Program-made: the position numbers and the translations under genes
NCBI RefSeq assembly: GCF_005860765.1
Contig: NZ_VCEI01000021.1
Span: 124,001-188,000, forward strand
Direction: 5' to 3'
Length of the DNA stretch: 64,000 bases
DNA from: Dyadobacter sediminis
Lineage (GTDB): Bacteria > Bacteroidota > Bacteroidia > Cytophagales > Spirosomataceae
Shown here: positions 1 to 64,000 of the stretch, in pieces
How positions within the stretch are numbered: position 1 is the stretch's first letter
Layout: each line of letters starts with the position of its first letter
Notes under the pieces: model-generated
The model's database searches: none
Told to the model about the DNA's origin: nothing
Seen by the model: the letters and a program-made list of their open reading frames with translations, nothing else

Positions 1-3000
1 CGTTTTGGTCGTCGGGATCTGTCCGTTTTCAATTCCCTGCAGATTGCCGTCGTTATAATAGCTGGTTTCCGGATCGATGTGCGGCAGATTGCTTTTCAGC
101 AGCGCAAGGTTTCTTCCGACTACCGAAATGGCAATGTCGCGGAACGGCAGTTTTTTGAATACCTGCCCGGAAAGCATGTACGTGAATTTCACTTCACGGA
201 GTTTTACATAGCTGGCGTCGAAAATGGTATTTTCATTGTTGGTCAGCAAGTAATATTTGTGATGATATTCTTCGGAAGAAATGCGTTTTTCATTGCGTAC
301 GTATTCCGGATTTGCAGCCGTGCCGATGTTGACAACGCCATTGCCTACGATTCCCTCTTCACGTCCCAGTGTGGTTTCTTTCAAAACGCCCGTATACCGT
401 CCGATGTTGATGGATTGCGAGAAAATGTCGCCGCCGTGTTTTACGTCGATCAACGTGCTCAGCGAGAAATTCTTGTACCGGAACGTATTGGAAAATCCGC
501 CGATCCAGTCGGGTGTGAAATTTCCCAGCACGCGGCTGACGGGATCGATCTGCGGATAACCTTGTGCGTCGTAAACAATGTTTCCCTCCGGATCGCGCAG
601 AAAACCTTTTCCGAAGAATGTTCCGTAAGGCTGGCCTACGCGCGCTTCAACGGACAATCCGCGGAAGCTGTTTGTCGTAGTGGCTTGCGTAAGCGAATTG
701 TAGCTGGTATTCAGCTGATACGTAGTCAGGTTATTGGCAAGAGAAATGACCTTGTTTTTATTACGCGCCCAGTTCAGGCCGATATCCCACTGGAATGAAC
801 CGACTTTCACAGGCGTTGCGGTAAGCTGGATTTCAAAACCCTGATTTTCGATTTTTCCTGCATTCAGCAGTTTGGAAAGGTAGCCGGTCGCATTGGAAAT
901 GTTGACGTCCAAAATCTGGTTGGAAGATACTTTTTTGTAATAAGTAATGTCAAGGCCGATTCGGTTCTGCCACAGACGAATATCTGTTCCGATTTCATAA
1001 GAAGATGTGATTTCAGGTTTCAGTTCGGCGTTCAGCAAGGCATTGTTTTCAGACAAGCTTGGCGTGCTTCCCCACGGATTTTCATATTTGTAAGTACTTG
1101 CAAGCCGGTATGGATCGGTATCGTTACCCACACGCGCCCAGCCTGCCCTTAATTTTGCAAAGGATAAAACAGACGACTGAATGTCAAACATATCGGTAAA
1201 AACCGCACTGACAGCCGCAGAAGGATAGAAGTAAGACCGGTTGCTGCTCGGAAGTGAACTCGACCAGTCGTTGCGCGCAGTAAGGTCTACGAAAAGGTAA
1301 TTGCGAAAACCAAGGTTGGCCGAAGCATACAAACTGTTAACCGTTTTCTGAATGGAGCTGTTTTCCGTAACCGGCCGCTGACGTGAATTTCCCAGGTTAT
1401 AAACTCTTGGAATTGCCAGTTCCGTCGCACCCATATAATTACGCTGCGCGTAGTTGGAGCGATGGTTTCCGCCGATGTTGGCCGTTATGTCAAATTCTCC
1501 GAACTTGTGCGTGGCGTTCAGCAGGAAATCCGAATTGGATTCGCGGACAAAAATCTGTTCTTCGTTATAAGCGTCAAACAAAGCCGAAGCGCCGATTCTG
1601 GCCTGACGGGCAGCCGTTTTGGTCTTGCGGCGGTCTTCATAAAAATCGGTTCCGGAACGTGCAGTCAGCGAAAGCCAGTCGGTGAATTTGTAAGTGGCGG
1701 AGAAGTTCCCGTACAGCCGGTCGCGTTCGTTGCCGCGTGTGCTTTCGTTCAGCAGATAATACGGGTTAGTCCAGTAATTGTCGTTCCAGTTGTATTGGTA
1801 AATGCTTCCCGGTTTCTGATAATTTTTAAGCTGATCCATATCCACCTGACGGCCAAACCAGATAAAGTACAAGCCGAAATTGTTGCGGTTATCGCTGCCG
1901 TCTTTCACGTAATTTCCGGTTGCGCGCACGCTTAGTTTTTTGGTAAGGTTCCAGCCGGCGTTCAGGGAAACCGTTCTGCGTTTGTAATCCGTATTGGGCA
2001 GAATTCCCGTCTGGTTAAGGTCTGTAAATGAAAGCCTGAAATCCGCTTTGTCGCTTCCTCCCGTAATGGCAATGTTGTTGGTAAACGTTTTTCCCGTTTC
2101 AAAAAAGTTATTGACGTTGTCCGGATGTGCAGTCCACGGCGTAGGCGTTCTTTTGCCGTCGGCTCCGATCGGAGAATCAAATTGCGGAAGCAGCCTGCCG
2201 TCCAGTCTCGGGCCCCAGCTTTCGTCCACGCCGTCATTCACGCCGCCGCCGGCCCCGTCTGTATATGAGAAAAGCCCTTTTGCGCCCTGGCCGTATTCAT
2301 TCTGCCATTCCGGCAAGCGGAACGGACTTTCAAATGCCGTATTGGTATTAAAGGAAATACCGATTCCTTTTGATCCTTTTCCGCTTTTTGTCGTGATCAG
2401 CACCACGCCGTTTGCGCCGCGTGAACCGTAAAGCGCTGCGGCACTCGGTCCTTTCAGTACGCTGATGGATTCCACATCGTCCGGGTTGATGGAAGCGGCG
2501 GCATTTCCGTAATCCACGCCGGTTCCGGAGCCGAAGTTGCTGTTGTCCACCGGAATGCCATCCACAACGAACAAAGGCTGGTTATTGCTTCCGATGGAAC
2601 TTGCCCCGCGAATGATCATCCGGGAAGACGAGCCCGGCGCGCCATTGGAATTCGTCACCTGAACGCCGGCCAGCCTTCCGGAAAGCGAATTGACCAGATT
2701 GGTTTCTCTGGCCTGCGTCAGCGTCTTTCCGCTCACTTCCTGTACGGCATAACCCAGCGCCTTTTTTTCGCGGGCAATGCCCAGCGCGGTCACAACGATT
2801 TCACTGAACTGCGTCGCATCCTCTTCCAGCGTGATTTCAAGGAACGTTTTTGAGCCGACCGGAACTTCCAGCGACTTGTATCCGATAAAGGAAACGACGA
2901 GCGTTGCATTGGCCGGAGCGTTCAGGGTGAATTCTCCGTTGGCATCCGTCGTGCTTCCGCGGCTGCTGCCTTTGATCAGAATGCTGGCTCCCGGCAATGC

Positions 3001-3108
3001 GCCGTCTGTGGACAGCACTTTTCCTTTGATGTCAAGCTCCTGTCCGTATCCTGCTCCGGCAAGCAGCATCAGAACGGACAGGAAACCCAGCGTAAAGACT
3101 TTTTTCAT
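1..3108 (-). CDS. SusC/RagA-type TonB-dependent outer-membrane receptor (3' end cut by window edge)
   Basis: Reading the minus strand from the ATG at 3108 gives an uninterrupted frame of 1036 codons to base 1. Residues 1-23 form a signal peptide (MKKVFTLGF...AGYGQ). A carboxypeptidase-regulatory-like (DUF4480-type) beta domain follows, with FIGYKS near residue 75, then the SusC plug signature (VTALGIAREKKALGY, LYGSRGANGVVLITTK) and a long beta-barrel. The last visible residues (GIENGQIPTTKT) resemble the usual SusC end, so only about 10-20 residues should be missing. SusC proteins import oligomers or other bulky nutrients with a SusD lipoprotein, which would lie left of base 1. The sequence is a close paralogue of the SusC at 57850-61230, sharing the GI-x-REKK-x-LGYA plug start. 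Substrate unknown. Confidence 0.95.
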   Translation of the reverse strand, partial: MKKVFTLGFLSVLMLLAGAGYGQELDIKGKVLSTDGALPGASILIKGSSRGSTTDANGEFTLNAPANATLVVSFIGYKSLEVPVGSKTFLEITLEEDATQFSEIVVTALGIAREKKALGYAVQEVSGKTLTQARETNLVNSLSGRLAGVQVTNSNGAPGSSSRMIIRGASSIGSNNQPLFVVDGIPVDNSNFGSGTGVDYGNAAASINPDDVESISVLKGPSAAALYGSRGANGVVLITTKSGKGSKGIGISFNTNTAFESPFRLPEWQNEYGQGAKGLFSYTDGAGGGVNDGVDESWGPRLDGRLLPQFDSPIGADGKRTPTPWTAHPDNVNNFFETGKTFTNNIAITGGSDKADFRLSFTDLNQTGILPNTDYKRRTVSLNAGWNLTKKLSVRATGNYVKDGSDNRNNFGLYFIWFGRQVDMDQLKNYQKPGSIYQYNWNDNYWTNPYYLLNESTRGNERDRLYGNFSATYKFTDWLSLTARSGTDFYEDRRKTKTAARQARIGASALFDAYNEEQIFVRESNSDFLLNATHKFGEFDITANIGGNHRSNYAQRNYMGATELAIPRVYNLGNSRQRPVTENSSIQKTVNSLYASANLGFRNYLFVDLTARNDWSSSLPSSNRSYFYPSAAVSAVFTDMFDIQSSVLSFAKLRAGWARVGNDTDPYRLASTYKYENPWGSTPSLSENNALLNAELKPEITSSYEIGTDIRLWQNRIGLDITYYKKVSSNQILDVNISNATGYLSKLLNAGKIENQGFEIQLTATPVKVGSFQWDIGLNWARNKNKVISLANNLTTYQLNTSYNSLTQATTTNSFRGLSVEARVGQPYGTFFGKGFLRDPEGNIVYDAQGYPQIDPVSRVLGNFTPDWIGGFSNTFRYKNFSLSTLIDVKHGGDIFSQSINIGRYTGVLKETTLGREEGIVGNGVVNIGTAANPEYVRNEKRISSEEYHHKYYLLTNNENTIFDASYVKLREVKFTYMLSGQVFKKLPFRDIAISVVGRNLALLKSNLPHIDPETSYYNDGNLQGIENGQIPTTKT

Positions 3109-3143
3109 AGTTCAGTATTTAAGAGTGAAAATAGTTAGGTAAT

Positions 3144-3205
3144 TGATTCGTCGGGCGAATCATATTTTACAATTATCTAAATTCAAACAATATTATGTTA
3201 GATAA
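3144..3205. promoter_or_regulatory. Two tandem inverted repeats upstream of susC
   Basis: TGATTCG at 3144-3150 pairs with CGAATCA at 3156-3162. TTATCTAA at 3173-3180 pairs with TTAGATAA at 3198-3205. Both are perfect and lie 36-97 nt upstream of the SusC ATG. They could be operator sites or leader hairpins. No regulator gene is adjacent in the window. Confidence 0.3.
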
Positions 3206-3409
3206 AAGTATTATGGTAAAATATTAGTTGTTAAATATTACATTATACAAAATATAATATTTATAAAGGGTATGTTTATATTTGAAGGTGATGTTTGTAC
3301 AAAACCAATTCAGGTTCGCTCCTGACTGGTACTATTCCACGTCAGACAGAAAAAAAGTTGTCAAATACGCTTTTAAACGGATCATTGAAGTACGGGGCGT
3401 TTGAATTGC

Positions 3410-3417
3410 TATATTTG
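3410..3417 (+). promoter_or_regulatory. Putative -7 box (TATATTTG) for the thr genes
   Basis: TATATTTG matches the Bacteroidota housekeeping -7 consensus TAnnTTTG and lies about 63 nt before the thrA ATG. An ATTG at about 22 nt upstream could serve as a weak -33 element; the usual spacing is nearer 19. Confidence 0.4.
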
Positions 3418-3480
3418 CATCCGGTTCTAAAACAAATGGCTGTGAGCCGTTTATTATTCTGAGTATTCCATATAGCTTAA

Positions 3481-5937
3481 ATGAAGGTTCTTAAATTTGG
3501 CGGCACTTCTGTCGGTTCGGTTGACAGCATCAAAACAGTCATCCGTATACTCGAAAAAAATCTGGAAAAGGGAGAGCGGATTGCCGTTGTATTTTCTGCC
3601 ATGGGTGGCGTTACAAACCGGCTGATCGAAATAGGCAAAATGGCCGCTTCCGGAAATACAGAGTATACGGAATTCCTGAAAGTAGTGGAAGAAAGGCACT
3701 TTGCCGTTGTGCGCGGACTGATTCCCGTAAAAAGTCAGAGCAGTACTTTCGCCGGCGTAAGAGGCTTGTTCAACGAGCTGGAAGATATTTTGCGCGGCGT
3801 TTCCTGGATACGCGAACTGTCGGAAAGGACGCTGGACCTGATCATGAGTTTTGGTGAACGTTTGTCAACGCTTGTCATTACCGAAATCCTGAAAAGCAAA
3901 GGCATTGCCGCTGAATTCTGCGATGCCCGCCAGATCATCCATACCAACGCAACGTACGGTATGGGCGATGTAAATTTTGAAATAACCAATCGTCAGATTC
4001 TTGAATACTTTGCCAAAAACTCCGCTTTACAGTGCGTTACCGGATTTATTGCATCTACTGCAGAAGGCATAACCACAACGCTGGGCCGAGGCGGTTCCGA
4101 TTACACGGCTTCCATTCTGGCGGCAGCGCTGGACGCAAGTTCCATTGAAATCTGGACGGATGTGGACGGAATGATGACTGCAGATCCGCGCAAAGTAGCC
4201 AATGCTTTCACGATTCCTTCCATTTCGTATGCGGAAGCCATGGAATTGTCGCATTTTGGTGCCAAAGTAATTTATCCGCCAAGTCTGCAGCCGGCGTTTG
4301 CCAAAAATATCACGCTGAAAGTGCTGAATACGTTCAACGTTGATTTTAAAGGAACTTACGTGCAGAAATCGGCGAATGGCAAGGAATATGCGATCACCGG
4401 AATTTCTTCTATTGATGAAATCGCGCTCGTCAATATTCAGGGCAGCGGCATGATCGGTGTTGCGGGGATTTCAGGAAGGCTGTTTACCGCACTTTCCAGC
4501 AATGCGATCAGCGTCATCCTGATTTCGCAGGCTTCTTCGGAACATTCCATCTGTTTTTCCATTGATCCCAAAAATGCACAGCGCGCCAGTGAAATCCTGG
4601 AAAGGGAATTTGCAACGGAAATAAATCTGGGCTACATCGACAGCATTTCGATTGAAAAAAATCTTTCCATTATTGCCATTGTCGGCGAAGGAATGCGGAA
4701 AAGCTCCGGTGTTTCGGGAAAACTGTTTTCTGTTTTAGGTAAAAACGGGATCAATGTGGTGGCAACCGCGCAGGGTTCTTCCGAGCTGAATATTTCCGTT
4801 GTGATTGCGAAAAGCGACTTATCCAAAGCACTGAATGCCATTCACGGCGTATTTTTCCAGTCAGAAACGCGTTCGCTGAATCTGTTTATCGTCGGCGTCG
4901 GTCTCATTGGAAGTACTCTGCTCGAACAGATCAGAAACCAGACCGAATTCCTGCGGGAAGAAAAGCTGCTTAACCTGAATATTGCCGGACTTTCCAATAC
5001 CAAAAAAATGCTGCTCGCTCCGGATGGCATCAAGCCGGAAAACTGGCGTAACCGCGTGATGGACGAAGGCGTGAAAACCAGTCTGCCCGCGTTCGTGCAG
5101 CGCATGATCGAGCTTAACCTGCCAAACAGCGTTTTTGTAGATTGTACTTCGGATAAAGACATTGTTCAGTATTACCATATGTTGCTGGACGCGAGTATTT
5201 CAGTGGTGACGCCCAATAAAGTGGCCAATTCCGGAACGTACTCGGAGTATCTTTCTTTGCAGCGGACTGCGCTTCAGAGAGGTGTAAAGTTTTTGTATGA
5301 AACCAACGTAGGCGCCGGATTGCCGATTATCAATACGATTCAGGGCTTAATGGCCAGCGGTGACAAGTTCCTGAAAATCGAAGCGATCCTTTCGGGAACG
5401 TTATCTTATATATTCAACAATTTTGGCCCGGGTGTTCGCTTTGCGGATGTTGTAAAGGAAGCCAAGGCAAAAGGATTTACAGAGCCGGACCCGCGAGACG
5501 ATCTGAGCGGTGCGGACGTAGGCCGAAAAATACTGATTCTTGCGCGCGAAGTTGGCGTTCCGCTGGAATCTGAAGAAGTGAAAATCTCACAGATTCTGCC
5601 CGGCAACTGCCTGAATGCCCCGACTGTGGATGCATTTTTTAGGGAACTTGAAATTTCGGATTCCTACTTTGCAGAAATGCAGTCCAAAGCGGAGTTAAAA
5701 GGTGAAAAACTGCGCTACATTGCAACGCTGGAAAACGGCAAGGCAACGATTGAGCTGAAAACCGTGGATGCCAGCCATCCTTTTTACACCTTGTCGGGAA
5801 GCGATAACATTGTTTCCTTTACAACGGAACGCTACAAAGACCGTCCACTCGTAATAAAAGGGCCGGGTGCCGGTGCGGAAGTAACGGCTTCGGGCGTATT
5901 CGCAGATATCATGAGTATCAGTAGCTATTTGGGCTAG
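3481..5937 (+). CDS. thrA: Bifunctional aspartate kinase / homoserine dehydrogenase
   Basis: This 818-residue protein catalyses the first and third steps from aspartate to threonine and methionine. It has the length and domain order of the family. The aspartokinase domain starts with KFGGTSVG at residues 5-12. Two ACT regulatory domains occupy roughly 310-455. The homoserine dehydrogenase NAD(P)-binding site GVGLIG is at 472-477, and the catalytic-domain stretch LSGTLSYIFN lies near 638-647. Paired ACT domains in this family normally give feedback inhibition by threonine. It is cytoplasmic. The next gene starts 19 bp downstream and thrB follows, so all three are probably co-transcribed. No thrC follows thrB, unlike the textbook operon. 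Confidence 0.97.
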   Translation: MKVLKFGGTSVGSVDSIKTVIRILEKNLEKGERIAVVFSAMGGVTNRLIEIGKMAASGNTEYTEFLKVVEERHFAVVRGLIPVKSQSSTFAGVRGLFNELEDILRGVSWIRELSERTLDLIMSFGERLSTLVITEILKSKGIAAEFCDARQIIHTNATYGMGDVNFEITNRQILEYFAKNSALQCVTGFIASTAEGITTTLGRGGSDYTASILAAALDASSIEIWTDVDGMMTADPRKVANAFTIPSISYAEAMELSHFGAKVIYPPSLQPAFAKNITLKVLNTFNVDFKGTYVQKSANGKEYAITGISSIDEIALVNIQGSGMIGVAGISGRLFTALSSNAISVILISQASSEHSICFSIDPKNAQRASEILEREFATEINLGYIDSISIEKNLSIIAIVGEGMRKSSGVSGKLFSVLGKNGINVVATAQGSSELNISVVIAKSDLSKALNAIHGVFFQSETRSLNLFIVGVGLIGSTLLEQIRNQTEFLREEKLLNLNIAGLSNTKKMLLAPDGIKPENWRNRVMDEGVKTSLPAFVQRMIELNLPNSVFVDCTSDKDIVQYYHMLLDASISVVTPNKVANSGTYSEYLSLQRTALQRGVKFLYETNVGAGLPIINTIQGLMASGDKFLKIEAILSGTLSYIFNNFGPGVRFADVVKEAKAKGFTEPDPRDDLSGADVGRKILILAREVGVPLESEEVKISQILPGNCLNAPTVDAFFRELEISDSYFAEMQSKAELKGEKLRYIATLENGKATIELKTVDASHPFYTLSGSDNIVSFTTERYKDRPLVIKGPGAGAEVTASGVFADIMSISSYLG

Positions 5938-5956
5938 AAGGTTTTAAATTTTATAA

Positions 5957-6349
5957 ATGAAAATTCACACACTTGAAGATATTATTAGAAAAGCTGCCAG
6001 ATGCCTCGATGACGCGAAAGAATGTATGTTCGTAATGAGCCATGACTTTATAATTGACCGTTCATACCTTGCAATGTACCACGGTGTTCAGGCTTTGCTT
6101 TTTACCAGAAACACTGCAACAATGCCTTTTACGGAAGCATATATTGTTTTTCATCAGGAATTTATACTAACGCAGTTGATAGCAAAAGAACATGGCCTGG
6201 CTTTAAAACGAAGCTTTGAAAAACGCCAGTTCAGCGATTATGACTACGATGAAGTTTCACAGGAAGATGCAAAGGAATCGCTGGACGATGCCCGCGATTT
6301 TGCAGAAGCAGTAATACAATATTTAAAGGAAAACAATCATTTACAGTGA
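5957..6349 (+). CDS. HEPN domain protein, UPF0332 family
   Basis: This 130-residue all-helical protein resembles the UPF0332/HEPN family. It has the helix signature RSYLAMYH followed by ALL, equivalent to the family's SRAYYAMFH-x-x-x-ALL, and a C-terminal FEKRQFSDYDYDE followed by an acidic helix. R and H in RSYLAMYH are spaced as Rx6H, which fits the Rx4-6H motif of HEPN ribonucleases. Such proteins often pair with a MNT nucleotidyltransferase antitoxin, but none is adjacent here. The gene lies between thrA (19 bp away) and thrB, and its TGA overlaps the thrB GTG start in a GTGA junction, so it is translated inside the threonine operon. Its role there is unknown. Confidence 0.8.
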   Translation: MKIHTLEDIIRKAARCLDDAKECMFVMSHDFIIDRSYLAMYHGVQALLFTRNTATMPFTEAYIVFHQEFILTQLIAKEHGLALKRSFEKRQFSDYDYDEVSQEDAKESLDDARDFAEAVIQYLKENNHLQ

Positions 6350-7281
6350 ATTCAGTTAAAGCTTTTGCTCCTGCAACGGTTGCCAATGTTGCCTGCGGAT
6401 TTGATATATTCGGTTTTGCCATTGAAGAACCCGGCGACGTTGTGGAACTCCGCCGCCGCGACGAACCCGGGATTGTCATTACGGATATTTTCGGAGATGA
6501 AGGACGGCTGCCCCGGAATGCAGAGAAAAATGCAGTGACTGTTGTGATGCTCCGGCTGCTTGAACATCTCGGAATTCAGGATTTCGGATGTGAAGTCGTA
6601 CTGCACAAAAATATGCCTCTGGGTAGCGGAATGGGTTCCAGTGCGGCCAGCTCGGTGGCCGGCGTTGTCGCCATGAACGAACTGCTCGGCAATCCGCTTA
6701 CCCGCCAGGAATTGCTGCCTTTTGCGATGGAAGGCGAACGGATGGCATCCGGTTCCGCGCATGCGGATAATGTAGGGCCTTCCTTGTTAGGCGGGTTCGT
6801 GGTCATCAGAAGTTATACGCCGCTTGATATTTTTACGATTCCGGTTCCGGAAGATTTGTATTGTACGCTTGTACATCCCGATATAGAAATCAATACAAAA
6901 GACGCACGGTTTATTTTGCGGAATGAAGTCTCGCTGAAAAACACGATTGCGCAAATGGGCAATGTCGCCGGCCTCGTCGCCGGGCTTATGAAAGCGGATT
7001 ATGAGCTGATCGGCCGTTCCATGGTGGATGTGATTATCGAGCCGGTGCGGTCCATCCTGATTCCCGAATTCAATGCAGTAAAGCAGGCCGCTATTTCCAA
7101 CGGTGCGCTTGGATGCAGCATTTCAGGGTCGGGGCCGTCTCTGTTTGCATTGAGCAGAGGAATGGAATCGGCGATAAAAGCAGGAAATGCCATGCAGCAG
7201 CAGTTTGCGGCAGCCGGAATAGAATCCAGCGTACATGTAAGCGCTATTAACAAAGGCGGTGCAGTTGTGCTGGAAAAATAA
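6346..7281 (+). CDS. thrB: Homoserine kinase (GHMP family)
   Basis: This 311-residue protein phosphorylates homoserine to O-phosphohomoserine with ATP, the penultimate step of threonine synthesis, in the cytoplasm. It opens with VKAFAPATVANVACGFD, typical of ThrB, and the GHMP ATP-binding loop PLGSGMGSSAASS lies at about 91-103. The C-terminal GCSISGSGPSLFAL matches the third GHMP motif. The start is GTG at 6346, overlapping the HEPN gene's stop codon by 4 bases, which suggests translational coupling. Threonine synthase is not adjacent and must be elsewhere. Confidence 0.96.
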   Translation: MNSVKAFAPATVANVACGFDIFGFAIEEPGDVVELRRRDEPGIVITDIFGDEGRLPRNAEKNAVTVVMLRLLEHLGIQDFGCEVVLHKNMPLGSGMGSSAASSVAGVVAMNELLGNPLTRQELLPFAMEGERMASGSAHADNVGPSLLGGFVVIRSYTPLDIFTIPVPEDLYCTLVHPDIEINTKDARFILRNEVSLKNTIAQMGNVAGLVAGLMKADYELIGRSMVDVIIEPVRSILIPEFNAVKQAAISNGALGCSISGSGPSLFALSRGMESAIKAGNAMQQQFAAAGIESSVHVSAINKGGAVVLEK

Positions 7282-7388
7282 TGAAGACAATAAAACCGTT
7301 TGATCGTTATTTGTTCATTTTTTTGTGGAAATGAACTTTCTTGTTTCCTCAGCGCGTTATTTACATCAGTTATAAAAACAAAAATAGC

Positions 7389-7715
7389 ATGGTTACTGTA
7401 AGCGATACCGCCAAAAACAAAATTGTTGAACTCCGTAATGCAGACGGTCATTCGGATGATTATCAGATCCGCGTAGGCGTTTTAGGAGGCGGCTGTTCCG
7501 GTCTGACCTATAATCTCGAATTCAACTCAACAACCAATCCGAACGACATGGTTTTTGAAGATAAAGGCGTAAAAATCATTGTTGATAAAAAAAGCATTCT
7601 TTACCTCGCAGGAACAACGCTGGATTTCTCAGACGGCCTGAACGGTAAAGGATTTCAGTTTATAAATCCGAATGCCACACGTACCTGCGGATGCGGCGAA
7701 AGCTTCGCGGTGTAA
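7389..7715 (+). CDS. HesB/IscA-family iron-sulfur cluster assembly protein
   Basis: This 108-residue A-type Fe-S carrier has the three conserved cysteines of the family: C36 in GGGCSG, and C100 and C102 in RTCGCGESF at the extreme C-terminus. Such proteins hold and transfer nascent Fe-S clusters. I chose the ATG at 7389 (MVTVSDTAKNKI) because homologues start there; a longer frame opens at a TTG at 7341 but adds an unconserved leader. The gene stands alone, about 107 bp after thrB, and is followed by a strong terminator hairpin. Confidence 0.93.
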   Translation: MVTVSDTAKNKIVELRNADGHSDDYQIRVGVLGGGCSGLTYNLEFNSTTNPNDMVFEDKGVKIIVDKKSILYLAGTTLDFSDGLNGKGFQFINPNATRTCGCGESFAV

Positions 7716-7742
7716 ACGGTTGTAAAATATTTTATTTTCAGA

Positions 7743-7775
7743 AACGCACTCCTAAAAGCGGGGTGCGTTTTTTTT
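7743..7775 (+). terminator. Rho-independent terminator after the HesB/IscA gene
   Basis: AACGCACTCC (7743-7752) pairs with GGGGTGCGTT (7760-7769) around a 7-nt loop, with one G-T pair, and is followed by a run of eight T. Confidence 0.85.
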
Positions 7776-7892
7776 ATAATCTTCAAAGGTTTTAATTTGC
7801 CGCACCGATGGATTTTCCCGGGATAATCCTTTCAGATTACTATAAACAAAATTAATTTACACACAGCGGCAACGCCGTTCAAAACTTGATCA

Positions 7893-8789
7893 ATGAAACC
7901 AACTCTTTTGATTCTGGCAGCCGGCATAGGCAGCCGTTACGGCGGTATCAAGCAACTTGACCAATTTGGCCCAAACGGGGAAACTATTATAGATTATTCA
8001 TTATACGACGCAATCCGCAGCGGTTTCGGAAAAGTGGTCTTTATTGTAAGACAGGAAATCAAGGATAGTGCAGAAGCCATTTTTGCGCCAAAACTTCAAG
8101 GGAAAATCGAGTATGATTTTGCTATTCAGGGTATACAGTCGTATGTGCCAGCCGATCTTGGGAAAGTGGAAAGAGTGAAGCCGTGGGGAACCGGTCATGC
8201 CACTTTATGCGCCTGGGAACAGACAAAAACGCCGTTTGCCGTAATCAATGCGGATGATTTTTACGGACGTGAAGCATTTGCAACGATGTCGGATTTTCTA
8301 CAAACGGATACCAATGAAAACCAGCATGCCATGATCGGCTATGAGCTGAAACGAACACTTTCCGAGAACGGAACCGTTTCAAGAGGCATATGCGTGGAAA
8401 GAGCGGATCATAATCTGGAATCGGTTGTGGAACGGACAAAGATCTTTGAAGACGGCGGTAAAATTTACTTTGAAGAAGACGGTACCCGTACCGAACTGGC
8501 TCCTGAAACGCCGGTTTCCATGAATTTCTGGGGATTCAAGCCATCCATGTTCCCGATTACCAAAGACTTGTTTGAAACGTACGCGAGAGAAAATATCAAC
8601 ACGCCGAAAGCAGAATTCTATATTCCTACGGTCATGACGCACATCATCAAAGGCGGTTTGGGCGATTGCCGTGTATTCCGCAGTTCTTCGGACTGGTTTG
8701 GCGTAACTTATCCGGAGGACAAGCCTGCGGTTCAGGCTGCTTTATCGGCGCTGCATGAGGAAGGTTCTTATCCTGAAAAGCTTTGGTAA
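7893..8789 (+). CDS. Sugar-phosphate nucleotidyltransferase-like protein
   Basis: This 298-residue protein begins with the nucleotidyltransferase signature LAAGIGSRYGGIKQ (residues 8-21), which binds the NTP phosphates in glucose-1-phosphate thymidylyl/uridylyl-transferases. INADDFYG further in fits the metal-binding Asp region of that fold. The family makes NDP-sugars from NTP and sugar-1-phosphate. The exact sugar and nucleotide cannot be told, and no cell-wall or polysaccharide genes are next to it. It is flanked by terminators on both sides and so is probably monocistronic. It is cytoplasmic, with no signal peptide. Confidence 0.85.
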   Translation: MKPTLLILAAGIGSRYGGIKQLDQFGPNGETIIDYSLYDAIRSGFGKVVFIVRQEIKDSAEAIFAPKLQGKIEYDFAIQGIQSYVPADLGKVERVKPWGTGHATLCAWEQTKTPFAVINADDFYGREAFATMSDFLQTDTNENQHAMIGYELKRTLSENGTVSRGICVERADHNLESVVERTKIFEDGGKIYFEEDGTRTELAPETPVSMNFWGFKPSMFPITKDLFETYARENINTPKAEFYIPTVMTHIIKGGLGDCRVFRSSSDWFGVTYPEDKPAVQAALSALHEEGSYPEKLW

Positions 8790-8830
8790 AAAAGAAGTCA
8801 GGTAAAAACAGATTTAAATAAGAATATAAT

Positions 8831-8865
8831 CAAAGGTACCCGTAGCTATGCTTCAGGTACCTTTG
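8831..8865. terminator. Bidirectional terminator between convergent genes
   Basis: CAAAGGTACC (8831-8840) and GGTACCTTTG (8856-8865) form a perfect 10-bp stem with a 15-nt loop. It lies between the ends of the nucleotidyltransferase gene (+) and the FG-GAP gene (-). The flanking T/A runs are short. Confidence 0.65.
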
Positions 8866-8888
8866 TCTTTTACGGCCGAAATTCTTTT

Positions 8889-11800
8889 CTACTGTTTGAT
8901 TACTTTAAAAGTTTTCTCGTTCAACCGGATTAAATATACACCTGCAGACAAGTCGCTCAGATCTGTCTCCTGAATCCCCTCTTTGTTTTCGACAGCATGT
9001 ACCTTGTTGCCGGCATGATCAAAAACTTCTAATCTGGTTATGATTCCTTCGGATTTTACCTTGAGATAATTTGTAACCGGATTAGGATATAGCGTTATTT
9101 GTTCTTCTGCTTCGGAATATTCTGGTTTATCCTTTTCTGCTGAATGCGTTGCTTCTGTTCGTGCCGAAGCCATGCTGCTGCCCGTCAGGTAAGCAGGCAA
9201 GTAGCGCCAGGGGCCATAAATTTGTCCGGTAATGGCCAGTGCAGGATCGTACTTTACACGCACGCGGACTTTGGTGAAAGGCCCTTGTTTGACAATCACA
9301 TTTTTCAGTTCTGTTCCGGTAAGTCCAAGGCTCACATAAGCACTTTGCGAACCCGAAGATTGTGTGCTGTTAGTGATTATGTTATTGGAACCTTTGGAAA
9401 AACCCTGACCTTTCGCCTTTGTTTCCCAAACGAGCTTGCCTTTGTTCTTGCCTAGGAATGACTTTGCAAACAGTCCAACTCCAAAATCAGTCTTGCTGAA
9501 CTGGCTTTGATTGATTGGTGTGGTTAAATTGGAATTGTAAAGGCGTGTGTTGTTTTGAAGGCCAGGCAACCAAATCCAGCCTGATTTGTTGCCATTATAA
9601 GTAATAATAGCTCCTTTGTTATTATTAAATAACGGCATTCCAATAATGATATCACTAAATCCATCTCCATCGATATCACCTGCGCCAGCAACATTTCCTA
9701 TTGAATTTGAATAAAATATCTGCTCCTGATAATTATTAATAACCTCATTAGCTGGTGAGCCGCTAGGAATACCGGACGGAGACCCAAAGTACAAAAATGC
9801 AGCTACTTCAGAATCCTGATTTAAAGGACGGTTAAAATAAGGAACCTCTACAATAATATCACTATATCCATCACCATTTACATCTCCTGCACTTGAAACG
9901 GAGTAGCCCATGCCTGCATCTACTTTGTTCGATTCTAGAATAGATGGGGTCGGATTGAGACCGGTTGTAGTACCATAATAAATCATTGCAGCACCTTCAT
10001 TATTTTGGCCGTTTTTATAACCGTATACTCCAACAACTACATCGCTTAATCCATCGCCATTTACATCGCCAGCAGATGATAAAGAAAAGCTCATATTAGC
10101 TCCTATTATGTTTCCTTCAATAGTTTTCGCTGGATTATTTGAGATGCCAGATAATGATCCATGATACACCTTAAAGTTTCCTTCAGAAGCTTCACCATTT
10201 GTATAATAAGGACTTCCTATAATAATGTCACCATATCCGTCTCCATTAATATCTCCGGCACCTGCAATTGAATTTCCAAACTGGGCTGCTGCCTGTGTAC
10301 CTTCTAGTTTAATGGCTGGTACTGTATTTATGCCCTGTGCAGTACCATGGTAAATAAAAGCTGCACCTTCATCAAACTGTTTATCATAATTAGGATCTCC
10401 TACAATTACATCCCCAAATCCATCTCCATTAACGTCTCCTGCACTTGCCACTGACCAGCCCATTGATGAATTAGGTTGATTGATGTTTTTAAGAACAGAG
10501 CTATTACTCTTGTTTATACCTTGTGCAGAGCCGTAGTAAATTAAAGCAGCTCCTTCCAGAAGAATATTTTTCTTTGAATCATAACTTATGAAATAACCCA
10601 TATCACCAATAATTATATCGCTATAACCATCTCCATTTACATCACCTGCACCTGCAACAGAGTAACCCAAAAAGCTACTTTCCGGTACATCTTCAATTAT
10701 TGTTATTGAATTTAGATTTAGATTAATACCTTTTGCAGTGCCATAAAATATAAATGCAGCTCCCTTGTCATTATAATCAGGAGCTCCAACAATTATATCA
10801 CCAAATCCATCCGCATTCACATCTCCTGCACTGGCAACTGATTGGCCAAATTTCATGCCGTCTTGGTTTCCTCCCAATTTATCTGCCAGCATTTCTTCAA
10901 CTCCGCTTCCGCCCCCATGAAAAACAAAAACTGCACCTTCATCCTTGTTTCCATTGTCATAAGTGTTTGCTCCGACAATAACGTCGCTGTAACCGTCTCC
11001 GTTCACATCGCCTGCGCTGGCGACAGCGATGCCTAGTCCTGCATCTGCCTGATTGCTTTCCAGCTTTGAAGAGGCCTCCATATTGATCCCTTCTGCTGAT
11101 CCCAGGTATACAAATGCAGCCCCTTCATTAGCCTGTCCATTATCATAGTTGCGTGCCCCGATGATCAGGTCGCTGTAACCGTCTCCGTTTACATCGCCTG
11201 CCGAAGCTACTGCCATGCCAAACTGAGCCTCGGCCTGGTTGCTTTCCAGGATAACAGCATCTTTAATGATGCCATTTGCTGATCCTTTATAAACCAGCGC
11301 GGCGCCTTCATTGGTTTCTCCCTTGTCATACTGGTATGCTCCGGCAACGATATCGCTGTACCCGTCTCCGTTCACATCGCCTGCTGACGACACGGCATGG
11401 CCCATTCTGGCATCAATCTGGTTGCTTTCCAGTACGGCCGGATTGCCTGCTGCAATCCCAGCAGCAGAACCGTGGTATACAAATACAGCACCTTCGTCCG
11501 TTTGGCCGTTGTCATAAAGCCGGGCACCCACCAGCACGTCACTGTACCCGTCTGCATTCACATCACCGGCACTGGCTACCGAAAAGCCCATCGTTGCACC
11601 GGCCTGATTTCTTTCCAGCGTAGCTGCCGCAGCAGTGACTATTCCCGAAGCCGAGCCGTGATAGATAAAAGCTGCACCTTCATTGCTTTCACCTTTGTCA
11701 TACTGGTGCGCGCCAATAACAATGTCACTGAAACTGTCTCCATTCACATCTCCTGCAAGGGCAGCCGAATTGCCAAAGCCTGCGTCCGCCTGATTGCTTT

Positions 11801-12980
11801 CCAGAACAGCAAACCCGTTTGTATTCACACCGGCTGCCGAACCATAGTATACAAATACAGCTCCTTCGTTGCTTTCTCCCTTGTCATAATTAACTGCTCC
11901 TGCAAGCACATCGCTGAAACCGTCTTTATTGATGTCACCTGCGCTGCTGACCGAGTAACCAAAAAGTGCTTCTGCCTGATTACTTTCCAGGATCAAGGCG
12001 GGATTTACAGCAAGTCCTGTGGCGGAACCATGATAAATAAAGACTGCTCCTTCATTGTTCTGGCCTTTGTCGTAGTAAGGAGCACCTGCCAGTACGTCAC
12101 TGTATCCGTCGCCATTCACATCGCCTGCACTGGACACGGAAAATCCCATCCATGCAAAGTTTTGGTTTCCTTCAAAGGATTTATTGGCATTGCCGGGATG
12201 GCCGTTGGTCACAAGCGGATCAATGGTGACAGGATATGCGGCATGATCCGTACTTACGGTTATAATGACTTCGTTTTGCTTATAGGCCAGCGTGGCCGCC
12301 AATGTTTTGCCATTTGCGTCCCAGCATTTCAGGTCGTTGTAAACCAGCTGTTTTTCCAGATCTCCGCCTGCTTTTTCCGTGTAGAAATGAAGCTCGTTTG
12401 CATGCAGATCATTGACCTTCAAGCCTTCGGCGGAAAGTTTTATCTGCAGCTGCCGGGTGTTCTCCGGCGCTGAACGTACGATAAAGTTCTGGCGAAGACC
12501 CTCTTCTGTGTTGATATACTGTTCGGTAAAGCCCCGGTGAATAATTTCAAGTTGGTTATCCCTGCTTTCTGTCCGGGCATCCGTTTCAGGCGAATGCAAA
12601 AGCTTGCCATCTGCAAAGATGCCTTTGTTGATGAGTTTAAGCCTGAAATTGTGACCGGCAGAATCAATGCGGTTTTGTACTGTCAGGGTTCCGGGCTTGT
12701 AAAAAGCCCTGAGTCCCTGCTTGCGGTTCGGGCTTTGCAGTACGCCTTTTTCATTTTCTTTGGAAATGTTGTACTCCCGTCTGGCAAGGCTCTGACGAAT
12801 GTCCGACAGGGTGTTTTCGGAAACAGCGGACTTTTCAGGCGTTTGACTGTTTGCACTTTTAACAGCAGAAACCGGCTTCATGGAAGTGTTCCGGTCTGTA
12901 AAGTCGCTTAGCAGACCGGCTTCGAGGATTGCCCCGCAGGCAAGCAGGCTGAAAATAATAAACCTGTAATGATGCTTCAT
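8889..12980 (-). CDS. Secreted FG-GAP repeat (integrin-alpha-like) protein with type IX secretion tail
   Basis: This 1363-residue protein has an N-terminal signal sequence (MKHHYRFIIFSLLACG). A region of about 260 residues follows, then 14 FG-GAP/VCBS-like blades. Each blade carries AGDVNGDGYSDV-type calcium-binding loops (DxNxDG) and ends in EGAxFxYxGSAxG. Such blades usually fold as a beta-propeller with Ca2+ loops and act in adhesion or binding. The C-terminus (ITLYPNPVTNYLKVKS, DLSAGVYLIRL, KVIKQ) is a type A T9SS sorting domain, so the protein is likely exported to the cell surface or medium. Blades 1-7 (about 11000-12150) are visibly more GC-rich than blades 8-14 (about 9600-10950). Partner and ligand unknown. 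Confidence 0.92.
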   Translation of the reverse strand: MKHHYRFIIFSLLACGAILEAGLLSDFTDRNTSMKPVSAVKSANSQTPEKSAVSENTLSDIRQSLARREYNISKENEKGVLQSPNRKQGLRAFYKPGTLTVQNRIDSAGHNFRLKLINKGIFADGKLLHSPETDARTESRDNQLEIIHRGFTEQYINTEEGLRQNFIVRSAPENTRQLQIKLSAEGLKVNDLHANELHFYTEKAGGDLEKQLVYNDLKCWDANGKTLAATLAYKQNEVIITVSTDHAAYPVTIDPLVTNGHPGNANKSFEGNQNFAWMGFSVSSAGDVNGDGYSDVLAGAPYYDKGQNNEGAVFIYHGSATGLAVNPALILESNQAEALFGYSVSSAGDINKDGFSDVLAGAVNYDKGESNEGAVFVYYGSAAGVNTNGFAVLESNQADAGFGNSAALAGDVNGDSFSDIVIGAHQYDKGESNEGAAFIYHGSASGIVTAAAATLERNQAGATMGFSVASAGDVNADGYSDVLVGARLYDNGQTDEGAVFVYHGSAAGIAAGNPAVLESNQIDARMGHAVSSAGDVNGDGYSDIVAGAYQYDKGETNEGAALVYKGSANGIIKDAVILESNQAEAQFGMAVASAGDVNGDGYSDLIIGARNYDNGQANEGAAFVYLGSAEGINMEASSKLESNQADAGLGIAVASAGDVNGDGYSDVIVGANTYDNGNKDEGAVFVFHGGGSGVEEMLADKLGGNQDGMKFGQSVASAGDVNADGFGDIIVGAPDYNDKGAAFIFYGTAKGINLNLNSITIIEDVPESSFLGYSVAGAGDVNGDGYSDIIIGDMGYFISYDSKKNILLEGAALIYYGSAQGINKSNSSVLKNINQPNSSMGWSVASAGDVNGDGFGDVIVGDPNYDKQFDEGAAFIYHGTAQGINTVPAIKLEGTQAAAQFGNSIAGAGDINGDGYGDIIIGSPYYTNGEASEGNFKVYHGSLSGISNNPAKTIEGNIIGANMSFSLSSAGDVNGDGLSDVVVGVYGYKNGQNNEGAAMIYYGTTTGLNPTPSILESNKVDAGMGYSVSSAGDVNGDGYSDIIVEVPYFNRPLNQDSEVAAFLYFGSPSGIPSGSPANEVINNYQEQIFYSNSIGNVAGAGDIDGDGFSDIIIGMPLFNNNKGAIITYNGNKSGWIWLPGLQNNTRLYNSNLTTPINQSQFSKTDFGVGLFAKSFLGKNKGKLVWETKAKGQGFSKGSNNIITNSTQSSGSQSAYVSLGLTGTELKNVIVKQGPFTKVRVRVKYDPALAITGQIYGPWRYLPAYLTGSSMASARTEATHSAEKDKPEYSEAEEQITLYPNPVTNYLKVKSEGIITRLEVFDHAGNKVHAVENKEGIQETDLSDLSAGVYLIRLNEKTFKVIKQ

Positions 12981-13138
12981 GGATCATTTAAATAAGTGTG
13001 AGAAAATAGAAGACAGAATGCCTTGAACAAGCATTTTCAAATCTTGCCGTTTCCTATATTTACTTATCTAAACAATGTGCAATGTTACTGCTTTGATTAC
13101 CAAACGGATTTTATCCTGAGATGCCTGGCGGAAAACAG

Positions 13139-13179
13139 AAGCGGGAAATTGTAGTGTGTAACACTACAATTTCCCGCTT
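13139..13179 (-). terminator. Long hairpin terminator after the SGNH hydrolase gene
   Basis: The stem arms are 13141-13157 and 13161-13177, extendable by an AA/TT pair. It is 17-19 bp, perfect, with a 3-nt loop. Read on the minus strand it ends in TTCTGTTTT. It lies 34 bp past the stop codon at 13213. Confidence 0.75.
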
Positions 13180-13212
13180 TGACTGATTTTAATGATTTCT
13201 GTACCTGTATTT

Positions 13213-13890
13213 CTATTTCTGCACAAGTGCTTCCATCATTTTTTCGGCAAGGAATTTGTTTCCGTTATCTGTCAAATGCACGCGGTCGGTTGTGAGAATG
13301 CCTTTTTCTTCGTTTTTAGGATTGTTCTGGGCAAGGTAATCCTGAAAGTATTTCCTTAAATCACATAACTGAAGATTGTTGCGCGTGGCAATTTCACGGA
13401 TCAGTCTGGAATAATAGTTCAGGTCGCCGTCCTGCGGGTTGGAAGCATCGTTCCTTTCACCGATCACTGTTGGCGTACATACAATCACACGGATATTCTG
13501 CGCTTTCATTTTCTTGATCAGCGCCTCATAGAATTTAACGTATTTGTCAGGATCGGTTCCCGTTCCGTACGTAGTTTTGTGCCATACATCGTTGATTCCG
13601 ACATAAATAAACACGACATCCGGTTTTTTGGAAAGTACGTCATCTTCAAGCCTCAAGTAAAGATCATAAACTTTATTGCCGCCGATTCCGGCTCCCATCA
13701 GTTCATACTGACTTTCTTTGCCCTGTGCTTTCAGCATTTCGGTCATTTTTGTGATGTACCCGGTCGGACTTACGCCCGCCTGCGTAATGGAATCACCGAA
13801 AAAAATGACGCGCAGTGGTTTGTCCTGACGCATGGCTAGTAACGGCAAAGCAACAAATGCAACTTTTAAAAATTTAAATAAGATCCGCAT
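13213..13890 (-). CDS. SGNH/GDSL-type hydrolase, exported
   Basis: This 225-residue protein has a hydrophobic N-terminus (residues 1-20) that looks like a signal peptide. SGNH block I is FFGDSITQAG with catalytic Ser34. GIGGNKVYD supplies the block II glycine, GINDVWH the block III Asn, and DRVHLTDNG the Asp/His of block V. These enzymes hydrolyse esters such as acetyl groups on sugars, lipids or peptidoglycan. The true substrate cannot be read from sequence. It is transcribed alone on the minus strand, between the mod operon and the FG-GAP gene, and ends at a strong hairpin. Confidence 0.88.
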   Translation of the reverse strand: MRILFKFLKVAFVALPLLAMRQDKPLRVIFFGDSITQAGVSPTGYITKMTEMLKAQGKESQYELMGAGIGGNKVYDLYLRLEDDVLSKKPDVVFIYVGINDVWHKTTYGTGTDPDKYVKFYEALIKKMKAQNIRVIVCTPTVIGERNDASNPQDGDLNYYSRLIREIATRNNLQLCDLRKYFQDYLAQNNPKNEEKGILTTDRVHLTDNGNKFLAEKMMEALVQK

Positions 13891-13961
13891 ATCAATGAAA
13901 TAAATGGTTTTTGTAAAAAAGGCAAAACTGGCATGAAGTTACCCGTTGGCAACATACCGAA

Positions 13962-14858
13962 TCAGGAAGGATTGATAAGCCGGATCTGAGCGGAGTCAAG
14001 CGGATAATGTAAGGTAAAGTTTTTGCCCGGTATCAATTCGGTTTCAAAATGCAGGGGCAAAGTCAGCGTTCTGATTTTATTTTCAATCAATGCACTTACG
14101 TGCAGCTGATTATTCTGTTGCGTACAAGTCAGCACTTCGCCGTGAATAATGAAATCCTGAGATGAAACATCTTCTTTGACAAATACTTCCACCGGCGTTC
14201 CTGCTTTTTCGATTTTACCGTGATCCATTACAACAACCTGATCGGCAAGCCGGAACAGCTCGCCGACATCGTGCGTCACAATAACGATGGAAAAACCAAA
14301 CTGCTGCCGGAATTTCAGTAGCAATGCCTGCAGGCTGTAACGCATGGCATAATCCAGCGCAGCAAAAGGTTCGTCCAGAAGCAGCAATCGAGGTTTCCGG
14401 ACCAAAGCCCTTGCCAGAGCCACACGCTGTTGCTGCCCGCCGGAAAGCTGAAACGGCTTGCGGCCCGACAATTGCGTTAACCCGGTGGCTTCAAGCAACT
14501 CGGTTACAATGCTTTTGTCATCTTCTTTTGCAAGCGCAAAGGAAAGATTTTCTTCAACCGTAAAATGCGGAAAAAGCGCGTAGTCCTGGAAAACAAATCC
14601 TGTATTGCGCAGCTGCGGAGAAAAGGATTTTTTTGTTGCATCATCAAACCAGACTTGCCCGTCAAAGGTGATTTTTCCGAACTGCGGATTGATTAAACCG
14701 GCAATTTGTTTCAGTAATGTTGTTTTTCCGGCTCCCGACGGCCCGGTTACGGCCAGAATGTTTCCTTGTTTCAGCGTAAAAGCAATCTCCATCGGTAAGG
14801 TTCCATGGGCAGTGTGAAGCGAATGCCGGATGTTGATGTCAAGAAGATTGTCGGACAC
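13962..14858 (-). CDS. modC: Molybdate ABC transporter ATP-binding protein
   Basis: This is the ATPase that drives molybdate import with ModA and ModB. Numbered from the GTG at 14858 (298 residues), Walker A GPSGAGKTT is at 39-47, the ABC signature LSGGQQQR and Walker B LLLLDEP follow, then the switch His in VIVTHD. The last ~70 residues form a TOBE/MOPS-like molybdate-binding domain. The frame extends to a TTG at 14888, but starting at GTG 14858 gives MSDNLLDINI, which fits the usual ModC start. Either start overlaps the modB 3' end (by 20 or 50 nt), so translation is probably coupled. Third gene of modABC. Confidence 0.93.
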   Translation of the reverse strand: MSDNLLDINIRHSLHTAHGTLPMEIAFTLKQGNILAVTGPSGAGKTTLLKQIAGLINPQFGKITFDGQVWFDDATKKSFSPQLRNTGFVFQDYALFPHFTVEENLSFALAKEDDKSIVTELLEATGLTQLSGRKPFQLSGGQQQRVALARALVRKPRLLLLDEPFAALDYAMRYSLQALLLKFRQQFGFSIVIVTHDVGELFRLADQVVVMDHGKIEKAGTPVEVFVKEDVSSQDFIIHGEVLTCTQQNNQLHVSALIENKIRTLTLPLHFETELIPGKNFTLHYPLDSAQIRLINPS

Positions 14859-15513
14859 GAAGCAGATTATTGTTAATGGAATAGACAATCAGCAAAATAA
14901 CGAATGTAATGGCAAAAAGTACCAGTGCATATTGATTTGCAGCCGGATAATTGAGCGCTTCGACTTCATTGTAAATGGCTACGGAAGCTACTTTTGTAAC
15001 GCCCGGAATGTTGCCACCGATCATCAGCACCACGCCGAATTCGCCGACAGTATGCGCGAATGTAAGTACAAATGCCGTAAGAACAGCAGGCTTGCAGTTT
15101 GGCAAAAGGATTCTGAAGAAAGTTTCCCGTTCACTTTTCCCCAGCGTGTACGAAGCTTCACGCAACGACGCCGGAAGCGACTGCAGACCGGCGCGGATCG
15201 GATACACCATAAAAGGCAGGCTGTACAGAACGGATGCGATGACGAGTCCCGGGAATGAGAATACAAGCCTTAATCCAAGAACTCTCTCGATAAAATCGCC
15301 AAACCAGTAGGAGGGACTGAATGCAAGCAGCAGATAAAAGCCAATGACCGAAGGCGGCAAAACCAGCGGCATGCCGATAATGGCTTCAACGATTCCTCTG
15401 CCCCGGAACTTCCCGAATGCAAGCCAATACGCAAGCGGCAGTGCAAATACAAGCAGGATCAGCGAAGTGATGGTGGCCAGCCGGAAAGTAAGCCAGAGCG
15501 GTTGCCAGTCCAT
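14839..15513 (-). CDS. modB: Molybdate ABC transporter permease
   Basis: This 224-residue inner-membrane protein has about five to six hydrophobic segments. It carries the EAA loop typical of importer permeases (ASLREASYTLGKSERETFFRILLPN) and the ModB hallmark GEFGVVLMIGGNIPG. It forms the transmembrane channel for molybdate or tungstate. The start is ATG at 15513, 19 bp after the modA stop. Its end overlaps modC. No molybdenum-cofactor riboswitch or ModE gene was seen. Confidence 0.94.
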   Translation of the reverse strand: MDWQPLWLTFRLATITSLILLVFALPLAYWLAFGKFRGRGIVEAIIGMPLVLPPSVIGFYLLLAFSPSYWFGDFIERVLGLRLVFSFPGLVIASVLYSLPFMVYPIRAGLQSLPASLREASYTLGKSERETFFRILLPNCKPAVLTAFVLTFAHTVGEFGVVLMIGGNIPGVTKVASVAIYNEVEALNYPAANQYALVLFAITFVILLIVYSINNNLLRVRQSS

Positions 15514-15532
15514 TTATTTGGAAATAAAAGAA

Positions 15533-16297
15533 TTAAGGAACAAACTGTTTGTAACCATATTTTTTGAAAATAGCCTGGGCTTTTCGGGAAAACAGAAAAT
15601 CATAAAATTGCTTGCTGGATACCTTCTTGGGCGAATCTTCACTGTGTTTCAGTAATAGGGCAGCCTGCTGAATAGGTTTGTAAGCAGTGGAATCAATAAG
15701 GATATAATGGCCTTTGCCTTTCATTTCCGGTGACAAAACGATGGACAATGCATTGAAGCCGGCATCGGCCGAACCCGAAGTAATATATTGAGCAGTTTGT
15801 GCAATGCTTTCGCCGTAAACCAGCTTTTTTTCCACATCTGCAAAAAGATTTTCCGATTTTAAAACCTGAACGGCCGCTTCTCCGTAAGGTGCGGTTCTGG
15901 GATTGGGAATGGCGATTTTCCGGATCTTTTCAGTTCCGAGCAGCGCCGTGTTCAGGTTGTTTTCAGGAATGTCTTTTGACCATAGGACGAGTGTTCCCAA
16001 TGCATAAATCTTTGGTTCTTCGTCCGAACCGCCGTTTTTAAACACTTCATTCGGGTATTTTGCATCAGCCGAAACAAAAACGTCAAACGGCGCGCCTTCC
16101 CGGATCTGCGTCGTTAGTTTCCCCGAAGAGCCGGTTACGATCTGCAGCTGTTTTCCGGATTCCTTTTCAAATTCTTTCTGGATTTCCTTCATCACGTACT
16201 GCACGTTGGCAGCCGTGGCGACCACGATTTTTTCGGACGGTTTGGAGCAGCCGGCAAGCAGCGTAAGAAATAACAGAGAAATGCGTTGAAAGTTCAT
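15533..16297 (-). CDS. modA: Molybdate-binding periplasmic lipoprotein
   Basis: This 254-residue solute-binding protein is the first gene of modABC. From the ATG at 16297 it starts MNFQRISLLFLTLLAGC, a lipoprotein signal with lipobox LLAGC, so it is likely tethered to the membrane. The ModA fold follows with VATAANVQYVMKEI, TGSSGKLTTQIREGAPFDVFVSAD and GSADAGFNALSIV, the oxyanion-binding segments of the family. A longer frame up to 16357 is unlikely because it would place 20 extra residues before the signal peptide. The gene is divergent from the aminotransferase at 16484. Confidence 0.94.
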   Translation of the reverse strand: MNFQRISLLFLTLLAGCSKPSEKIVVATAANVQYVMKEIQKEFEKESGKQLQIVTGSSGKLTTQIREGAPFDVFVSADAKYPNEVFKNGGSDEEPKIYALGTLVLWSKDIPENNLNTALLGTEKIRKIAIPNPRTAPYGEAAVQVLKSENLFADVEKKLVYGESIAQTAQYITSGSADAGFNALSIVLSPEMKGKGHYILIDSTAYKPIQQAALLLKHSEDSPKKVSSKQFYDFLFSRKAQAIFKKYGYKQFVP

Positions 16298-16431
16298 GCT
16301 GCAATTTAAGGGATAAACTGCAATTGAAGTGAAGTATTTAAATGTATACGCGGACAATTAAAGTCATTGCATCCCATTGCATTAAAAATTGTAAATTGCG
16401 CCCCGTTTCAAACTTGTGGCCCGGAAAAAGT

Positions 16432-16466
16432 TCCAGCCAGCAGCCAATAGCTGAAAGCTAGCGGCT
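16432..16466 (+). repeat. Heptad repeat tract A (5 degenerate units)
   Basis: Five consecutive 7-mers read TCCAGCC, AGCAGCC, AATAGCT, GAAAGCT, AGCGGCT. They match the AAnRGCY family seen at five other loci in the window. The tract lies directly before the aminotransferase start, between it and divergent modA. Confidence 0.6.
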
Positions 16467-16483
16467 TAATTTTACATAAAAGA

Positions 16484-17644
16484 ATGATAATAGATACTGC
16501 CCGGCGCACCAAGCAAACTTCGGAATACTACTTTTCTGTGAAGCTTGCCGAAGTACGTAAACTGATCGCCGAAGGAAATGACGTCATCAATCTTGGAATC
16601 GGAAATCCTGACATGATGCCGTCAGAAGAAACGCTGAAAGCCCTTTCCGAAGCTTCGCAAAAACCGCAGGCTCACGGCTATCAACCGTATACCGGAACGC
16701 CGGCTTTCCGCAGTGCCATTGCAGCATTTTATGATCATACGTATGGTGTAAAACTGGATGCTTCTACTGAAATACTGCCTTTAATTGGCTCAAAAGAAGG
16801 GATTACGCATATTTCACTGACTTTTCTGGACCCCGGTGATGAAGTGCTGGTTCCGGAGCTGGGTTACCCGGCTTACCGGGCAGTAAGCCAGATGGTCGGC
16901 GCTGTTGTGAAAGAATACCCGCTCCGCGAAGAGCATGGCTGGCAGCCGGACTGGGTTGCCATGGAATCACTTGTGACGCCGCAAACCAAGATGATGTGGC
17001 TGAATTATCCGCATATGCCAACCGGCGCGCCCGCAACGCGTGAGCTGTTTGAAGAAGCAGTTTCATTTGCCACAAAGCATAAAATTCTGCTCTGCCACGA
17101 TAATCCGTATAGCCTGATATTGAACAAAAAACCGCCTTTAAGCCTGCTTTCAGTAGAAGGTGCGAAAGATGTAGCCATTGAACTGAATTCGATGAGCAAG
17201 TCGCATAATATGGCAGGCTGGCGTATGGGCTGGATGGCAGCGGCAAAACCGTACATTACGGCTGTACTTACGATTAAAAGCAACGTGGATTCGGGCATGT
17301 TCTGGGCGATGCAGGAAGCGGGCGTTTCCGCATTAGGCAATTCCGATGCCTGGCACCAGGAACGCAACGCCGTTTATCAGGGCAGGCTGGAAGCAGCTGA
17401 AACACTTTTGAGCACGCTGGGCTGCACCTGGGACGCAAAGCAGGAAGGAATGTTTTTGTGGGGCAAACTGCCGGAATCTGTCGAGTCTGCAGAAGCGCTG
17501 GTGAACAGCCTTTTAGTTGAAAAACATGTGTTTATAGCTCCGGGATTTATTTTCGGGCCCAAAGGCCAGCGTTATATCCGGCTGTCGCTTTGCCTGCCAA
17601 AAGAAAGAATCTGGGAAGCGGTAAAAAGAATCAAAGGAGCATAA
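16484..17644 (+). CDS. Class I/II PLP-dependent aminotransferase
   Basis: This 386-residue fold-type I aminotransferase has GIGNPDMMPS near the N-terminus, the HGYQPYTGTPAFRSAIA substrate loop, and the PLP Schiff-base lysine K239 in SMSKSHNMAGWRMGW. The C-terminal GQRYIRLSLC supplies the carboxylate-binding Arg. Relatives include aspartate, aromatic and LL-diaminopimelate aminotransferases. tyrA begins 45 bp downstream, so a role transaminating phenylpyruvate or hydroxyphenylpyruvate to phenylalanine or tyrosine is the most economical reading. Substrate range is inferred. The start is ATG 16484, just after a heptad repeat tract. Confidence 0.9.
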   Translation: MIIDTARRTKQTSEYYFSVKLAEVRKLIAEGNDVINLGIGNPDMMPSEETLKALSEASQKPQAHGYQPYTGTPAFRSAIAAFYDHTYGVKLDASTEILPLIGSKEGITHISLTFLDPGDEVLVPELGYPAYRAVSQMVGAVVKEYPLREEHGWQPDWVAMESLVTPQTKMMWLNYPHMPTGAPATRELFEEAVSFATKHKILLCHDNPYSLILNKKPPLSLLSVEGAKDVAIELNSMSKSHNMAGWRMGWMAAAKPYITAVLTIKSNVDSGMFWAMQEAGVSALGNSDAWHQERNAVYQGRLEAAETLLSTLGCTWDAKQEGMFLWGKLPESVESAEALVNSLLVEKHVFIAPGFIFGPKGQRYIRLSLCLPKERIWEAVKRIKGA

Positions 17645-17689
17645 CAGCAGGAATCAAGGTTTATTATTCAGGTTTTTACCTTTCGAAAA

Positions 17690-18547
17690 ATGATAATCAG
17701 TATTGTCGGGATCGGATTGCTTGGCGGGTCGTTTGCTTTGAGCCTGCGGGAAAAATATCCCAATATAAAATTTGTCGGCGTCGATACGTCCGTTGTCAAC
17801 CAGAAAATTGCGCTGGCAAAAGGCATTGTGGATGAAATAGTAAGCCTGGACGAAGCTCTTCAGATATCAGAACTTAATGTGCTGGCTACGCCTGTGGATG
17901 CCATTAACAAGCTGCTTCCTTACATGCTGGACCGTATTCCGGATGACCGTACGATCATGGATCTGGGTTCAACGAAGGAATTGATCTGCAGGCTGGCCGA
18001 TTTACATCCCAAACGCCGCCAGTTTGTAGCCGTACATCCGATGGCAGGAACCGAAAATTCGGGTCCGGGAGCTGCGTTCAAGGAATTGCTGCCGAACAAA
18101 AACGTCATCATTTGCGACAAGGAAAAAAGCAGCCCGGATTCATTGGTTCTGGTTGAAACTTTTTTACGTGATACCGGTATGAAGATCCATTATATGACGC
18201 CTGTTGAACATGATCTGCACCTGGCTTATGTTTCGCATCTGAGCCATATCAGTTCCTTTGCACTCGGATTGACCGTTCTGGATAAAGAACAGGACGAAAA
18301 GGCCATTTTCGATATGGCGAGCACCGGTTTTTCTTCCACGGTTCGTCTGGCTAAAAGTTCGCCGCAAATGTGGGCGCCGATTTTTGACCAGAATAAAATC
18401 AACGTTTCCAAGGCACTCGGCGATTACATTGAGCTATTGAAAAAATTCAAGGATGCCATTGATAACAAAGACCTGGAAACAAGCCTTAATTTCATGAACC
18501 GTGCAAATGATATCGGTCGTATTCTGGCGGGTATTGAGAAAAAGTAA
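17690..18547 (+). CDS. tyrA: Prephenate dehydrogenase
   Basis: This 285-residue enzyme oxidatively decarboxylates prephenate to 4-hydroxyphenylpyruvate for tyrosine synthesis. The Rossmann NAD-binding loop is GIGLLG at 7-12. HPMAGTENSGPGAA carries the conserved substrate-binding His, and LAYVSHLSHISSFAL matches the helical dimerisation domain. There is no chorismate mutase domain or C-terminal ACT domain. It lies 45 bp after the aminotransferase and is likely co-transcribed with it. Other aro genes are not in the window. Confidence 0.93.
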   Translation: MIISIVGIGLLGGSFALSLREKYPNIKFVGVDTSVVNQKIALAKGIVDEIVSLDEALQISELNVLATPVDAINKLLPYMLDRIPDDRTIMDLGSTKELICRLADLHPKRRQFVAVHPMAGTENSGPGAAFKELLPNKNVIICDKEKSSPDSLVLVETFLRDTGMKIHYMTPVEHDLHLAYVSHLSHISSFALGLTVLDKEQDEKAIFDMASTGFSSTVRLAKSSPQMWAPIFDQNKINVSKALGDYIELLKKFKDAIDNKDLETSLNFMNRANDIGRILAGIEKK

Positions 18548-18788
18548 TACTGTTCCGGTGAGTTGTAAGACTCTGTCTGAAAGCAAGTTGTCTTTGTAAA
18601 ATATGTGTTTTCAGACGTAGCCTTTTCTTGACAGGAACCAAATTTGTTGTAGCCGCTGTTTACTTTGGACTTGCGAAGTATTTAACCCCAAGCCGATTTT
18701 TAGTCAAAATAGCAATCATATCCGATCGAATTTGTCAGACTTTTCCTTTTAAATAGATCTTAATAATTTCCGCATTAAAATATTTAAA

Positions 18789-19571
18789 ATGACAAAAGCT
18801 CACGCAGTATTTGCAGCAGTAATGGTGGCGCTAAGCGTTACATTGGGAATCCGTCAGATCAATCCGTTTTCTGAAATTTCTCCTAACGAATCTTCATCAT
18901 CCGTAAAACAGGATTCCATTCTGCAACCGCAATGGGCAACGCTTTACGATTCGCTGGGATTAAAAGAACAAGGTCTTTGCAAAGCGGCATTCTACTATGC
19001 ATGGATGGGTTTTCAAAAAATGAACCTGCATAATCCGGTACTCGCCATTGCCGATTTCAGTCAGTCTTCGCGCAACAAAAGACTTTACGTTATTGATCTG
19101 ATCAAGAAGAAAGTACTTCTTAATACGTATGTTGCGCATGGCCGGAATTCAGGTCAGGAGTTTGCCGAAAGATTTTCTAATAATAACTCATCTTTTCAGT
19201 CCAGCCTTGGTTTTTACAAAACCTTAGGGACCTATCAAGGAAAACACGGTCTTTCGCTTCGGCTGGAAGGTGTGGAAAAAGGAATTAATGACCGCGCACT
19301 GGAAAGAGCGATTGTCATGCACGGCGCGGACTACGTAAGCGAAGATTTCATCAAGAATACCGGAAGGCTGGGCCGGAGTCTGGGCTGCCCCGCTGTTTCC
19401 ATTGCCGATTCCAAAACACTGATCAACATGATGTACAACGGGGCGGGCCTTTTTATTTATTCAGCAGATCAGAATTATTTCAAAACTTCACCGCTCCTTG
19501 CCGGTTTGTCATCAGAAAAAGATAATTCCGTTCTGGAAGAAGCTTCCAATTTATATACATCGGGAAAATAA
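18789..19571 (+). CDS. Murein L,D-transpeptidase catalytic domain protein (YkuD_2 family)
   Basis: This 260-residue protein has an N-terminal hydrophobic segment (about residues 5-22, signal or anchor), so it acts in the periplasm. The catalytic part has AIVMHGADY (His178) and GRLGRSLGCPAV with nucleophile Cys200, the YkuD_2 version of the L,D-transpeptidase site. Such enzymes cross-link peptidoglycan stems or attach proteins to the wall. It is convergent with the classic YkuD protein at 19475-20725 and the two reading frames overlap by 97 bp. The last ~32 residues therefore lie antisense to the C-terminus of the other transpeptidase. Confidence 0.88.
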   Translation: MTKAHAVFAAVMVALSVTLGIRQINPFSEISPNESSSSVKQDSILQPQWATLYDSLGLKEQGLCKAAFYYAWMGFQKMNLHNPVLAIADFSQSSRNKRLYVIDLIKKKVLLNTYVAHGRNSGQEFAERFSNNNSSFQSSLGFYKTLGTYQGKHGLSLRLEGVEKGINDRALERAIVMHGADYVSEDFIKNTGRLGRSLGCPAVSIADSKTLINMMYNGAGLFIYSADQNYFKTSPLLAGLSSEKDNSVLEEASNLYTSGK

Positions 19572-20725
19572 AGAAGCTGGCCTTTTTCATTGCAGTCTGC
19601 ACCCAGATATAATAGGAATACAGGAACCCGGGCTTTCAGTTTATGCCATTTCGGCGGTACAGAAGTCGTGTCCGGTTCAGTCATGAAATCATTGTCCAGA
19701 ATTTTGTCGCCGGCCATATAATTGGCAAGATCAGTCGGGCGCTGGACGCGTACACAGCCATGACTTCTCCACCGCTGATTGGAATTGAACAAATATCTTG
19801 CATTGGTATCGTGTAGGTAAATAGCCAGCGGATTTTTGATTTCAACTTTTAATAATCCCAGTGAATTATCTCCGCCGGTTTCCTGGCGAAAGCGGTACGG
19901 GAATTTTTCAGCCGTCAACTCGTCCCATTTTATATCTTCGGGGTCAACAACCTGACCTTTGTTGTCAATAATCTCAATCCGGTTTCTGGAAAGATACTCT
20001 GGGTCGTTCATGGCCTTCGGAAACATTTCCTTTATTGCGATACTTTTGGGAACGTTCCAGTAAGGGTGTGTTACAATGCTGGTTGCATACGTATCGATTG
20101 TTGGTGTCTGCGTATCATTTTTGCCAACTACCGTCCGCATGCTCAGCACATTTTGTCCGGCCGAATCCATTGCAGTGAGGTATGCGCCACGAATATTCAC
20201 CATTACAAATCTCGGAGCGCCCTTGGACTGGCGTTTTATCCAGCGGTAAGCATTCAGCGACTTGGCGACTATTGCCGCACTGTCTGATTTGTTTTCCTTG
20301 ATCAGACGCGTATAATGCACTTTCAAATTATGGTAAACAGGAAAAACCGGTTCCAGTTTGGTCAGCATTTTGTCCATTGACTGGCCGTCTGCAATTTCCT
20401 CAGCTACCTTGCGGAGTTCAGTCGTATCCGCTTTTACCACTTTTTCCGTGTATTTGAGCGGTGGCTTATGGCCATACGCAACTTCTTCAAGCAGTTTGAA
20501 AACAGGCGCTTTTTCACCATTGGAGGAAAATTTGTCTGTTTTAATCCCGGCATTGTTCGCGAAGGTCAGGATTGCTTCATAGGTTTCCGAATTGCTTAAT
20601 TCTTTTTCCAGTTCCTCTCTGGACATTTCCGCAGGGCCTTTTTTACAGGATTGAAAAACAACCAATGTAAATACGATAACCAGCGGGAAATATTTACTAC
20701 GGCCTAAGCCAGACAGAATTCGCAT
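19475..20725 (-). CDS. L,D-transpeptidase (YkuD/YcbB-like) lipoprotein
   Basis: This 416-residue protein has an N-terminal signal and lipobox (VVFQSC, Cys27). A helical region follows (about 35-165), related to the YcbB/LdtD scaffold. The YkuD catalytic domain comes next with His305 (IYLHDT) and RSHGCVRV holding nucleophile Cys324. Conserved VVGKNDTQTP and PYWNVPKSI match the YcbB subfamily. It is predicted to make 3-3 cross-links in peptidoglycan from the periplasmic side of a membrane. The frame runs 97 bp past the end of the convergent L,D-transpeptidase gene; its own stop is at 19475. Confidence 0.9.
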   Translation of the reverse strand: MRILSGLGRSKYFPLVIVFTLVVFQSCKKGPAEMSREELEKELSNSETYEAILTFANNAGIKTDKFSSNGEKAPVFKLLEEVAYGHKPPLKYTEKVVKADTTELRKVAEEIADGQSMDKMLTKLEPVFPVYHNLKVHYTRLIKENKSDSAAIVAKSLNAYRWIKRQSKGAPRFVMVNIRGAYLTAMDSAGQNVLSMRTVVGKNDTQTPTIDTYATSIVTHPYWNVPKSIAIKEMFPKAMNDPEYLSRNRIEIIDNKGQVVDPEDIKWDELTAEKFPYRFRQETGGDNSLGLLKVEIKNPLAIYLHDTNARYLFNSNQRWRSHGCVRVQRPTDLANYMAGDKILDNDFMTEPDTTSVPPKWHKLKARVPVFLLYLGADCNEKGQLLYFPDVYKLEASSRTELSFSDDKPARSGEVLK

Positions 20726-20962
20726 TGTAAAAGTCAGGTTTGTTCTGATCGTTACTTATACAATTGTTGTGCTAAGGTTTTCCAGGTTTATAAAAATTGC
20801 ATTAAAGTACTTTACTGCTGTTATAAAGGCCATTTAGATAATTGGCCTCCATGCGCATGCTGTTGTATTTTGGGGAAATTTCGTAACAAGTACTGATATC
20901 TGAATTAGTAATAAAGTAAGTAGCATTTAAAAGGTAGTTGCTCCTTCTACCAAAAGTACAGC

Positions 20963-20994
20963 AATAAAAAAGCCAGACAAAAATGCCTGGCTTT
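20963..20994 (-). terminator. Terminator after tRNA-Arg
   Basis: On the minus strand, AAAGCCAG pairs with CTGGCTTT (arms 20987-20994 and 20969-20976), followed by a T-run (TTTTTTATTG). It begins 2 nt past the tRNA 3' end. Confidence 0.85.
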
Positions 20995-20995
20995 G

Positions 20996-21067
20996 TGACC
21001 GCGACGGGAATCGAACCCATATCTAGAGTTTAGGAAACTCCTATTCTATCCGTTGAACTACGCAGTC
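20996..21067 (-). tRNA. tRNA-Arg (anticodon CCU)
   Basis: The 72-nt minus-strand sequence folds as a cloverleaf. The acceptor GACTGCG pairs with CGCGGTC (one G-T). The D-arm is GTTC...GAAT. The anticodon stem GGAGT/ACTCT encloses the loop TTCCTAA, giving anticodon CCT. The T-arm has loop TTCGATT, and the discriminator base is A. CCA is not encoded. It reads the AGG arginine codon. Confidence 0.93.
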
Positions 21068-21113
21068 CTGTTGTTTCTTAAAGTTAACTTCTCTTACGTA
21101 TTTAAAAGAATCC

Positions 21114-21149
21114 GCCTCTTGATCATAACAGAAGTTCAGATCAAGAGGC
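21114..21149 (-). terminator. Terminator-like hairpin between hflX and tRNA-Arg
   Basis: GCCTCTTGATC (21114-21124) and GATCAAGAGGC (21139-21149) are a perfect 11-bp inverted repeat with a 14-nt loop. On the minus strand the 3' flank reads GGATTCTTTT. It lies 56 bp past the hflX stop. Confidence 0.55.
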
Positions 21150-21204
21150 ATTGTCTTGTAATCAGGGCGCAAAATTGCGGAAAAAGACTTTAAATAACAA
21201 ATGA

Positions 21205-22440
21205 TTATTCCTGTGTTTCAACGGCCGTGTAGCCCAGATCAAGCCAGTTCGGGTAAATGGAGAAGTGTTTTTCTTTCACCATACTGAACAGCACATTCTT
21301 AAGTTCATCGATATTTTCCTTTTTCTCAGCTGAAATAAACACAACATGTTCTGCTTTGTCGGCAACGTAACTTCTTTTTAGCTGATCCAGAACGCTTTCA
21401 TTCGACGTCACAACTTCATCTTCCGCCTCTTCATCATTGTAGGAAGGTTTATAAAGGTCGATTTTATTAAAAACCAGAATAGTTGGCTTGTTTGAAGCGC
21501 CAATTTCTTCCAGCGTTTTATTGACAACATCCAGATGCTCCTCAAAAGAAACATGTGAAATGTCCACAACATGCATCAGAATATCAGCTTCCCGAACCTC
21601 GTCCAGCGTGGATTTAAAAGATTCAATAAGTGTTGTCGGCAACTTGCGTATAAAACCGACTGTATCCGTCAGCAGAAAAGGAATATTTTCCATATTCACT
21701 TTCCGGACAGTGGAATCAACGGTTGCAAACAACTTGTTTTCCGCAAAGACATCCGCTTTGGAAAGTCCGCGCATTAATGTTGATTTTCCCACGTTGGTAT
21801 AACCTACAATCGCAACACGTACAAGCCGGTCTCTTTCCTTGCGCCGGGTTGTGCTCTGGCGGTCTACTTTTTCAAGTTTTTCTTTCAGAAAAGCAATCCG
21901 GTCTTTTACAATCCTTCTATCCGTTTCCAATTCCGTTTCACCCGGACCACGCATTCCGACACCGACACCCGACTGGCGGCTTAAGTGCGTCCACATACGG
22001 GTCAGACGCGGATACATATATTGGTATTGAGCAAGTTCGACCTGCAATTTCGCCTGCGCAGTTTGTGCACGCATGGCAAAAATATCCAGAATGAGCAAGC
22101 TCCGGTCAATGACTTTGATATCTTTAAAAACAGCTTCCAGATTACGCACCTGGGATGGCGTCAGATCATCGTCATAAATGATCATATCCACCGGGTTGGC
22201 CGTTACGAACGTTAGTATTTCTTCCAGTTTCCCCTTGCCGGTATAAGTGCGGATATCTGCTCTTTCCAGGTTCTGAGTAAATGTCTTAACGGTTTCAACG
22301 CCTAATGTAGATGCCAGAAAAGCAAGTTCTTCCAGGTATTCTTTTGTTTTTTCAACAGGTTGTTTTTGTGTACTGACAGCCACAAGCACAGCAGTTTCCT
22401 GCTTGACAGCTGTTGAGTACGATTTCTTCTTATCGATCAT
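21205..22440 (-). CDS. hflX: GTPase HflX
   Basis: This 411-residue protein has the HflX N-terminal domain (VKTFTQNLERADIRTYTGKGKLEEI), followed by the glycine-rich linker GVGMRGPGETELE that is diagnostic of HflX. The GTPase domain has G1 GYTNVGKST (around residue 210), G3 DTVGF and G4 NKID. HflX binds the 50S subunit and splits or rescues stalled ribosomes under stress. It is transcribed alone on the minus strand and ends at a hairpin ahead of tRNA-Arg. Confidence 0.96.
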   Translation of the reverse strand: MIDKKKSYSTAVKQETAVLVAVSTQKQPVEKTKEYLEELAFLASTLGVETVKTFTQNLERADIRTYTGKGKLEEILTFVTANPVDMIIYDDDLTPSQVRNLEAVFKDIKVIDRSLLILDIFAMRAQTAQAKLQVELAQYQYMYPRLTRMWTHLSRQSGVGVGMRGPGETELETDRRIVKDRIAFLKEKLEKVDRQSTTRRKERDRLVRVAIVGYTNVGKSTLMRGLSKADVFAENKLFATVDSTVRKVNMENIPFLLTDTVGFIRKLPTTLIESFKSTLDEVREADILMHVVDISHVSFEEHLDVVNKTLEEIGASNKPTILVFNKIDLYKPSYNDEEAEDEVVTSNESVLDQLKRSYVADKAEHVVFISAEKKENIDELKNVLFSMVKEKHFSIYPNWLDLGYTAVETQE

Positions 22441-22851
22441 GCAAAATTATTTTATTTTTAAAACTACCGCTTTTTCAGTTAAATAGTACAAATACAGAGC
22501 GGAAGACGTAGCGATGCAACGGCGTACCGTTTGCAAAAGTTCAATGGCCTCAATTAGTAAAACAATAATTATAAGTTAATAAATCCATTTTTATAATTAA
22601 TATTCATCCTTTGAAAATGCCGTTTAACTGCAAATTCGAAGGTTTTTTTTAATGTGCAATCAAATAATTGTTTGCAGCCACTTTTGTATGATTTAACTGA
22701 TCCATACCGATTTATGCCAACGCGGACTATCATAATCGTTCCCGTCCATAACGGTCGCCTTGCAGAATTTCAACAAACAGCAGAATTTCATTTAAGAAAC
22801 AAAAACGGGTTTTCGCGGGTTTAACCTTTATTACTTTGTCGATTGCCCTTC
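22441..22851. other. Intergenic region between divergent hflX and the persulfide dioxygenase gene
   Basis: I see no convincing gene in these 411 bp. A 36-codon frame at 22714-22824 has no recognisable features. A TTACTTTG box at about 22831 sits close to the downstream ATG and differs from the TAnnTTTG consensus at one base. Confidence 0.5.
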
Positions 22852-24255
22852 ATGAAAATAGAACAGATTTATACCGGATGCCTTGCGCAGGGTGCCTATT
22901 TTATAGTTTCCAACGGCGAAGCAGCCGTCATTGACCCTTTGCGGGAAGTGGAACCATATATCCAGAAAGCTGAAAAACTGGGTGCAAAAATAAAGTATGT
23001 TTTTGAAACGCACTTTCATGCCGACTTTGTTTCCGGCCATATCGATCTTGCCGAAAAAACCGGCGCAGCCATTATTTACGGCCCGAATGCAAAAACAGGT
23101 TTCAAATCGCAGATTGCAAAAGATGAAGAACTGTTTCAGCTTGGTGAAGTGACGATCAAAGTGCTGCATACACCCGGGCATACGCTGGAATCCAGCTGTT
23201 ACCTGTTGTTTGATAAAGACGGTACGCCAACGGCGCTTTTCAGCGGAGACACGCTGTTTATCGGAGATGTAGGCCGGCCGGATCTGGCGCAAAAAGGCGA
23301 TCTGACCATGAATGATCTTGCCGGAATGCTTTATGACAGTCTGCGTTCCAAAATCATGACTTTGCCCGATGAGGTCATTGTTTATCCGGCACATGGCGCA
23401 GGTTCAGCCTGCGGTAAAAACATGAGCAAGGAAACTTCGGATCGTCTCGGAAACCAGAAAAGGTTTAATTATGCTTTGCGGGCGAATATGACAAAAGAAG
23501 AATTTATTCATGAAGTGACTGCCAATTTGCCTGAACCGCCGCAATATTTTCCTGAAAACGTAAAGCTGAACCGTGAAGGCTACGAAAGCATTGACGACGT
23601 GCTTGAACGGGGAAGCCGTGCCTTGTCGGCAGTGGATTTTGAGAAACTGGCCAATCTTACGGGTGCGTTGATTCTGGATACACGGAATGCGGCGGAGTTT
23701 GCAATAGGGTTTATTCCCAATTCAATCAACATCGGACTTGATGGCGGCTTTGCGCCCTGGGTCGGTGCGCTGGTTCCGGATCTGAAGCAAAACCTGCTGA
23801 TTGTAACCGAGCCTGGAAAAGAGGAAGAAGTTGTTACACGGCTTGCAAGAGTAGGTTATGACCATACCATCGGATATCTGGACGGCGGATTTCAAAGCTG
23901 GATAAAATCAGGTAAAGAAATCGATTCGGTACAAAATATGGTAGCCGGTGAATTTGCCGATCATCTGCTGGCAGGTCAGCTGGAAATTATTGACGTCAGG
24001 AAACCGGATGAATTTAATTCCGGGCATGTAAAAGATGCGCAGAATGTGCCGTTGGATAATTTAAACGATCTGATGTCCGGTTTTCCAAAAGACAAAACGC
24101 TTTACGTGCACTGCGCCGGCGGCTACCGTTCCATGATCGCAGCTTCCATTCTGAAATCCAGAGGCTTTGATCATATTGTCAATATCGAAGGCGGCTACGG
24201 CGCATTGACCAAAACCAACGTTGCAGTGGTTAAAGGTCCGGAAATCGGCGTGTAA
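22852..24255 (+). CDS. CstB-like persulfide dioxygenase with two rhodanese domains
   Basis: This 467-residue protein has an N-terminal metallo-beta-lactamase domain with ETHFHADFVSGH (metal site) and HTPGHT, as in ETHE1/persulfide dioxygenases. A first rhodanese-like domain (about 265-365) has no active-site Cys: the loop reads VTEPGKEEE. A second domain (about 370-465) has an intact loop CAGGYRS. This order (dioxygenase, pseudo-rhodanese, rhodanese) matches CstB, which oxidises persulfides to thiosulfate or sulfite during sulfide detoxification. The start is ATG 22852; an in-frame TTG 9 nt upstream is less likely. It ends 5 bp from the convergent methyltransferase gene. Confidence 0.92.
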   Translation: MKIEQIYTGCLAQGAYFIVSNGEAAVIDPLREVEPYIQKAEKLGAKIKYVFETHFHADFVSGHIDLAEKTGAAIIYGPNAKTGFKSQIAKDEELFQLGEVTIKVLHTPGHTLESSCYLLFDKDGTPTALFSGDTLFIGDVGRPDLAQKGDLTMNDLAGMLYDSLRSKIMTLPDEVIVYPAHGAGSACGKNMSKETSDRLGNQKRFNYALRANMTKEEFIHEVTANLPEPPQYFPENVKLNREGYESIDDVLERGSRALSAVDFEKLANLTGALILDTRNAAEFAIGFIPNSINIGLDGGFAPWVGALVPDLKQNLLIVTEPGKEEEVVTRLARVGYDHTIGYLDGGFQSWIKSGKEIDSVQNMVAGEFADHLLAGQLEIIDVRKPDEFNSGHVKDAQNVPLDNLNDLMSGFPKDKTLYVHCAGGYRSMIAASILKSRGFDHIVNIEGGYGALTKTNVAVVKGPEIGV

Positions 24256-24260
24256 AAGCT

Positions 24261-25004
24261 CTATAGTTTGCGTGCAACCATATAAAGTTGTTCGTCGCCG
24301 AGTACAAAAGGATCTGCTTCCAGGTTCCCGAATGTTCCGACCACTTGCAGACCGGCATTTTCAAACATAAATGTAAGTTCTGAAAGTGTGTAAATATGCT
24401 GACGTACCGTATGTGTTATTTTTTCTTTTCCTGAAATGAAAGTCTGTTCTGCTTCAATGCAGCCGAGTTCCGGGCGGTATTCATTTTCCGCGAGATAAAT
24501 GATATCGTCTTTTACAGGCATCCAGTTCCGTGTCTGGAAATTGGGCAGGATACTTTCAGCCAGGTTTTCCGTATGCACTGCAAAGTGGCCGCCGGTTTTT
24601 ATTGCATGTGCTGTTTTTGAAATGAACAACTGCATTTCAGCCCGTGGAAAAAAGCTGAAACTGTTACCGAAACAATAAGCAGAGTCGTAAAAACCGTTTG
24701 GAAATTCATATTCCAGAATGTCCGTACAAACGACCTGAATGGGCAGATTCCTTTTTTTTACAACTGCCTGAAGTTCGTTGCAGTATTCAGGGGAAATATC
24801 GATGCAGGTCAGTTCACAGCCGTCTTCCGAAAGCGGCAATGCATGGCGCCCGTATCCCGAAAGGACGTCCAGCACTTGGCTGTCCGGCTTGATTTCCAGT
24901 ACGTCACGAAGAAAATCCACTTCGTATTCTGTATATTCCTCATCCTGATGCAGTTTCCAGGCGCGCTGCGGAAGTCCTTTAAAATAAGTATGGTACCAGG
25001 CCAA
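24261..25004 (-). CDS. Class I SAM-dependent methyltransferase
   Basis: This 247-residue protein has SAM-binding motif I VLDVLSGYGRHALPL (residues 44-58), with Asp69 (CIDIS) as the ribose-binding acid, and FDSAYC-like FYDSAYCFGNSF for the post-motif strand. The family contains many small-molecule methyltransferases and the substrate cannot be told. There is no ATG at the 5' end; the frame opens with TTG at 25004 (MAWYHTYF) and the true start is uncertain. It lies 5 bp from the stop of the persulfide dioxygenase gene on the other strand and 50 bp from the metal island. Confidence 0.85.
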   Translation of the reverse strand: MAWYHTYFKGLPQRAWKLHQDEEYTEYEVDFLRDVLEIKPDSQVLDVLSGYGRHALPLSEDGCELTCIDISPEYCNELQAVVKKRNLPIQVVCTDILEYEFPNGFYDSAYCFGNSFSFFPRAEMQLFISKTAHAIKTGGHFAVHTENLAESILPNFQTRNWMPVKDDIIYLAENEYRPELGCIEAEQTFISGKEKITHTVRQHIYTLSELTFMFENAGLQVVGTFGNLEADPFVLGDEQLYMVARKL

Positions 25005-25054
25005 AATGGAGTCGTTTAAGGGGCAAAACTAGCAAAAAGCTTTCAGTTTAATCA

Positions 25055-26437
25055 TTATTTCATTTGCATAAGTCCGGGCGTAAGGCGGAGATAGACCTGT
25101 GCAGACACAGGATTTTTGCCATACGCAGGCTGCAGATATTTGTCAATAGCGTAAACCCCGACCTGCCCGCCGGCCTGCACAAGCGTATTCCGGAATGAAG
25201 CCAGCTGCCGGTTTATACCAACGGAAAACAAGGAAACCGGGAAAGCTTCTTTCGGAATTTCATCATACCATACAAGATCAAGCTCGTGACTGCTTTTCTG
25301 AACCCATTCATAACGTCCGTAAACAGCCCATTTATCCAGTTGCAAGTTGGATTCCAGCAATACGGAATGTTCCTTGTGATGATCGCCGGCATTGTTCAGT
25401 CCCCAAACCAATGTAGAGGAAATCCATTTGTTGTTCCCGTTCAAACCGGCCGAATGTTGTACGGAAGCCGTTGTCCGTTTTACATTTTCGTCAGGGCTCA
25501 GCATTTCGGGACTATTAATGTAAGCCTGGCTTGCCTGCAATGCCCAGTTTGCCGACGGGTTGAAAAGTAATCTGTAACTGTATGAATCGAATTTTGGTTT
25601 GTCAAAATCAAACCGGTTTTCATCCGGTTCGCGTCCGGTGAAAGAAGAACCTTCGAGCTTGAACTTTCCGTAACGTACGCCAGCCGTCACCACGCCGAAT
25701 GTAATATGCGTCGCGTCCTGCCAATGATGGCCCAGAACAGCATCCGGATTATTGAAAGCAGACATCCGGTGCATAAATGCAGTCGGGCCCAAAGCCGGTT
25801 CGCCGGGATAGCCGGCATAAATCGTTAAGTCCACTTTGTCATTGATGCGCTGCGTGTAAGCTACGGAAAGTTCGGAAATGAGGTCGTGCGGATGCTGGCT
25901 GTTCACCAGCGGCGACCCTTTCCAGCTTTCGCCGGACTGAAAAAGCAACGGATAGCCCGCGCCTCCGTCTGTGATCCGGTCCAGTGAAACCATTCCGCGC
26001 AGACTGAGCAAACCATTTTTACCAACCTGCCGCTGCGCCATTCCCATAAACCAGTTCGGAGCGCTGAACTTTGATTGCGAACCGTTCCGGTTTTTATTAT
26101 TTATATTCTGACCCGTATACCGCAGAAAAATGCTGGCGTGCAGCATGTAATTCCATTTATTTGCATGTTTCATATAAGCATACATCGGCGTTGCATCCGG
26201 TTGCCAGCCCGTTCCCGATCCGTTACGGTTCATCGGCAGGCTCAGCGAAAAATTGTGCGTCATCTGTGCGCCGCCGTGTTCCATGCCTTCATGATGATCC
26301 ATTTTTCTCATGTCATGCATGGCGTGATTGGTCGTGTCTTTGGCGGGTTCCTGATGGTGTTCATGCTGCGCAAGAACAGGCAGAGCAACCATCAGCGTGG
26401 CTGCCAGTAGGAGGGATATGGAATGGTTTCGTTTCAT
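25055..26437 (-). CDS. Outer-membrane protein with His/Met-rich N-terminal segment, metal island
   Basis: This 460-residue protein has a signal peptide (1-23, ending VLAQ). Residues ~24-62 are exceptionally rich in His and Met (HEHHQE, HAMHDMRKMDHH), a likely copper/silver-binding tail. The rest alternates short aromatic-flanked strands typical of an outer-membrane beta-barrel. I recognise no named family. It is the last gene of a minus-strand run of HMA, HMBD and HMA-AraC genes, so a role in metal binding or efflux across the outer membrane is inferred. CopB-like function is one possibility. Confidence 0.75.
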   Translation of the reverse strand: MKRNHSISLLLAATLMVALPVLAQHEHHQEPAKDTTNHAMHDMRKMDHHEGMEHGGAQMTHNFSLSLPMNRNGSGTGWQPDATPMYAYMKHANKWNYMLHASIFLRYTGQNINNKNRNGSQSKFSAPNWFMGMAQRQVGKNGLLSLRGMVSLDRITDGGAGYPLLFQSGESWKGSPLVNSQHPHDLISELSVAYTQRINDKVDLTIYAGYPGEPALGPTAFMHRMSAFNNPDAVLGHHWQDATHITFGVVTAGVRYGKFKLEGSSFTGREPDENRFDFDKPKFDSYSYRLLFNPSANWALQASQAYINSPEMLSPDENVKRTTASVQHSAGLNGNNKWISSTLVWGLNNAGDHHKEHSVLLESNLQLDKWAVYGRYEWVQKSSHELDLVWYDEIPKEAFPVSLFSVGINRQLASFRNTLVQAGGQVGVYAIDKYLQPAYGKNPVSAQVYLRLTPGLMQMK

Positions 26438-26455
26438 GATGAAGTATTGATTTTA

Positions 26456-26797
26456 TCAGTGCGGAGCAGCAGTTTTACGGCAGCAGCTTGGCAGTTTGTC
26501 GTGCGCTTTCTGATTGGCAGGCTGTAGGTCCGCATCGTAGCCTGTATTGTTGATCGTCGCTTTAATTGCTTCCGGCGTCGTCTTGTCAGGATTGTATTTT
26601 ACGGTAATTACTTTGTCTGTTAAATTCAGGTTCGCTTCCTTCACACCTTTGGAAAGACCGAGATTGCGTTCCAGACGAGCCTTGCACATTTCGCATATGG
26701 CAGAAGTTTTTATTTTAATTTCCTTGTCACCATCCGCAAAAGCAAGGTTCATGGTGACGAGTAAAGCGGCGAGTATATTCAAAATGGCCTTTTTCAT
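26456..26797 (-). CDS. Exported heavy-metal-associated (HMA) domain protein
   Basis: This 113-residue protein has a signal peptide (1-21) and one HMA domain. The metal site is CEMC (Cys35, Cys38) in place of the usual CxxC context MxCxxC, followed by the GVKEANLNLTDKVITVKYNP strand pattern. The C-terminus adds a SCCRK cysteine pair, perhaps a second metal site. It should bind Cu(I) or a similar ion in the periplasm. It lies 18 bp upstream of the His-rich outer-membrane protein gene, so they are probably one operon. Confidence 0.85.
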   Translation of the reverse strand: MKKAILNILAALLVTMNLAFADGDKEIKIKTSAICEMCKARLERNLGLSKGVKEANLNLTDKVITVKYNPDKTTPEAIKATINNTGYDADLQPANQKAHDKLPSCCRKTAAPH

Positions 26798-26845
26798 GAT
26801 TCTGAATGGTTATAACTGATTTATTTTTACTAAAAACACATTTCC

Positions 26846-26894
26846 AAAAGCTAAAAGCTAAAAGCTAATGGCTAACAGCTAACAGCTAACAGCT
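26846..26894 (+). repeat. Heptad repeat tract B (7 perfect units)
   Basis: Seven consecutive 7-mers: AAAAGCT three times, AATGGCT, then AACAGCT three times. The tract fills the gap between the HMA gene start and the HMBD lipoprotein gene end. Confidence 0.9.
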
Positions 26895-26903
26895 CCATAA
26901 AAC

Positions 26904-27143
26904 TTAATGATTATGATCTGTACTGTCGGTTCCTGCCATGGCAATTTCCTGAAGATCCATTTTACAGACAGGACATTTGCCGGCTTCTGTATAGGTTTTT
27001 TCCCCTTCGCAATGCATCGGACAGGCGTACGATCCGGCAGCGGACACTTTGGTTTCCGTATAGGCATCCTTTTCTGCTTTGTCGTTACCGGAATTACAGG
27101 CTGCAAAAAGGAAGATAAAGGATGCAAAGATGGCTTTGTTCAT
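26904..27143 (-). CDS. Heavy-metal-binding-domain (HMBD) lipoprotein
   Basis: This 79-residue protein has a lipobox (FLFAAC, Cys16). After a short linker it has one HMBD (YHS-like) motif: YACPMHCEG (Cys41) ... GKCPVCKMDL (Cys57, Cys60). This is the CPMHP-x-x-x-KCPxCGMxL metal-binding pattern found at the start of CusB and in many copper-locus lipoproteins. The C-terminus ends in DHNH. It probably binds copper or another soft metal in the periplasm. It lies 43 bp downstream of the HMA-AraC regulator gene. Confidence 0.85.
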   Translation of the reverse strand: MNKAIFASFIFLFAACNSGNDKAEKDAYTETKVSAAGSYACPMHCEGEKTYTEAGKCPVCKMDLQEIAMAGTDSTDHNH

Positions 27144-27186
27144 AATGACTAAGGTTTTGATGATGTTTTAAATAGCAATTCTGATT

Positions 27187-27759
27187 TTAATGGCCGCCTA
27201 CTTTGTCCAGTGCTTTTCGGGGCAAGGCGCTTTTTTTGAATTCCCCCGGCGTAAGGCCTGTCACTTTCTTGAACTGGTTGCTCAGATGCGCCGTGCTACT
27301 GTATGAAAGCCGCCATGCCATTTCACTGAGCGTAAGTTCATTATAGGAAAGCCATTCTTTTATTTTCTCCACTTTCTGCGCAATGATATATTGTTCGATC
27401 GTCTGGCCGGTTTCGGATGAAAACAGATTGCTGAGATAGGAATAGTCGTAACCGATTTTTTCCGACAGATAATCTGAAAAATTCATGGCAGCCGGTTTGT
27501 TTCCTTTCAGGTTCTGTACTTCCTCTATAATCAGTGTTTTGATATGTTCGGCCAAAGCGGTTTTGCGGTCGTCGAGAAGTTCAAAGCCATTGGTTTCCAG
27601 CATATCTTTGATCTGTTTCAGTTTTTCTGGATCAATTTCAGTTTTTGTTTCAACTTCTCCTAATTCCACCGATTCCAGAACAATGCCCTGTTTTTCCAGT
27701 TCATCGCGCACTACCCGTTTGCAGCGGTCACAAACCATATTTTTTATATGCAGCTTCAT
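27187..27759 (-). CDS. AraC-family regulator with N-terminal HMA-like metal-sensing domain
   Basis: This 190-residue protein has an unusual two-domain layout. Residues 1-65 look like a heavy-metal-associated ferredoxin-like fold with MVCDRC (Cys10, Cys13) in place of GMTCxxC, and a second half NGFELLDD as in HMA domains. Residues ~95-185 form an AraC DNA-binding domain with two helix-turn-helix units (LSEMAWRLSYSSTAHLSNQFKKVTGLTPGEFKK). It is probably a one-component metal sensor for the surrounding genes: a bound Cu(I) or similar ion would alter DNA binding. That role is inferred from fusion and neighbourhood. It lies 47 bp after the TonB-dependent receptor stop. Confidence 0.85.
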   Translation of the reverse strand: MKLHIKNMVCDRCKRVVRDELEKQGIVLESVELGEVETKTEIDPEKLKQIKDMLETNGFELLDDRKTALAEHIKTLIIEEVQNLKGNKPAAMNFSDYLSEKIGYDYSYLSNLFSSETGQTIEQYIIAQKVEKIKEWLSYNELTLSEMAWRLSYSSTAHLSNQFKKVTGLTPGEFKKSALPRKALDKVGGH

Positions 27760-27806
27760 CGTTCCATTCGGTTTATGTTCATTTTTCCGCCTGAATTTTC
27801 TTTTTC

Positions 27807-30029
27807 TTACCGGACAATCTTATAACGAATTCCTGCATAAATCATTCGTCCAACAACCGGACCCCACGCCATTCCGGCATCAAAATGTTGTGAAAACGGC
27901 TCACTTGCATTCATGATCGGGTTTTTTTGCCTGAAATTGGTCAGGTTTTCTCCGCCCAGATAAATATCCCATTTCGGGAAAGTACGCGTTATCTGCGCAT
28001 TCAGATTATAAAAAGAAGGCGACATGGTAGAAACCGGATTTGCCGGCATATGATGATCCGCCAGTTCGCCCATATACGGAATCCGTCTTTTGCCGTTCCA
28101 TTGCAGCGTCGCATCAAATTTCCATTTGTCGTAAGGCAATGCATAACCCGCATTGAAAAGTACTCTGTCGCGGCTGACCATCATTCTGGGCAAAATCACG
28201 TTTTCATCGTAAACATTTCGGATCGTTTGCTTTACGTCAAACAGGCGGTAAGCCAGTTTCAGCTCAAACCTTTTGACCGGCGTAAGATTGGCCTCGGCCT
28301 GAAAACTGTTTGCATAAGCCTTTCCTTCCAGATTGTAAAAGCGGATATATTCCGGATTTTCCATATCTGCGACCAACTGGTTCCTGAAATCGGTTCTGTA
28401 GAAATCCATGATAAAATTTCCTTTCATGCTGCCCAGTTCAAAATCCTGCGTAACGCTTGCGCCGTAGTTCCAGGAAACTTCCGGCCGGATGCTCTCCCTG
28501 AAAACAACCGTACGCGAGCTCACCAGATTTCCGTAATATTCGGCAAGCGGATTGGAAACGCGGAAACCTTTTCCAGCCGAGGCACGCAGCGTAGTCTGAT
28601 CGGTGAGGCTGTATTTCAGATGCAGCCGGGGCGTCCATTGTGTTCCGTACAGATTATGGAAATCAGCACGTGCGCCGGCTACGAGCACAAATTTGTCCAG
28701 GCTGTTGTAAGTATACTCAAAGAAAGCGCCGGGAACGGATTCGTTTCTGATCCGTAAAATGTCGTTGTACTGTTCATTGTAATTGTCAAGCAGATAACTC
28801 AACCCGGCTTTGTACGTATGGTTTGTATTCCCGATGATGGATTGATAAATCAGGTTTCCGTACAGCGTTTTCTGTTTGCCGTCATAACTGTTCAGTCCGA
28901 AATACGATTTTGAATCGTGCATGGAAGCATTGACAATGAAACCAAGCCCTTTATATGGTTTGTCGGGAAACAGCCGGGCAAGTTTTGAAAAGAACTCGTA
29001 ACGGTTCACTTTTGCGCCGAATCCGTATGCTTCAGTGGTTCCTTTCATTGCTTTGCGAAAGTCGTTCTGGCCGCCGAGCCGGTCTTCATACAAAGCTTTT
29101 ATCCCGAACTGCGCCATGAATTTCTCACTCTGATATTTCCATCGGTTTAGGGCATTATACTGCGTGTACAATGGCAGGTCCAGAAACCCGTCCTTGTTTT
29201 TATCAAACCGGTTTTTCAATGTGCTGCCGTGCGTGAGCAGCGCAGTGCTCCATTTATCGTTCAACTGCGTAGCCAGGTTTAAATTAACTTCCGCACGACC
29301 GAAATTGTTGACATATGTATTCAGGTAAAGCTTTTCACGCGAATCCGGCTTCTGGAGTTCCACATTGATCTGGCCCGTCATGGATTCATAGCCGTTCACA
29401 ACGGAACCTGCGCCTTTTCCCACATCAATGGATTGAATCCACGTTCCGGGAACAAAGTTGAGGCCAAAAGTGGAAGCCAGCCCGCGTATGGCCGGAATAT
29501 TTTCAATATTGGTCTGAATGTAAGTACCGTTCAGACCAAGCATCTGAATCTGTTTTGAACCCGTTACCGCATCGCTGTAAGAAACGGAAACGGATGCGTT
29601 GGTTTCAAAGCTTTCGGATAAGTTGCAGCAGGCCGCTTTTGCCAGCGCACGGGTTGTAATGATTTCGGTCTGATGCGGAGAAAGCCTGTCTATGGAAGTG
29701 GCATTGCCGCGTACAGTAACTTCATCCAGCGTCTGGTCACTTTTCATGACAATCTGCAGTTCACTTTCCGAGCCAATTTTAATGGTATCATTGCGAAAGC
29801 CTACAAAGCTGACAACAAGCAAATTCGAGTACGCGGATCTTGGGATTACAAACTTGCCGCTGCTGTCTGTTTCAGTAGCCTGCGTTGTTCCGGACCAATA
29901 TACATTTGCACCGGTTACCGGTCTGAGTTCTTTGCTGCCGGCCTGTTCATTAACGGTGCCGCGGATACGCTGTGCGTGGGAAAAGGAGGAAGTCAGGATC
30001 AGAAATCCTGCGGTTATATATTTTATCAT
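27807..30029 (-). CDS. TonB-dependent outer-membrane receptor of the metal island
   Basis: This 740-residue protein has a signal peptide MIKYITAGFLILTSSFSHAQ (ATG at 30029; the frame runs on upstream to 30104 without signal-like sequence). A carboxypeptidase-regulatory-like domain (about 22-110) comes next, then a plug with VTVRGNATSIDRLSPHQ and AACCNLSESFETNASVSV. That Cys-Cys in the plug is a feature I associate with this subfamily. A beta-barrel follows to the C-terminus. It lacks the SusC length and has no SusD. Sitting between the HYC_CC_PP protein and the HMA-AraC regulator, it probably moves a metal or metallophore, but direction and ligand are unproven. Confidence 0.88.
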   Translation of the reverse strand: MIKYITAGFLILTSSFSHAQRIRGTVNEQAGSKELRPVTGANVYWSGTTQATETDSSGKFVIPRSAYSNLLVVSFVGFRNDTIKIGSESELQIVMKSDQTLDEVTVRGNATSIDRLSPHQTEIITTRALAKAACCNLSESFETNASVSVSYSDAVTGSKQIQMLGLNGTYIQTNIENIPAIRGLASTFGLNFVPGTWIQSIDVGKGAGSVVNGYESMTGQINVELQKPDSREKLYLNTYVNNFGRAEVNLNLATQLNDKWSTALLTHGSTLKNRFDKNKDGFLDLPLYTQYNALNRWKYQSEKFMAQFGIKALYEDRLGGQNDFRKAMKGTTEAYGFGAKVNRYEFFSKLARLFPDKPYKGLGFIVNASMHDSKSYFGLNSYDGKQKTLYGNLIYQSIIGNTNHTYKAGLSYLLDNYNEQYNDILRIRNESVPGAFFEYTYNSLDKFVLVAGARADFHNLYGTQWTPRLHLKYSLTDQTTLRASAGKGFRVSNPLAEYYGNLVSSRTVVFRESIRPEVSWNYGASVTQDFELGSMKGNFIMDFYRTDFRNQLVADMENPEYIRFYNLEGKAYANSFQAEANLTPVKRFELKLAYRLFDVKQTIRNVYDENVILPRMMVSRDRVLFNAGYALPYDKWKFDATLQWNGKRRIPYMGELADHHMPANPVSTMSPSFYNLNAQITRTFPKWDIYLGGENLTNFRQKNPIMNASEPFSQHFDAGMAWGPVVGRMIYAGIRYKIVR

Positions 30030-30119
30030 CACTGAATTGAATTGCTGAAAAATCGAAATCAGATGCAATTCATGCCCAAAAGGCAATAAACTGCTTGAAA
30101 ACACTCATTTTCAGTTGTA

Positions 30120-30584
30120 TCAAATCAGAAATGACTGGATAAAACAGCGCATACTTTTCCCATGAAGCCGGGAAGAAAAGGAATGGTGAGGCGTTGCTTC
30201 TGCAAGGTCCGGCAAAATCCATTCCGACAGAAGAAACGCACAGGAATACGATTTCCAGAAAATGCCATCCTGGAAAGTCTTAAGCCATTTTGCAAAAAGC
30301 TGCGTTTGACCTGAAAACACGTCCAGTTTTTCAAACTTCTGGTTTTCCTTGCAACAGCCGGTTTTCTTGAAAAAAGTGCCTTTGGCTTCTTTCAGAAGCT
30401 TGCTTTTTGCACAGCAGGAAGAAACTACTTTCGGTTTACAGGATTCCGGTTTTTTATCTGAGACAAACTGCACTGATTTGCCACGCATCATGCAATGATG
30501 CTCTATAAAGGCAAATCCCGTGCTGCCCAGCAGAACAAGAAAGGCCATTACAATGGTGACAGAACGGAGCAGATTGTTTTTCAT
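30120..30584 (-). CDS. HYC_CC_PP family cysteine-rich protein
   Basis: This 154-residue protein has a hydrophobic N-terminal segment (10-27), then HHC (29-31), SCCAKS (Cys57-58) and GCCKE (Cys77-78). This cysteine pattern is that of the small HYC_CC_PP family, common near TonB-dependent receptors and metal genes in Bacteroidota. The final PP motif of the family is not obvious: the tail reads HHSFSSRLHGK. Its function is unknown; metal binding by the Cys pairs is a fair guess. The TonB-dependent receptor starts 91 bp downstream. Confidence 0.75.
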   Translation of the reverse strand: MKNNLLRSVTIVMAFLVLLGSTGFAFIEHHCMMRGKSVQFVSDKKPESCKPKVVSSCCAKSKLLKEAKGTFFKKTGCCKENQKFEKLDVFSGQTQLFAKWLKTFQDGIFWKSYSCAFLLSEWILPDLAEATPHHSFSSRLHGKSMRCFIQSFLI

Positions 30585-30717
30585 TTTCAGCTGTTAGGGA
30601 TTTGCTTTCAGCATTTTACTTTACTCAGGAAATAACTGTTGTTACTCTTGAAATTGCCTATGAACCGGTTATGACAATCAAATTTTGAAATCAGTTATTT
30701 ATCAAATATCGGTTTTT

Positions 30718-30752
30718 TAAAGCTAAAAGCCAATTGTCATCAGCTAAAAGCC
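30718..30752 (+). repeat. Heptad repeat tract C (5 units)
   Basis: The consecutive 7-mers are TAAAGCT, AAAAGCC, AATTGTC, ATCAGCT, AAAAGCC. The tract lies between the HYC_CC_PP gene start and the CopZ-like gene end. Confidence 0.75.
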
Positions 30753-30764
30753 GCACATCCATTT

Positions 30765-30974
30765 TCAGGCTATTTCTTCCGCCGTATAGCCCGCCTTCTT
30801 TATAAGCTGCTGAATTTCCTGAGAGGAATGCGAAGTTTCTACTTTCAGGATGCGTTCCGGGCTTTGCAGGTCTACTTCCCAGTTCTGAACCGCTTCGTCC
30901 GCATTCAGAAATGGTGTTACGGTTGCAATGCAGCCGCCGCATTTGATATTGGTCTTGAATTTTAAAGTTTCCAT
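30765..30974 (-). CDS. CopZ-like HMA copper chaperone
   Basis: This 69-residue single-domain HMA protein starts at the ATG at 30974: METLKFKTNIKCGGC, with metal ligands Cys12 and Cys15. It has no signal peptide, so it should work in the cytoplasm, handing Cu(I) to the CopA ATPase or a regulator. An upstream in-frame start at 31019 would add 15 poorly matching residues. It is transcribed toward the HYC_CC_PP gene, with a heptad tract between them. Specific metal not proven. Confidence 0.85.
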   Translation of the reverse strand: METLKFKTNIKCGGCIATVTPFLNADEAVQNWEVDLQSPERILKVETSHSSQEIQQLIKKAGYTAEEIA

Positions 30975-31169
30975 GGTTTTAAAAATCTTGTATTTTCTGC
31001 GAACATTTATTTCCTGCAAATATCGCCGTAAATGCCGTGCCGGTTATTACAGAATTATATAACGGTGTTACAGAGTTTTTGGTTTTAAGATTAAAACAGA
31101 GTGTTACTTTTTACTTAAATCACGTCTCAATATCAATAAAACAGCACAATATTATTGTTATATGTTTCT

Positions 31170-31177
31170 TAACTTTG
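31170..31177 (+). promoter_or_regulatory. Putative -7 box (TAACTTTG) for the toxin-antitoxin pair
   Basis: TAACTTTG fits TAnnTTTG and lies 22 nt before the antitoxin ATG. No good -33 element is seen. Confidence 0.4.
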
Positions 31178-31199
31178 ATCAGGCCAAAATTGGTGAATT

Positions 31200-31421
31200 A
31201 TGTTAACAACGGTAAAAGGAACGTACAGGAACGGAAAAGTTACACTTGAAGAGCCATTGCCAGTATCTTTTGCAAATGTAATCGTCACGGTTCTGGAAGA
31301 TGAAACGAGTGAACACAAATCCGTTGCCTTGCCAAAGCGTAAGTTCGGAATCATGAAAGGAAGCGTCAAGCTGCCGGACGATTTCAACGATCCTCTGGAT
31401 GATCTGAATGAATATTTATAA
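31200..31421 (+). CDS. VapB-like antitoxin of a type II toxin-antitoxin pair
   Basis: This 73-residue protein starts MLTTVKGTYRNGKVTLEEPLP, the beta-hairpin start of DUF2281/DUF104-type antitoxins, and has an acidic C-terminus (LPDDFNDPLDDLNEYL) suited to wrapping a toxin. Its stop TAA overlaps the toxin ATG by one base (TAATG), the usual coupling in such pairs. It should neutralise the PIN toxin and repress its own promoter. The assignment rests on the partner as much as on its own sequence. Confidence 0.8.
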   Translation: MLTTVKGTYRNGKVTLEEPLPVSFANVIVTVLEDETSEHKSVALPKRKFGIMKGSVKLPDDFNDPLDDLNEYL

Positions 31422-31816
31422 TGCGTATTTTACTAGATACTCATTCCTTAGTATGGTATTTAGAAGGAGATGTTCGTCTTTCAGAACGTGCAAAAGAAAT
31501 TATAGATAATACCAATCAGGAAATTTTTGCTAGTCATATCAATTTCTTTGAAATAGCTATAAAAATGCAAATTGGTAAGTTTCCTTCTGACAAACCATTA
31601 TTGGAATTTATTGAAGCAACAAGAAAAAATGATATTGGCATTTTAGAAATATCAACATGTCATTTAACGGATTATAGTAAAATTCCATTAGTAGAAAATC
31701 ATCGTGATCCGTTTGACCGTTTGTTAATTGCGACAGCTTTAAATGAAAAGCTGCATATAATTACTGCAGATGATAAATTTAATTACTACAAGGATATAGT
31801 TCATATCATTTGGTAA
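31421..31816 (+). CDS. PIN-domain toxin (VapC-like)
   Basis: This 131-residue PIN-domain ribonuclease has LLDTHSLVWYLEG (first catalytic Asp), SHINFFEIAIKMQIGK (Glu), HRDPFDRLLIATA (third and fourth acids) and ITADDKF. The DTH and DPFDR motifs are typical of PIN toxins of the phage or chromosomal VapC type, which cleave tRNA or other RNA. It starts one base inside the antitoxin stop codon. The gene is much richer in A+T than its neighbours, as expected for a horizontally moving pair. It ends 2 bp from the copA stop on the other strand. Confidence 0.9.
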   Translation: MRILLDTHSLVWYLEGDVRLSERAKEIIDNTNQEIFASHINFFEIAIKMQIGKFPSDKPLLEFIEATRKNDIGILEISTCHLTDYSKIPLVENHRDPFDRLLIATALNEKLHIITADDKFNYYKDIVHIIW

Positions 31817-31818
31817 CT

Positions 31819-34062
31819 CTACAACTTCAAACTTTTAAGCCGCAAACTGTTCATCACAACCGAAACCGAACTTAACGCCATGGCTGCGCCGGCGATCATC
31901 GGATCGAGCAGGAAGCCGTTGAACGGATATAGAATGCCTGCTGCTATGGGAATTCCTATCAAATTGTAAATGAACGCCCAGAACAGATTCTGGCGGATTG
32001 TAATGACTGTTTTTCTGGACAAATTCAACGCTTTTGGCAAAGCCAGTAAATCCGAAGTAATCAGCGTCATTTTGGCAACATCCATCGCAATGTCCGATCC
32101 TTTTCCCATTGCAATGCTTACGTCAGCTTGTGCAAGTGCCTGCGAATCATTGATGCCGTCACCGACCATCGCAACCGTTTTCCCTTGCGATTGCAGCTTG
32201 GCGACAAATTCCATTTTGTCATTCGGCTTCACTTCGGCTTCGTATGCCTGAATTCCTGCTTCTTTGGCTACGGCGGCTGCGGTTTGCGCGTTGTCGCCTG
32301 TCAGCATGTATACGGCAATGCCTTGCTTCCGAAGTTTTGCAACTGCTTCCTGCGAAGTAGCTTTCAGCTTGTCAGCGATGGCGACAAGCGCGATCTGGCG
32401 GTTACCGGCTGCGACAGCAATGACCGTCTTGGCTTCCGAAGCAAGTTTTGCAGCCTGTTTTTCAAGTTCAGGATCAAGCGTAATTCCTTCATTTTCAAGG
32501 TAAGAAGCAGTTCCGATCACATACCTTACATCCTTGACAATTCCCTGGATGCCATTCCCCGTTGCAGACCGAAAGTCCTGTACCTTGACCTGTGTTTTTT
32601 CTTCAATATACTGCGTTACGGCTTGTGCAAGCGGATGTTCGGATCTTGCTTCAAGTGCACGTACGGCTGCCAAATGCATGGATTGCTGTTCTGTTCCAAT
32701 AGCCCAGTTCCAGTCCGTTACTTTTGGCCGGCCTTCCGTAAGCGTTCCGGTTTTGTCCAGAACCACGGCATCTACTTTGTACGCTTTTTCCAGACTTTCC
32801 GCATCTTTAATCAGCATGTTGTTTTCAGCACCTTTTCCCACGCCGACCATTATGGCCGTTGGCGTAGCAAGTCCCAGCGCACACGGACAAGCGATAACCA
32901 AAACAGAAACTGCCGCCAGCAATGCATGTGTAACAGCATTTTCTCCGCCAAAGAACAGCCACGCAGCGAAAGTCAGTACGGCAATTGCGATCACTACCGG
33001 AACAAAAATGCCGGCTATTTTATCCACCAGCCGCTGAACCGGCGCCTTGCTTCCCTGCGCTTCCTGAACCGTTTTTATAATTTGAGCCAGAACAGTTTGC
33101 TTCCCGATTTTCTCTGCAATGAACGTAAAGCTTCCGTTCTGATTAACGGTTCCTGCAAAAACGGCATCGCCTGCTTTCTTCCCGGCCAGAAGCGGTTCGC
33201 CGGTCATCAGGCTTTCATCCACTAAGGAACTGCCGCTGATTACTTTTCCATCCACAGGAATTTTTTCTCCTGAGCGGATGATGATTTCATCATGCAGCAG
33301 AACATCTTTTACCGCAATTTCCAGTTCTGTTTTATTCCGGTAAACGCGGACCGTTTTCGGCTGCAGACCGATCAGTTTTTTCAGCGCATCCGAAGTATTC
33401 GATTTGGCGCGTTCTTCCATTAGTTTGCCCAGAAGGATAAAGAAAACAATGACAGCCGCCGCTTCAAAATAAACATGCGGGTGCAGGCCGCGTGCATGCC
33501 AGAATTCCGGATAAAGCGTATTGAACGAGCTGAAAAGAAACGCAGTTCCGGTGCTTAGTGCCACGAGCGTGTCCATGTTGGCTTTTTTATGACGGGCCTG
33601 TTTCCATGCATTGGTAAAGAAATTTCTTCCAAAAACAGCCAGTACCGGAATCGTCAAGGCCATCATAATGTAATTTCCAAAAGGAAATGTACTGCCGGAT
33701 TCGTCCATGAAAAACATGCCGATGACGACAATCGGAACCGTTAACAGGGCCGTCCAGATTGTGCTTTTTTTCAGCTTTTCATAATATGCGTGTTGTATTT
33801 GCTCTTGCTCCGCAGCCGCTTCTTCCTCGTCGTCCTGAACAATAAGCCCGTAGCCGATTCCCTGAAGCACGTTGTCGAGCGACTGCAGGTTCACAATCCC
33901 GGGATCGTAATCAATCTGTACCGACTGATTGGCGTAATTGACACCCGCATCAGCGACGCCGTTTGTACTTTTCAGCATGGATTCCACGCTTACAGCGCAT
34001 GCAGCGCACGACATGCCGGTTACCGGAAGTGTTATTTTCTGAGATTCTGAAATCGTATCCAT
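31819..34062 (-). CDS. copA: Copper-translocating P-type ATPase
   Basis: This 747-residue P1B-type ATPase has one N-terminal HMA domain with GMSCAAC (Cys19, Cys22). About eight membrane segments include the CPC ion site in [11 protein letters not shown]. Other motifs are the TGEP actuator loop, the phosphorylation motif DKTGTLTEG, the SEHPLA nucleotide motif and [10 protein letters not shown]. The CPC and the YN/MSxxS signatures of the last helices ([28 protein letters not shown]) point to Cu(I)/Ag(I). It exports copper from the cytoplasm. It is the first gene of the metal island on this strand, separated from the others by VapBC. Confidence 0.94.
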
Positions 34063-34084
34063 AACGCTTGCATTTTATATAATA

Positions 34085-34092
34085 CAAAGATA
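34085..34092 (-). promoter_or_regulatory. Putative -7 box (TATCTTTG) for copA
   Basis: The minus strand reads TATCTTTG, matching TAnnTTTG, 22 nt before the copA ATG. No clear -33 element at normal spacing. Confidence 0.4.
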
Positions 34093-34158
34093 CGGATTGC
34101 AAACCCGGAAGAGCTTACACAATTATGGCTGTGATTTACAGGATTCTGAAATCAGCGT

Positions 34159-34500
34159 TCAGGCCAGTTTTGTGCCGTTCGGAACTTCAAAATCCGGGCT
34201 GGATAAAATTACTTCTCCATCCGGCAGGATAAAACCGGTCGTTAATACTTCCGATCTGAAATCAGCGATCTGTTTCGGCGGAAAATTGGTCACGCACAAT
34301 ACCTGTTTTCCCAGCAACTGTTCTTTGGTATAACGTTTCGTAATTTGTGCGGAACTGGCTTTGATGCCGATTTCCGGCCCAAGGTCAATGTGAAGTTTAA
34401 ACGCGGGTTTTCTGGCTTTCGGGAAATCTTCCACGGCGATGATTGTTCCGGCTCTTAAATCCACATTTTCAAATTCCTGCCACGATATGGTATTCATCAT
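34159..34500 (-). CDS. CsaA-like tRNA-binding protein
   Basis: This 113-residue protein consists of one tRNA-binding OB-fold domain: ENVDLRAGTIIAVEDFPKARKPAFKLHIDLG near the N-terminus and VLCVTNFPPKQIADFRSEVLTTGF later, as in CsaA. It is a cytoplasmic protein that binds tRNA and has been linked to chaperone/secretion activity in Bacillus. Two adjacent ATGs (34500, 34497) could serve as the start. It is upstream of copA on the same strand by 96 bp, but a copA -7 box lies between them. A heptad tract lies just upstream. Confidence 0.88.
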   Translation of the reverse strand: MMNTISWQEFENVDLRAGTIIAVEDFPKARKPAFKLHIDLGPEIGIKASSAQITKRYTKEQLLGKQVLCVTNFPPKQIADFRSEVLTTGFILPDGEVILSSPDFEVPNGTKLA

Positions 34501-34521
34501 TTATATTGTTGGTTAATGTGT

Positions 34522-34577
34522 AGCTGTTGGCTGTTAGCTTTTAGCTTTTAGCTGTTGGCTTTTAGCTTTTAGTTTTT
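34522..34577 (-). repeat. Heptad repeat tract D (8 units, reverse orientation)
   Basis: On the plus strand the 7-mers read AGCTGTT, GGCTGTT, AGCTTTT twice, AGCTGTT, GGCTTTT, AGCTTTT, AGTTTTT. This is the complement of the AAnRGCY family. Confidence 0.9.
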
Positions 34578-34712
34578 AAAGGTACAGGCTTTTGTTATTT
34601 ACGATTTATAAAAAAAATTACTTTCCTGATTGTTAAAAATCTAATCGTTAAAAGCTTTTTAAGTAACTCCGATTATCAGTTTTGCAGTTTTGTTCGATCA
34701 AACATTTATTTT

Positions 34713-34761
34713 AATCGCCAAAAGCTAATCGCCAAAAGCCAATCGCTAACAGCCAAAAGCC
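34713..34761 (+). repeat. Heptad repeat tract E (7 units)
   Basis: The consecutive 7-mers are AATCGCC, AAAAGCT, AATCGCC, AAAAGCC, AATCGCT, AACAGCC, AAAAGCC. The tract lies 65 bp before the lactonase-like ATG. Confidence 0.88.
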
Positions 34762-34826
34762 AAATGAACATTAAATTCCGGTTCCCGCCTGCTTTTACAT
34801 ACGTTGAATGTATTTAAACAAAAACG

Positions 34827-35936
34827 ATGTTTATGAAAAAGCTGGTTGTATTTGTTTCGTTGCTGCTGTTTGGACTTGCAGGTTTTTCTTTTCAGGATAA
34901 AACTGTTCCGTTTTACATCGGGACGCAGGATAAAGGTGCCAATTCGTCCATTACGCTTTGCGAGCTTAATCTTTCGTCTGGACAAGTTACATTGATTGAT
35001 ACATTCAACAACAGCTCCGGCCCGGGTTACGTGGCTGTTTCTCCGAATAAGAAAAACCTTTATGCAGTTACTGCCGACAATAAAATCACCGCATTTGCGA
35101 TAGATGCGGACCATAAGCTCAGTTACCTCAACAGCCAGTCTTCCGAAGGCATGAACCCTTGCCATGTTTCGGTGCATCCTTCGGGCAAAATGGCTTTTGC
35201 TGCCAATTATACGGGCGGAAGTTTTACTGCTTACACCTTACAGCCCGACGGGAAAGTGAATCCGCCCGTTTACACCGAACAATATTCCGGAACCGGGCCG
35301 AATACCAAAAGACAGGAAAAATCGCATGCGCATTTTGCAACCGCAAGTCCGGACGGAAAATATGTATTTGTTACAGACCTGGGAAGTGACAAAGTGATGA
35401 ATTATGTTGCCGATGCCAAAACAGGAAAACTGAAGCCTAATCCGGCGCAGCCATTTTTTACCGCCAATCCGGGTTCCGGGCCAAGACACCTGATTATACA
35501 TCCGTCCGGCAAGTCGCTGTTCCTGCTTAATGAACTGGATGCAACGCTTACGTCGTGCACAATCGGCAAAGACGGCGTTATTGCAGCAGTTAAAACTTAC
35601 CCGACCATCCCGGCCGATTTCTCAGGAACGAACACGAGCTCCGCCATTCATCTGCATCCGAACGGCAAGTTTGTATATGTTTCCAACCGGGGCCATAATT
35701 CCGTTACCGGATTTAAAATCAATTCAAACGGAGAACTGGAAATGGTGGATCAGCAGACAAAATCCATCGCCACACCGCGCGATTTCAACATTGACCCGAG
35801 CGGAAAATTTATGATTATTGCCAATCAGTCAACGGATAATCTGGTTGTGTACGATGTGGATGCTTCCACCGGGAAATTTACGTTCCGTCAGGAAAGTATT
35901 GCGGTTAAACTTCCTATATGCGTGGCGTTTCTGTGA
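34827..35936 (+). CDS. Exported lactonase-family beta-propeller protein
   Basis: This 369-residue protein starts with a signal peptide (MFMKKLVVFVSLLLFGLAGFSF); a second ATG lies two codons in. The remainder is a seven-bladed propeller of the lactonase/6-phosphogluconolactonase family (PF10282), with GPGYVAVSPNKKNLYAV, PCHVSVHPSGK, GPRHLIIHPSGK, SAIHLHPNGKFVYVSNRGHNSV and TPRDFNIDPSGKF. Cytoplasmic relatives hydrolyse 6-phosphogluconolactone. With a signal peptide, this one is more likely a periplasmic enzyme or binding protein of unknown substrate. Its stop lies 4 bp from the convergent TlpA-like gene. Confidence 0.88.
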   Translation: MFMKKLVVFVSLLLFGLAGFSFQDKTVPFYIGTQDKGANSSITLCELNLSSGQVTLIDTFNNSSGPGYVAVSPNKKNLYAVTADNKITAFAIDADHKLSYLNSQSSEGMNPCHVSVHPSGKMAFAANYTGGSFTAYTLQPDGKVNPPVYTEQYSGTGPNTKRQEKSHAHFATASPDGKYVFVTDLGSDKVMNYVADAKTGKLKPNPAQPFFTANPGSGPRHLIIHPSGKSLFLLNELDATLTSCTIGKDGVIAAVKTYPTIPADFSGTNTSSAIHLHPNGKFVYVSNRGHNSVTGFKINSNGELEMVDQQTKSIATPRDFNIDPSGKFMIIANQSTDNLVVYDVDASTGKFTFRQESIAVKLPICVAFL

Positions 35937-35940
35937 CGGC

Positions 35941-37356
35941 TTACAGCTTTTGTGCTACTTTGTTCTGATAATAATTCAGGAAATCTTCAAGCTGCTCCAC
36001 AGGCATTTTGCGTGCAATGATCTTTTTGCTTTTATCCAGAATGTAAATCGTAGGCGTTGTAACAACATCGAATTTCCTGTAAAAGTCGATCTGGTTCAGC
36101 GCATCAAACCCGTTGATCAGTTCTTCCAGATGGTATGTAGTCACAAAAGATTTCCATTCTTCCATGTTGTGCTCTGTTGAAATTGCCATGACCTTGACGC
36201 CATTGGCTTTGTTTTTATCATAGAATGCTTTGAGCAACGGAGAAGCTTCCTTGCAGTGGCCGCAGGTTGGAGAATAAAAAAACAACACGGTATAATTAGC
36301 CTGAACGGCCTGTACACTAACCTTTTTGCCGGAAGGATCAACCAGCGACAAGGCCGGAAACGGTTTGTTGACGAGCACGTCTTTCAGCGTATTTACTTTT
36401 TCCGCAATGCGCTTTCGTACCTCTTCGGAAACGCCCATTTCGCCGGAAAGATAATATTTATTGGCCATATGAACCCATACCGCTTCGGTCCCGACCGTTT
36501 TCGGGTTTTCGTACTGATTGGTGATGTAAAATACAACTACAGATTTGACGTCCTTGTTTGCAGAAGCTTTTTTGACGAGCATATCGGCATCTTTAATCAG
36601 GGAATCCGGCGTCTGGGCGACAAGGTTTTTGATATAACGGTCCAGTTTCGGTTCCAGAAACGGCGTGTTCAGGATGCGCGGATCAGAAAAATCAAATGCA
36701 TCCCAGTAATGCGCTTTGTAATAATTGAAAACCCAGACGGAGTCGGTTTTGCCGTTCGGTAATTTGGGTGCAGCCGGAACTTCCGGGTCAGATGACATTT
36801 GTAGCAGTTGTGCCGTAAATGTTTTGCCATGCTCGTTCATCAGCTTGCTGCGGTAATTCCTGAAATTTTCCTGTGCCGTTCGAATGCCGGCCTGCGCATC
36901 GGCCGTCTTGATATTTTTCAGCGATTCAATTTCCTTTGTTCTTTTTTTTAGCTCTTTCTGATAAGCATAAAACAGTTCATTTTCGGCCGAACCCGTGATT
37001 TTCATTTGTCCGATGATGTCCGTTGTATCCGTTTCAAAGGAGAAACTGGTTTCCTTTCCGGAATATACGAGTTCGATCCAGCGGGCATTTCCGGGAAAAA
37101 GTACGACATAAAGTCCGCCGGGAAGATCCGTTTTTCCTTCAAATACCATTTTGCCGTTCGCATCGGCCCTGGCCGTGTCTTTGGGTACAAACAGCGTATT
37201 GCTGCGGTTATAATGGCCAATGATCAGCGAAGAATCCTTTATGCCTCTGATGGTTGCCTCGATATGATATCCCTGAGCGAATGCCGGAGTGAAAAGTGCG
37301 GCGCTTAAAAGCAGTGTAAAAAAGATTGTGCGCGTATAATATTTCATCAGGTTCAT
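35941..37356 (-). CDS. TlpA-like thiol-disulfide protein with DUF4369/DUF5106 regions
   Basis: This 471-residue exported protein has a signal peptide ending PAFAQ. A DUF4369-like beta domain (about 28-135, IEATIRGIKDSSLIIGHY) is followed by a helical DUF5106-like middle. The C-terminal thioredoxin domain has active site CGHC in SPTCGHCKEASPLLK and the cis-Pro region VTTPTIY. It is likely a periplasmic thiol reductase, as is common in Bacteroidota. ATGs at 37356 and 37347 are both reasonable; the frame extends to a TTG at 37371. It ends 4 bp from the lactonase-like gene. Confidence 0.88.
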   Translation of the reverse strand: MNLMKYYTRTIFFTLLLSAALFTPAFAQGYHIEATIRGIKDSSLIIGHYNRSNTLFVPKDTARADANGKMVFEGKTDLPGGLYVVLFPGNARWIELVYSGKETSFSFETDTTDIIGQMKITGSAENELFYAYQKELKKRTKEIESLKNIKTADAQAGIRTAQENFRNYRSKLMNEHGKTFTAQLLQMSSDPEVPAAPKLPNGKTDSVWVFNYYKAHYWDAFDFSDPRILNTPFLEPKLDRYIKNLVAQTPDSLIKDADMLVKKASANKDVKSVVVFYITNQYENPKTVGTEAVWVHMANKYYLSGEMGVSEEVRKRIAEKVNTLKDVLVNKPFPALSLVDPSGKKVSVQAVQANYTVLFFYSPTCGHCKEASPLLKAFYDKNKANGVKVMAISTEHNMEEWKSFVTTYHLEELINGFDALNQIDFYRKFDVVTTPTIYILDKSKKIIARKMPVEQLEDFLNYYQNKVAQKL

Positions 37357-37453
37357 GCTGTTTGCTGACAAACTGTTTTGTTATTTGTTTCAGGTTTTAC
37401 AAAAATCATAAAATTAACTTCAAAACGATAACTTCTGACCGCTTCTTATCCAA

Positions 37454-38227
37454 ATGTTTTATTTTCTGTCCAAAGCTGTTGATTTTCTGGTGATGCCGCT
37501 GAGCATTGCTTTTTTTCTGCTGTTGTATGCGCTTTTTACAAAAAAAGACACGGGCAGAAAACGGGCAGTTTTGCTGACGGTTATCCTTTTGATGCTGATT
37601 TCCAACTCGTACATTGTGAACAAGGCATTCAACTGGTGGGAACCGAAGCCGTTAAACATCGGCAGCATTCAGCAGGTTTACGACGCGGGTATATTGTTGT
37701 CCGGCGGACTGATTGCTTCCAATGATCCGGCCGAGGACCACGCATGGATGGGCAGGCACGGGGACCGGGTTCTGCAGACATTCCTGCTTTACAAAGCGGG
37801 AAAAATCCGGAATATTCTCATTACGGGTACAAGTTCGGAAGCAGTGATGGCAGCGGGCAAAGGTGAAACCCGGCAGGCGGCGGCAATGCTGGTGAAATGG
37901 GGCGTTCCGGCACATGCCATACTTTACGAGGAGAAAGCAAGAAATACGCGTGAAAATGCATTGTTCTCGGCCCGCATTCTCAAAGAAAAATTTGCTTCCG
38001 GAAAATATGTATTAGTAACCTCCGCATTCCACATGCGCCGGTCGGCCGGGTGCTTTGCAAAAGCGGGTGTAAAAGCAGATTTGTTCCCGGCCGACTTCTA
38101 TGGAAATTACTACGGAGTAACGCTCAAAGGTGCTGTTATTCCGGATCCCGATGCCCTGGCGTATTTCAGCCTGCTGTGGCACGAGTGGGTTGGTTATATC
38201 GTGTACAGTCTTGCAGGTTACTGCTGA
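37454..38227 (+). CDS. YdcF/ElyC family (DUF218) membrane protein
   Basis: This 257-residue protein has two N-terminal membrane helices (about 8-28 and 38-55), then a DUF218 domain with AGILLSGGL, ILITGTSSE, EEKARNTRENALFSARIL and YVLVTSAFHMRRSAGCF. The order of conserved GG, E-x-x-S/R-N-T-x-E-N and TSAxHMxR motifs is that of ElyC/SanA/YdcF proteins, which affect cell-envelope stability through an unknown reaction. It lies divergent from the TlpA-like gene and ends 3 bp from pfkA. Confidence 0.87.
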   Translation: MFYFLSKAVDFLVMPLSIAFFLLLYALFTKKDTGRKRAVLLTVILLMLISNSYIVNKAFNWWEPKPLNIGSIQQVYDAGILLSGGLIASNDPAEDHAWMGRHGDRVLQTFLLYKAGKIRNILITGTSSEAVMAAGKGETRQAAAMLVKWGVPAHAILYEEKARNTRENALFSARILKEKFASGKYVLVTSAFHMRRSAGCFAKAGVKADLFPADFYGNYYGVTLKGAVIPDPDALAYFSLLWHEWVGYIVYSLAGYC

Positions 38228-38230
38228 CCC

Positions 38231-39205
38231 TTATACGCTCAGTATTTTAACCATTCTCAGCAGATCTTCGCTGATGGGTTTCGGAAGGCGGATCGTGTCC
38301 TCGAAAGGCGTATAAACCAGATCATTGTTAACGATTCCGGCCATCACGTTCTTCTGACCGCCGATCAATCCTTCCACCGCACCCAGTCCGAGGCGACTTG
38401 CCAGAATGCGGTCGTATGCCGAAGGCTGGCCTCCGCGCTGCGTATGTCCGAGCGTTGTTACGCGGATATCTGCATTTTCATCCACCTGAACTTTGATCTT
38501 GTCCGCAACTTCCTGCGCGCTTCCTTCTTCGTCACCTTCGGCCACAATAATGATGGAAGAAGATTTTGAACGGCTCCATCCCTGCTTCAGCGTTTCCACC
38601 ACTTCGGAAATCGGCGTCAGTACTTCGGGAACCATTACAAGCTCGGCGCCTCCGGCAATACCGGACTGAACCGCAATGTATCCCGAGTCGCGGCCCATCA
38701 CTTCTATAAAGAATATACGGTCATGCGAACTGGCCGTATCTCTGATCCTGTCAATGGCATCCAGTGCCGTATTAACAGCGGTGTCAAAACCGATCGTGTA
38801 ATCGGTTCCATACAAATCGTTGTCGATTGTCCCCGGCGCGCCAACAGTCGGAATGCCGTATTCATTTCCAAAAATCATGGCCCCGGTGAACGTTCCGTTT
38901 CCTCCGATCGCGATCAGTCCTTCAATGCCATGTTCCAGCAGGTTGTCATAAGCCTGTCTTCTTCCTTCAGGCGTCATGAATTCCTTGCTCCTGGCGGATT
39001 TCAGGATCGTTCCGCCTCTTTGTACTATATTACTTACCGAATACGATTCCATTTTATAAACATCGCCGGCAATCATTCCGCTATATCCTCTTCTTATTCC
39101 ATAAACTTCGACACCATGGTAGACCGCTCCGCGCACTACTGCCCTGATACAGGCGTTCATGCCAGGGGCATCTCCTCCTGAGGTAAATACACCAATTCTT
39201 TTCAT
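38231..39205 (-). CDS. pfkA: 6-phosphofructokinase (PfkA family), Asn at the position of Asp103
   Basis: This 324-residue protein has the PfkA length and motifs: TSGGDAPGMN (9-17), GTIDND with catalytic Asp127 and Asp129, and VMGRDSGYIA. It phosphorylates fructose-6-phosphate, the committed step of glycolysis. At the ATP/Mg loop, where E. coli has GGDGS, this protein reads GGNGT, so Asn103 replaces Asp103; the codon is AAC. Gly104, usual for ATP-dependent enzymes, is kept. Whether the change alters metal binding or phosphoryl donor use cannot be told here. It ends 3 bp from the YdcF-like gene. Confidence 0.93.
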   Translation of the reverse strand: MKRIGVFTSGGDAPGMNACIRAVVRGAVYHGVEVYGIRRGYSGMIAGDVYKMESYSVSNIVQRGGTILKSARSKEFMTPEGRRQAYDNLLEHGIEGLIAIGGNGTFTGAMIFGNEYGIPTVGAPGTIDNDLYGTDYTIGFDTAVNTALDAIDRIRDTASSHDRIFFIEVMGRDSGYIAVQSGIAGGAELVMVPEVLTPISEVVETLKQGWSRSKSSSIIIVAEGDEEGSAQEVADKIKVQVDENADIRVTTLGHTQRGGQPSAYDRILASRLGLGAVEGLIGGQKNVMAGIVNNDLVYTPFEDTIRLPKPISEDLLRMVKILSV

Positions 39206-39270
39206 TTAATTACGGGTTACTTCTATCGATCTCTGTACAGGTCCTTTAAACCTTAAAGGCACAATTTCTG

Positions 39271-39278
39271 CAAATTTA
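39271..39278 (-). promoter_or_regulatory. Putative -7 box (TAAATTTG) for pfkA
   Basis: It matches TAnnTTTG on the minus strand, 65 nt upstream of the pfkA ATG. No clear -33 element. Confidence 0.3.
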
Positions 39279-39378
39279 TCCGGTATTTTCTTATTATATA
39301 TGTCCTAATTCTTAATTCTGTGAAAAAATTACGGCAAGAAGATTGAGATTTAACACCTCAAACATATATCATAACTTA

Positions 39379-39386
39379 TATATTTG
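39379..39386 (+). promoter_or_regulatory. Putative -7 box (TATATTTG) for the YfhO-like gene
   Basis: The same octamer occurs before thrA. It implies a leader of about 130 nt ahead of the ATG at 39522. Confidence 0.35.
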
Positions 39387-39521
39387 CGCCGGTCATTTAA
39401 AAAACACCATACGTTAACAGGCGTTCGTTTAAACGATTAATGATCCTGAAGTCCTGTTTTTTCAGGCCGTAAAATTTACAGTAACCAAGTAGAAAATACC
39501 CGTCAGCTTAATACTAACAAA

Positions 39522-42005
39522 ATGAAAAATCTGATTTCCTGGCAACGCATATGGCCGCATCTTGTAGCTGTAATTGGTTTTATGGCTTTGTCTGTCATGT
39601 ACGTTTCCCCTGTTCTGCAGGGCAAGAAGCTGAACATGCATGATGACATTCAGGCCAAAGGCGCTGCCAGAGAAGTAATTGATTATCATGAAAAAACCGG
39701 CGAATGGTCCAGCTGGACAAACGGGATGTTTGCCGGAATGCCCGCTTACCTTGTCGCCGGCGATTATCCCACCAGTATTTCCACCAAGCTCGGGCAGGGC
39801 ATTAACAAGCTTTTGCCTGCGCCGGCCAACTATATCCTGATCGGCCTGGTGAGTGCATATGTTCTGTTCCTTGTGCTCGGAACAGGCGGCTGGCTCGCAG
39901 CGCTGGGCGCCATTGCATTTTCATTTGCCACTTTTAACCTCGTCAGTCTCGAAGCCGGGCATGTTTCCAAAGTCATTGCCATTATGTATGCTCCGGGCGT
40001 ACTGGCGGGCGTTTTGCTTGCTTTCCGCAGAAACTGGCTTGCCGGCGCCGCGCTAACTGCACTGTTTTTGTCGCTGGAACTGTATGCAAACCATATTCAG
40101 ATTACTTATTATCTGGGAATAGGCATTATCGTGCTGGTGGCCATTGAAAGCTGGGTTTATATAAAGGAAAATCGTGTAAAACAGCTTTCGTTTATTATGG
40201 CAGGGCTGGCGCTGGCTGCTGTGGTTTCGCTGGGCACGCATACAACGCGCCTCTGGAATGCTTATGATTATACCAAAGAAACCATCCGCGGCAAGCCCGA
40301 ACTTACTGCGCTGAAAACACCCGGCAAAGAAATCGTAACCGACGGACTGGATAAGGATTATGCTTTTCAGTACAGTTACGGAATTGGCGAAACATTGACC
40401 CTGCTCGTTCCGAATGCATACGGCGGTGCTTCAAACGGCAATTTCTCAGGTACTTCCGAAACGTACAAATTGCTCGCAAGCCGGCTTGCGGATGCAGCCG
40501 CAGTCCAGAACATCATGCGTATGGTTCCTACTTACTGGGGCGATCAGCCTATTCTGAGCGGTCCTGCGTATGCCGGTGCCATTGTGATTTTCCTGTTTGT
40601 GCTGGGTCTATTTATTGTAAAAGGTCCGCTGAAATACTGGTCTGCGGGAGTAACTGTCCTGTTTGTGATATGGGCCTGGGGTAAAAACCTGGCAGGAGTC
40701 AATTACCTGTTTTTCGATTACTTTCCGATGTTCAACAAGTTCAGGGCCATGACCATGGTGCTGGCGCTTGTTCAGCTGATCATGGTTTTTCTTGGAATGC
40801 TGGCACTGAAAATGATTGTCCGGCGGGAAATGGCATGGAAAGATTTTCAGAGACCGTTCCTGATTACACTGGGAATTGTTGGCGGAATTACGTTGCTGAT
40901 GGCTTTGATGCCAGGCGTTTTCTTTGACTTCCGTTCGGCCAACGATCAGCAGATTACGGATGCATTTACGCAAATGTCCGGGGATAAAAACTTTGCGGTC
41001 CAGATTCTGGAAGCCATGTTGAATGACCGCCGGGACCTGATGAAAGGCGACGCGATCCGTAGTCTTGTTTTTGTGCTTTTAACAGCGGGTCTTGTCTGGC
41101 TGTGGATGAAAGACAAAATAAAACCGGTCATTTTTTATGCATCGTTTATCCTGATTATGATCTTTGATCTGTTCGGCGTAGACAAGCGGTACCTGAACAA
41201 TGACGACTTTGTAAGCAACTATGCTTCGCAGGCACCCATGACGCCTTCTCCTGCCGACGAACTGATCCTGAAAGATACCGATCCGGATTACAAGGTGCTG
41301 GATGCGTCCACTTCTCCGTTCCAGAGTGCGGAAGCGTCTTATTTTCACAAGTCTATTGGCGGATATCACGGCGCCAAACTGCGTCGTTACCAGGAGCTTT
41401 TTGAAAGACAGATTGCCAAGCAAAATCCGAATCCGGGCATTCTGAACATGCTGAATACGAAATACATCATTCAGGCAGACCAGCAGGGAAACAAAACGGC
41501 TCAGCCTAATCCGGGTGCTTACGGACACGGCTGGTTTGTTGATAAATACCGCGTTGTACCGAATGCAGATGCCGAAATGAGTGCGCTGGATTCATTGAAC
41601 CCGCGTATTGAAGCCATTATAGATCAACGCTTTGCAGACAAGCTGAAAGGATTGGTCATACAGCCGGATTCAGCGGCAAAAATCAGTCTGATCAGTTACA
41701 AACCTAACGAACTGATTTACGAAAGCAACAGCAGAAATGAAGGTCTTGCCGTATTTTCCGAGATTTATTACAACGTCCGGAATGAATGGAAAGTAACCAT
41801 TGACGATAAGCCTGCGGATATGATGCGTGCCAATTACGTGCTTCGTGCGCTTCGTGTTCCTGCCGGCAAGCATACGATCCGTTTCAGCTTTGAACCCGTT
41901 TCTGTCAGTGTGGGAAGCAAGATCGATCTTGTCAGTTCACTATTGCTTTTGGCATTGGTTGCCGGAGCTGTTTTTGTGGAAGTAAAAAGTAAGAAAACAG
42001 TTTAA
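39522..42005 (+). CDS. YfhO-family polytopic membrane protein
   Basis: This 827-residue protein has about a dozen hydrophobic segments spread over residues 10-560, then a soluble C-terminal half and a final membrane helix near 800-820. The pattern and motifs (an acidic HDDIQAKGAAREV loop after the first helix, FFDYFPMFNKFRAMTM) fit the bacterial YfhO family, a GT-C-like group implicated in adding sugars to envelope polymers in Bacillus. The substrate here is unknown. It is followed 17 bp downstream by the YfiT-like gene. Confidence 0.82.
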   Translation: MKNLISWQRIWPHLVAVIGFMALSVMYVSPVLQGKKLNMHDDIQAKGAAREVIDYHEKTGEWSSWTNGMFAGMPAYLVAGDYPTSISTKLGQGINKLLPAPANYILIGLVSAYVLFLVLGTGGWLAALGAIAFSFATFNLVSLEAGHVSKVIAIMYAPGVLAGVLLAFRRNWLAGAALTALFLSLELYANHIQITYYLGIGIIVLVAIESWVYIKENRVKQLSFIMAGLALAAVVSLGTHTTRLWNAYDYTKETIRGKPELTALKTPGKEIVTDGLDKDYAFQYSYGIGETLTLLVPNAYGGASNGNFSGTSETYKLLASRLADAAAVQNIMRMVPTYWGDQPILSGPAYAGAIVIFLFVLGLFIVKGPLKYWSAGVTVLFVIWAWGKNLAGVNYLFFDYFPMFNKFRAMTMVLALVQLIMVFLGMLALKMIVRREMAWKDFQRPFLITLGIVGGITLLMALMPGVFFDFRSANDQQITDAFTQMSGDKNFAVQILEAMLNDRRDLMKGDAIRSLVFVLLTAGLVWLWMKDKIKPVIFYASFILIMIFDLFGVDKRYLNNDDFVSNYASQAPMTPSPADELILKDTDPDYKVLDASTSPFQSAEASYFHKSIGGYHGAKLRRYQELFERQIAKQNPNPGILNMLNTKYIIQADQQGNKTAQPNPGAYGHGWFVDKYRVVPNADAEMSALDSLNPRIEAIIDQRFADKLKGLVIQPDSAAKISLISYKPNELIYESNSRNEGLAVFSEIYYNVRNEWKVTIDDKPADMMRANYVLRALRVPAGKHTIRFSFEPVSVSVGSKIDLVSSLLLLALVAGAVFVEVKSKKTV

Positions 42006-42022
42006 TACTATCAGCAACTTTT

Positions 42023-42550
42023 ATGACAGACCGTAAATTTCCGATCGGACCGCTTGTGTTGCAGGAAGATTATACAAAAGAAGAATTAAAAGATTTTATT
42101 TCAGTTATTGCAAATATTGCCGCTGATTACAGCAGGCTTGTCGAAAACCTTGCTGAAGAAGATCTTGTAAAAACATACCGTGAAGGCAGCTGGAATATCC
42201 GGCAATTGGTTCATCATGTGGCTGATATTCAGTTTCTTCATTATATGCGCATGAAAAAAGCCGTTACCGAACCGGATTACAAGGAAGTGACGCTGATCGA
42301 TATGAATGCATGGGCCGAAACGCCGGATTCATTTCAGGCACCTGTTTCCGTTTCTCTGAACATGCTGCACGGCGTACATTACCGATATGCACTTTTTGCG
42401 CAGTCGCTGCATGAAGAGCAGTTGGCAGTTACGTATTTTCATCCTTTGCGTAAAATTGATATTAGCCAGAAACAGGCTTTGGCCATGTCCGTATGGCATG
42501 CGCAGCATCATCTGGCGCATATCAAGCTGGCCCTGAACATGCTTGCATAA
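42023..42550 (+). CDS. YfiT/DinB-superfamily putative metal-dependent hydrolase or thiol transferase
   Basis: This 175-residue four-helix protein has the opening FPIGPLVLQEDYTKEEL, the segment YREGSWNIRQLVHHVADIQF with a metal-ligand His, and WHAQHHLAHIKLAL near the C-terminus with the second His pair. These match the YfiT branch of the DinB superfamily, annotated as bacillithiol transferase or metal-dependent hydrolase. It is cytoplasmic. It sits between the YfhO-like gene (17 bp) and the DUF2905 gene (21 bp) in an apparent operon. Confidence 0.87.
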   Translation: MTDRKFPIGPLVLQEDYTKEELKDFISVIANIAADYSRLVENLAEEDLVKTYREGSWNIRQLVHHVADIQFLHYMRMKKAVTEPDYKEVTLIDMNAWAETPDSFQAPVSVSLNMLHGVHYRYALFAQSLHEEQLAVTYFHPLRKIDISQKQALAMSVWHAQHHLAHIKLALNMLA

Positions 42551-42571
42551 GAATTAAAAACTGCATTCAGT

Positions 42572-42799
42572 ATGTCGCAAATTACGGGCAAATACCTCAT
42601 TCTCATCGGGATTGCAGTTGTTGTGATCGGCGCAATTATTTATCTGTTCAGTGACAAGCTGCACTGGCTTGGCCGGTTGCCGGGTGACATCCGTGTAGAA
42701 AAGGAGAATTTCAGATTTTACTTTCCGGTTGTCACCATGCTGCTTCTGAGCGGATTGCTGAACCTGATCATCTGGCTGGTGAGAAAGTTTTTTGGCTGA
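42572..42799 (+). CDS. DUF2905 small membrane protein
   Basis: This 75-residue protein has two membrane helices (about 8-27 and 50-70) around a short loop with LGRLPGDIRVEKENF, the conserved centre of DUF2905. Its function is unknown. It is probably the last gene of the YfhO-YfiT-DUF2905 unit. It ends 2 bp from the stop of the convergent Fic gene, with no terminator between. Confidence 0.88.
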   Translation: MSQITGKYLILIGIAVVVIGAIIYLFSDKLHWLGRLPGDIRVEKENFRFYFPVVTMLLLSGLLNLIIWLVRKFFG

Positions 42800-42801
42800 T
42801 T

Positions 42802-43905
42802 TCACCAGACAAGTTCATAGGAAGTGCTTCTTCCGCCGGAGGCTTCTTTCCTTAAAATACCTTTTGCAATCAAATCCTGAATGTCTCTTCCGGCCGTATC
42901 CTGCGACGATTTGGTTATTTTGGCCCACTTGGAAGAAGTCAGTTTACCGAAAAAGGTTTCCTGTATTTTATTGATCATCAGCCGCTGCCTGTCATTAAGA
43001 GGTGTTCCGCTGTGTTTGTCCCAGAATTCGGTACGTTTCAGAACGTTATTCAGGGTCTCGCCGGTAAAAGTAAGTGAATCGTAAAGACATGCTAAAAACC
43101 ATTGCAGCCAGTCTGTAATGTCCAGCGAGCCTTTCTGGGTTTTTTCCAGCACATTGTAATATGCATTTCTTTTTAGCCTGATCTGCAGCGACATGCTGTA
43201 AAACCGCTGTGTGCTGTTATCTGAGCGCGCAAGCTGCATATCTGCAATGGTTCTGGCTATGCGGCCATTGCCGTCATCGAACGGGTGAATGGTTACAAAC
43301 CACAAATGCGCAATGCCTGACTTGATAATCGGATCGGTATCATTGTGGTGATTAAACCAGTGCAGGAAAGTGTCCATTTCCTTTTCGATCCGGTCTGCAT
43401 CGGGGGCTTCAAAATGAACGGTTTCATTACCCAATTGACCGGAAACAACCTGCATCGGGCCTTTTTCATTATTTCTCCAGTTTCCTGTTGTGATTGTATA
43501 CATGCCGCTTCTGCCGGACGGAAACAACGACGATTGCCAGCCACACAAACGGTCTTTTGTCAGTAAGCTGTTATAATGCTGAGTAGCATCCAGTGTCATT
43601 TCCACCATGCCATCCACATTCCTGTCGGAAGGTACCAGACCCGCAACTTCCAGTCCAAGGCGCCGGGCAATGGAAGATCGTACCTGTTCGGGATTCAGGA
43701 TTTCTCCTTCGATTTCCGTTGATTTCAGGACATCTTCCATCAGCGTGTTCAGCATGGCCTCACTGCGTACCGAAAATCCCAGTGCATCCATTCTGCCGGC
43801 TAACTTGCCCTGCGCATACTTTACTTTACCCAGTATTTCTGAAAGTTCCGCATCCTGCCAAGCGAATGCAGGCCATTCCGCTTTTTGATGAATATACTGA
43901 GCCAT
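42802..43905 (-). CDS. Fic-family (AMP-transferase type) protein with DUF4172 and C-terminal winged helix
   Basis: This 367-residue protein starts MAQYIHQKAEWPAFAW (ATG 43905). Residues 1-80 are DUF4172-like and carry the inhibitory helix motif STEIEG (62-67), the [ST]xxxE[GN] pattern of self-inhibited Fic proteins. The Fic motif HPFDDGNGR is at 207-215, complete. The last ~75 residues (RQRLMINKIQETFFG to GRSTSYELVW) look like a winged helix, as in several Fic structures. Fic enzymes transfer AMP to target proteins. The frame continues upstream to 43980 through a 26-bp palindrome, so the shorter start is preferred. The winged helix plus the palindrome suggest self-regulation. Confidence 0.9.
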   Translation of the reverse strand: MAQYIHQKAEWPAFAWQDAELSEILGKVKYAQGKLAGRMDALGFSVRSEAMLNTLMEDVLKSTEIEGEILNPEQVRSSIARRLGLEVAGLVPSDRNVDGMVEMTLDATQHYNSLLTKDRLCGWQSSLFPSGRSGMYTITTGNWRNNEKGPMQVVSGQLGNETVHFEAPDADRIEKEMDTFLHWFNHHNDTDPIIKSGIAHLWFVTIHPFDDGNGRIARTIADMQLARSDNSTQRFYSMSLQIRLKRNAYYNVLEKTQKGSLDITDWLQWFLACLYDSLTFTGETLNNVLKRTEFWDKHSGTPLNDRQRLMINKIQETFFGKLTSSKWAKITKSSQDTAGRDIQDLIAKGILRKEASGGRSTSYELVW

Positions 43906-43931
43906 TTTCTTTTTGCTGTGAATATATTCAT

Positions 43932-43957
43932 TATTCTCCGCATATATGCGGAGAATA
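43932..43957. promoter_or_regulatory. 26-bp perfect palindrome upstream of fic
   Basis: The half-site TATTCTCCGCATA is followed without spacer by its exact complement. It is centred about 39 bp upstream of the Fic ATG. A further single copy of TCTCCGC lies at about 43968-43974. The size and placement suggest an operator for a dimeric DNA-binding protein. Confidence 0.65.
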
Positions 43958-43981
43958 GGCTGATTAATCTCCGCAAGCAAA

Positions 43982-44353
43982 TTACTTTTCAGTCAATGTC
44001 TTTTCGTAATCCACAAAAATATGAATCCATATGGCCCTACCGAGACGGATAATAACGGGTTGCAACAAAAACAGAACAACCGCAATCGTAACAAAAAACC
44101 AATTGAGGTCCATTTTAAAACCGATCAGCAGAATGACCGACAAAATAGCCATGATGAGAATGACAATCGGGAAGCTGGTCCATAATGCACCGATGTAAAA
44201 ACCGGGTTCGATCATAAAATCCTGATCACAAACCGGACAATGTTTCGGCATGTCCAGGCTGCCTTTGAAGCTGTACGGATTGTGTTTGGCAAACAGTTTT
44301 CCCTTTCGGCAACGCGGGCATTTCAGGCTCAGAATGTTATAAAGCTTTGACAT
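43982..44353 (-). CDS. DUF983 membrane protein
   Basis: This 123-residue protein has two CxxC pairs near the N-terminus (LKCPRCRKGKLF and KHCPVCDQDF), a rubredoxin-like zinc knuckle, then two membrane helices (about 55-75 and 80-100). This is the DUF983 layout; members often lie near cytochrome oxidase genes, but none is here. Function unknown. It is 15 bp downstream of the 166-residue unknown protein on the same strand. Confidence 0.88.
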   Translation of the reverse strand: MSKLYNILSLKCPRCRKGKLFAKHNPYSFKGSLDMPKHCPVCDQDFMIEPGFYIGALWTSFPIVILIMAILSVILLIGFKMDLNWFFVTIAVVLFLLQPVIIRLGRAIWIHIFVDYEKTLTEK

Positions 44354-44368
44354 GAAAACAGGGTACGG

Positions 44369-44869
44369 CTATTTGCGGACGGGTTTCAAACCTTTCATGG
44401 CTTTTAATCCGATGGATGCAGGTTTTGCGGGTAAGGCAAGCAAACTGGTTTCTATTTCCGGTTCCGTAAATTCTTTTGCGCCGGACAGATAACGTTCAAT
44501 GATAAAAGCTTCTTCGCGCTCAAATGCAATGGACGTATCATGCGCATATGCCGACATATCGTACAGTTTCTTATACCAGATCGCTTCTTTCAGGTTGCCG
44601 TTGAAATGATAATTATTTTCAAAACCCTTGTCAAACTTGAAAATAATGGGCTTGCCAATGTTGGCGATCAGACTTTCCGGATCTCCCGTAAGCGTGATCG
44701 GAATGTATGTTTTCTTGTCATATATAAAACCGCCGTGATTGTTTTTGATATACTCACGCATGTTTCTCGGTGTGTCGCCGACAAAAAGCACGTCCACTAG
44801 CAAAATCTGCCTGGCATGATAAAACTGATCAATGCTTTCGATAAGCGGGAGTGTTGAAATTCTGATCAT
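44369..44869 (-). CDS. Hypothetical protein, 166 residues
   Basis: I do not recognise this protein. It begins MIRISTLPLIESIDQFYHARQ and has no signal peptide or membrane segment. It is mixed alpha/beta with a basic C-terminal tail (GLKAMKGLKPVRK). It probably shares a transcript with the DUF983 gene 15 bp downstream. Confidence 0.7.
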   Translation of the reverse strand: MIRISTLPLIESIDQFYHARQILLVDVLFVGDTPRNMREYIKNNHGGFIYDKKTYIPITLTGDPESLIANIGKPIIFKFDKGFENNYHFNGNLKEAIWYKKLYDMSAYAHDTSIAFEREEAFIIERYLSGAKEFTEPEIETSLLALPAKPASIGLKAMKGLKPVRK

Positions 44870-44978
44870 CGATTTAAAATTATTTCCTGTACAGCAACTA
44901 CAAATTCCAGCCCTGTTCCCTGGATACCGAGCTGTAAAATACTGAACGTATTTTAAAATTATATGTTCATTTTTCCGG

Positions 44979-45611
44979 CTAGCTTCCAGGAGTCGGGCCC
45001 GGCTTTTTTTTGCTGTGGTAATACCGCGAGGACTTGGAAGTACTGCCGCATATCAGCGGATTGCACCATAATTTGGTGTTGTTTTTGGTGTGGTCAAGAA
45101 ATATCCAGCCGCATTTCCGGCATTCTTTTATTCTTTTTCTGTCGTCTTCCAGAAGCAGTCTGTATGTGTCTTTCAATACAAGCCAGATGGGTTTGTCCAG
45201 TGAAATTCCGGTATGCACGATGTCCGTTACGTATTGATCCTGATGAAATGAAACGCCGGTTTTCGACAAAGCTTCGGAAAGAAACAGATTGAATTTTTCA
45301 AGAACGAAAGTTTCCGGTCCGGTTCCGGCGGCAATGGCTGAAAACAGTGCATACATGGTTTCCCGCAGGTCAATGGCTTTTTCAAATGCTTTTGTAGCCT
45401 CTGAAATGTTTGTTTGTGCAAATTCCTGCAACGCTCCGAGTCCGGCTTCATCCAGCAATTCCATGCGCCGGCTCCATGTGATGATGTCGTCGTAAGCAGT
45501 AAGGTAATCATGGACATTCTCCACTTTCCGGTCACGGACGGTATTGATAAAGTGGAAAGGCAAAGTGCCGCCATCGAGCGTAATGGTTTCCAGCGTTCTT
45601 TTAATGGACAT
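44979..45611 (-). CDS. CGNR-type zinc-finger regulator with altered signature
   Basis: This 210-residue protein has an ABATE-like N-terminal domain (DGGTLPFHFINTVRDR...) and a C-terminal zinc-finger region: CRKCGWIFLDHTKNNTKLWC then CGSTSKSSRYY. In the family the second Cys pair is followed by CGN-R; here Cys-Gly is followed by Ser-Thr, so the name-giving Asn is lost while the four Cys remain. Members are putative transcription regulators. It is divergent from an EamA transporter gene (87 bp between starts), a common pairing that suggests it controls that transporter. Confidence 0.82.
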   Translation of the reverse strand: MSIKRTLETITLDGGTLPFHFINTVRDRKVENVHDYLTAYDDIITWSRRMELLDEAGLGALQEFAQTNISEATKAFEKAIDLRETMYALFSAIAAGTGPETFVLEKFNLFLSEALSKTGVSFHQDQYVTDIVHTGISLDKPIWLVLKDTYRLLLEDDRKRIKECRKCGWIFLDHTKNNTKLWCNPLICGSTSKSSRYYHSKKKPGPTPGS

Positions 45612-45634
45612 AACTTACCAGCTAAATAAATTTT

Positions 45635-45686
45635 GAACGTAATAAAAATACTATATTTTTACGATGTAAATGGTTTTGGAACGTAA
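45635..45686. promoter_or_regulatory. Direct repeats GAACGTAA in the CGNR/EamA divergent region
   Basis: GAACGTAA occurs at 45635-45642 and 45679-45686, 44 bp (about four helical turns) apart, each preceded by TTTT. The repeats are candidate operator sites for the divergent regulator. Confidence 0.35.
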
Positions 45687-45698
45687 GAATTTAAAGTT

Positions 45699-46628
45699 AT
45701 GCAAAGTAACAGCGAATCGCAATGGAAAGTTATACTTGCTTTTGTGGCCATTTACGTAATCTGGGGTACAACTTACATCGGAATTGCATTCGGTCTGGAC
45801 GGATTTCCGCCGTTCATTTTCTGTACCTTTCGTTTTTTTACAGCCGGATTGCTGCTCTTTCTTTATGCACGTTCTAAAAATAGCAGGGTTCCACCCCGGA
45901 AAATCATGTTTTCGTCTTCTGTAAGCGGCACCATTGCGCTGGTGGGCGGCTCCGGATTGGTAACCTGGGCGGAGCAGTATGTGGGACCGGGCCATGCCGC
46001 CACGATAATTGCCGCTGAGCCGTTTATGTTCATCTTGTTTGAGCGCAGCATGTGGCGTTATTATTTTTCACAAAAAACGGTTATTGCCGGATTGCTGCTT
46101 GGCTTTGCCGGACTTCTGCTGTTTTCTTCGGCCTCGGTTCCGAAAGCCGGCGCACAGGAAATGCAGCTGGCCGGAAACCTGGTGCTCATTCTGAGCGCCC
46201 TCTTATGGGTTTTGGGTTCTTTATACGGTAAAAAGACAAATACGGAAGCTTATTCCAACACCATGATCACCAGCATCCAGCTGATGGCAGCCGGAATTTT
46301 CAGTGCTTTTCTGGCTTTGATCACCGGCGAATGGGAACGTTTCAGTTTCAGCGGCATTTCAACTGCTTCATGGAGCGGGCTTGTTTATATGATCACCATG
46401 GGTTCCATGGTTGCTTTTCTGGCTTTTACATGGCTGATGACCATCCGGCCGCCTGCCCTGGTGAGCACGCATACGTATGTTAATCCGGTTGTAGCTGTTT
46501 TTACAGGCTGGCTGCTTGCAGGCGAAAATTTTTCCTGTATGCAGATCACCGGACTGGTCGTGATTCTGCTGGGCGTGCTGCTTACGAAATTCCCGGAATA
46601 CCGGAATGTGCGTTTATTTTCAAAATAA
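45699..46628 (+). CDS. EamA/DMT-family transporter
   Basis: This 309-residue protein has ten predicted membrane helices arranged as two EamA repeats. The first opens with VAIYVIWGTTYIGIAFGLDGFPPF, and the second includes GLVYMITMGSMVAFLAFTWLM and the conserved PVVAVFTGWLLAGE. EamA transporters export metabolites such as amino acids or drugs across the inner membrane. The substrate is unknown. It is divergently transcribed from the CGNR-like regulator. Confidence 0.92.
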   Translation: MQSNSESQWKVILAFVAIYVIWGTTYIGIAFGLDGFPPFIFCTFRFFTAGLLLFLYARSKNSRVPPRKIMFSSSVSGTIALVGGSGLVTWAEQYVGPGHAATIIAAEPFMFILFERSMWRYYFSQKTVIAGLLLGFAGLLLFSSASVPKAGAQEMQLAGNLVLILSALLWVLGSLYGKKTNTEAYSNTMITSIQLMAAGIFSAFLALITGEWERFSFSGISTASWSGLVYMITMGSMVAFLAFTWLMTIRPPALVSTHTYVNPVVAVFTGWLLAGENFSCMQITGLVVILLGVLLTKFPEYRNVRLFSK

Positions 46629-46702
46629 CTGTCGGTCACACTTCAAAAAGTTTAAAAAACTTCACTTTTACATAAAGATTGATAACTTTTGTGCTTTCAG
46701 TT

Positions 46703-46710
46703 TAACTTTG
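46703..46710 (+). promoter_or_regulatory. Putative -7 box (TAACTTTG)
   Basis: It matches TAnnTTTG, with a TTG 21 nt upstream as possible -33 element. It lies 43 nt before the ATG at 46754. Confidence 0.4.
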
Positions 46711-46753
46711 AAAATAGGAGCACCTCAGATTACAACATATTTTGTCAAAGAAA

Positions 46754-47122
46754 ATGGTAAAAACTTACAGATTTATAGCGCTGTTGGGTGACGGCAGGGA
46801 GCGTTTCAGCGACAAAGAACTTGATCAGGAATGGCCAACGGAGCCTGTCGTTATTGATGCTTATGGCTTCTCGGATGTTTACCGGTATGCAGGATATGTG
46901 TTTCTCAATGAAGAATGGTTTACCAAATACAGCAAAAACTGGCATGTGAGTTCGATGGAAATTGACAACTTGCTGGTTAATCTCGTAAGATACGCCGCCA
47001 ATGATTCCCAGTCCGAAAATCTGGTCAAAATCAAGGCATATCTTGAAACGCCGCCGGATACACTGGAGCAAGCTATTGACGTATGGAAAAGTTTCTATGA
47101 TCCTGCATTAAAAAGAATCTGA
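46754..47122 (+). CDS. Hypothetical protein, 122 residues
   Basis: I do not recognise a family. It starts MVKTYRFIALLGDGRERFSD at the ATG at 46754; an in-frame TTG lies 12 nt upstream. It has no signal peptide or membrane helix, and is a soluble protein rich in aromatic and acidic residues. It has its own candidate promoter and a repeat tract plus terminator downstream, so it is probably monocistronic. Confidence 0.7.
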   Translation: MVKTYRFIALLGDGRERFSDKELDQEWPTEPVVIDAYGFSDVYRYAGYVFLNEEWFTKYSKNWHVSSMEIDNLLVNLVRYAANDSQSENLVKIKAYLETPPDTLEQAIDVWKSFYDPALKRI

Positions 47123-47165
47123 TAATTTTCACAGCCAAACCGCCAATTTCCCGGAAATTCAAAGC

Positions 47166-47228
47166 AACAGCTAAAGGCTCAAAGCTAACAGCCAACAGCT
47201 AATAGCTAAAAGCTAACAGCCAACAGTC
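47166..47228 (+). repeat. Heptad repeat tract F (9 units)
   Basis: The consecutive 7-mers are AACAGCT, AAAGGCT, CAAAGCT, AACAGCC, AACAGCT, AATAGCT, AAAAGCT, AACAGCC, AACAGTC. It is the longest tract in the window and lies between two convergent genes, just before a terminator. Confidence 0.9.
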
Positions 47229-47242
47229 AACTACATATAAAT

Positions 47243-47284
47243 AAAAAAATGCTGTCAGGATCTATTTCCCGACAGCATTTTTTT
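47243..47284. terminator. Bidirectional terminator between convergent genes
   Basis: The 14-bp perfect stem has arms 47243-47256 and 47271-47284, core GCTGTC/GACAGC. Seven A and seven T at the base let it end transcription in both directions, for the 122-residue protein gene and for susD. Confidence 0.9.
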
Positions 47285-47301
47285 ATGCTTCCAAATGAAA
47301 A

Positions 47302-49080
47302 TCAGTTGTATCCCGGATTTTGTTTCAGCAACGGCGTTCCGTTCACCACACTCATATCAATCTGATATTGCGGAATCGGGAAATAGTTGTTTTTGCCGTT
47401 GATAAACTTGGCGCCAGCCAGATCCGTCGTCACTTTGGATTCGTAAGTGAAGAAATTGTTCAGGCTTTGTTCTGCAATTCCCCAGCGCACATAATCAAAG
47501 AAACGGTGTCCTTCCATCGCCAGTTCGATGCCCCGCTCAAAGTAAATGGCTTTCAAAACCTCGCTTTTTCCTTTTGCCGCCAAAGTGCCGGCCGGGTAAG
47601 GTTTGATCACATAATTCGCCGCCGGCGTTGTGGAAAATCCGGCAAGCGGGTTGCTGTTGTCGATGTACTTGTAAAGCCAGCCCGATTTGTCCGCTGCCCT
47701 TATCCGGATGCGGTTGACATATTCTTCTGCTTTTGCAAGGCTTCCTGCATTGGCTTCGGCCTCGGCAGCCATCAACAGCACATCGGCAAACCGGATAACG
47801 AGCACATTAATTGCATTTCCCGGTGCCCATGAGCTGAGGTCGGCATAGAGATCCTGCGTTTTTTGCCGGTGAATATTCTTTTTCGGCGCATATGGGCCTC
47901 CGTAAGCCTGATCGCGGACCCAGTTCATTCCGGGAAACAAACCCCAGTCATGGTAAGGAACATCGCGGCGGCCAACGGTCCAGTCAAGGCGGGGATCAAG
48001 CGGGCCGGGATCAGCTGTGAACGGTGCTGCGGAAGTAAGTTTCAGATCGCTTTTCACGGCATGACTGTTGAAATCGTTGATGTAAGGCAAGCCATTAGCA
48101 TCCGTCCGGTACGAATTGACAAGCATCTGAGTCGGCTGAAAAAAGCCGCAGCAGGCAAAAGGTGCACCCGTTCCGTAAGGAAAGTTCAGCATGCCGCCCA
48201 TGTTCGCGTTCGTAATGTCCAGTGTTCCGTCATTGGCCACCATCTGGATGGCAAAAACGGATTCTGCATTGTTTTTGGTAGCCGCATCAAAATTGTCCTT
48301 GAAAGAAACCAGATCGTATTTCAGGCCGTTGCTTGTAACGCCGCTGCTGATCACTTCCGTAAATACCGGAATCGCTTCTGCAAATTTCTTTTCATACAAA
48401 TACGTTTTGCCCAGATATGCGCCCGCAGCCCACTTGTTAGCCCTTCCGACCAGTGTTTGCGTTGCCGGAAGTTTTTCATAAGCCGCCCTGAAATCCGCTT
48501 CGATCATCGGCCAGATATCCTTGTCATTTGGCTGGTTGAAAACCGTTGTAGTTTCGTCGATCCATGGAACCATGTTCCACATTTTCTTAAGTTCAAAATA
48601 ATAATGGCCTCTTAGAAAACGCGCCTGACCTTCCATATTGGCTTTTTCCGCATCAGAAACGCCTTCCAGTGAAGCCAGTAATTTAAGTACGGCATTGGTC
48701 CGGGAAACGCCTTCGTATAACGCTCTCCATTTTGTGTTGAAAAAACCGTTTTCCGCTCCGGTACTGAACGTGGCAATGGTGTTGATCGGAGTCTGGTCGC
48801 CGCCGTCGCTTCCCTTGTGCGCCTCGCCGCCGGGAATGGAACCGTAAACCCAGTTGTCGGGCGGCGCTTCCCAGCCGTTTCCGCCGTTGAAATCACCTTG
48901 CCCGTCCAGTGCGGCATAGGCGCCGGTCAGCAGTCCGTTAATCCCTTTTTCGTTTGCAAGCACTTCATCGCTCAGCGCACCCAAAGCGGGCTGATCTAAA
49001 AAATCGTCTTTACATGCCTGCAGAACCGGAAATCCTGCCATCAAACAAAGAACGATCCAATGCTGGATTCTCTTTTTCAT
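47302..49080 (-). CDS. SusD/RagB-family nutrient-binding lipoprotein
   Basis: This 592-residue protein has a signal peptide and lipobox (VLQAC) after the ATG at 49080. DDFLDQPALGALSDEVLAN and the TPR-like ARFLRGHYYFELKKMWNMVPW follow, the classic SusD start. The C-terminal region has LAMEGHRFFDYVRWG and NYFPIPQYQIDM. SusD proteins sit on the cell surface as the lid of the SusC channel. It is 19 bp downstream of its SusC partner and is the last gene of the sigma-FecR-SusC-SusD run. No glycanase or other enzyme follows. Confidence 0.95.
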   Translation of the reverse strand: MKKRIQHWIVLCLMAGFPVLQACKDDFLDQPALGALSDEVLANEKGINGLLTGAYAALDGQGDFNGGNGWEAPPDNWVYGSIPGGEAHKGSDGGDQTPINTIATFSTGAENGFFNTKWRALYEGVSRTNAVLKLLASLEGVSDAEKANMEGQARFLRGHYYFELKKMWNMVPWIDETTTVFNQPNDKDIWPMIEADFRAAYEKLPATQTLVGRANKWAAGAYLGKTYLYEKKFAEAIPVFTEVISSGVTSNGLKYDLVSFKDNFDAATKNNAESVFAIQMVANDGTLDITNANMGGMLNFPYGTGAPFACCGFFQPTQMLVNSYRTDANGLPYINDFNSHAVKSDLKLTSAAPFTADPGPLDPRLDWTVGRRDVPYHDWGLFPGMNWVRDQAYGGPYAPKKNIHRQKTQDLYADLSSWAPGNAINVLVIRFADVLLMAAEAEANAGSLAKAEEYVNRIRIRAADKSGWLYKYIDNSNPLAGFSTTPAANYVIKPYPAGTLAAKGKSEVLKAIYFERGIELAMEGHRFFDYVRWGIAEQSLNNFFTYESKVTTDLAGAKFINGKNNYFPIPQYQIDMSVVNGTPLLKQNPGYN

Positions 49081-49099
49081 ATCGTGTCTCGGATAAATG

Positions 49100-52000
49100 T
49101 TAAAAAGTAAGATTAATGCCCACCGTATATTGTCTGGAAGAAGGGTAGGAGCCTTCATCCAGTCCGAATACCGTCGGACTGTTTCCTGAATTTCTGCTGA
49201 CTTCCGGATCGAGGCCGGAATAGCCGGTGATTGTAAATAGGTTGGTTGCCTGAAGATAAATGCGGAACTGCTGCGTTTTGATCTTTTTCAGAAATGCCGG
49301 AGAAAACGTGTAGCCAAGCTGAATATTCCTTGCCCGCAGATAAGATCCGTCTTCTACGAAATAGGAATTGGGAACATTGATCGTACTGAAAGAGCTTGAA
49401 TTTTCCTGGATCGGCGCTTTGGCATTGTGGTTTTCGGGTGTCCAGGAATCGTAAAGTGCAGTTTTGCTTTTTGCTCCGGAACGCGACGAGTTGAAATCGC
49501 TCCACCAGCGTGTCTGGTTCCAGATCTCATTTCCCTGAACGCCGTACAGGAACATACTGAAGTCAAATTGTTTGTAATTAAATCCAAGGTTCAGTCCGTA
49601 GCTAAAATCCGGGTTCGGATTGCCGAGCATGGTGCGGTCGGCAGAGGTAATCTGGCCATCACCGTTGCTGTTTTCATAACGGAATCGTCCTGGCGCAGCG
49701 CCGTCCTGATATACGGCATTTGCATCGCCGGTCTGCTGCACAGCCTGCGCGTTGGCAGCGGCAATTTCTTCATCCGAATTCCAGAAGCCGATTACTTTAT
49801 AGCCAAAAAACTGACCGATCGAGTTTCCGACCTGATTGCGGACGATGGAAGAACCATTGAACCCGCGGGCTTCCAGGTCAAAATAATTGCTGCTGTTCGT
49901 TACTTTCAGGATCTTGTTGTTGTAAGTCGTAAAAGTAAGCGTTGCGTTCATTTTAAGGTCTTGTCCAAGATCAAAACGCGAGTTAAGCTGCAGATCAATC
50001 CCTTTGTTTTTCATTTGACCGATATTCACGAAAGGGACCGTTCCGCCACCAGCTGTGCCGATCAGGGACGGGTTAAAAAGAAGGTCCTTGATTTCCTTGA
50101 CGTAATAATCTGCAATCAGGTCCAGCCTGCCTTTGAAGAAAGTGGCATCAATCCCAATGTTCGTACTGATGTTTTTTTCCCAGACTGCATCCGGATTTCC
50201 GATCTGGCTTTTTTCAAATCCTTCCAATGCGCCGTTGCCGCTGGTTCCGCCGAGGTCATAATAAGAACTGCGGCGGTTGGAGCTGTAAGTCGTGAATGCG
50301 TTTCCTGTATTTACGTTGATCTGATTCCCCATAACGCCATAATTAGCACGCAGTTTCAGGTCGTCGAGCCAACTGATGCCTTTCATGAAGTTTTCCTGTG
50401 AAATTCTCCATCCGGCACTCACAGCCGGGAACAAACCATATCGTTCATTGATGAATTTGGAAGAACCGTCTCTTCTTAAAACCGCGCCGAACAGGTATTT
50501 GTCATTGTAAATGTAATCCAGTCTTCCGATCAGGGAAAAAAGGGCATCGGCATTGCGGCTGCTGTAATTGCTTCTTGTTCCCGAGCCGGTCCCGAGATTC
50601 ATGTAGTTTGGATCAAAAGAAAAATAACCCTGTGTATCGCCGCCAAGTTCGTAACTCTTGCCACTATACGCTTCTGTTCCGGCAATGACTGTAAGGTCGT
50701 GCTTCTGCATGGTCTTGTGGAATGTGACAAGGTTTGTCCACGTCCAGTTGAAGCCTGAGTAAGCGCTTTCCGAATACGTATTGGTGTTGCTGTTTTCCTT
50801 GTTTTCGTAAGTCGGAAAAGCAAAGGAACGCGATCTGCCGGAGTAGTTCTCTCCGCCCAGGCTGGTTCTCAGCGTAAAGTTTTTGAACAGATCTACTTCT
50901 GCAAATACATTGCCGAAAAGGCGGTTGTCAAGTCCTTTGTTGTATCGGGTACGGTCACGCATGGCCACCGGGTTAAACGCATCGCCCATGCCGGAAGCAC
51001 GGCTGCCTGCATAATTGCCCATAATATCGTAAACCGGTATAATCGGCTGCATACGGAAAGAAAATGCTATAGCCGAGCCGCCATCCGAAAGGGCTGTTTT
51101 CGGATTGTCTGTAATGGAGTAAGCCAGGTTTTCGCCGATGCGGATGTGCTTGCCGATGTTATACTGGCTGTTGGAGCGGATGGTGTACCTTTTCAGATAT
51201 GTGTTCGTCAGCGCACCTTCCTGATTGAAATAATTTAATGAAAACAGATAGTTGCCCTGGTCGCTTCCGCCGCTCAGTGATATGTTGTGACTTGTGGAAG
51301 GTGCCGGTTTGAATATTTCATGAAACCAGTCGGTACCCGCTTTGTTCGCCTTTACAATCTGGTTGAACGTGTTGAAATCGTCCACGGAAGTATAGTTCGG
51401 GTTGACGTAATACAAGTCCGGGTTTGTGGCCGGATCGCCTTCTTTGGCACCGGTCGGCAAAATGTAATCCGGAAGAACCGGCGTTGCGCCGTGGCCATAC
51501 TGATCATCGCCAACGGGCAGGCCGGAATTTTTCTGAACCTGAAATTTCAGCTGCGCCTGTTCCATCGGGTTCAGTGTATTCCAGACATTCCCTTTCGGCG
51601 GCGTTTGTACGCCATACCATGCGCTGTAATTCACTTTTACCTTGTCTTTGCCTTTTTTGGTTGTAATAATGATTACACCGTTGGCTGCACGCGAACCGTA
51701 AATCGAAGCAGAGCCGGCGTCTTTCAGGACCTGCATGCTTGCAATGTCATTGGAGTTCAGGTCAGCAATAGAAGTGGTCGGAACGCCGTCGATTACATAA
51801 AGCGGCGAGTTATTTCCGAATGTGTTCAGACCGCGGATACGAACCTGCGGCGTTTCGCCCGGCTGTCCGGAACCGATGATCGTGACGCCGGATGCGCGTC
51901 CCTGCAACTGATTGGCAACCTGTGCGTCCGGCGTTTGTTTCAGCTGCTCCACGTCCACAACAGAAACGGCACCGATCAGGTCCTTTTTACGCTGTGCGCC

Positions 52001-52663
52001 GTAACCCGTCACCACCAGTTCCGAAAGCGTGGAAACGTCGGGCAGCAGCTTAATGTCCAGTGCAGTCCGCGTGCCAACCATTACTTCCTGCGCGGTAAAA
52101 CCGATAAAACTGAAAATAAGAATGGATTCATCGCCGGCAACGTCAATGCTGTAATTGCCTTCGAGGTCCGTCATGGTTCCGTCATTGGTTCCTTTTACCC
52201 GGATCGCAACGGACGGCAAAGCTTCGCCTTTGTCATCGGTAACCTTGCCTTTTACGGGCCGCAAGGCTGCCTGTGCTGTTTCTGCTGCGGATTCCTGCAC
52301 TTTCTCTGCTGCCGTTTTTTCCGTAACCCCGATCATGTTGCCGACCTGACTGAATTCCAGCGACGTTTGTTTTTCAATGAGTTTCAGAATAGCCGGAACA
52401 GGCAAGCCCATGGCATAAAGCGTTACCTGCGGTGCATTCCGCAGCATTTTTTCGTCAAAAGCAAACGTAACGCCGGTCTGCTGTTCGATCTGCCTGAATA
52501 CCGTTTTGACCTTCGTCTGCTTTACATCCATGTTGACACGCTGAGCCTCTGTGGTGCCGGCCATCAGCAAGGCCGTACTCAGCATGTTTATGCCCAGAAT
52601 AAGCGTAGAAATGCGCATACATTTTTTGAATAAGGGAATTCCCTTATGGTAATAATTCACCAT
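49100..52663 (-). CDS. SusC/RagA-type TonB-dependent transducer with STN domain
   Basis: This 1187-residue protein has an N-terminal signal (to ~40), then an STN secretin/TonB domain (about 45-115: VKTVFRQIEQQTGVTFAFDEKML). A carboxypeptidase-like domain, the plug (VVTGYGAQRKKDLIGAVSVVD, SIYGSRAANGVIIITTKKG) and the barrel follow. The STN domain is the part that passes a substrate signal to a FecR anti-sigma protein. FecR and sigma genes lie just upstream, so this is a self-regulating uptake system. Substrate unknown. Confidence 0.96.
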   Translation of the reverse strand: MVNYYHKGIPLFKKCMRISTLILGINMLSTALLMAGTTEAQRVNMDVKQTKVKTVFRQIEQQTGVTFAFDEKMLRNAPQVTLYAMGLPVPAILKLIEKQTSLEFSQVGNMIGVTEKTAAEKVQESAAETAQAALRPVKGKVTDDKGEALPSVAIRVKGTNDGTMTDLEGNYSIDVAGDESILIFSFIGFTAQEVMVGTRTALDIKLLPDVSTLSELVVTGYGAQRKKDLIGAVSVVDVEQLKQTPDAQVANQLQGRASGVTIIGSGQPGETPQVRIRGLNTFGNNSPLYVIDGVPTTSIADLNSNDIASMQVLKDAGSASIYGSRAANGVIIITTKKGKDKVKVNYSAWYGVQTPPKGNVWNTLNPMEQAQLKFQVQKNSGLPVGDDQYGHGATPVLPDYILPTGAKEGDPATNPDLYYVNPNYTSVDDFNTFNQIVKANKAGTDWFHEIFKPAPSTSHNISLSGGSDQGNYLFSLNYFNQEGALTNTYLKRYTIRSNSQYNIGKHIRIGENLAYSITDNPKTALSDGGSAIAFSFRMQPIIPVYDIMGNYAGSRASGMGDAFNPVAMRDRTRYNKGLDNRLFGNVFAEVDLFKNFTLRTSLGGENYSGRSRSFAFPTYENKENSNTNTYSESAYSGFNWTWTNLVTFHKTMQKHDLTVIAGTEAYSGKSYELGGDTQGYFSFDPNYMNLGTGSGTRSNYSSRNADALFSLIGRLDYIYNDKYLFGAVLRRDGSSKFINERYGLFPAVSAGWRISQENFMKGISWLDDLKLRANYGVMGNQINVNTGNAFTTYSSNRRSSYYDLGGTSGNGALEGFEKSQIGNPDAVWEKNISTNIGIDATFFKGRLDLIADYYVKEIKDLLFNPSLIGTAGGGTVPFVNIGQMKNKGIDLQLNSRFDLGQDLKMNATLTFTTYNNKILKVTNSSNYFDLEARGFNGSSIVRNQVGNSIGQFFGYKVIGFWNSDEEIAAANAQAVQQTGDANAVYQDGAAPGRFRYENSNGDGQITSADRTMLGNPNPDFSYGLNLGFNYKQFDFSMFLYGVQGNEIWNQTRWWSDFNSSRSGAKSKTALYDSWTPENHNAKAPIQENSSSFSTINVPNSYFVEDGSYLRARNIQLGYTFSPAFLKKIKTQQFRIYLQATNLFTITGYSGLDPEVSRNSGNSPTVFGLDEGSYPSSRQYTVGINLTF

Positions 52664-52831
52664 ATTTGTCTGATGTTTAAGGTGTAAACTGTTAAACTCT
52701 TTCCTTTCCTGCTACTCATGGTTCCAAGCATTGCATAGCGGACGGGATGATCATTGCCGGGGACATTTGCCGTGTCTCCGGTATTTTACGAGCTTGCCTT
52801 CCTTGAAAACAACCCGTCTTTTTGCGCGCTC

Positions 52832-53806
52832 TTATCTGATTACTATGGTGCTGTCGTTTAATTGTGAGTAATTGAATTTCTTTGAAAAGCTCATTACTTT
52901 CAGTACGTCGGTTATCGGCTGGTTATCCAGTGTAAATGAAATTTTCTCTGTTGAGAGATTTTCTTTTTCTATGATGATATGCTTTCTGTATTTTCTTTCA
53001 AGCACGTTAAAAACCTCGGATAACAGCTCGTCCTCGAAAACCAGGCGGTTGTCTTTCCATGATGCAATGGCCGGCTTGCTGATTTCAGCCACCTGGATTT
53101 TTGCTGTTTTTTCGGGAAGTACCGCCTGTTCGGCAGGCAGCAGCAGCAATGCCGGCGATTCCGGTTTGTCACGAAGCGTCACGCCGACTTTCCCCGTCTT
53201 GACGGAGACTTTGATGTGGCGGTCGTTTTTGTAAGCCTTTACGTCAAATGAAGTTCCGAGTACGGTAATATCCAGCTTTTTGGCATGCACGACAAACGGC
53301 TTTCCGGACAAATGCACAATATCAAAAAACGCCTGCCCTTCCTTTAATACAACTTCTCTGGTTTTTCCTGCAAAATGATCGGGATAACGCATGCTGGAAC
53401 CGGCATTCAGCCATACCGACGATCCGTCGGGCAAGTGTACTTTCAGCGTTTTGCCCAAAGGCGCCTGCACCAGATGCATTTCCGGACTGGCCGGTTTATG
53501 GCTGTTTGTCCAGAACAAAAATCCTGCGATGATCAATGCGGCTGCTGCCGTTGTCCAGTTTACCAGTCTTTTCAGCAATATCCAGTCCGGATTTCGGTTT
53601 CCGGGCTGCTGCATGGCTTTCAGCCCGGACAGCATGCGTTTTTTTATTTCATCAGCAGTTTCGGGATTGTTGGTAAAAACCGTTTCCGGTGGCTGTTCAT
53701 CGGAAGCCATTTGGTCGTACCAATCATGTAAAATCTTTTTTTCTTCCTCCGAGGCCGTTCCGCTCACGAATTTTCCAGCAAGCTGCCTGATGTATTCCTG
53801 TGTCAT
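52832..53806 (-). CDS. FecR-family anti-sigma/sigma-regulator
   Basis: This 324-residue protein has a cytoplasmic N-terminal helical domain (MTQEYIRQLAGKFVSGTASEEEKK), one membrane helix (about 87-105), then the periplasmic FecR domain (LPDGSSVWLNAGSSMRYP, REVVLKEGQAFFDI, VLGTSFDVKAY). The C-terminal STN-like DUF4974 part ends at residue 324. It receives the signal from the STN domain of the SusC receptor downstream and controls the ECF sigma factor upstream. It lies 168 bp before that SusC gene and 120 bp after the sigma gene. Confidence 0.94.
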   Translation of the reverse strand: MTQEYIRQLAGKFVSGTASEEEKKILHDWYDQMASDEQPPETVFTNNPETADEIKKRMLSGLKAMQQPGNRNPDWILLKRLVNWTTAAAALIIAGFLFWTNSHKPASPEMHLVQAPLGKTLKVHLPDGSSVWLNAGSSMRYPDHFAGKTREVVLKEGQAFFDIVHLSGKPFVVHAKKLDITVLGTSFDVKAYKNDRHIKVSVKTGKVGVTLRDKPESPALLLLPAEQAVLPEKTAKIQVAEISKPAIASWKDNRLVFEDELLSEVFNVLERKYRKHIIIEKENLSTEKISFTLDNQPITDVLKVMSFSKKFNYSQLNDSTIVIR

Positions 53807-53926
53807 TGCAAAGCGGATTTAGCCTTTGCATTACTTAGAGTAGGAATTCTTGTAAAACCCCTTAGTTGAAAATATAAAAACAGGGATTTTTGTTAAAGCC
53901 AATTAAAATTTGGGATAAAAGGAGGT

Positions 53927-54487
53927 TCAGAGTAGAAAGTGAGCAACGCTGCTAAGGTTTTCCCTGACCATTTTTAATGCTTTGGTGAGATGTGCCTCGG
54001 CGGTTTTATGCGATATGTTGAGTTCTTTGCAAATGTCGGACAAAGAGCGGTCCTGCAATTTGTTGTACTGAAACACAAGGCGGCATTTTTCAGGCAGCTT
54101 GTTGGTAAGATTCCGGATAATTTCCAGCAAAAGCCTGTTTTCAATTTCCTGATCCATGGAAACCGAGCGTACGGCCTGCTCTTTCATGGTAAGTTCCAGT
54201 TCCAGCGCCTGTCTGGATTTGGCAAGATAACGGTAAACCTCGTAGCGGAGCATAGCCGCCAGGTACGGCTTCACGGACTGGATTTCCAGTGTCTGCCGCT
54301 TGATCCAGAACAGCATAAAAGTGTCCTGTGTGATTTCTTCGGCTATTTCTGCGGATTTTACCAGCCGGTGCGCTGCATAAAAAAGCTTGTCCCAGTAGCG
54401 GTTGTAAATTTCATCAAATGCACCTTCTTCTCCGTCCTTCATCAAAGCGGCAAGCTCTTCATCGGAGAAGTTTCGGAAATCATTCAT
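53927..54487 (-). CDS. ECF RNA polymerase sigma factor (Bacteroidota type)
   Basis: This 186-residue sigma-70-like factor has region 2 (GAFDEIYNRYWDKLFYAAHRLVKSAEIAEEITQDTFMLFW) and region 4 (LPEKCRLVFQYNKLQDRSLSDICKELNISHKTAEAHLTKAL). It should transcribe the SusC/SusD genes that follow on the same strand, under control of the FecR protein encoded next. Two in-frame ATGs lie close together; 54487 gives the usual start MNDFRNFSDEELAALMK. Confidence 0.94.
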   Translation of the reverse strand: MNDFRNFSDEELAALMKDGEEGAFDEIYNRYWDKLFYAAHRLVKSAEIAEEITQDTFMLFWIKRQTLEIQSVKPYLAAMLRYEVYRYLAKSRQALELELTMKEQAVRSVSMDQEIENRLLLEIIRNLTNKLPEKCRLVFQYNKLQDRSLSDICKELNISHKTAEAHLTKALKMVRENLSSVAHFLL

Positions 54488-54946
54488 TTTATTTACAGGT
54501 CGTTTAGGAGCGCGCTTATTTGTTTACCAAATATAAAATAAATTAACCGACAGCAAACGGGAATATCATACAATTGCAATATTAAAAATGGCGCTTGAAG
54601 TTATATGTAAGATAATTTTCTATTAATAATAAAAATATCAATATTTTATTTTGTGGTAATCAAGTTTATCCATTTGGTACTTACATTCGCTTCTGGGCAT
54701 GCATACGCGGGGTGGCGGTAACTTTGCATCCGTGTGGGTGTTTTTAAAGGTTTGCTGATCTATTTGCAGGCATTTTGTAACATTGCCGGAATTATGGCCT
54801 GTTTTCCAAAGTTCGCCAAAGCAGAAAAAGTTCCTCTGGATTTACTTAAAAGCTTGTTTGTCAGCATAAAGGATTTTATGAATTAAGGAAATAATTATCT
54901 TGTGCGAAAATGAACGACAGGCAAAACATCACTTTAAATTAGGAAT
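54488..54946. other. Divergent intergenic region between ECF sigma and XRE regulator genes
   Basis: These 459 bp are AT-rich on the sigma side. I see no gene. A TAACTTTG box on the plus strand (54719-54726) could be a promoter for the XRE-cupin gene, with a leader of about 220 nt. Confidence 0.5.
54719..54726 (+). promoter_or_regulatory. Putative -7 box (TAACTTTG) upstream of the XRE-cupin gene
   Basis: It matches TAnnTTTG; no -33 element at standard spacing. The long distance to the ATG (54947) makes this tentative. Confidence 0.3.
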
Positions 54947-55525
54947 ATGCAGGAAGACATCCTTTTCCAGATCAGTAACAAATTAAAAGAAGTAAGAAAA
55001 AATAAAGGCGTGACGCTTCAGGAAATCGCGGACGAAGCGGGCGTTACCAAAAGCCTTGTCTCGCAGATTGAAAACAGCCGGACTATTCCGTCACTGCCCG
55101 TTATGCTCGGACTGATCAAGGCGCTTGACATAGACCTGAATGTTTTTTTCAAGGACATTATTTCCACTGCGCCCGGCGAAAATGTGCTTATCCGGAGAAA
55201 GGAAGAATATCAGCCTTTTACAAAGGAAAATGCCAAGGGTTTTTTTTACCAGCGCATTTTCAGCAAGCAATTCAAGGACAATCATATCGACGTAGTGCTG
55301 CTGCGGCTGGAAAAAGATGCGCGCCGGCCCATGGTCCGTACCAATGCGTACGAGTTCAAATATGTGCTTCAAGGTTCGGTGGAATATACGGTCGGGAAAA
55401 ACAAGTATGTTCTGAATCAGGGCGATTCCATGTTTTTTGATGCCAACGAGCTGCACAATCCAAGGTGCATCGATTGCGGCGAGGTTTTGCTGCTTGTCAT
55501 TTATTTCTTCAATGAGGCGCAGTAA
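54947..55525 (+). CDS. XRE-family HTH regulator with C-terminal cupin domain
   Basis: This 192-residue protein has an N-terminal helix-turn-helix (LKEVRKNKGVTLQEIADEAGVTKSLVSQIENSRTIPSLP, residues 11-50) and a C-terminal small-molecule-binding cupin (about 110-185, LQGSVEYTVGKNKYVLNQGDSMFFDANELHNP). This layout is common in regulators of catabolic genes. It is first in a plus-strand run with a PhnX-like hydrolase and an FAD oxidoreductase and is their most likely regulator. A 297-bp AT-rich gap separates it from the next gene, leaving room for an operator. Confidence 0.92.
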   Translation: MQEDILFQISNKLKEVRKNKGVTLQEIADEAGVTKSLVSQIENSRTIPSLPVMLGLIKALDIDLNVFFKDIISTAPGENVLIRRKEEYQPFTKENAKGFFYQRIFSKQFKDNHIDVVLLRLEKDARRPMVRTNAYEFKYVLQGSVEYTVGKNKYVLNQGDSMFFDANELHNPRCIDCGEVLLLVIYFFNEAQ

Positions 55526-55620
55526 ACGTACTTTGTTTTAAATTCTCTCAAAAGTTAAATATTAATTAACATTCTCTTAATCTGATTTCGGTTTTTGTGC
55601 TGCATCTTTGTATGCTGAAT

Positions 55621-55647
55621 AATGTAAATGAATGTTTACTTAACATT
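55621..55647. promoter_or_regulatory. Nested inverted repeat in the gap before the PhnX-like gene
   Basis: GTAAA (55624-55628) and TTTAC (55635-55639) are separated by 6 nt and lie inside AATGT...ACATT (55621-55625 and 55643-55647). It could be an operator for the XRE-cupin regulator. The sequence is AT-rich, so chance is not excluded. Confidence 0.25.
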
Positions 55648-55822
55648 TGGTGCTATTTTATTTGCATTCTGAATAATAAACTTATATTTTTAAGCCTCAT
55701 AAGATTTACAGCCGAATTTTTAGCAACTTGAATCGTTTAATATTACTTTACAATATTCAGGATTTATCATTTTGGTTTAGGTAGCATATAAGTTTAAATC
55801 AGTTCACTAATATTCAGGTAAG

Positions 55823-56533
55823 ATGTTTACAGAACTTGTTGTTTTTGACATGGCGGGAACCACGGTCAGGGACAAAAATTACGTGGGAATTGCATTTCAG
55901 CAAGCCATGAAATCGCGCGGCTACGACATTACGCCGGAAGATGTAAATCCGTTGATGGGTTATCAGAAACCGCTGGCGATAAAAATGATTCTCGAGATGC
56001 GGGAAGAGGATAAAAGCAAAATCACGGATGCACTGATTTCGGAAATCCATGCGGAGTTTGTGCAGCACATGCTTCATTTTTACAGTACGACACAGGACAT
56101 TGCGCCGCTTCCGGGTGTGGAGGAAACTTTTGGTGCATTGCGTAAAAAAGGCATTAAGATAGCGCTGAACACCGGCTTTTCCAGAGATATCGCGGATGTA
56201 ATTGTGGACCGGCTTGGCTGGAAGGATAAAATAGACATGCTGGTTGCGAGTGACGAAGTGCCAAACGGCCGGCCATACCCGGACATGATCCGGAAAATCA
56301 TGCATGCGCTGAAAATTGATTCTCCCGAAAAAGTGGCGAAAGTAGGTGATACCGAAGTAGATGTGAATGAAGGCATCAATGCCGGCTGCAAGTATGTGAT
56401 CGGGATTACAACGGGCGCTTTTACGCGTGAAGAATTACTGCCTTACGGCCCGACGCACATCATCGACAACATTGCGGACATAATCGGGATTATTTCAGAG
56501 AGCAATGCGTATGCGGCTCAGAAAAGTTTGTAG
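55823..56533 (+). CDS. PhnX-like (phosphonatase-like) HAD hydrolase
   Basis: This 236-residue HAD-superfamily protein starts with VVFDMAGTTVRD. Asp9 is the nucleophile and the +2 residue is Ala, as in phosphonoacetaldehyde hydrolase PhnX, rather than the Asp of ordinary HAD phosphatases. In the cap domain MGYQK places Lys49 where PhnX has its Schiff-base lysine (MGLLK). NTGFSRD, GRPYPDMI and KVGDTEVDVNEG complete the HAD motifs. It matches the phosphonatase-like hydrolase group (TIGR03351), whose substrate is thought to be related to phosphonoacetaldehyde. It lies 19 bp before the FAD oxidoreductase gene. Confidence 0.88.
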   Translation: MFTELVVFDMAGTTVRDKNYVGIAFQQAMKSRGYDITPEDVNPLMGYQKPLAIKMILEMREEDKSKITDALISEIHAEFVQHMLHFYSTTQDIAPLPGVEETFGALRKKGIKIALNTGFSRDIADVIVDRLGWKDKIDMLVASDEVPNGRPYPDMIRKIMHALKIDSPEKVAKVGDTEVDVNEGINAGCKYVIGITTGAFTREELLPYGPTHIIDNIADIIGIISESNAYAAQKSL

Positions 56534-56552
56534 GCGATTAATTTGAATCAGA

Positions 56553-57683
56553 ATGAATAAATCTGCTATTGTCATCGGAGCAGGAATTGTCGGGCTTGCA
56601 ACCGCAAGGGCGCTGGCTGTCAGAAATTATAAAGTAACCGTTATTGAAAGGTCGTCCAAGGCAATAGGCGCTTCCATCCGTAACTTCGGAATGGTGTGGC
56701 CGATTGGTCAGCCGGAAGGAAAGCTGTACGAAAGGGCTTTGCATGCCAAAAGCATCTGGAAAGAAATGCTGGCGGGAGCCGGATGCTGGTCGTATGAAGG
56801 CGGAAGTCTGCATATGGCTTACCGGCAGGATGAAATGGAGGTGCTGGAACAATTTGCGGCAGTAAGCCAGTACAGGCCGGTCAGCGTGCTGAGTGCGGAG
56901 GAAACTTTGGCAAAATCACCGGCAGTTAACGGCAAGGATTTGCTTGGTTCCCTGTTTTCGGCAGATGAAATGATTGTCGATCCGCGGGAAGCAATTGCCG
57001 AAATTCCCGGATTCCTGCAGTCGGCTTTGAATGTTGATTTTATCTGGGATACGGCCATTTCGGAAATAGATTATCCGAATGTTTATTCCGGTAGAAAAAG
57101 CTGGTCGGCGGACGAACTATTCGTTTGCAGCGGACAGGATTTTGAAACGCTTTATCCTGAAAAATTTTCCGAGGCGCCGCTTACCAAATGCAAGCTTCAG
57201 ATGCTCAGGCTTGAAGCACAGCCGGATAACTGGAAAATAGGGCCATCATTGTGCGGCGGACTTTCACTTATTCATTACCACGGGTTCAGAGCGGCAGCGT
57301 CCCTGGCCGGGCTGAAAGAACGCTACGAAAAAGAATACAGCGAATATTTGAAATGGGGAATTCACGTCATGGCTTCACAAAACGGGCTGGGCGAAATCAC
57401 AGTCGGTGATTCGCACGAATACGCACTGACGTTCGAGCCGTTTGACAGAGAATTTATCAATACGATGATTCTGGATTATCTCGGAACATTCGCACAGTTC
57501 AGATCGCCGAAGGTTTTTCAGACATGGCACGGAATATACCCGAAAATGACCAACGGACAGTCGGAAATCGTAATAAAGCCGGAAAGCGGGGTAACGATTA
57601 TCAACGGTTTGGGCGGCAACGGAATGACCTTGTCATTTGGCTTGTGCGATGAAGTGATTGGTGGTACTTACCGGGCTTTATAG
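56553..57683 (+). CDS. TIGR03364-type FAD-dependent oxidoreductase (phosphonate-associated, DAO-like)
   Basis: This 376-residue protein has the FAD-binding start AIVIGAGIVGLATARALA and the subgroup-specific ASIRNFGMVWPIGQP, ending with VTIINGLGGNGMTLSFG near the C-terminus. The family belongs to the D-amino-acid-oxidase superfamily. This subgroup is known to sit beside the PhnX-like hydrolase group and is proposed to deaminate an aminophosphonate oxidatively. Here it follows such a hydrolase by 19 bp, the same pairing. The exact amine is not known. It is cytoplasmic. Confidence 0.88.
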   Translation: MNKSAIVIGAGIVGLATARALAVRNYKVTVIERSSKAIGASIRNFGMVWPIGQPEGKLYERALHAKSIWKEMLAGAGCWSYEGGSLHMAYRQDEMEVLEQFAAVSQYRPVSVLSAEETLAKSPAVNGKDLLGSLFSADEMIVDPREAIAEIPGFLQSALNVDFIWDTAISEIDYPNVYSGRKSWSADELFVCSGQDFETLYPEKFSEAPLTKCKLQMLRLEAQPDNWKIGPSLCGGLSLIHYHGFRAAASLAGLKERYEKEYSEYLKWGIHVMASQNGLGEITVGDSHEYALTFEPFDREFINTMILDYLGTFAQFRSPKVFQTWHGIYPKMTNGQSEIVIKPESGVTIINGLGGNGMTLSFGLCDEVIGGTYRAL

Positions 57684-57849
57684 AAGGGAAAAGTCAGATG
57701 TAGCACAGTGCTGAAAGCATAAAAATATGGATCAGGAATGCAGGACGGGCTTATAAGGTCGGAAGCCAGCGGATTTTGTTTTGATTTAACAGCCGGAGTT
57801 TTTCAACAGACTTGCGGCCTCAGCTGAACACAATAAACCAATCATATTT

Positions 57850-60800
57850 ATGAAAGCTACATTTACTGAATCCATTCCTCTGATGCGGTACGGATGGCTT
57901 GCCTTGGGCATGATCGTCACGACCCATGCAGCGCTGCTGGCCGGAGGTACGACAAACCGGCTTGCCTCAGAAAACAAAATAACAGGAAATTCAGGGAATT
58001 CACGTGCTGCGTATGTCGGTATAACGTTAGGGAAAAAGGCGACTTCAGTCCTGGATGTAAACGGTGTTGTCAGAGATAAAAACGGTCAGGCGCTTCCCGG
58101 TGTAAACATCATTGTAAAAAATTCCCAGAAAGGAACTACAACGAATGCAAACGGCGAATTTTCCATTTCCGTTGATTCGGAAAACGACGTGCTGGTTTTT
58201 TCTTTTATCGGATATAAAACGCAGCAGTTTGTCGTCGGAAACCAGAAAGAACTGGCAATTACGTTGCAGGAAGATACCAACGTACTGGACGAAGTTGTCG
58301 TAACGGCTTTGGGTATAACAAGAGAGAAAAAATCGCTTGGCTATGCCACGCAGCAGGTTACCGGAGAAATACTGAACGAATCGCCAGCCACGAACTTTGT
58401 CAATAACCTTTCGGGGAAAGTCGCCGGCGTGAACATCAGTAGCGCAGGCGGTGTGGGTTCTTCTTCCCGGATTACGATCCGCGGAGAATCTTCCTTGTCC
58501 ATTATGAGCAATCAGCCGCTTTTCGTCATTGACGGCGTGCCCATCGGCAATGACGGCACGAGCAACACCGGAAGTGCCGATTACGGAAACAGTTCTTCGG
58601 AAATCAATCCCGCCGACATCGAATCCATTAATGTGCTGAAAGGCCCGGCCGCTGCTGCCTTGTACGGCTCGCGTGCCGCGCGGGGTGCCATTGTGATTAC
58701 GACCAAAAAAGGCAGCAACCGCAAAGGGCTGGGCGTAAGCTTCAATTCCTATTTCTTTGGCGAAAGTGTCGGAAGACTTCCGAAATTTCAGAACGACTTC
58801 GGGCAGGGAAACAACGGCAAATACGAGGGTTCCAACTTCGGTGCAAGCTGGTCTGCGTACCCGAGCGGCGATAACGACGATTACGATGAAAGCTGGGGCC
58901 CGCGCATGAACATCGGGACTACGGAAGCGCAGTTTGACTCACCGACTACAAACGGTTTCCGCGGCGGCGACGTTGCCATCAACAACCGGGGTGATATCAT
59001 TCGGACACCATGGGTTTCACAGCCGGATAACATCAAGGATTTTTTCAAAAGCGGATCCAAATATTATAACAACCTTGCATTTTCCGGCGGCAATGAAAAC
59101 GGCGATTACCGGCTTTCACTGACTTCTCTGAATGAAAAAGGCGTTATCCCGAACAACAACCTGAACCGTTATCAGGTCAATCTGAACAGCAGTTATCATC
59201 TTACGAAGAAACTGACTTCTTCCATTAATATCAATTACGTAAAACAAAGCAGTACCAACCGTCCCGACAACGGCTACGGCCGCAATACGTTCATGTATTT
59301 TTTTACGTGGATGGGAAGAAATGTCAACATCAACAGTCTGCGGAATTACTGGCAGCCGGGGCTGGAAGGCGTCAGGCAGTTTCAGTACAACTATGGCGAA
59401 AACCACAACAATCCTTTTTTCCTGCAGTATGAAAATACCAAAGGCCAGAACAAGGACCGCGTTTACGGAAACATTGCGCTGGAATATGCCTTTACCGATC
59501 ACCTGAAACTGAAACTGCGTTCTGCGGCGGATCTTTACAACGATTTCCGGCCGATGCAATGGGCGGTGAGCACCGTGGATGTGGAAAGCGGAAGTTACTC
59601 ATTTACCGAAATCAAGAACGAAGAACGGAACACAGATTTTCTTCTAACGTATACCAATGCATTTGGTAACGGTGATTTTGGCTACACCTTTTCAGCCGGC
59701 GGCAACCGTTTCGACAATTCCGGACACAGCGAAAGCACCACTGCGCCGCAGCTGCTGATTCCCGGCATTTACACGATCCAGAATGCGGCGAGCCCTTTAA
59801 CGGGTTATTCCAGCAGCTATAAAAAGCGGATCAACAGCGTTTACGGCGTGGCTAATTTCAATTACAAAGATCTGGTTTATCTGGACATCAATGCGCGGAA
59901 TGACTGGTCGAGTACGCTTCCAAAGAATAACAATTCCTACTTTTATCCGTCCGTTGGCCTGAATACAAACCTTAAAAGCATTCTGAATCTGCCGAAAGGA
60001 ATCAGTCAGGCGCAGTTGCGCGGAAGCTGGGCGCAGGTCGGAAACGATACGGGTCCTTATTCCATTTACAATACGTACGGCAATGCAAGTCCGTGGGCAA
60101 ACAACTATGCGCTCGTTGGGCCGGGATCGTTGCTGAACCCGAATCTTAAGCCGGAAATCACTTCTACGTATGAGTTTGGAGCGGCAGTCGGCTTTTTTAA
60201 CAATCGTCTGGGGCTGGATGTGACTTATTACGATATCCGTTCCAAAAACCAGATCATCAGCCTGCCGCTTGTTCAGAGTTCGGGTGCAACTTCCAAGCAG
60301 ATCAATGCCGGACAAATCAAAAATACCGGTGTGGAGATCATGATCAATTCGACACCGGTCAGTACGGCCAGTTTCAAATGGAATTTCAATATCAACTGGT
60401 CGCATAATACCGGAAAAATCGTTTCGCTGACAAGCGAGGTGGACAAGATCGTTCAGGCTGCGCCGGGTGAAGATGCGTCCATTCAGGCGAGAGTAGGCGA
60501 GAAAATGGGTGCGATCTGGGGCCCGGGTTATCAGCGCGTTGCGGACGGACCTATGAAAGGCGAGATCATTATTTTTAACGATGCTTATCCGCGGCCGACT
60601 TCCGAAGACATTCATCTTGGAAACTATAACCCGGACTGGATCGCAGGGATTTATAATCAGCTTACGTATAAAAACATCAGTCTGAACTTTGCTTTCGGCG
60701 GTCAGTTCGGCGGCGAATTTATTTCCCGTTTTTTCAACAAGGCGGCGGGAGCCGGACAATTGGAAGAAAGTGCAATGGGCCGTTCTGCGCGTGCTGCCGG

Positions 60801-61230
60801 AACGGAATATGACGCACCGTATTACATTCCGGGCGCTGCACAAATGGAAGACGGAAGCTTTCAGCCGAATAATACAAGCACGGACGGAACATACAGCGCA
60901 GGCGTTTACGGAACCAATGCCCGCTATTTTATCAAAAAACCGTTAGACCATATTTCAGAAGCACAGATTTTCAGTTCCACGTATTTCAAGCTGAGAGAAT
61001 TGTCGCTCGGGTACAGCTTACCGACCAAATGGATTTCGGGCAAGTACATTAAAAATGCAAGGATTTCCGTAACGGGAAGGAACCTGCTGTTATTTACGCC
61101 GAAAAGCAACAGGCATTTTGATCCGGAAGTGGCCACAGCTACATCGGGCGGCGGTCTGATCCCCGGTTTTGAAAATATGAGTACGCCTTCCACAAGGGAA
61201 ATGGGTGTGAGTATCAATCTGAATTTCTGA
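57850..61230 (+). CDS. SusC/RagA-type TonB-dependent receptor of the phosphonate-like locus
   Basis: This 1126-residue protein has an unusually long N-terminal lead. A membrane segment at about 14-32 (GWLALGMIVTTHAALLAGG) follows 13 residues and precedes a ~45-residue linker. The carboxypeptidase-like domain (about 75-150) has FIGYKTQQF, the plug starts VTALGITREKKSLGYATQ, and LYGSRAARGAIVITTKKG is the SusC signature. The barrel ends MGVSINLNF. It lacks an STN domain, so it is not tied to sigma/FecR control. It lies 166 bp after the FAD oxidoreductase gene and 21 bp before its SusD partner. Paralogue of the SusC at 1-3108. Confidence 0.95.
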   Translation: MKATFTESIPLMRYGWLALGMIVTTHAALLAGGTTNRLASENKITGNSGNSRAAYVGITLGKKATSVLDVNGVVRDKNGQALPGVNIIVKNSQKGTTTNANGEFSISVDSENDVLVFSFIGYKTQQFVVGNQKELAITLQEDTNVLDEVVVTALGITREKKSLGYATQQVTGEILNESPATNFVNNLSGKVAGVNISSAGGVGSSSRITIRGESSLSIMSNQPLFVIDGVPIGNDGTSNTGSADYGNSSSEINPADIESINVLKGPAAAALYGSRAARGAIVITTKKGSNRKGLGVSFNSYFFGESVGRLPKFQNDFGQGNNGKYEGSNFGASWSAYPSGDNDDYDESWGPRMNIGTTEAQFDSPTTNGFRGGDVAINNRGDIIRTPWVSQPDNIKDFFKSGSKYYNNLAFSGGNENGDYRLSLTSLNEKGVIPNNNLNRYQVNLNSSYHLTKKLTSSININYVKQSSTNRPDNGYGRNTFMYFFTWMGRNVNINSLRNYWQPGLEGVRQFQYNYGENHNNPFFLQYENTKGQNKDRVYGNIALEYAFTDHLKLKLRSAADLYNDFRPMQWAVSTVDVESGSYSFTEIKNEERNTDFLLTYTNAFGNGDFGYTFSAGGNRFDNSGHSESTTAPQLLIPGIYTIQNAASPLTGYSSSYKKRINSVYGVANFNYKDLVYLDINARNDWSSTLPKNNNSYFYPSVGLNTNLKSILNLPKGISQAQLRGSWAQVGNDTGPYSIYNTYGNASPWANNYALVGPGSLLNPNLKPEITSTYEFGAAVGFFNNRLGLDVTYYDIRSKNQIISLPLVQSSGATSKQINAGQIKNTGVEIMINSTPVSTASFKWNFNINWSHNTGKIVSLTSEVDKIVQAAPGEDASIQARVGEKMGAIWGPGYQRVADGPMKGEIIIFNDAYPRPTSEDIHLGNYNPDWIAGIYNQLTYKNISLNFAFGGQFGGEFISRFFNKAAGAGQLEESAMGRSARAAGTEYDAPYYIPGAAQMEDGSFQPNNTSTDGTYSAGVYGTNARYFIKKPLDHISEAQIFSSTYFKLRELSLGYSLPTKWISGKYIKNARISVTGRNLLLFTPKSNRHFDPEVATATSGGGLIPGFENMSTPSTREMGVSINLNF

Positions 61231-61251
61231 ACAGTTTAAAACCTTGTGATC

Positions 61252-62796
61252 ATGAAAAAGTCTTGCTATATACTCTTTTTTGTCCTGCTTACGGGAGTAA
61301 GCTGTACAAAGGATTTTGAAGAAATCAATACCAATCCCAATTCGCCGGATAAAGTGACCAATGTCGGTCTGCTTTTGCCAAACGTGATCCGCAGTGCGGT
61401 AAACAGCCATTACGACAATTCCTACAACCGCGGAAGTGTCGCTGCCAACATGCTGGCTTCCGATTATGCCAGTAATTTCAGCAACTGGGCGCGTTCGGAT
61501 GCAAGCAGTTATTTTTTCTGGAATTATTATGATTACATCCGAGATCTGAACGAGGTCATCAGCATTGCCGAAACGCAGGATCAGAAAAGTTACAAAGGAA
61601 TTGCATTGGTGCTCCGTTCCTGGATGTTTCAGTGCCTGACTGATCTGTACGGCCCGATTCCTTTTCGGGAAGCTGCCAATGCAAAGCTGACGGGCATCAG
61701 TGCGCCGAAATTCGAGCAGCAGGAAGCGGTGTATGCCGGCTTGCTGGCCGATCTGGAAGAAGCCAATAATCTGCTTGGAAGCACAAACGAGCCTGTAACC
61801 GGCGATATTCTGTACAATGGAAATATGGCGAACTGGAAAAAGTTTGCAAACAGCCTGCGATTGCGTTTGCTGCTGCGCCAGTCAGAAAGAGTAGATCCGG
61901 CTGCGGCCATGAAAGCCATTGTTGAAAATCCTGCCAAATATCCGTTGTTCACTTCCTACGAAGATCAGGCAGCATTGCAGTATCTCGTAGATCGTCCGTC
62001 GAACGAATCTCCTTTTTACCGTTCCGGCAACGGCGGAACCAATACAAAAGTCACCAAGCAATTGGTTGATTATCTGAAAGCATTGAACGATACTCGATTG
62101 TATGCTTATGCATTGCCAACACCTGCAAGCAGCGCCGTGGATGCAAACGGCAACCGCCCCGATCCTAAAAACTTTCAGTATGCGGGCGACCTGAACGGCA
62201 TCGGAAATTTCCCGGACAACAACCTTACTTCGCCGACGGGCATGTTGTGGATGTCTATTCAGTATTCACCCGATCTGGCGTCTGCAACGGCCGGACAGGG
62301 AATCATCATCAGTTACTCGGAAGTACAGTTTATTCTGGCGGAAGCAGCTGAAAAGGGATTTATTGCAGGCGGATCGGCAGCGGCGGAAACGTATTACAAA
62401 AACGGCATCAAAGATCAGTTCAAGTATTACAGCAGCCGCATTTCGTCCAACTTGGCAACTTCTTATCTGAAACTTACGCCCGCGAGCATTTCGGTGAGTG
62501 ACAGCTATTTTACACAACCCGCCGTTGCCTATGCCGGAACGCAGCCGCAGAAACTGGAAAAAATCGCCCTGCAGAAATGGATCTCACTTTATATGGTCGG
62601 TTATGAAGCCTGGTCGGAATGGCGGCGCACCGGATTTCCTGCTATTCCCGTTGGCCCGATTGGTCCCGGTTATGTGCCAAGAAGGATTTTGTACCCTGCG
62701 GATGAAATCAGGATTAATCAGGCAAATTACAATGAAGCCGTAAGCTGGCTTGGCGCAGATGATCTGAAAACGCGCGTCTGGTGGGATAAACAGTAA
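61252..62796 (+). CDS. SusD/RagB-family outer-membrane lipoprotein (SusD-like_2 type)
   Basis: This 514-residue protein is read from the ATG at 61252 (MKKSCYILFFVLLTGVSC); a GTG two codons upstream is also in frame. The lipobox Cys is at residue 18. NTNPNSPDKV follows at once, typical of the PF12771 SusD-like group. FQCLTDLYGPIPFREA and WISLYMVGYEAWSEWRRTGFP are conserved family segments. It should bind the imported molecule at the cell surface as the partner of the SusC just upstream. An exported phosphatase-like lipoprotein follows 18 bp later. Confidence 0.94.
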   Translation: MKKSCYILFFVLLTGVSCTKDFEEINTNPNSPDKVTNVGLLLPNVIRSAVNSHYDNSYNRGSVAANMLASDYASNFSNWARSDASSYFFWNYYDYIRDLNEVISIAETQDQKSYKGIALVLRSWMFQCLTDLYGPIPFREAANAKLTGISAPKFEQQEAVYAGLLADLEEANNLLGSTNEPVTGDILYNGNMANWKKFANSLRLRLLLRQSERVDPAAAMKAIVENPAKYPLFTSYEDQAALQYLVDRPSNESPFYRSGNGGTNTKVTKQLVDYLKALNDTRLYAYALPTPASSAVDANGNRPDPKNFQYAGDLNGIGNFPDNNLTSPTGMLWMSIQYSPDLASATAGQGIIISYSEVQFILAEAAEKGFIAGGSAAAETYYKNGIKDQFKYYSSRISSNLATSYLKLTPASISVSDSYFTQPAVAYAGTQPQKLEKIALQKWISLYMVGYEAWSEWRRTGFPAIPVGPIGPGYVPRRILYPADEIRINQANYNEAVSWLGADDLKTRVWWDKQ

Positions 62797-62814
62797 TACG
62801 TTAACTTAAAAACT

Positions 62815-64000
62815 ATGTTATCAAAAGTATTGTGCATGCTGTCATCGGTAAGTTTGCTGATGACGGCATGTACCAAAAGTTCCGAAGAAAAACCTTCCGG
62901 CATTGAGCATGTAATTGTGATTGGCGTGGACGGACTAAGCCCGGACGGCATTCAAAAAGCCGAAACGCCGCATCTCGACAATATGGTTGCCAACGGCAGC
63001 GTCAAATGGAATGTGCGTTCCGTGCTCACTTCCAGCAGCAGCCAGAACTGGGCTTCCATGATTATGGGCGCCGGACCGGAGCAGCACGGCATCATCAACA
63101 ACGACTGGGAAATGGACGATCACACGTTGCCGCCGGTTGTGGAGGAAGCAGACGGACGTTTTCCGACCATTTTCAGTATTCTTCACAAGAGTAAACCGGA
63201 AGCAGAGATCGGAACTGTTTATCACTGGGACGGATTTGGCCGGTTATTTCAAAAGAATGCCGTTAATTATGACAAGCGTTTTTCAACAGAAGATTCCACT
63301 GCCGCCGATTTTATCAATTATATCAAAACAAAAAAGCCCGTTCTCGGTTTTGTTCATTTTGATCACGTGGATCATGCGGGGCATCACGGCGGGCACGGTT
63401 CGCCGGAATATTACAAAGCGGTTGCCAAAGCGGATTCGCTGATCGGGAACATACTGGCGGGAATTAGGGCAGCGGGAATCGAGGATAAAACGCTGGTGAT
63501 TGTTTGGGCGGATCATGGCGGGATCGGGTACGGACATGGAGGCGCCACGCCGCAGGAAGCCGAAATTGCCGGGATTTTTTACGGAAAAGATGTTAAAAAA
63601 GGGTATAAAATTGAGCAGCAGGTTTATACGTACGATCTGGCGTCTACAATCGCCTTTGCGCTTGATGTTCAGCAGCCTTATGCGTGGATCGGCCGTCCTG
63701 TAAAACCGGTTTTTGAAGGATTAAAAGAACCTGAAAATCTGTGGCTTGGCGAAAAAAGGATTGCTTCTCCGGTTATTTACCCCGAACGGAAATTGTATCA
63801 GCAGGCTGGCGGATTGTATACAGATCAAACGGCTTCTGTCAAAATTGATACGAAAGCTGAAAACAGCGTAACAAGATACACGACGGACGGAAGCGAGCCG
63901 GACAGCACATCGGTAGTTTATAAAAATCCTTTTACGGTAGCTAAAACGACGGTCGTAAAAGCAAAATCATTTAATAAGGAAGGCAAGGAAAGTTTGTCGG
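62815..64000 (+). CDS. Alkaline-phosphatase-superfamily lipoprotein, NPP/PhnA-like (3' end cut by window edge)
   Basis: At least 395 residues are visible. A signal with lipobox LMTAC (Cys19) comes first. The catalytic domain of the nucleotide-pyrophosphatase/phosphonoacetate-hydrolase type follows: VIGVDGLSPDG with metal Asp39, a Ser cluster (74-76) before QNW in the nucleophile position, FDHVDHAGHHGGHG and VWADHGGIGYGHGG with metal Asp and His. From about residue 345 a chitobiase-like C-terminal domain begins (YTTDGSEPDSTSVVY). It would cleave a phospho- or phosphonate ester outside the cytoplasm. It lies 18 bp after susD and closes the visible part of the locus. Confidence 0.88.
   Translation, partial: MLSKVLCMLSSVSLLMTACTKSSEEKPSGIEHVIVIGVDGLSPDGIQKAETPHLDNMVANGSVKWNVRSVLTSSSSQNWASMIMGAGPEQHGIINNDWEMDDHTLPPVVEEADGRFPTIFSILHKSKPEAEIGTVYHWDGFGRLFQKNAVNYDKRFSTEDSTAADFINYIKTKKPVLGFVHFDHVDHAGHHGGHGSPEYYKAVAKADSLIGNILAGIRAAGIEDKTLVIVWADHGGIGYGHGGATPQEAEIAGIFYGKDVKKGYKIEQQVYTYDLASTIAFALDVQQPYAWIGRPVKPVFEGLKEPENLWLGEKRIASPVIYPERKLYQQAGGLYTDQTASVKIDTKAENSVTRYTTDGSEPDSTSVVYKNPFTVAKTTVVKAKSFNKEGKESLS

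Follow-up and report, generated by a model that had tools for sequence, protein, structure and literature searches.

Lipids and glycans contain, in bound form, much of the aminophosphonate found in nature. In the available text of the papers cited here, aminophosphonate pathways begin from free small phosphonates. The natural abundance of (R)-1-hydroxy-2-aminoethylphosphonate (R-HAEP) is little known, and the sources named in the accessible part of one survey are polysaccharides of Acanthamoeba and lipids of Bdellovibrio stolpii (PMC8154272). In Flavobacterium, Lidbury et al. reported in 2020 the SusCD-phosphoesterase arrangements called Pus loci (PusCD), which in the available text are stated to include phosphonate-degrading enzymes (PMC8115612). 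Since such loci had already been reported, the locus analysed here is a variant of a described kind, and the view in an initial annotation of this DNA that SusCD together with a phosphoesterase is not known as a described system has to be given up. The co-localisation of a SusCD pair with a phosphoesterase by which a Pus locus is recognised is found here; carbohydrate-active enzymes are absent from the families of all eight proteins, and the locus does not qualify as a polysaccharide utilisation locus.

The window, by which we mean the whole 64,000-nt stretch of DNA that was analysed, comes from Dyadobacter sediminis (GCF_005860765.1, contig NZ_VCEI01000021.1, positions 124,001-188,000, forward strand). 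The locus is a set of eight genes, with six plus-strand genes at the end of the window and those for PbfA and a DUF5690 protein beyond it (Table 1). When the coordinates were re-read, all six genes that the initial annotation had described as running together were at their positions, and the gaps of 297 bp after the regulator and 166 bp before susC were correct; the gene set was nevertheless incomplete, since extension of the contig to the right placed PbfA and DUF5690 just past the window. The phosphodiesterase (PDE) gene continues for 479 bases beyond the window (full gene L009:816-2480, 554 aa) and is separated by 65 bp from PbfA, which is followed after 17 bp by DUF5690 and, a further 568 bp on, by nhaA.

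Table 1. Features of the locus, in window positions or, beyond the window, in L009 positions.
Feature	Position	Strand	Evidence
REG, XRE-type HTH and cupin regulator	54947..55525	+	HTH_3 49.7 bits, Cupin_2 42.4 bits
20-bp operator-like block GTTAAATATTAATTAACATT	55554..55573	+	Conserved in 29 aligned loci
PhnX-like HAD hydrolase, DxAGTT loop and Lys49	55823..56533	+	TIGR03351, PDB match to PhnX, residues 65/65
FAD-dependent oxidoreductase, TIGR03364 (PbfD-type)	56553..57683	+	415.1 vs cut-off 285.1 bits
SusC-type TonB-dependent transporter	57850..61230	+	TIGR04056 658.5 vs 368.25 bits
SusD-type lipoprotein	61246..62796	+	PF12771 300.8 bits
PDE, exported NPP-type phosphodiesterase lipoprotein	62815..64000, cut by window end	+	PF01663, NPP fold
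PbfA	L009:2546-3904, beyond window		NF049939 equivalog
DUF5690 inner-membrane protein	L009:3922-5217, beyond window		DUF5690

We read the whole as a probable surface-to-cytosol aminophosphonate scavenging locus that includes SusCD and in which the PDE would free an R-HAEP-type head group; from the sequence comparisons, we give this reading a probability of about two in three. In the proposed scheme, the surface-exposed NPP-type lipoprotein would hydrolyse a phosphonate monoester, either a phosphonolipid or a phosphonoglycan, so releasing an aminophosphonate that is most probably R-HAEP or a closely related compound. SusCD would import this product or a larger fragment, and the DUF5690 protein, of the MFS type, may then carry the free phosphonate over the inner membrane. 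PbfA would convert R-HAEP to phosphonoacetaldehyde and ammonia, the FAD enzyme would oxidise AEP or N-methyl-AEP to phosphonoacetaldehyde, and the PhnX-like HAD, to judge from its residues, would use Lys49 to split phosphonoacetaldehyde into acetaldehyde and phosphate.

The PF01663 domain of the PDE (110.1 and 108.7 bits) marks this exported protein as an NPP-type phosphodiesterase, and CHB_HEX_C_1 and PA14 domains are also present. The best matches of its predicted model are NPP phosphodiesterases, among them the phosphocholine-releasing ENPP6 and ENPP7. Ser75 and Asn78, aligned to NPP, are invariant in 41/41 sequences; the Asn lies three residues beyond the nucleophile, which is Ser, not Thr, at the position of the NPP Thr. 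The protein had been called an alkaline-phosphatase-superfamily lipoprotein, and the exported phosphoesterase stands, more exactly as one of NPP/phosphodiesterase type. Among 80 PDE relatives, assigned to neighbours by scripted identity thresholds instead of curated models, 47 lie near PbfA, 11 near a PhnZ-like oxygenase, none near both and 22 near neither. Twelve of these last loci are shorter than 16 kb, and the ten that are not include L124 and L126 (PDE 63% identical). L128 is the same locus with a PhnZ-like gene in place of PbfA. The mutual exclusion of the two neighbours yields a sharp prediction of R-HAEP as the released compound; since the PhnZ-like proteins also resemble oxygenases for other 1-hydroxyphosphonates, R-HAEP is not the sole possible product.

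The best of the alternatives, which we consider unlikely, is general organic-phosphorus scavenging of the Pus type, in which the PDE would act on ordinary phosphodiesters (nucleotides, phospholipids) while the phosphonate enzymes would be passengers or would share its control during phosphate starvation. The NPP fold, the ENPP6 and ENPP7 matches and the 22 relatives with no recognised phosphonate gene nearby would all suit it, whereas the PbfA or PhnZ-like gene in 58 of the 80 PDE loci, and the PhnW, PhnA and near-cut-off PhnY genes in other PDE-PbfA loci, argue for phosphonates. The operator-like block bears on the same question, as it contains TTAA repeats with an 11-bp period that we take to resemble PHO boxes. 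However, a strict three-repeat pattern occurred at 11 places in the D. sediminis genome (control, 3), none of them before recognisable phosphate genes. A pattern with the -7 box had no match in this genome, its own locus included, and the sole PstS-family match there is below the cut-off. On these results, which speak neither for nor against control by PhoB, the PHO-box idea was set aside.

The order HAD-FAD-PDE-PbfA-DUF5690 is kept in all 31 PbfA-bearing Dyadobacter genomes among the 37 searched (30/30 congener loci and the present one), and the regulator adjoins HAD in 24/30 congener loci as it does here. Across 395 genomes of the phylum, the PDE occurred in 16, PbfA in 15 and both in 11, on one stretch in nine of the 11. 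A search for the same order across Bacteroidota, proposed at the outset, thus found it kept in Dyadobacter and related forms in many Bacteroidota; with the PbfA and FAD scores over their cut-offs and the PbfA or PhnZ-like neighbours, this supports the assignment of the locus to aminophosphonates.

SusCD is an exchangeable part of the locus and lies within it in only 7 of the 31 PbfA-bearing genomes. This scarcity, together with the size of the SusC and SusD families in the genus (25-67 candidates per genome at first look), could favour a second explanation, in which the pair, an ordinary importer of glycans, landed by chance between FAD and PDE and the phosphonate unit consists of the remaining genes only. 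We regard this as improbable, since SusD lies immediately 5' of the PDE in 35 of the 80 PDE loci, where SusC and SusD were assigned by best blast match with no lower limit on identity. The PDE, moreover, is a lipoprotein in 7/7 Dyadobacter genomes with in-locus SusCD vs. 7 or 8 of the 24 others, as called by a simple scripted pattern (for one Fisher test, G008 was also counted after inspection by eye; the call for G011 is uncertain).

The distribution of the operator-like block argues in the same direction. One copy precedes HAD in each of the 31 PbfA-bearing genomes, exactly in 29 and with one mismatch in two (G005, G017). Ten further copies match the pattern exactly, and each of them lies before a SusC-SusD pair located elsewhere; three of the ten pairs are orthologous to the one here. 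The pattern had been widened to take in alignment variants as well as the L102 (G016) copy that precedes SusC. This copy, with one mismatch to the narrower pattern, was thus known before the widening, as were those in L100 and L101; the seven that precede the second SusCD cassette had not been known. The backward pattern, as a control, gave 3 matches in the 37 genomes. In G002 the second cassette has a whole SusD (492/492 residues). Besides those before HAD, six further copies with one mismatch were found: those in G033 and G014 are ~90 bp before another SusC, point away from it and were left out of the count, those in G016 and G007 fall within a long coding frame, that in G012 is between unrelated genes and that in G031 is where two export-type genes meet. 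The block is absent, at up to one mismatch, from the four full paralogous loci (L108-L111), and 12 of the 31 genomes lack both in-locus SusCD and any copy near a SusC. We propose that in other members of the genus the site links the putative operon with SusCD cassettes located elsewhere. We infer that the XRE-cupin protein binds it, with some reserve since 19 gaps between a divergent regulator and SusC in Flavobacteriaceae gave a different conserved block. With synteny in other families and the shared site, the initial inclusion of SusCD and the exported phosphoesterase in the locus is supported.

PbfA belongs to the R-HAEP ammonia-lyase family, 208 bits over the NF049939 cut-off (733.2 vs. 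525). Its presence suggests R-HAEP as a substrate and, going by characterised members, it would supply a second route to phosphonoacetaldehyde. The FAD oxidoreductase is, as first annotated, of the TIGR03364 type, being over the curated cut-off, and this family includes PbfD1, from a group shown, in the available text, to oxidise N-methyl-AEP (PMC10590968). The HAD scores narrowly below TIGR03351 (212.7 vs. 218.9 bits), which a paralogue in G026 exceeds (222.3), and below TIGR01422 for PhnX (133.7 vs. 220); the equivalog status of TIGR03364 as well as of TIGR03351 is only hypothetical. The HAD matches PhnX in the PDB (3.8e-24), with Lys49 aligned to the PhnX lysine replaced by Arg in entry 2ioh, and D9, A11, G12, T13 and K49 are identical in 65/65 HADs aligned from such loci, in agreement with the PhnX-like loop and Schiff-base position recognised earlier. 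That the cytosolic enzymes act on a different amine and phosphate ester, as the sub-threshold HAD scores and the hypothetical equivalogs might allow, is highly improbable given the PbfA margin, the invariant Schiff-base Lys and DxAGT, and the place of PbfD1 in TIGR03364. PhnW was found in 0/37 Dyadobacter genomes, and PhnY* was sought with one weak query only. A reading as phosphonate biosynthesis was dropped, because no PEP mutase match over the cut-off was present in the 37 genomes.

For the DUF5690 protein, the five best fold matches of the predicted model are G6PT/SLC37A4 organophosphate antiporters, with other MFS families close behind, and no significant sequence match to the GlpT/SLC37 antiporter family was found. 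Fold and position together suggest the inner-membrane step proposed above.

The locus thus offers candidates for the hydrolase, the outer-membrane importer, the inner-membrane transporter and the regulatory site in the use of bound aminophosphonate. More tentatively, and at slightly worse than even odds, the PDE may found a family of hydrolases for phosphonate esters, which would remove R-HAEP, or an N-methylated relative of it, from the lipids or glycans of other organisms. Bacteroidota would combine this hydrolase with interchangeable SusCD importers, joined in Dyadobacter in one regulon by the 20-bp site. If true, HAEP-decorated macromolecules would be a widespread phosphorus source, and phosphonate SusCD systems would be a class of their own beside the glycan systems.

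Our literature search found no account of the shared operator, of the PDE-PbfA/PhnZ linkage or of a role for DUF5690. Polysaccharide utilisation loci have in common with this locus SusC-SusD and a hydrolase, a lipoprotein at the surface, that carries PA14 and CHB_HEX domains, but the present run is without a glycoside hydrolase or lyase. The AEP transporters AepXVW, AepP and AepSTU likewise link aminophosphonate uptake to catabolic genes including PbfA, but are different proteins, and a SusCD importer is not described in the available text (PMC8316502). The phnWX-pbfA clusters of Zangelmi et al. 2021 share PbfA and a PhnX-type hydrolase with ours; the clusters included in that survey were those that also have PhnW (or PalB, PhnY*), whereas PhnW is absent from the 37 Dyadobacter genomes, and the available text of the survey leaves unmentioned an exported PDE, SusCD and TonB (PMC8154272). 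In the PbfD (TIGR03364) clusters with phnX alone of Zangelmi et al. 2023, the FAD enzyme adjoins the HAD without PhnW, as here, but Bacteroidetes, TonB and an outer-membrane part go unmentioned in the accessible text, unlike our locus (PMC10590968). The Pus loci resemble ours in their SusCD-like pair and phosphoesterases without named carbohydrate-active enzymes, and what sets our locus apart from their available text is PbfA, R-HAEP, DUF5690, the NPP-PA14 lipoprotein and the shared operator (PMC8115612).

Reading the genes of the window (G000:C12:124001-188000, from a 6.2-Mb genome in 33 contigs) placed all six plus-strand genes, and the 297-bp and 166-bp gaps among them, where the initial annotation had put them. 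They encode an XRE-cupin regulator (REG), a PhnX-like hydrolase (HAD), a TIGR03364 oxidoreductase (FAD), SusC, SusD, and an exported NPP-type phosphodiesterase (PDE), whose stop is reached past the window end, after 554 codons. Extending the contig rightward, as that annotation had proposed, revealed two more locus genes on the same strand: 3′ of PDE, the (R)-1-hydroxy-2-aminoethylphosphonate (R-HAEP) ammonia-lyase PbfA (NF049939, 733.2 bits vs. a cut-off of 525), and 3′ of PbfA, an inner-membrane DUF5690 protein (PF18943, 467.2 bits), followed by a 568-bp gap and nhaA. The full order is REG, HAD, FAD, SusC, SusD, PDE, PbfA, DUF5690. The nearest named relative among the matches listed was Dyadobacter flavalbus NS28 (L120), whose eight locus proteins are 90–99% identical. 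Divergent to the locus are genes that we read as an ECF sigma factor, a FecR-like anti-sigma factor, and a SusC-type receptor whose N-terminal part is secretin-like, a group adjoining the locus in only part of the congeners.

Of 37 Dyadobacter genomes, 31 have a PbfA match above the cut-off; 22 genomes belonging to other families in the same order had none. Gene order in relatives, the check suggested initially, bore out the grouping: HAD, FAD, PDE, PbfA, and DUF5690 followed one another in the same order on one strand in all 30 congener loci read. REG was adjacent in 24 of the 30 (25/31 with the own locus), and SusCD lay between FAD and PDE in six (7/31). REG was 91–99% identical in 23 of the 24 loci where it is adjacent (83% in L060), HAD was 69–92% identical, and most other locus proteins fell below REG; this constancy may reflect a wider role of the regulator. 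Eleven congeners carry a PEP mutase/isocitrate lyase superfamily gene just upstream of REG, a few kb before FAD; it is not beside REG in the window. Between FAD and PDE, G021 carries a further PbfA-like gene (45% identical; NF049939, 636 bits, above cut-off). Four congeners (G026, G033, G009, and G030) possess a second, paralogous locus with SusC, SusD, another alkaline-phosphatase-superfamily enzyme, FAD, a metallophosphatase, DUF5690, and HAD, without PbfA; in the G026 copy, FAD passes TIGR03364 and HAD passes TIGR03351.

Coordinates of features in the window and in related loci (L numbers)
Feature	Location	Strand	Remarks
Operator-like block GTTAAATATTAATTAACATT	window 55554-55573		before HAD; conserved across 29 aligned loci
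ECF sigma/FecR/SusC-type group	window 49100-54487	minus	names by reading
PEP mutase/isocitrate lyase superfamily gene	L040:7264-8085, L055:7445-8251, L057:10930-11751		score far below PEP mutase cut-off
Second PbfA-like gene	L049:8828-10147		G021
Two-halved PDE	L087:6419-8926, L092:6476-8929, L093:6889-9351		about 820-836 aa
Exported ~420-aa protein	L085:10334-11602, L144:11656-12927		between PDE and PbfA

We searched the 37 Dyadobacter genomes for the operator-like block as the pattern GTTHARTATWAATTAAYATT, allowing up to one mismatch, with the backward pattern as a control. The pattern occurred 47 times and the control three times. Thirty-one sites precede HAD, one per PbfA-bearing genome (29 exact, two with one mismatch), and the remainder comprise ten exact and six one-mismatch copies. 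Five of the six PbfA-less genomes lack the site; the other, G031, has a single one-mismatch copy. All ten further exact copies precede a SusC-SusD pair on the same strand; three of them were already known when the pattern was settled, and one of these three shaped it. In G008, G016, and G021, the pair is a lone orthologue of the window's SusCD (SusD 76–88% identical); in G002, G003, G010, G017, G027, G032, and G034, it is part of the paralogous locus's SusCD-phosphoesterase cassette (SusC 78–82%, SusD 75–76% identical). These copies trace to about two ancestral arrangements and are therefore not ten independent events. Retention of the site after SusCD relocation is what a regulon predicts. 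SusCD is thereby tied to the system in 17 of 31 genomes, the seven in-locus cases included; 12 of the 31 showed no tie, in-locus or by site. Two further genomes, G014 and G033, have a wrongly oriented one-mismatch site near another SusC, and the site was missing, at up to one mismatch, from all four full paralogous loci. In Flavobacteriaceae, the gaps between a divergent regulator and SusC (19 loci among L144–L190) share another conserved block, TATTTGTAAATA with TAAC after it, which is a candidate operator of that regulator.

Among the cytosolic enzymes, FAD exceeds the TIGR03364 cut-off (415.1 vs. 285.1 bits), and, according to the accessible part of PMC10590968, PbfD1 of A. baumannii is a member of that family and PbfD enzymes oxidize N-methyl-AEP (AEP, 2-aminoethylphosphonate) to phosphonoacetaldehyde. 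PbfA converts R-HAEP to the same product (PMC8154272, accessible part). A PhnW search of the 37 Dyadobacter genomes at E 1e-20 found no match, which makes FAD and PbfA the likely phosphonoacetaldehyde sources there. HAD residues D9, A11, G12, T13, and K49 are invariant in 65 of 65 aligned HADs from such loci. Since HAD falls 6 bits below the TIGR03351 cut-off and 86 bits below that of TIGR01422, we named it PhnX-like and set PhnX proper aside.

PDE contains PF01663, CHB_HEX_C_1, and PA14 domains. A model of the D. flavalbus copy (pLDDT 90.9) matched Xac NPP and ENPP3 best, then ENPP6 and ENPP5, and Ser75, invariant in 41 of 41 sequences, aligns with the NPP nucleophile position. The fold would fit a phosphonate monoester, because this resembles a phosphodiester in having a single ester bond and a single charge; the substrate may be an R-HAEP-type ester. 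In the own PDE, acidic residues come after a lipobox, as is typical of surface lipoproteins of Bacteroidota. PDE is a full-length lipoprotein in all seven genomes with in-locus SusCD; in the seven with a relocated second SusCD cassette, it lacks the lipobox in every case and the C-terminal domains in six. Lipoprotein-type PDE occurs in 7/7 vs. 7 or 8 of 24 others (Fisher P = 0.0013 or 0.0024, uncorrected for kinship), which may be read as a surface PDE going with the first importer and a periplasmic one with the second. Three loci (L087, L092, and L093) encode a PDE with two PDE-like halves, with two PF01663 stretches in L087, adjoined by PbfA, PhnA, and PhnY genes. The five best matches of the DUF5690 model (pLDDT 90.1) were G6PT/SLC37A4 structures, with GlpT at rank 46 and other MFS families close behind; no significant sequence match to the organophosphate antiporter family was found.

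Among 395 genomes of the phylum, 15 had PbfA, 16 had PDE (E up to 1e-40), and 11 had both (hypergeometric P = 7e-15, uncorrected for relatedness); four had PbfA without PDE and five PDE without PbfA. The two genes share one stretch in nine of the 11 and lie on separate contigs in G175 and G392. PhnW and PhnA above cut-off, and PhnY 3 bits below, were encountered in PDE-PbfA loci. We then scanned named genomes with the PDE alignment and used the best 80 of 218 relatives, eight of them from Dyadobacter; genera among the matches listed include Flagellimonas, Allomuricauda, Leeuwenhoekiella, Euzebyella, Mangrovimonas, Arenibacter, Maribacter, and Roseivirga. Within these best 80, PbfA (at least 40% identical) was in the locus in 47, SusD was immediately 5′ of PDE in 35, and 36 of the 58 loci that have a phosphonate gene contained both SusC and SusD. 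The 22 without a recognized phosphonate gene were counted against the association (12 of them under 16 kb, 10 not). A PhnZ-like HD oxygenase occurred in 11 of the 80, never with PbfA; the accessible part of PMC8154272 likewise states that phnZ clusters never contain pbfA. One PhnZ-like protein matched PhnZ (1.7e-35) and TmpB (2.4e-30) in the PDB, and two of eight scanned passed TIGR03276, the other six falling 19–35 bits short. L128 (Chitinophaga oryziterrae), with REG, HAD, DUF5690, FAD, SusC (69%), SusD (66%), PDE, and a PhnZ-like gene, is the same locus with that gene in place of PbfA. Only one of the 80 loci had a PhnY*-like hydroxylase, far below its own family cut-off, and the hydroxyphosphonate may therefore enter the cell as such. 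Records from Brevundimonas, Phenylobacterium, and Caulobacteraceae (L176, L178, L179, and L196) likewise have PDE beside a PhnZ-like gene, and the pair is thus found outside Bacteroidota too. Several Flavobacteriaceae loci encode an exported protein with a weak metallo-beta-lactamase-fold match between PDE and PbfA.

Synteny and the shared site lend good support to the proposal that SusCD and the exported phosphodiesterase are members of an aminophosphonate catabolic system. A literature search on SusD with aminoethylphosphonate found only a reference-list mention, most subscription journals being outside coverage; Dyadobacter with phosphonate gave nothing on the subject by title, DUF5690 gave no literature, and nothing closer to this locus was among the matches listed. 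A SusCD-phosphoesterase locus, which the initial annotation did not know as a described system, is of a kind known in outline from the Pus loci of Flavobacterium (Lidbury et al. 2020, PMC8115612), for which that paper also reports enzymes that degrade phosphonates. The accessible part of that paper does not name PbfA, R-HAEP, DUF5690, an NPP-PA14 lipoprotein, or a shared operator, and, as far as the literature was searched, the composition of the present locus, its regulon, and its candidate phosphonate-ester hydrolase are new.
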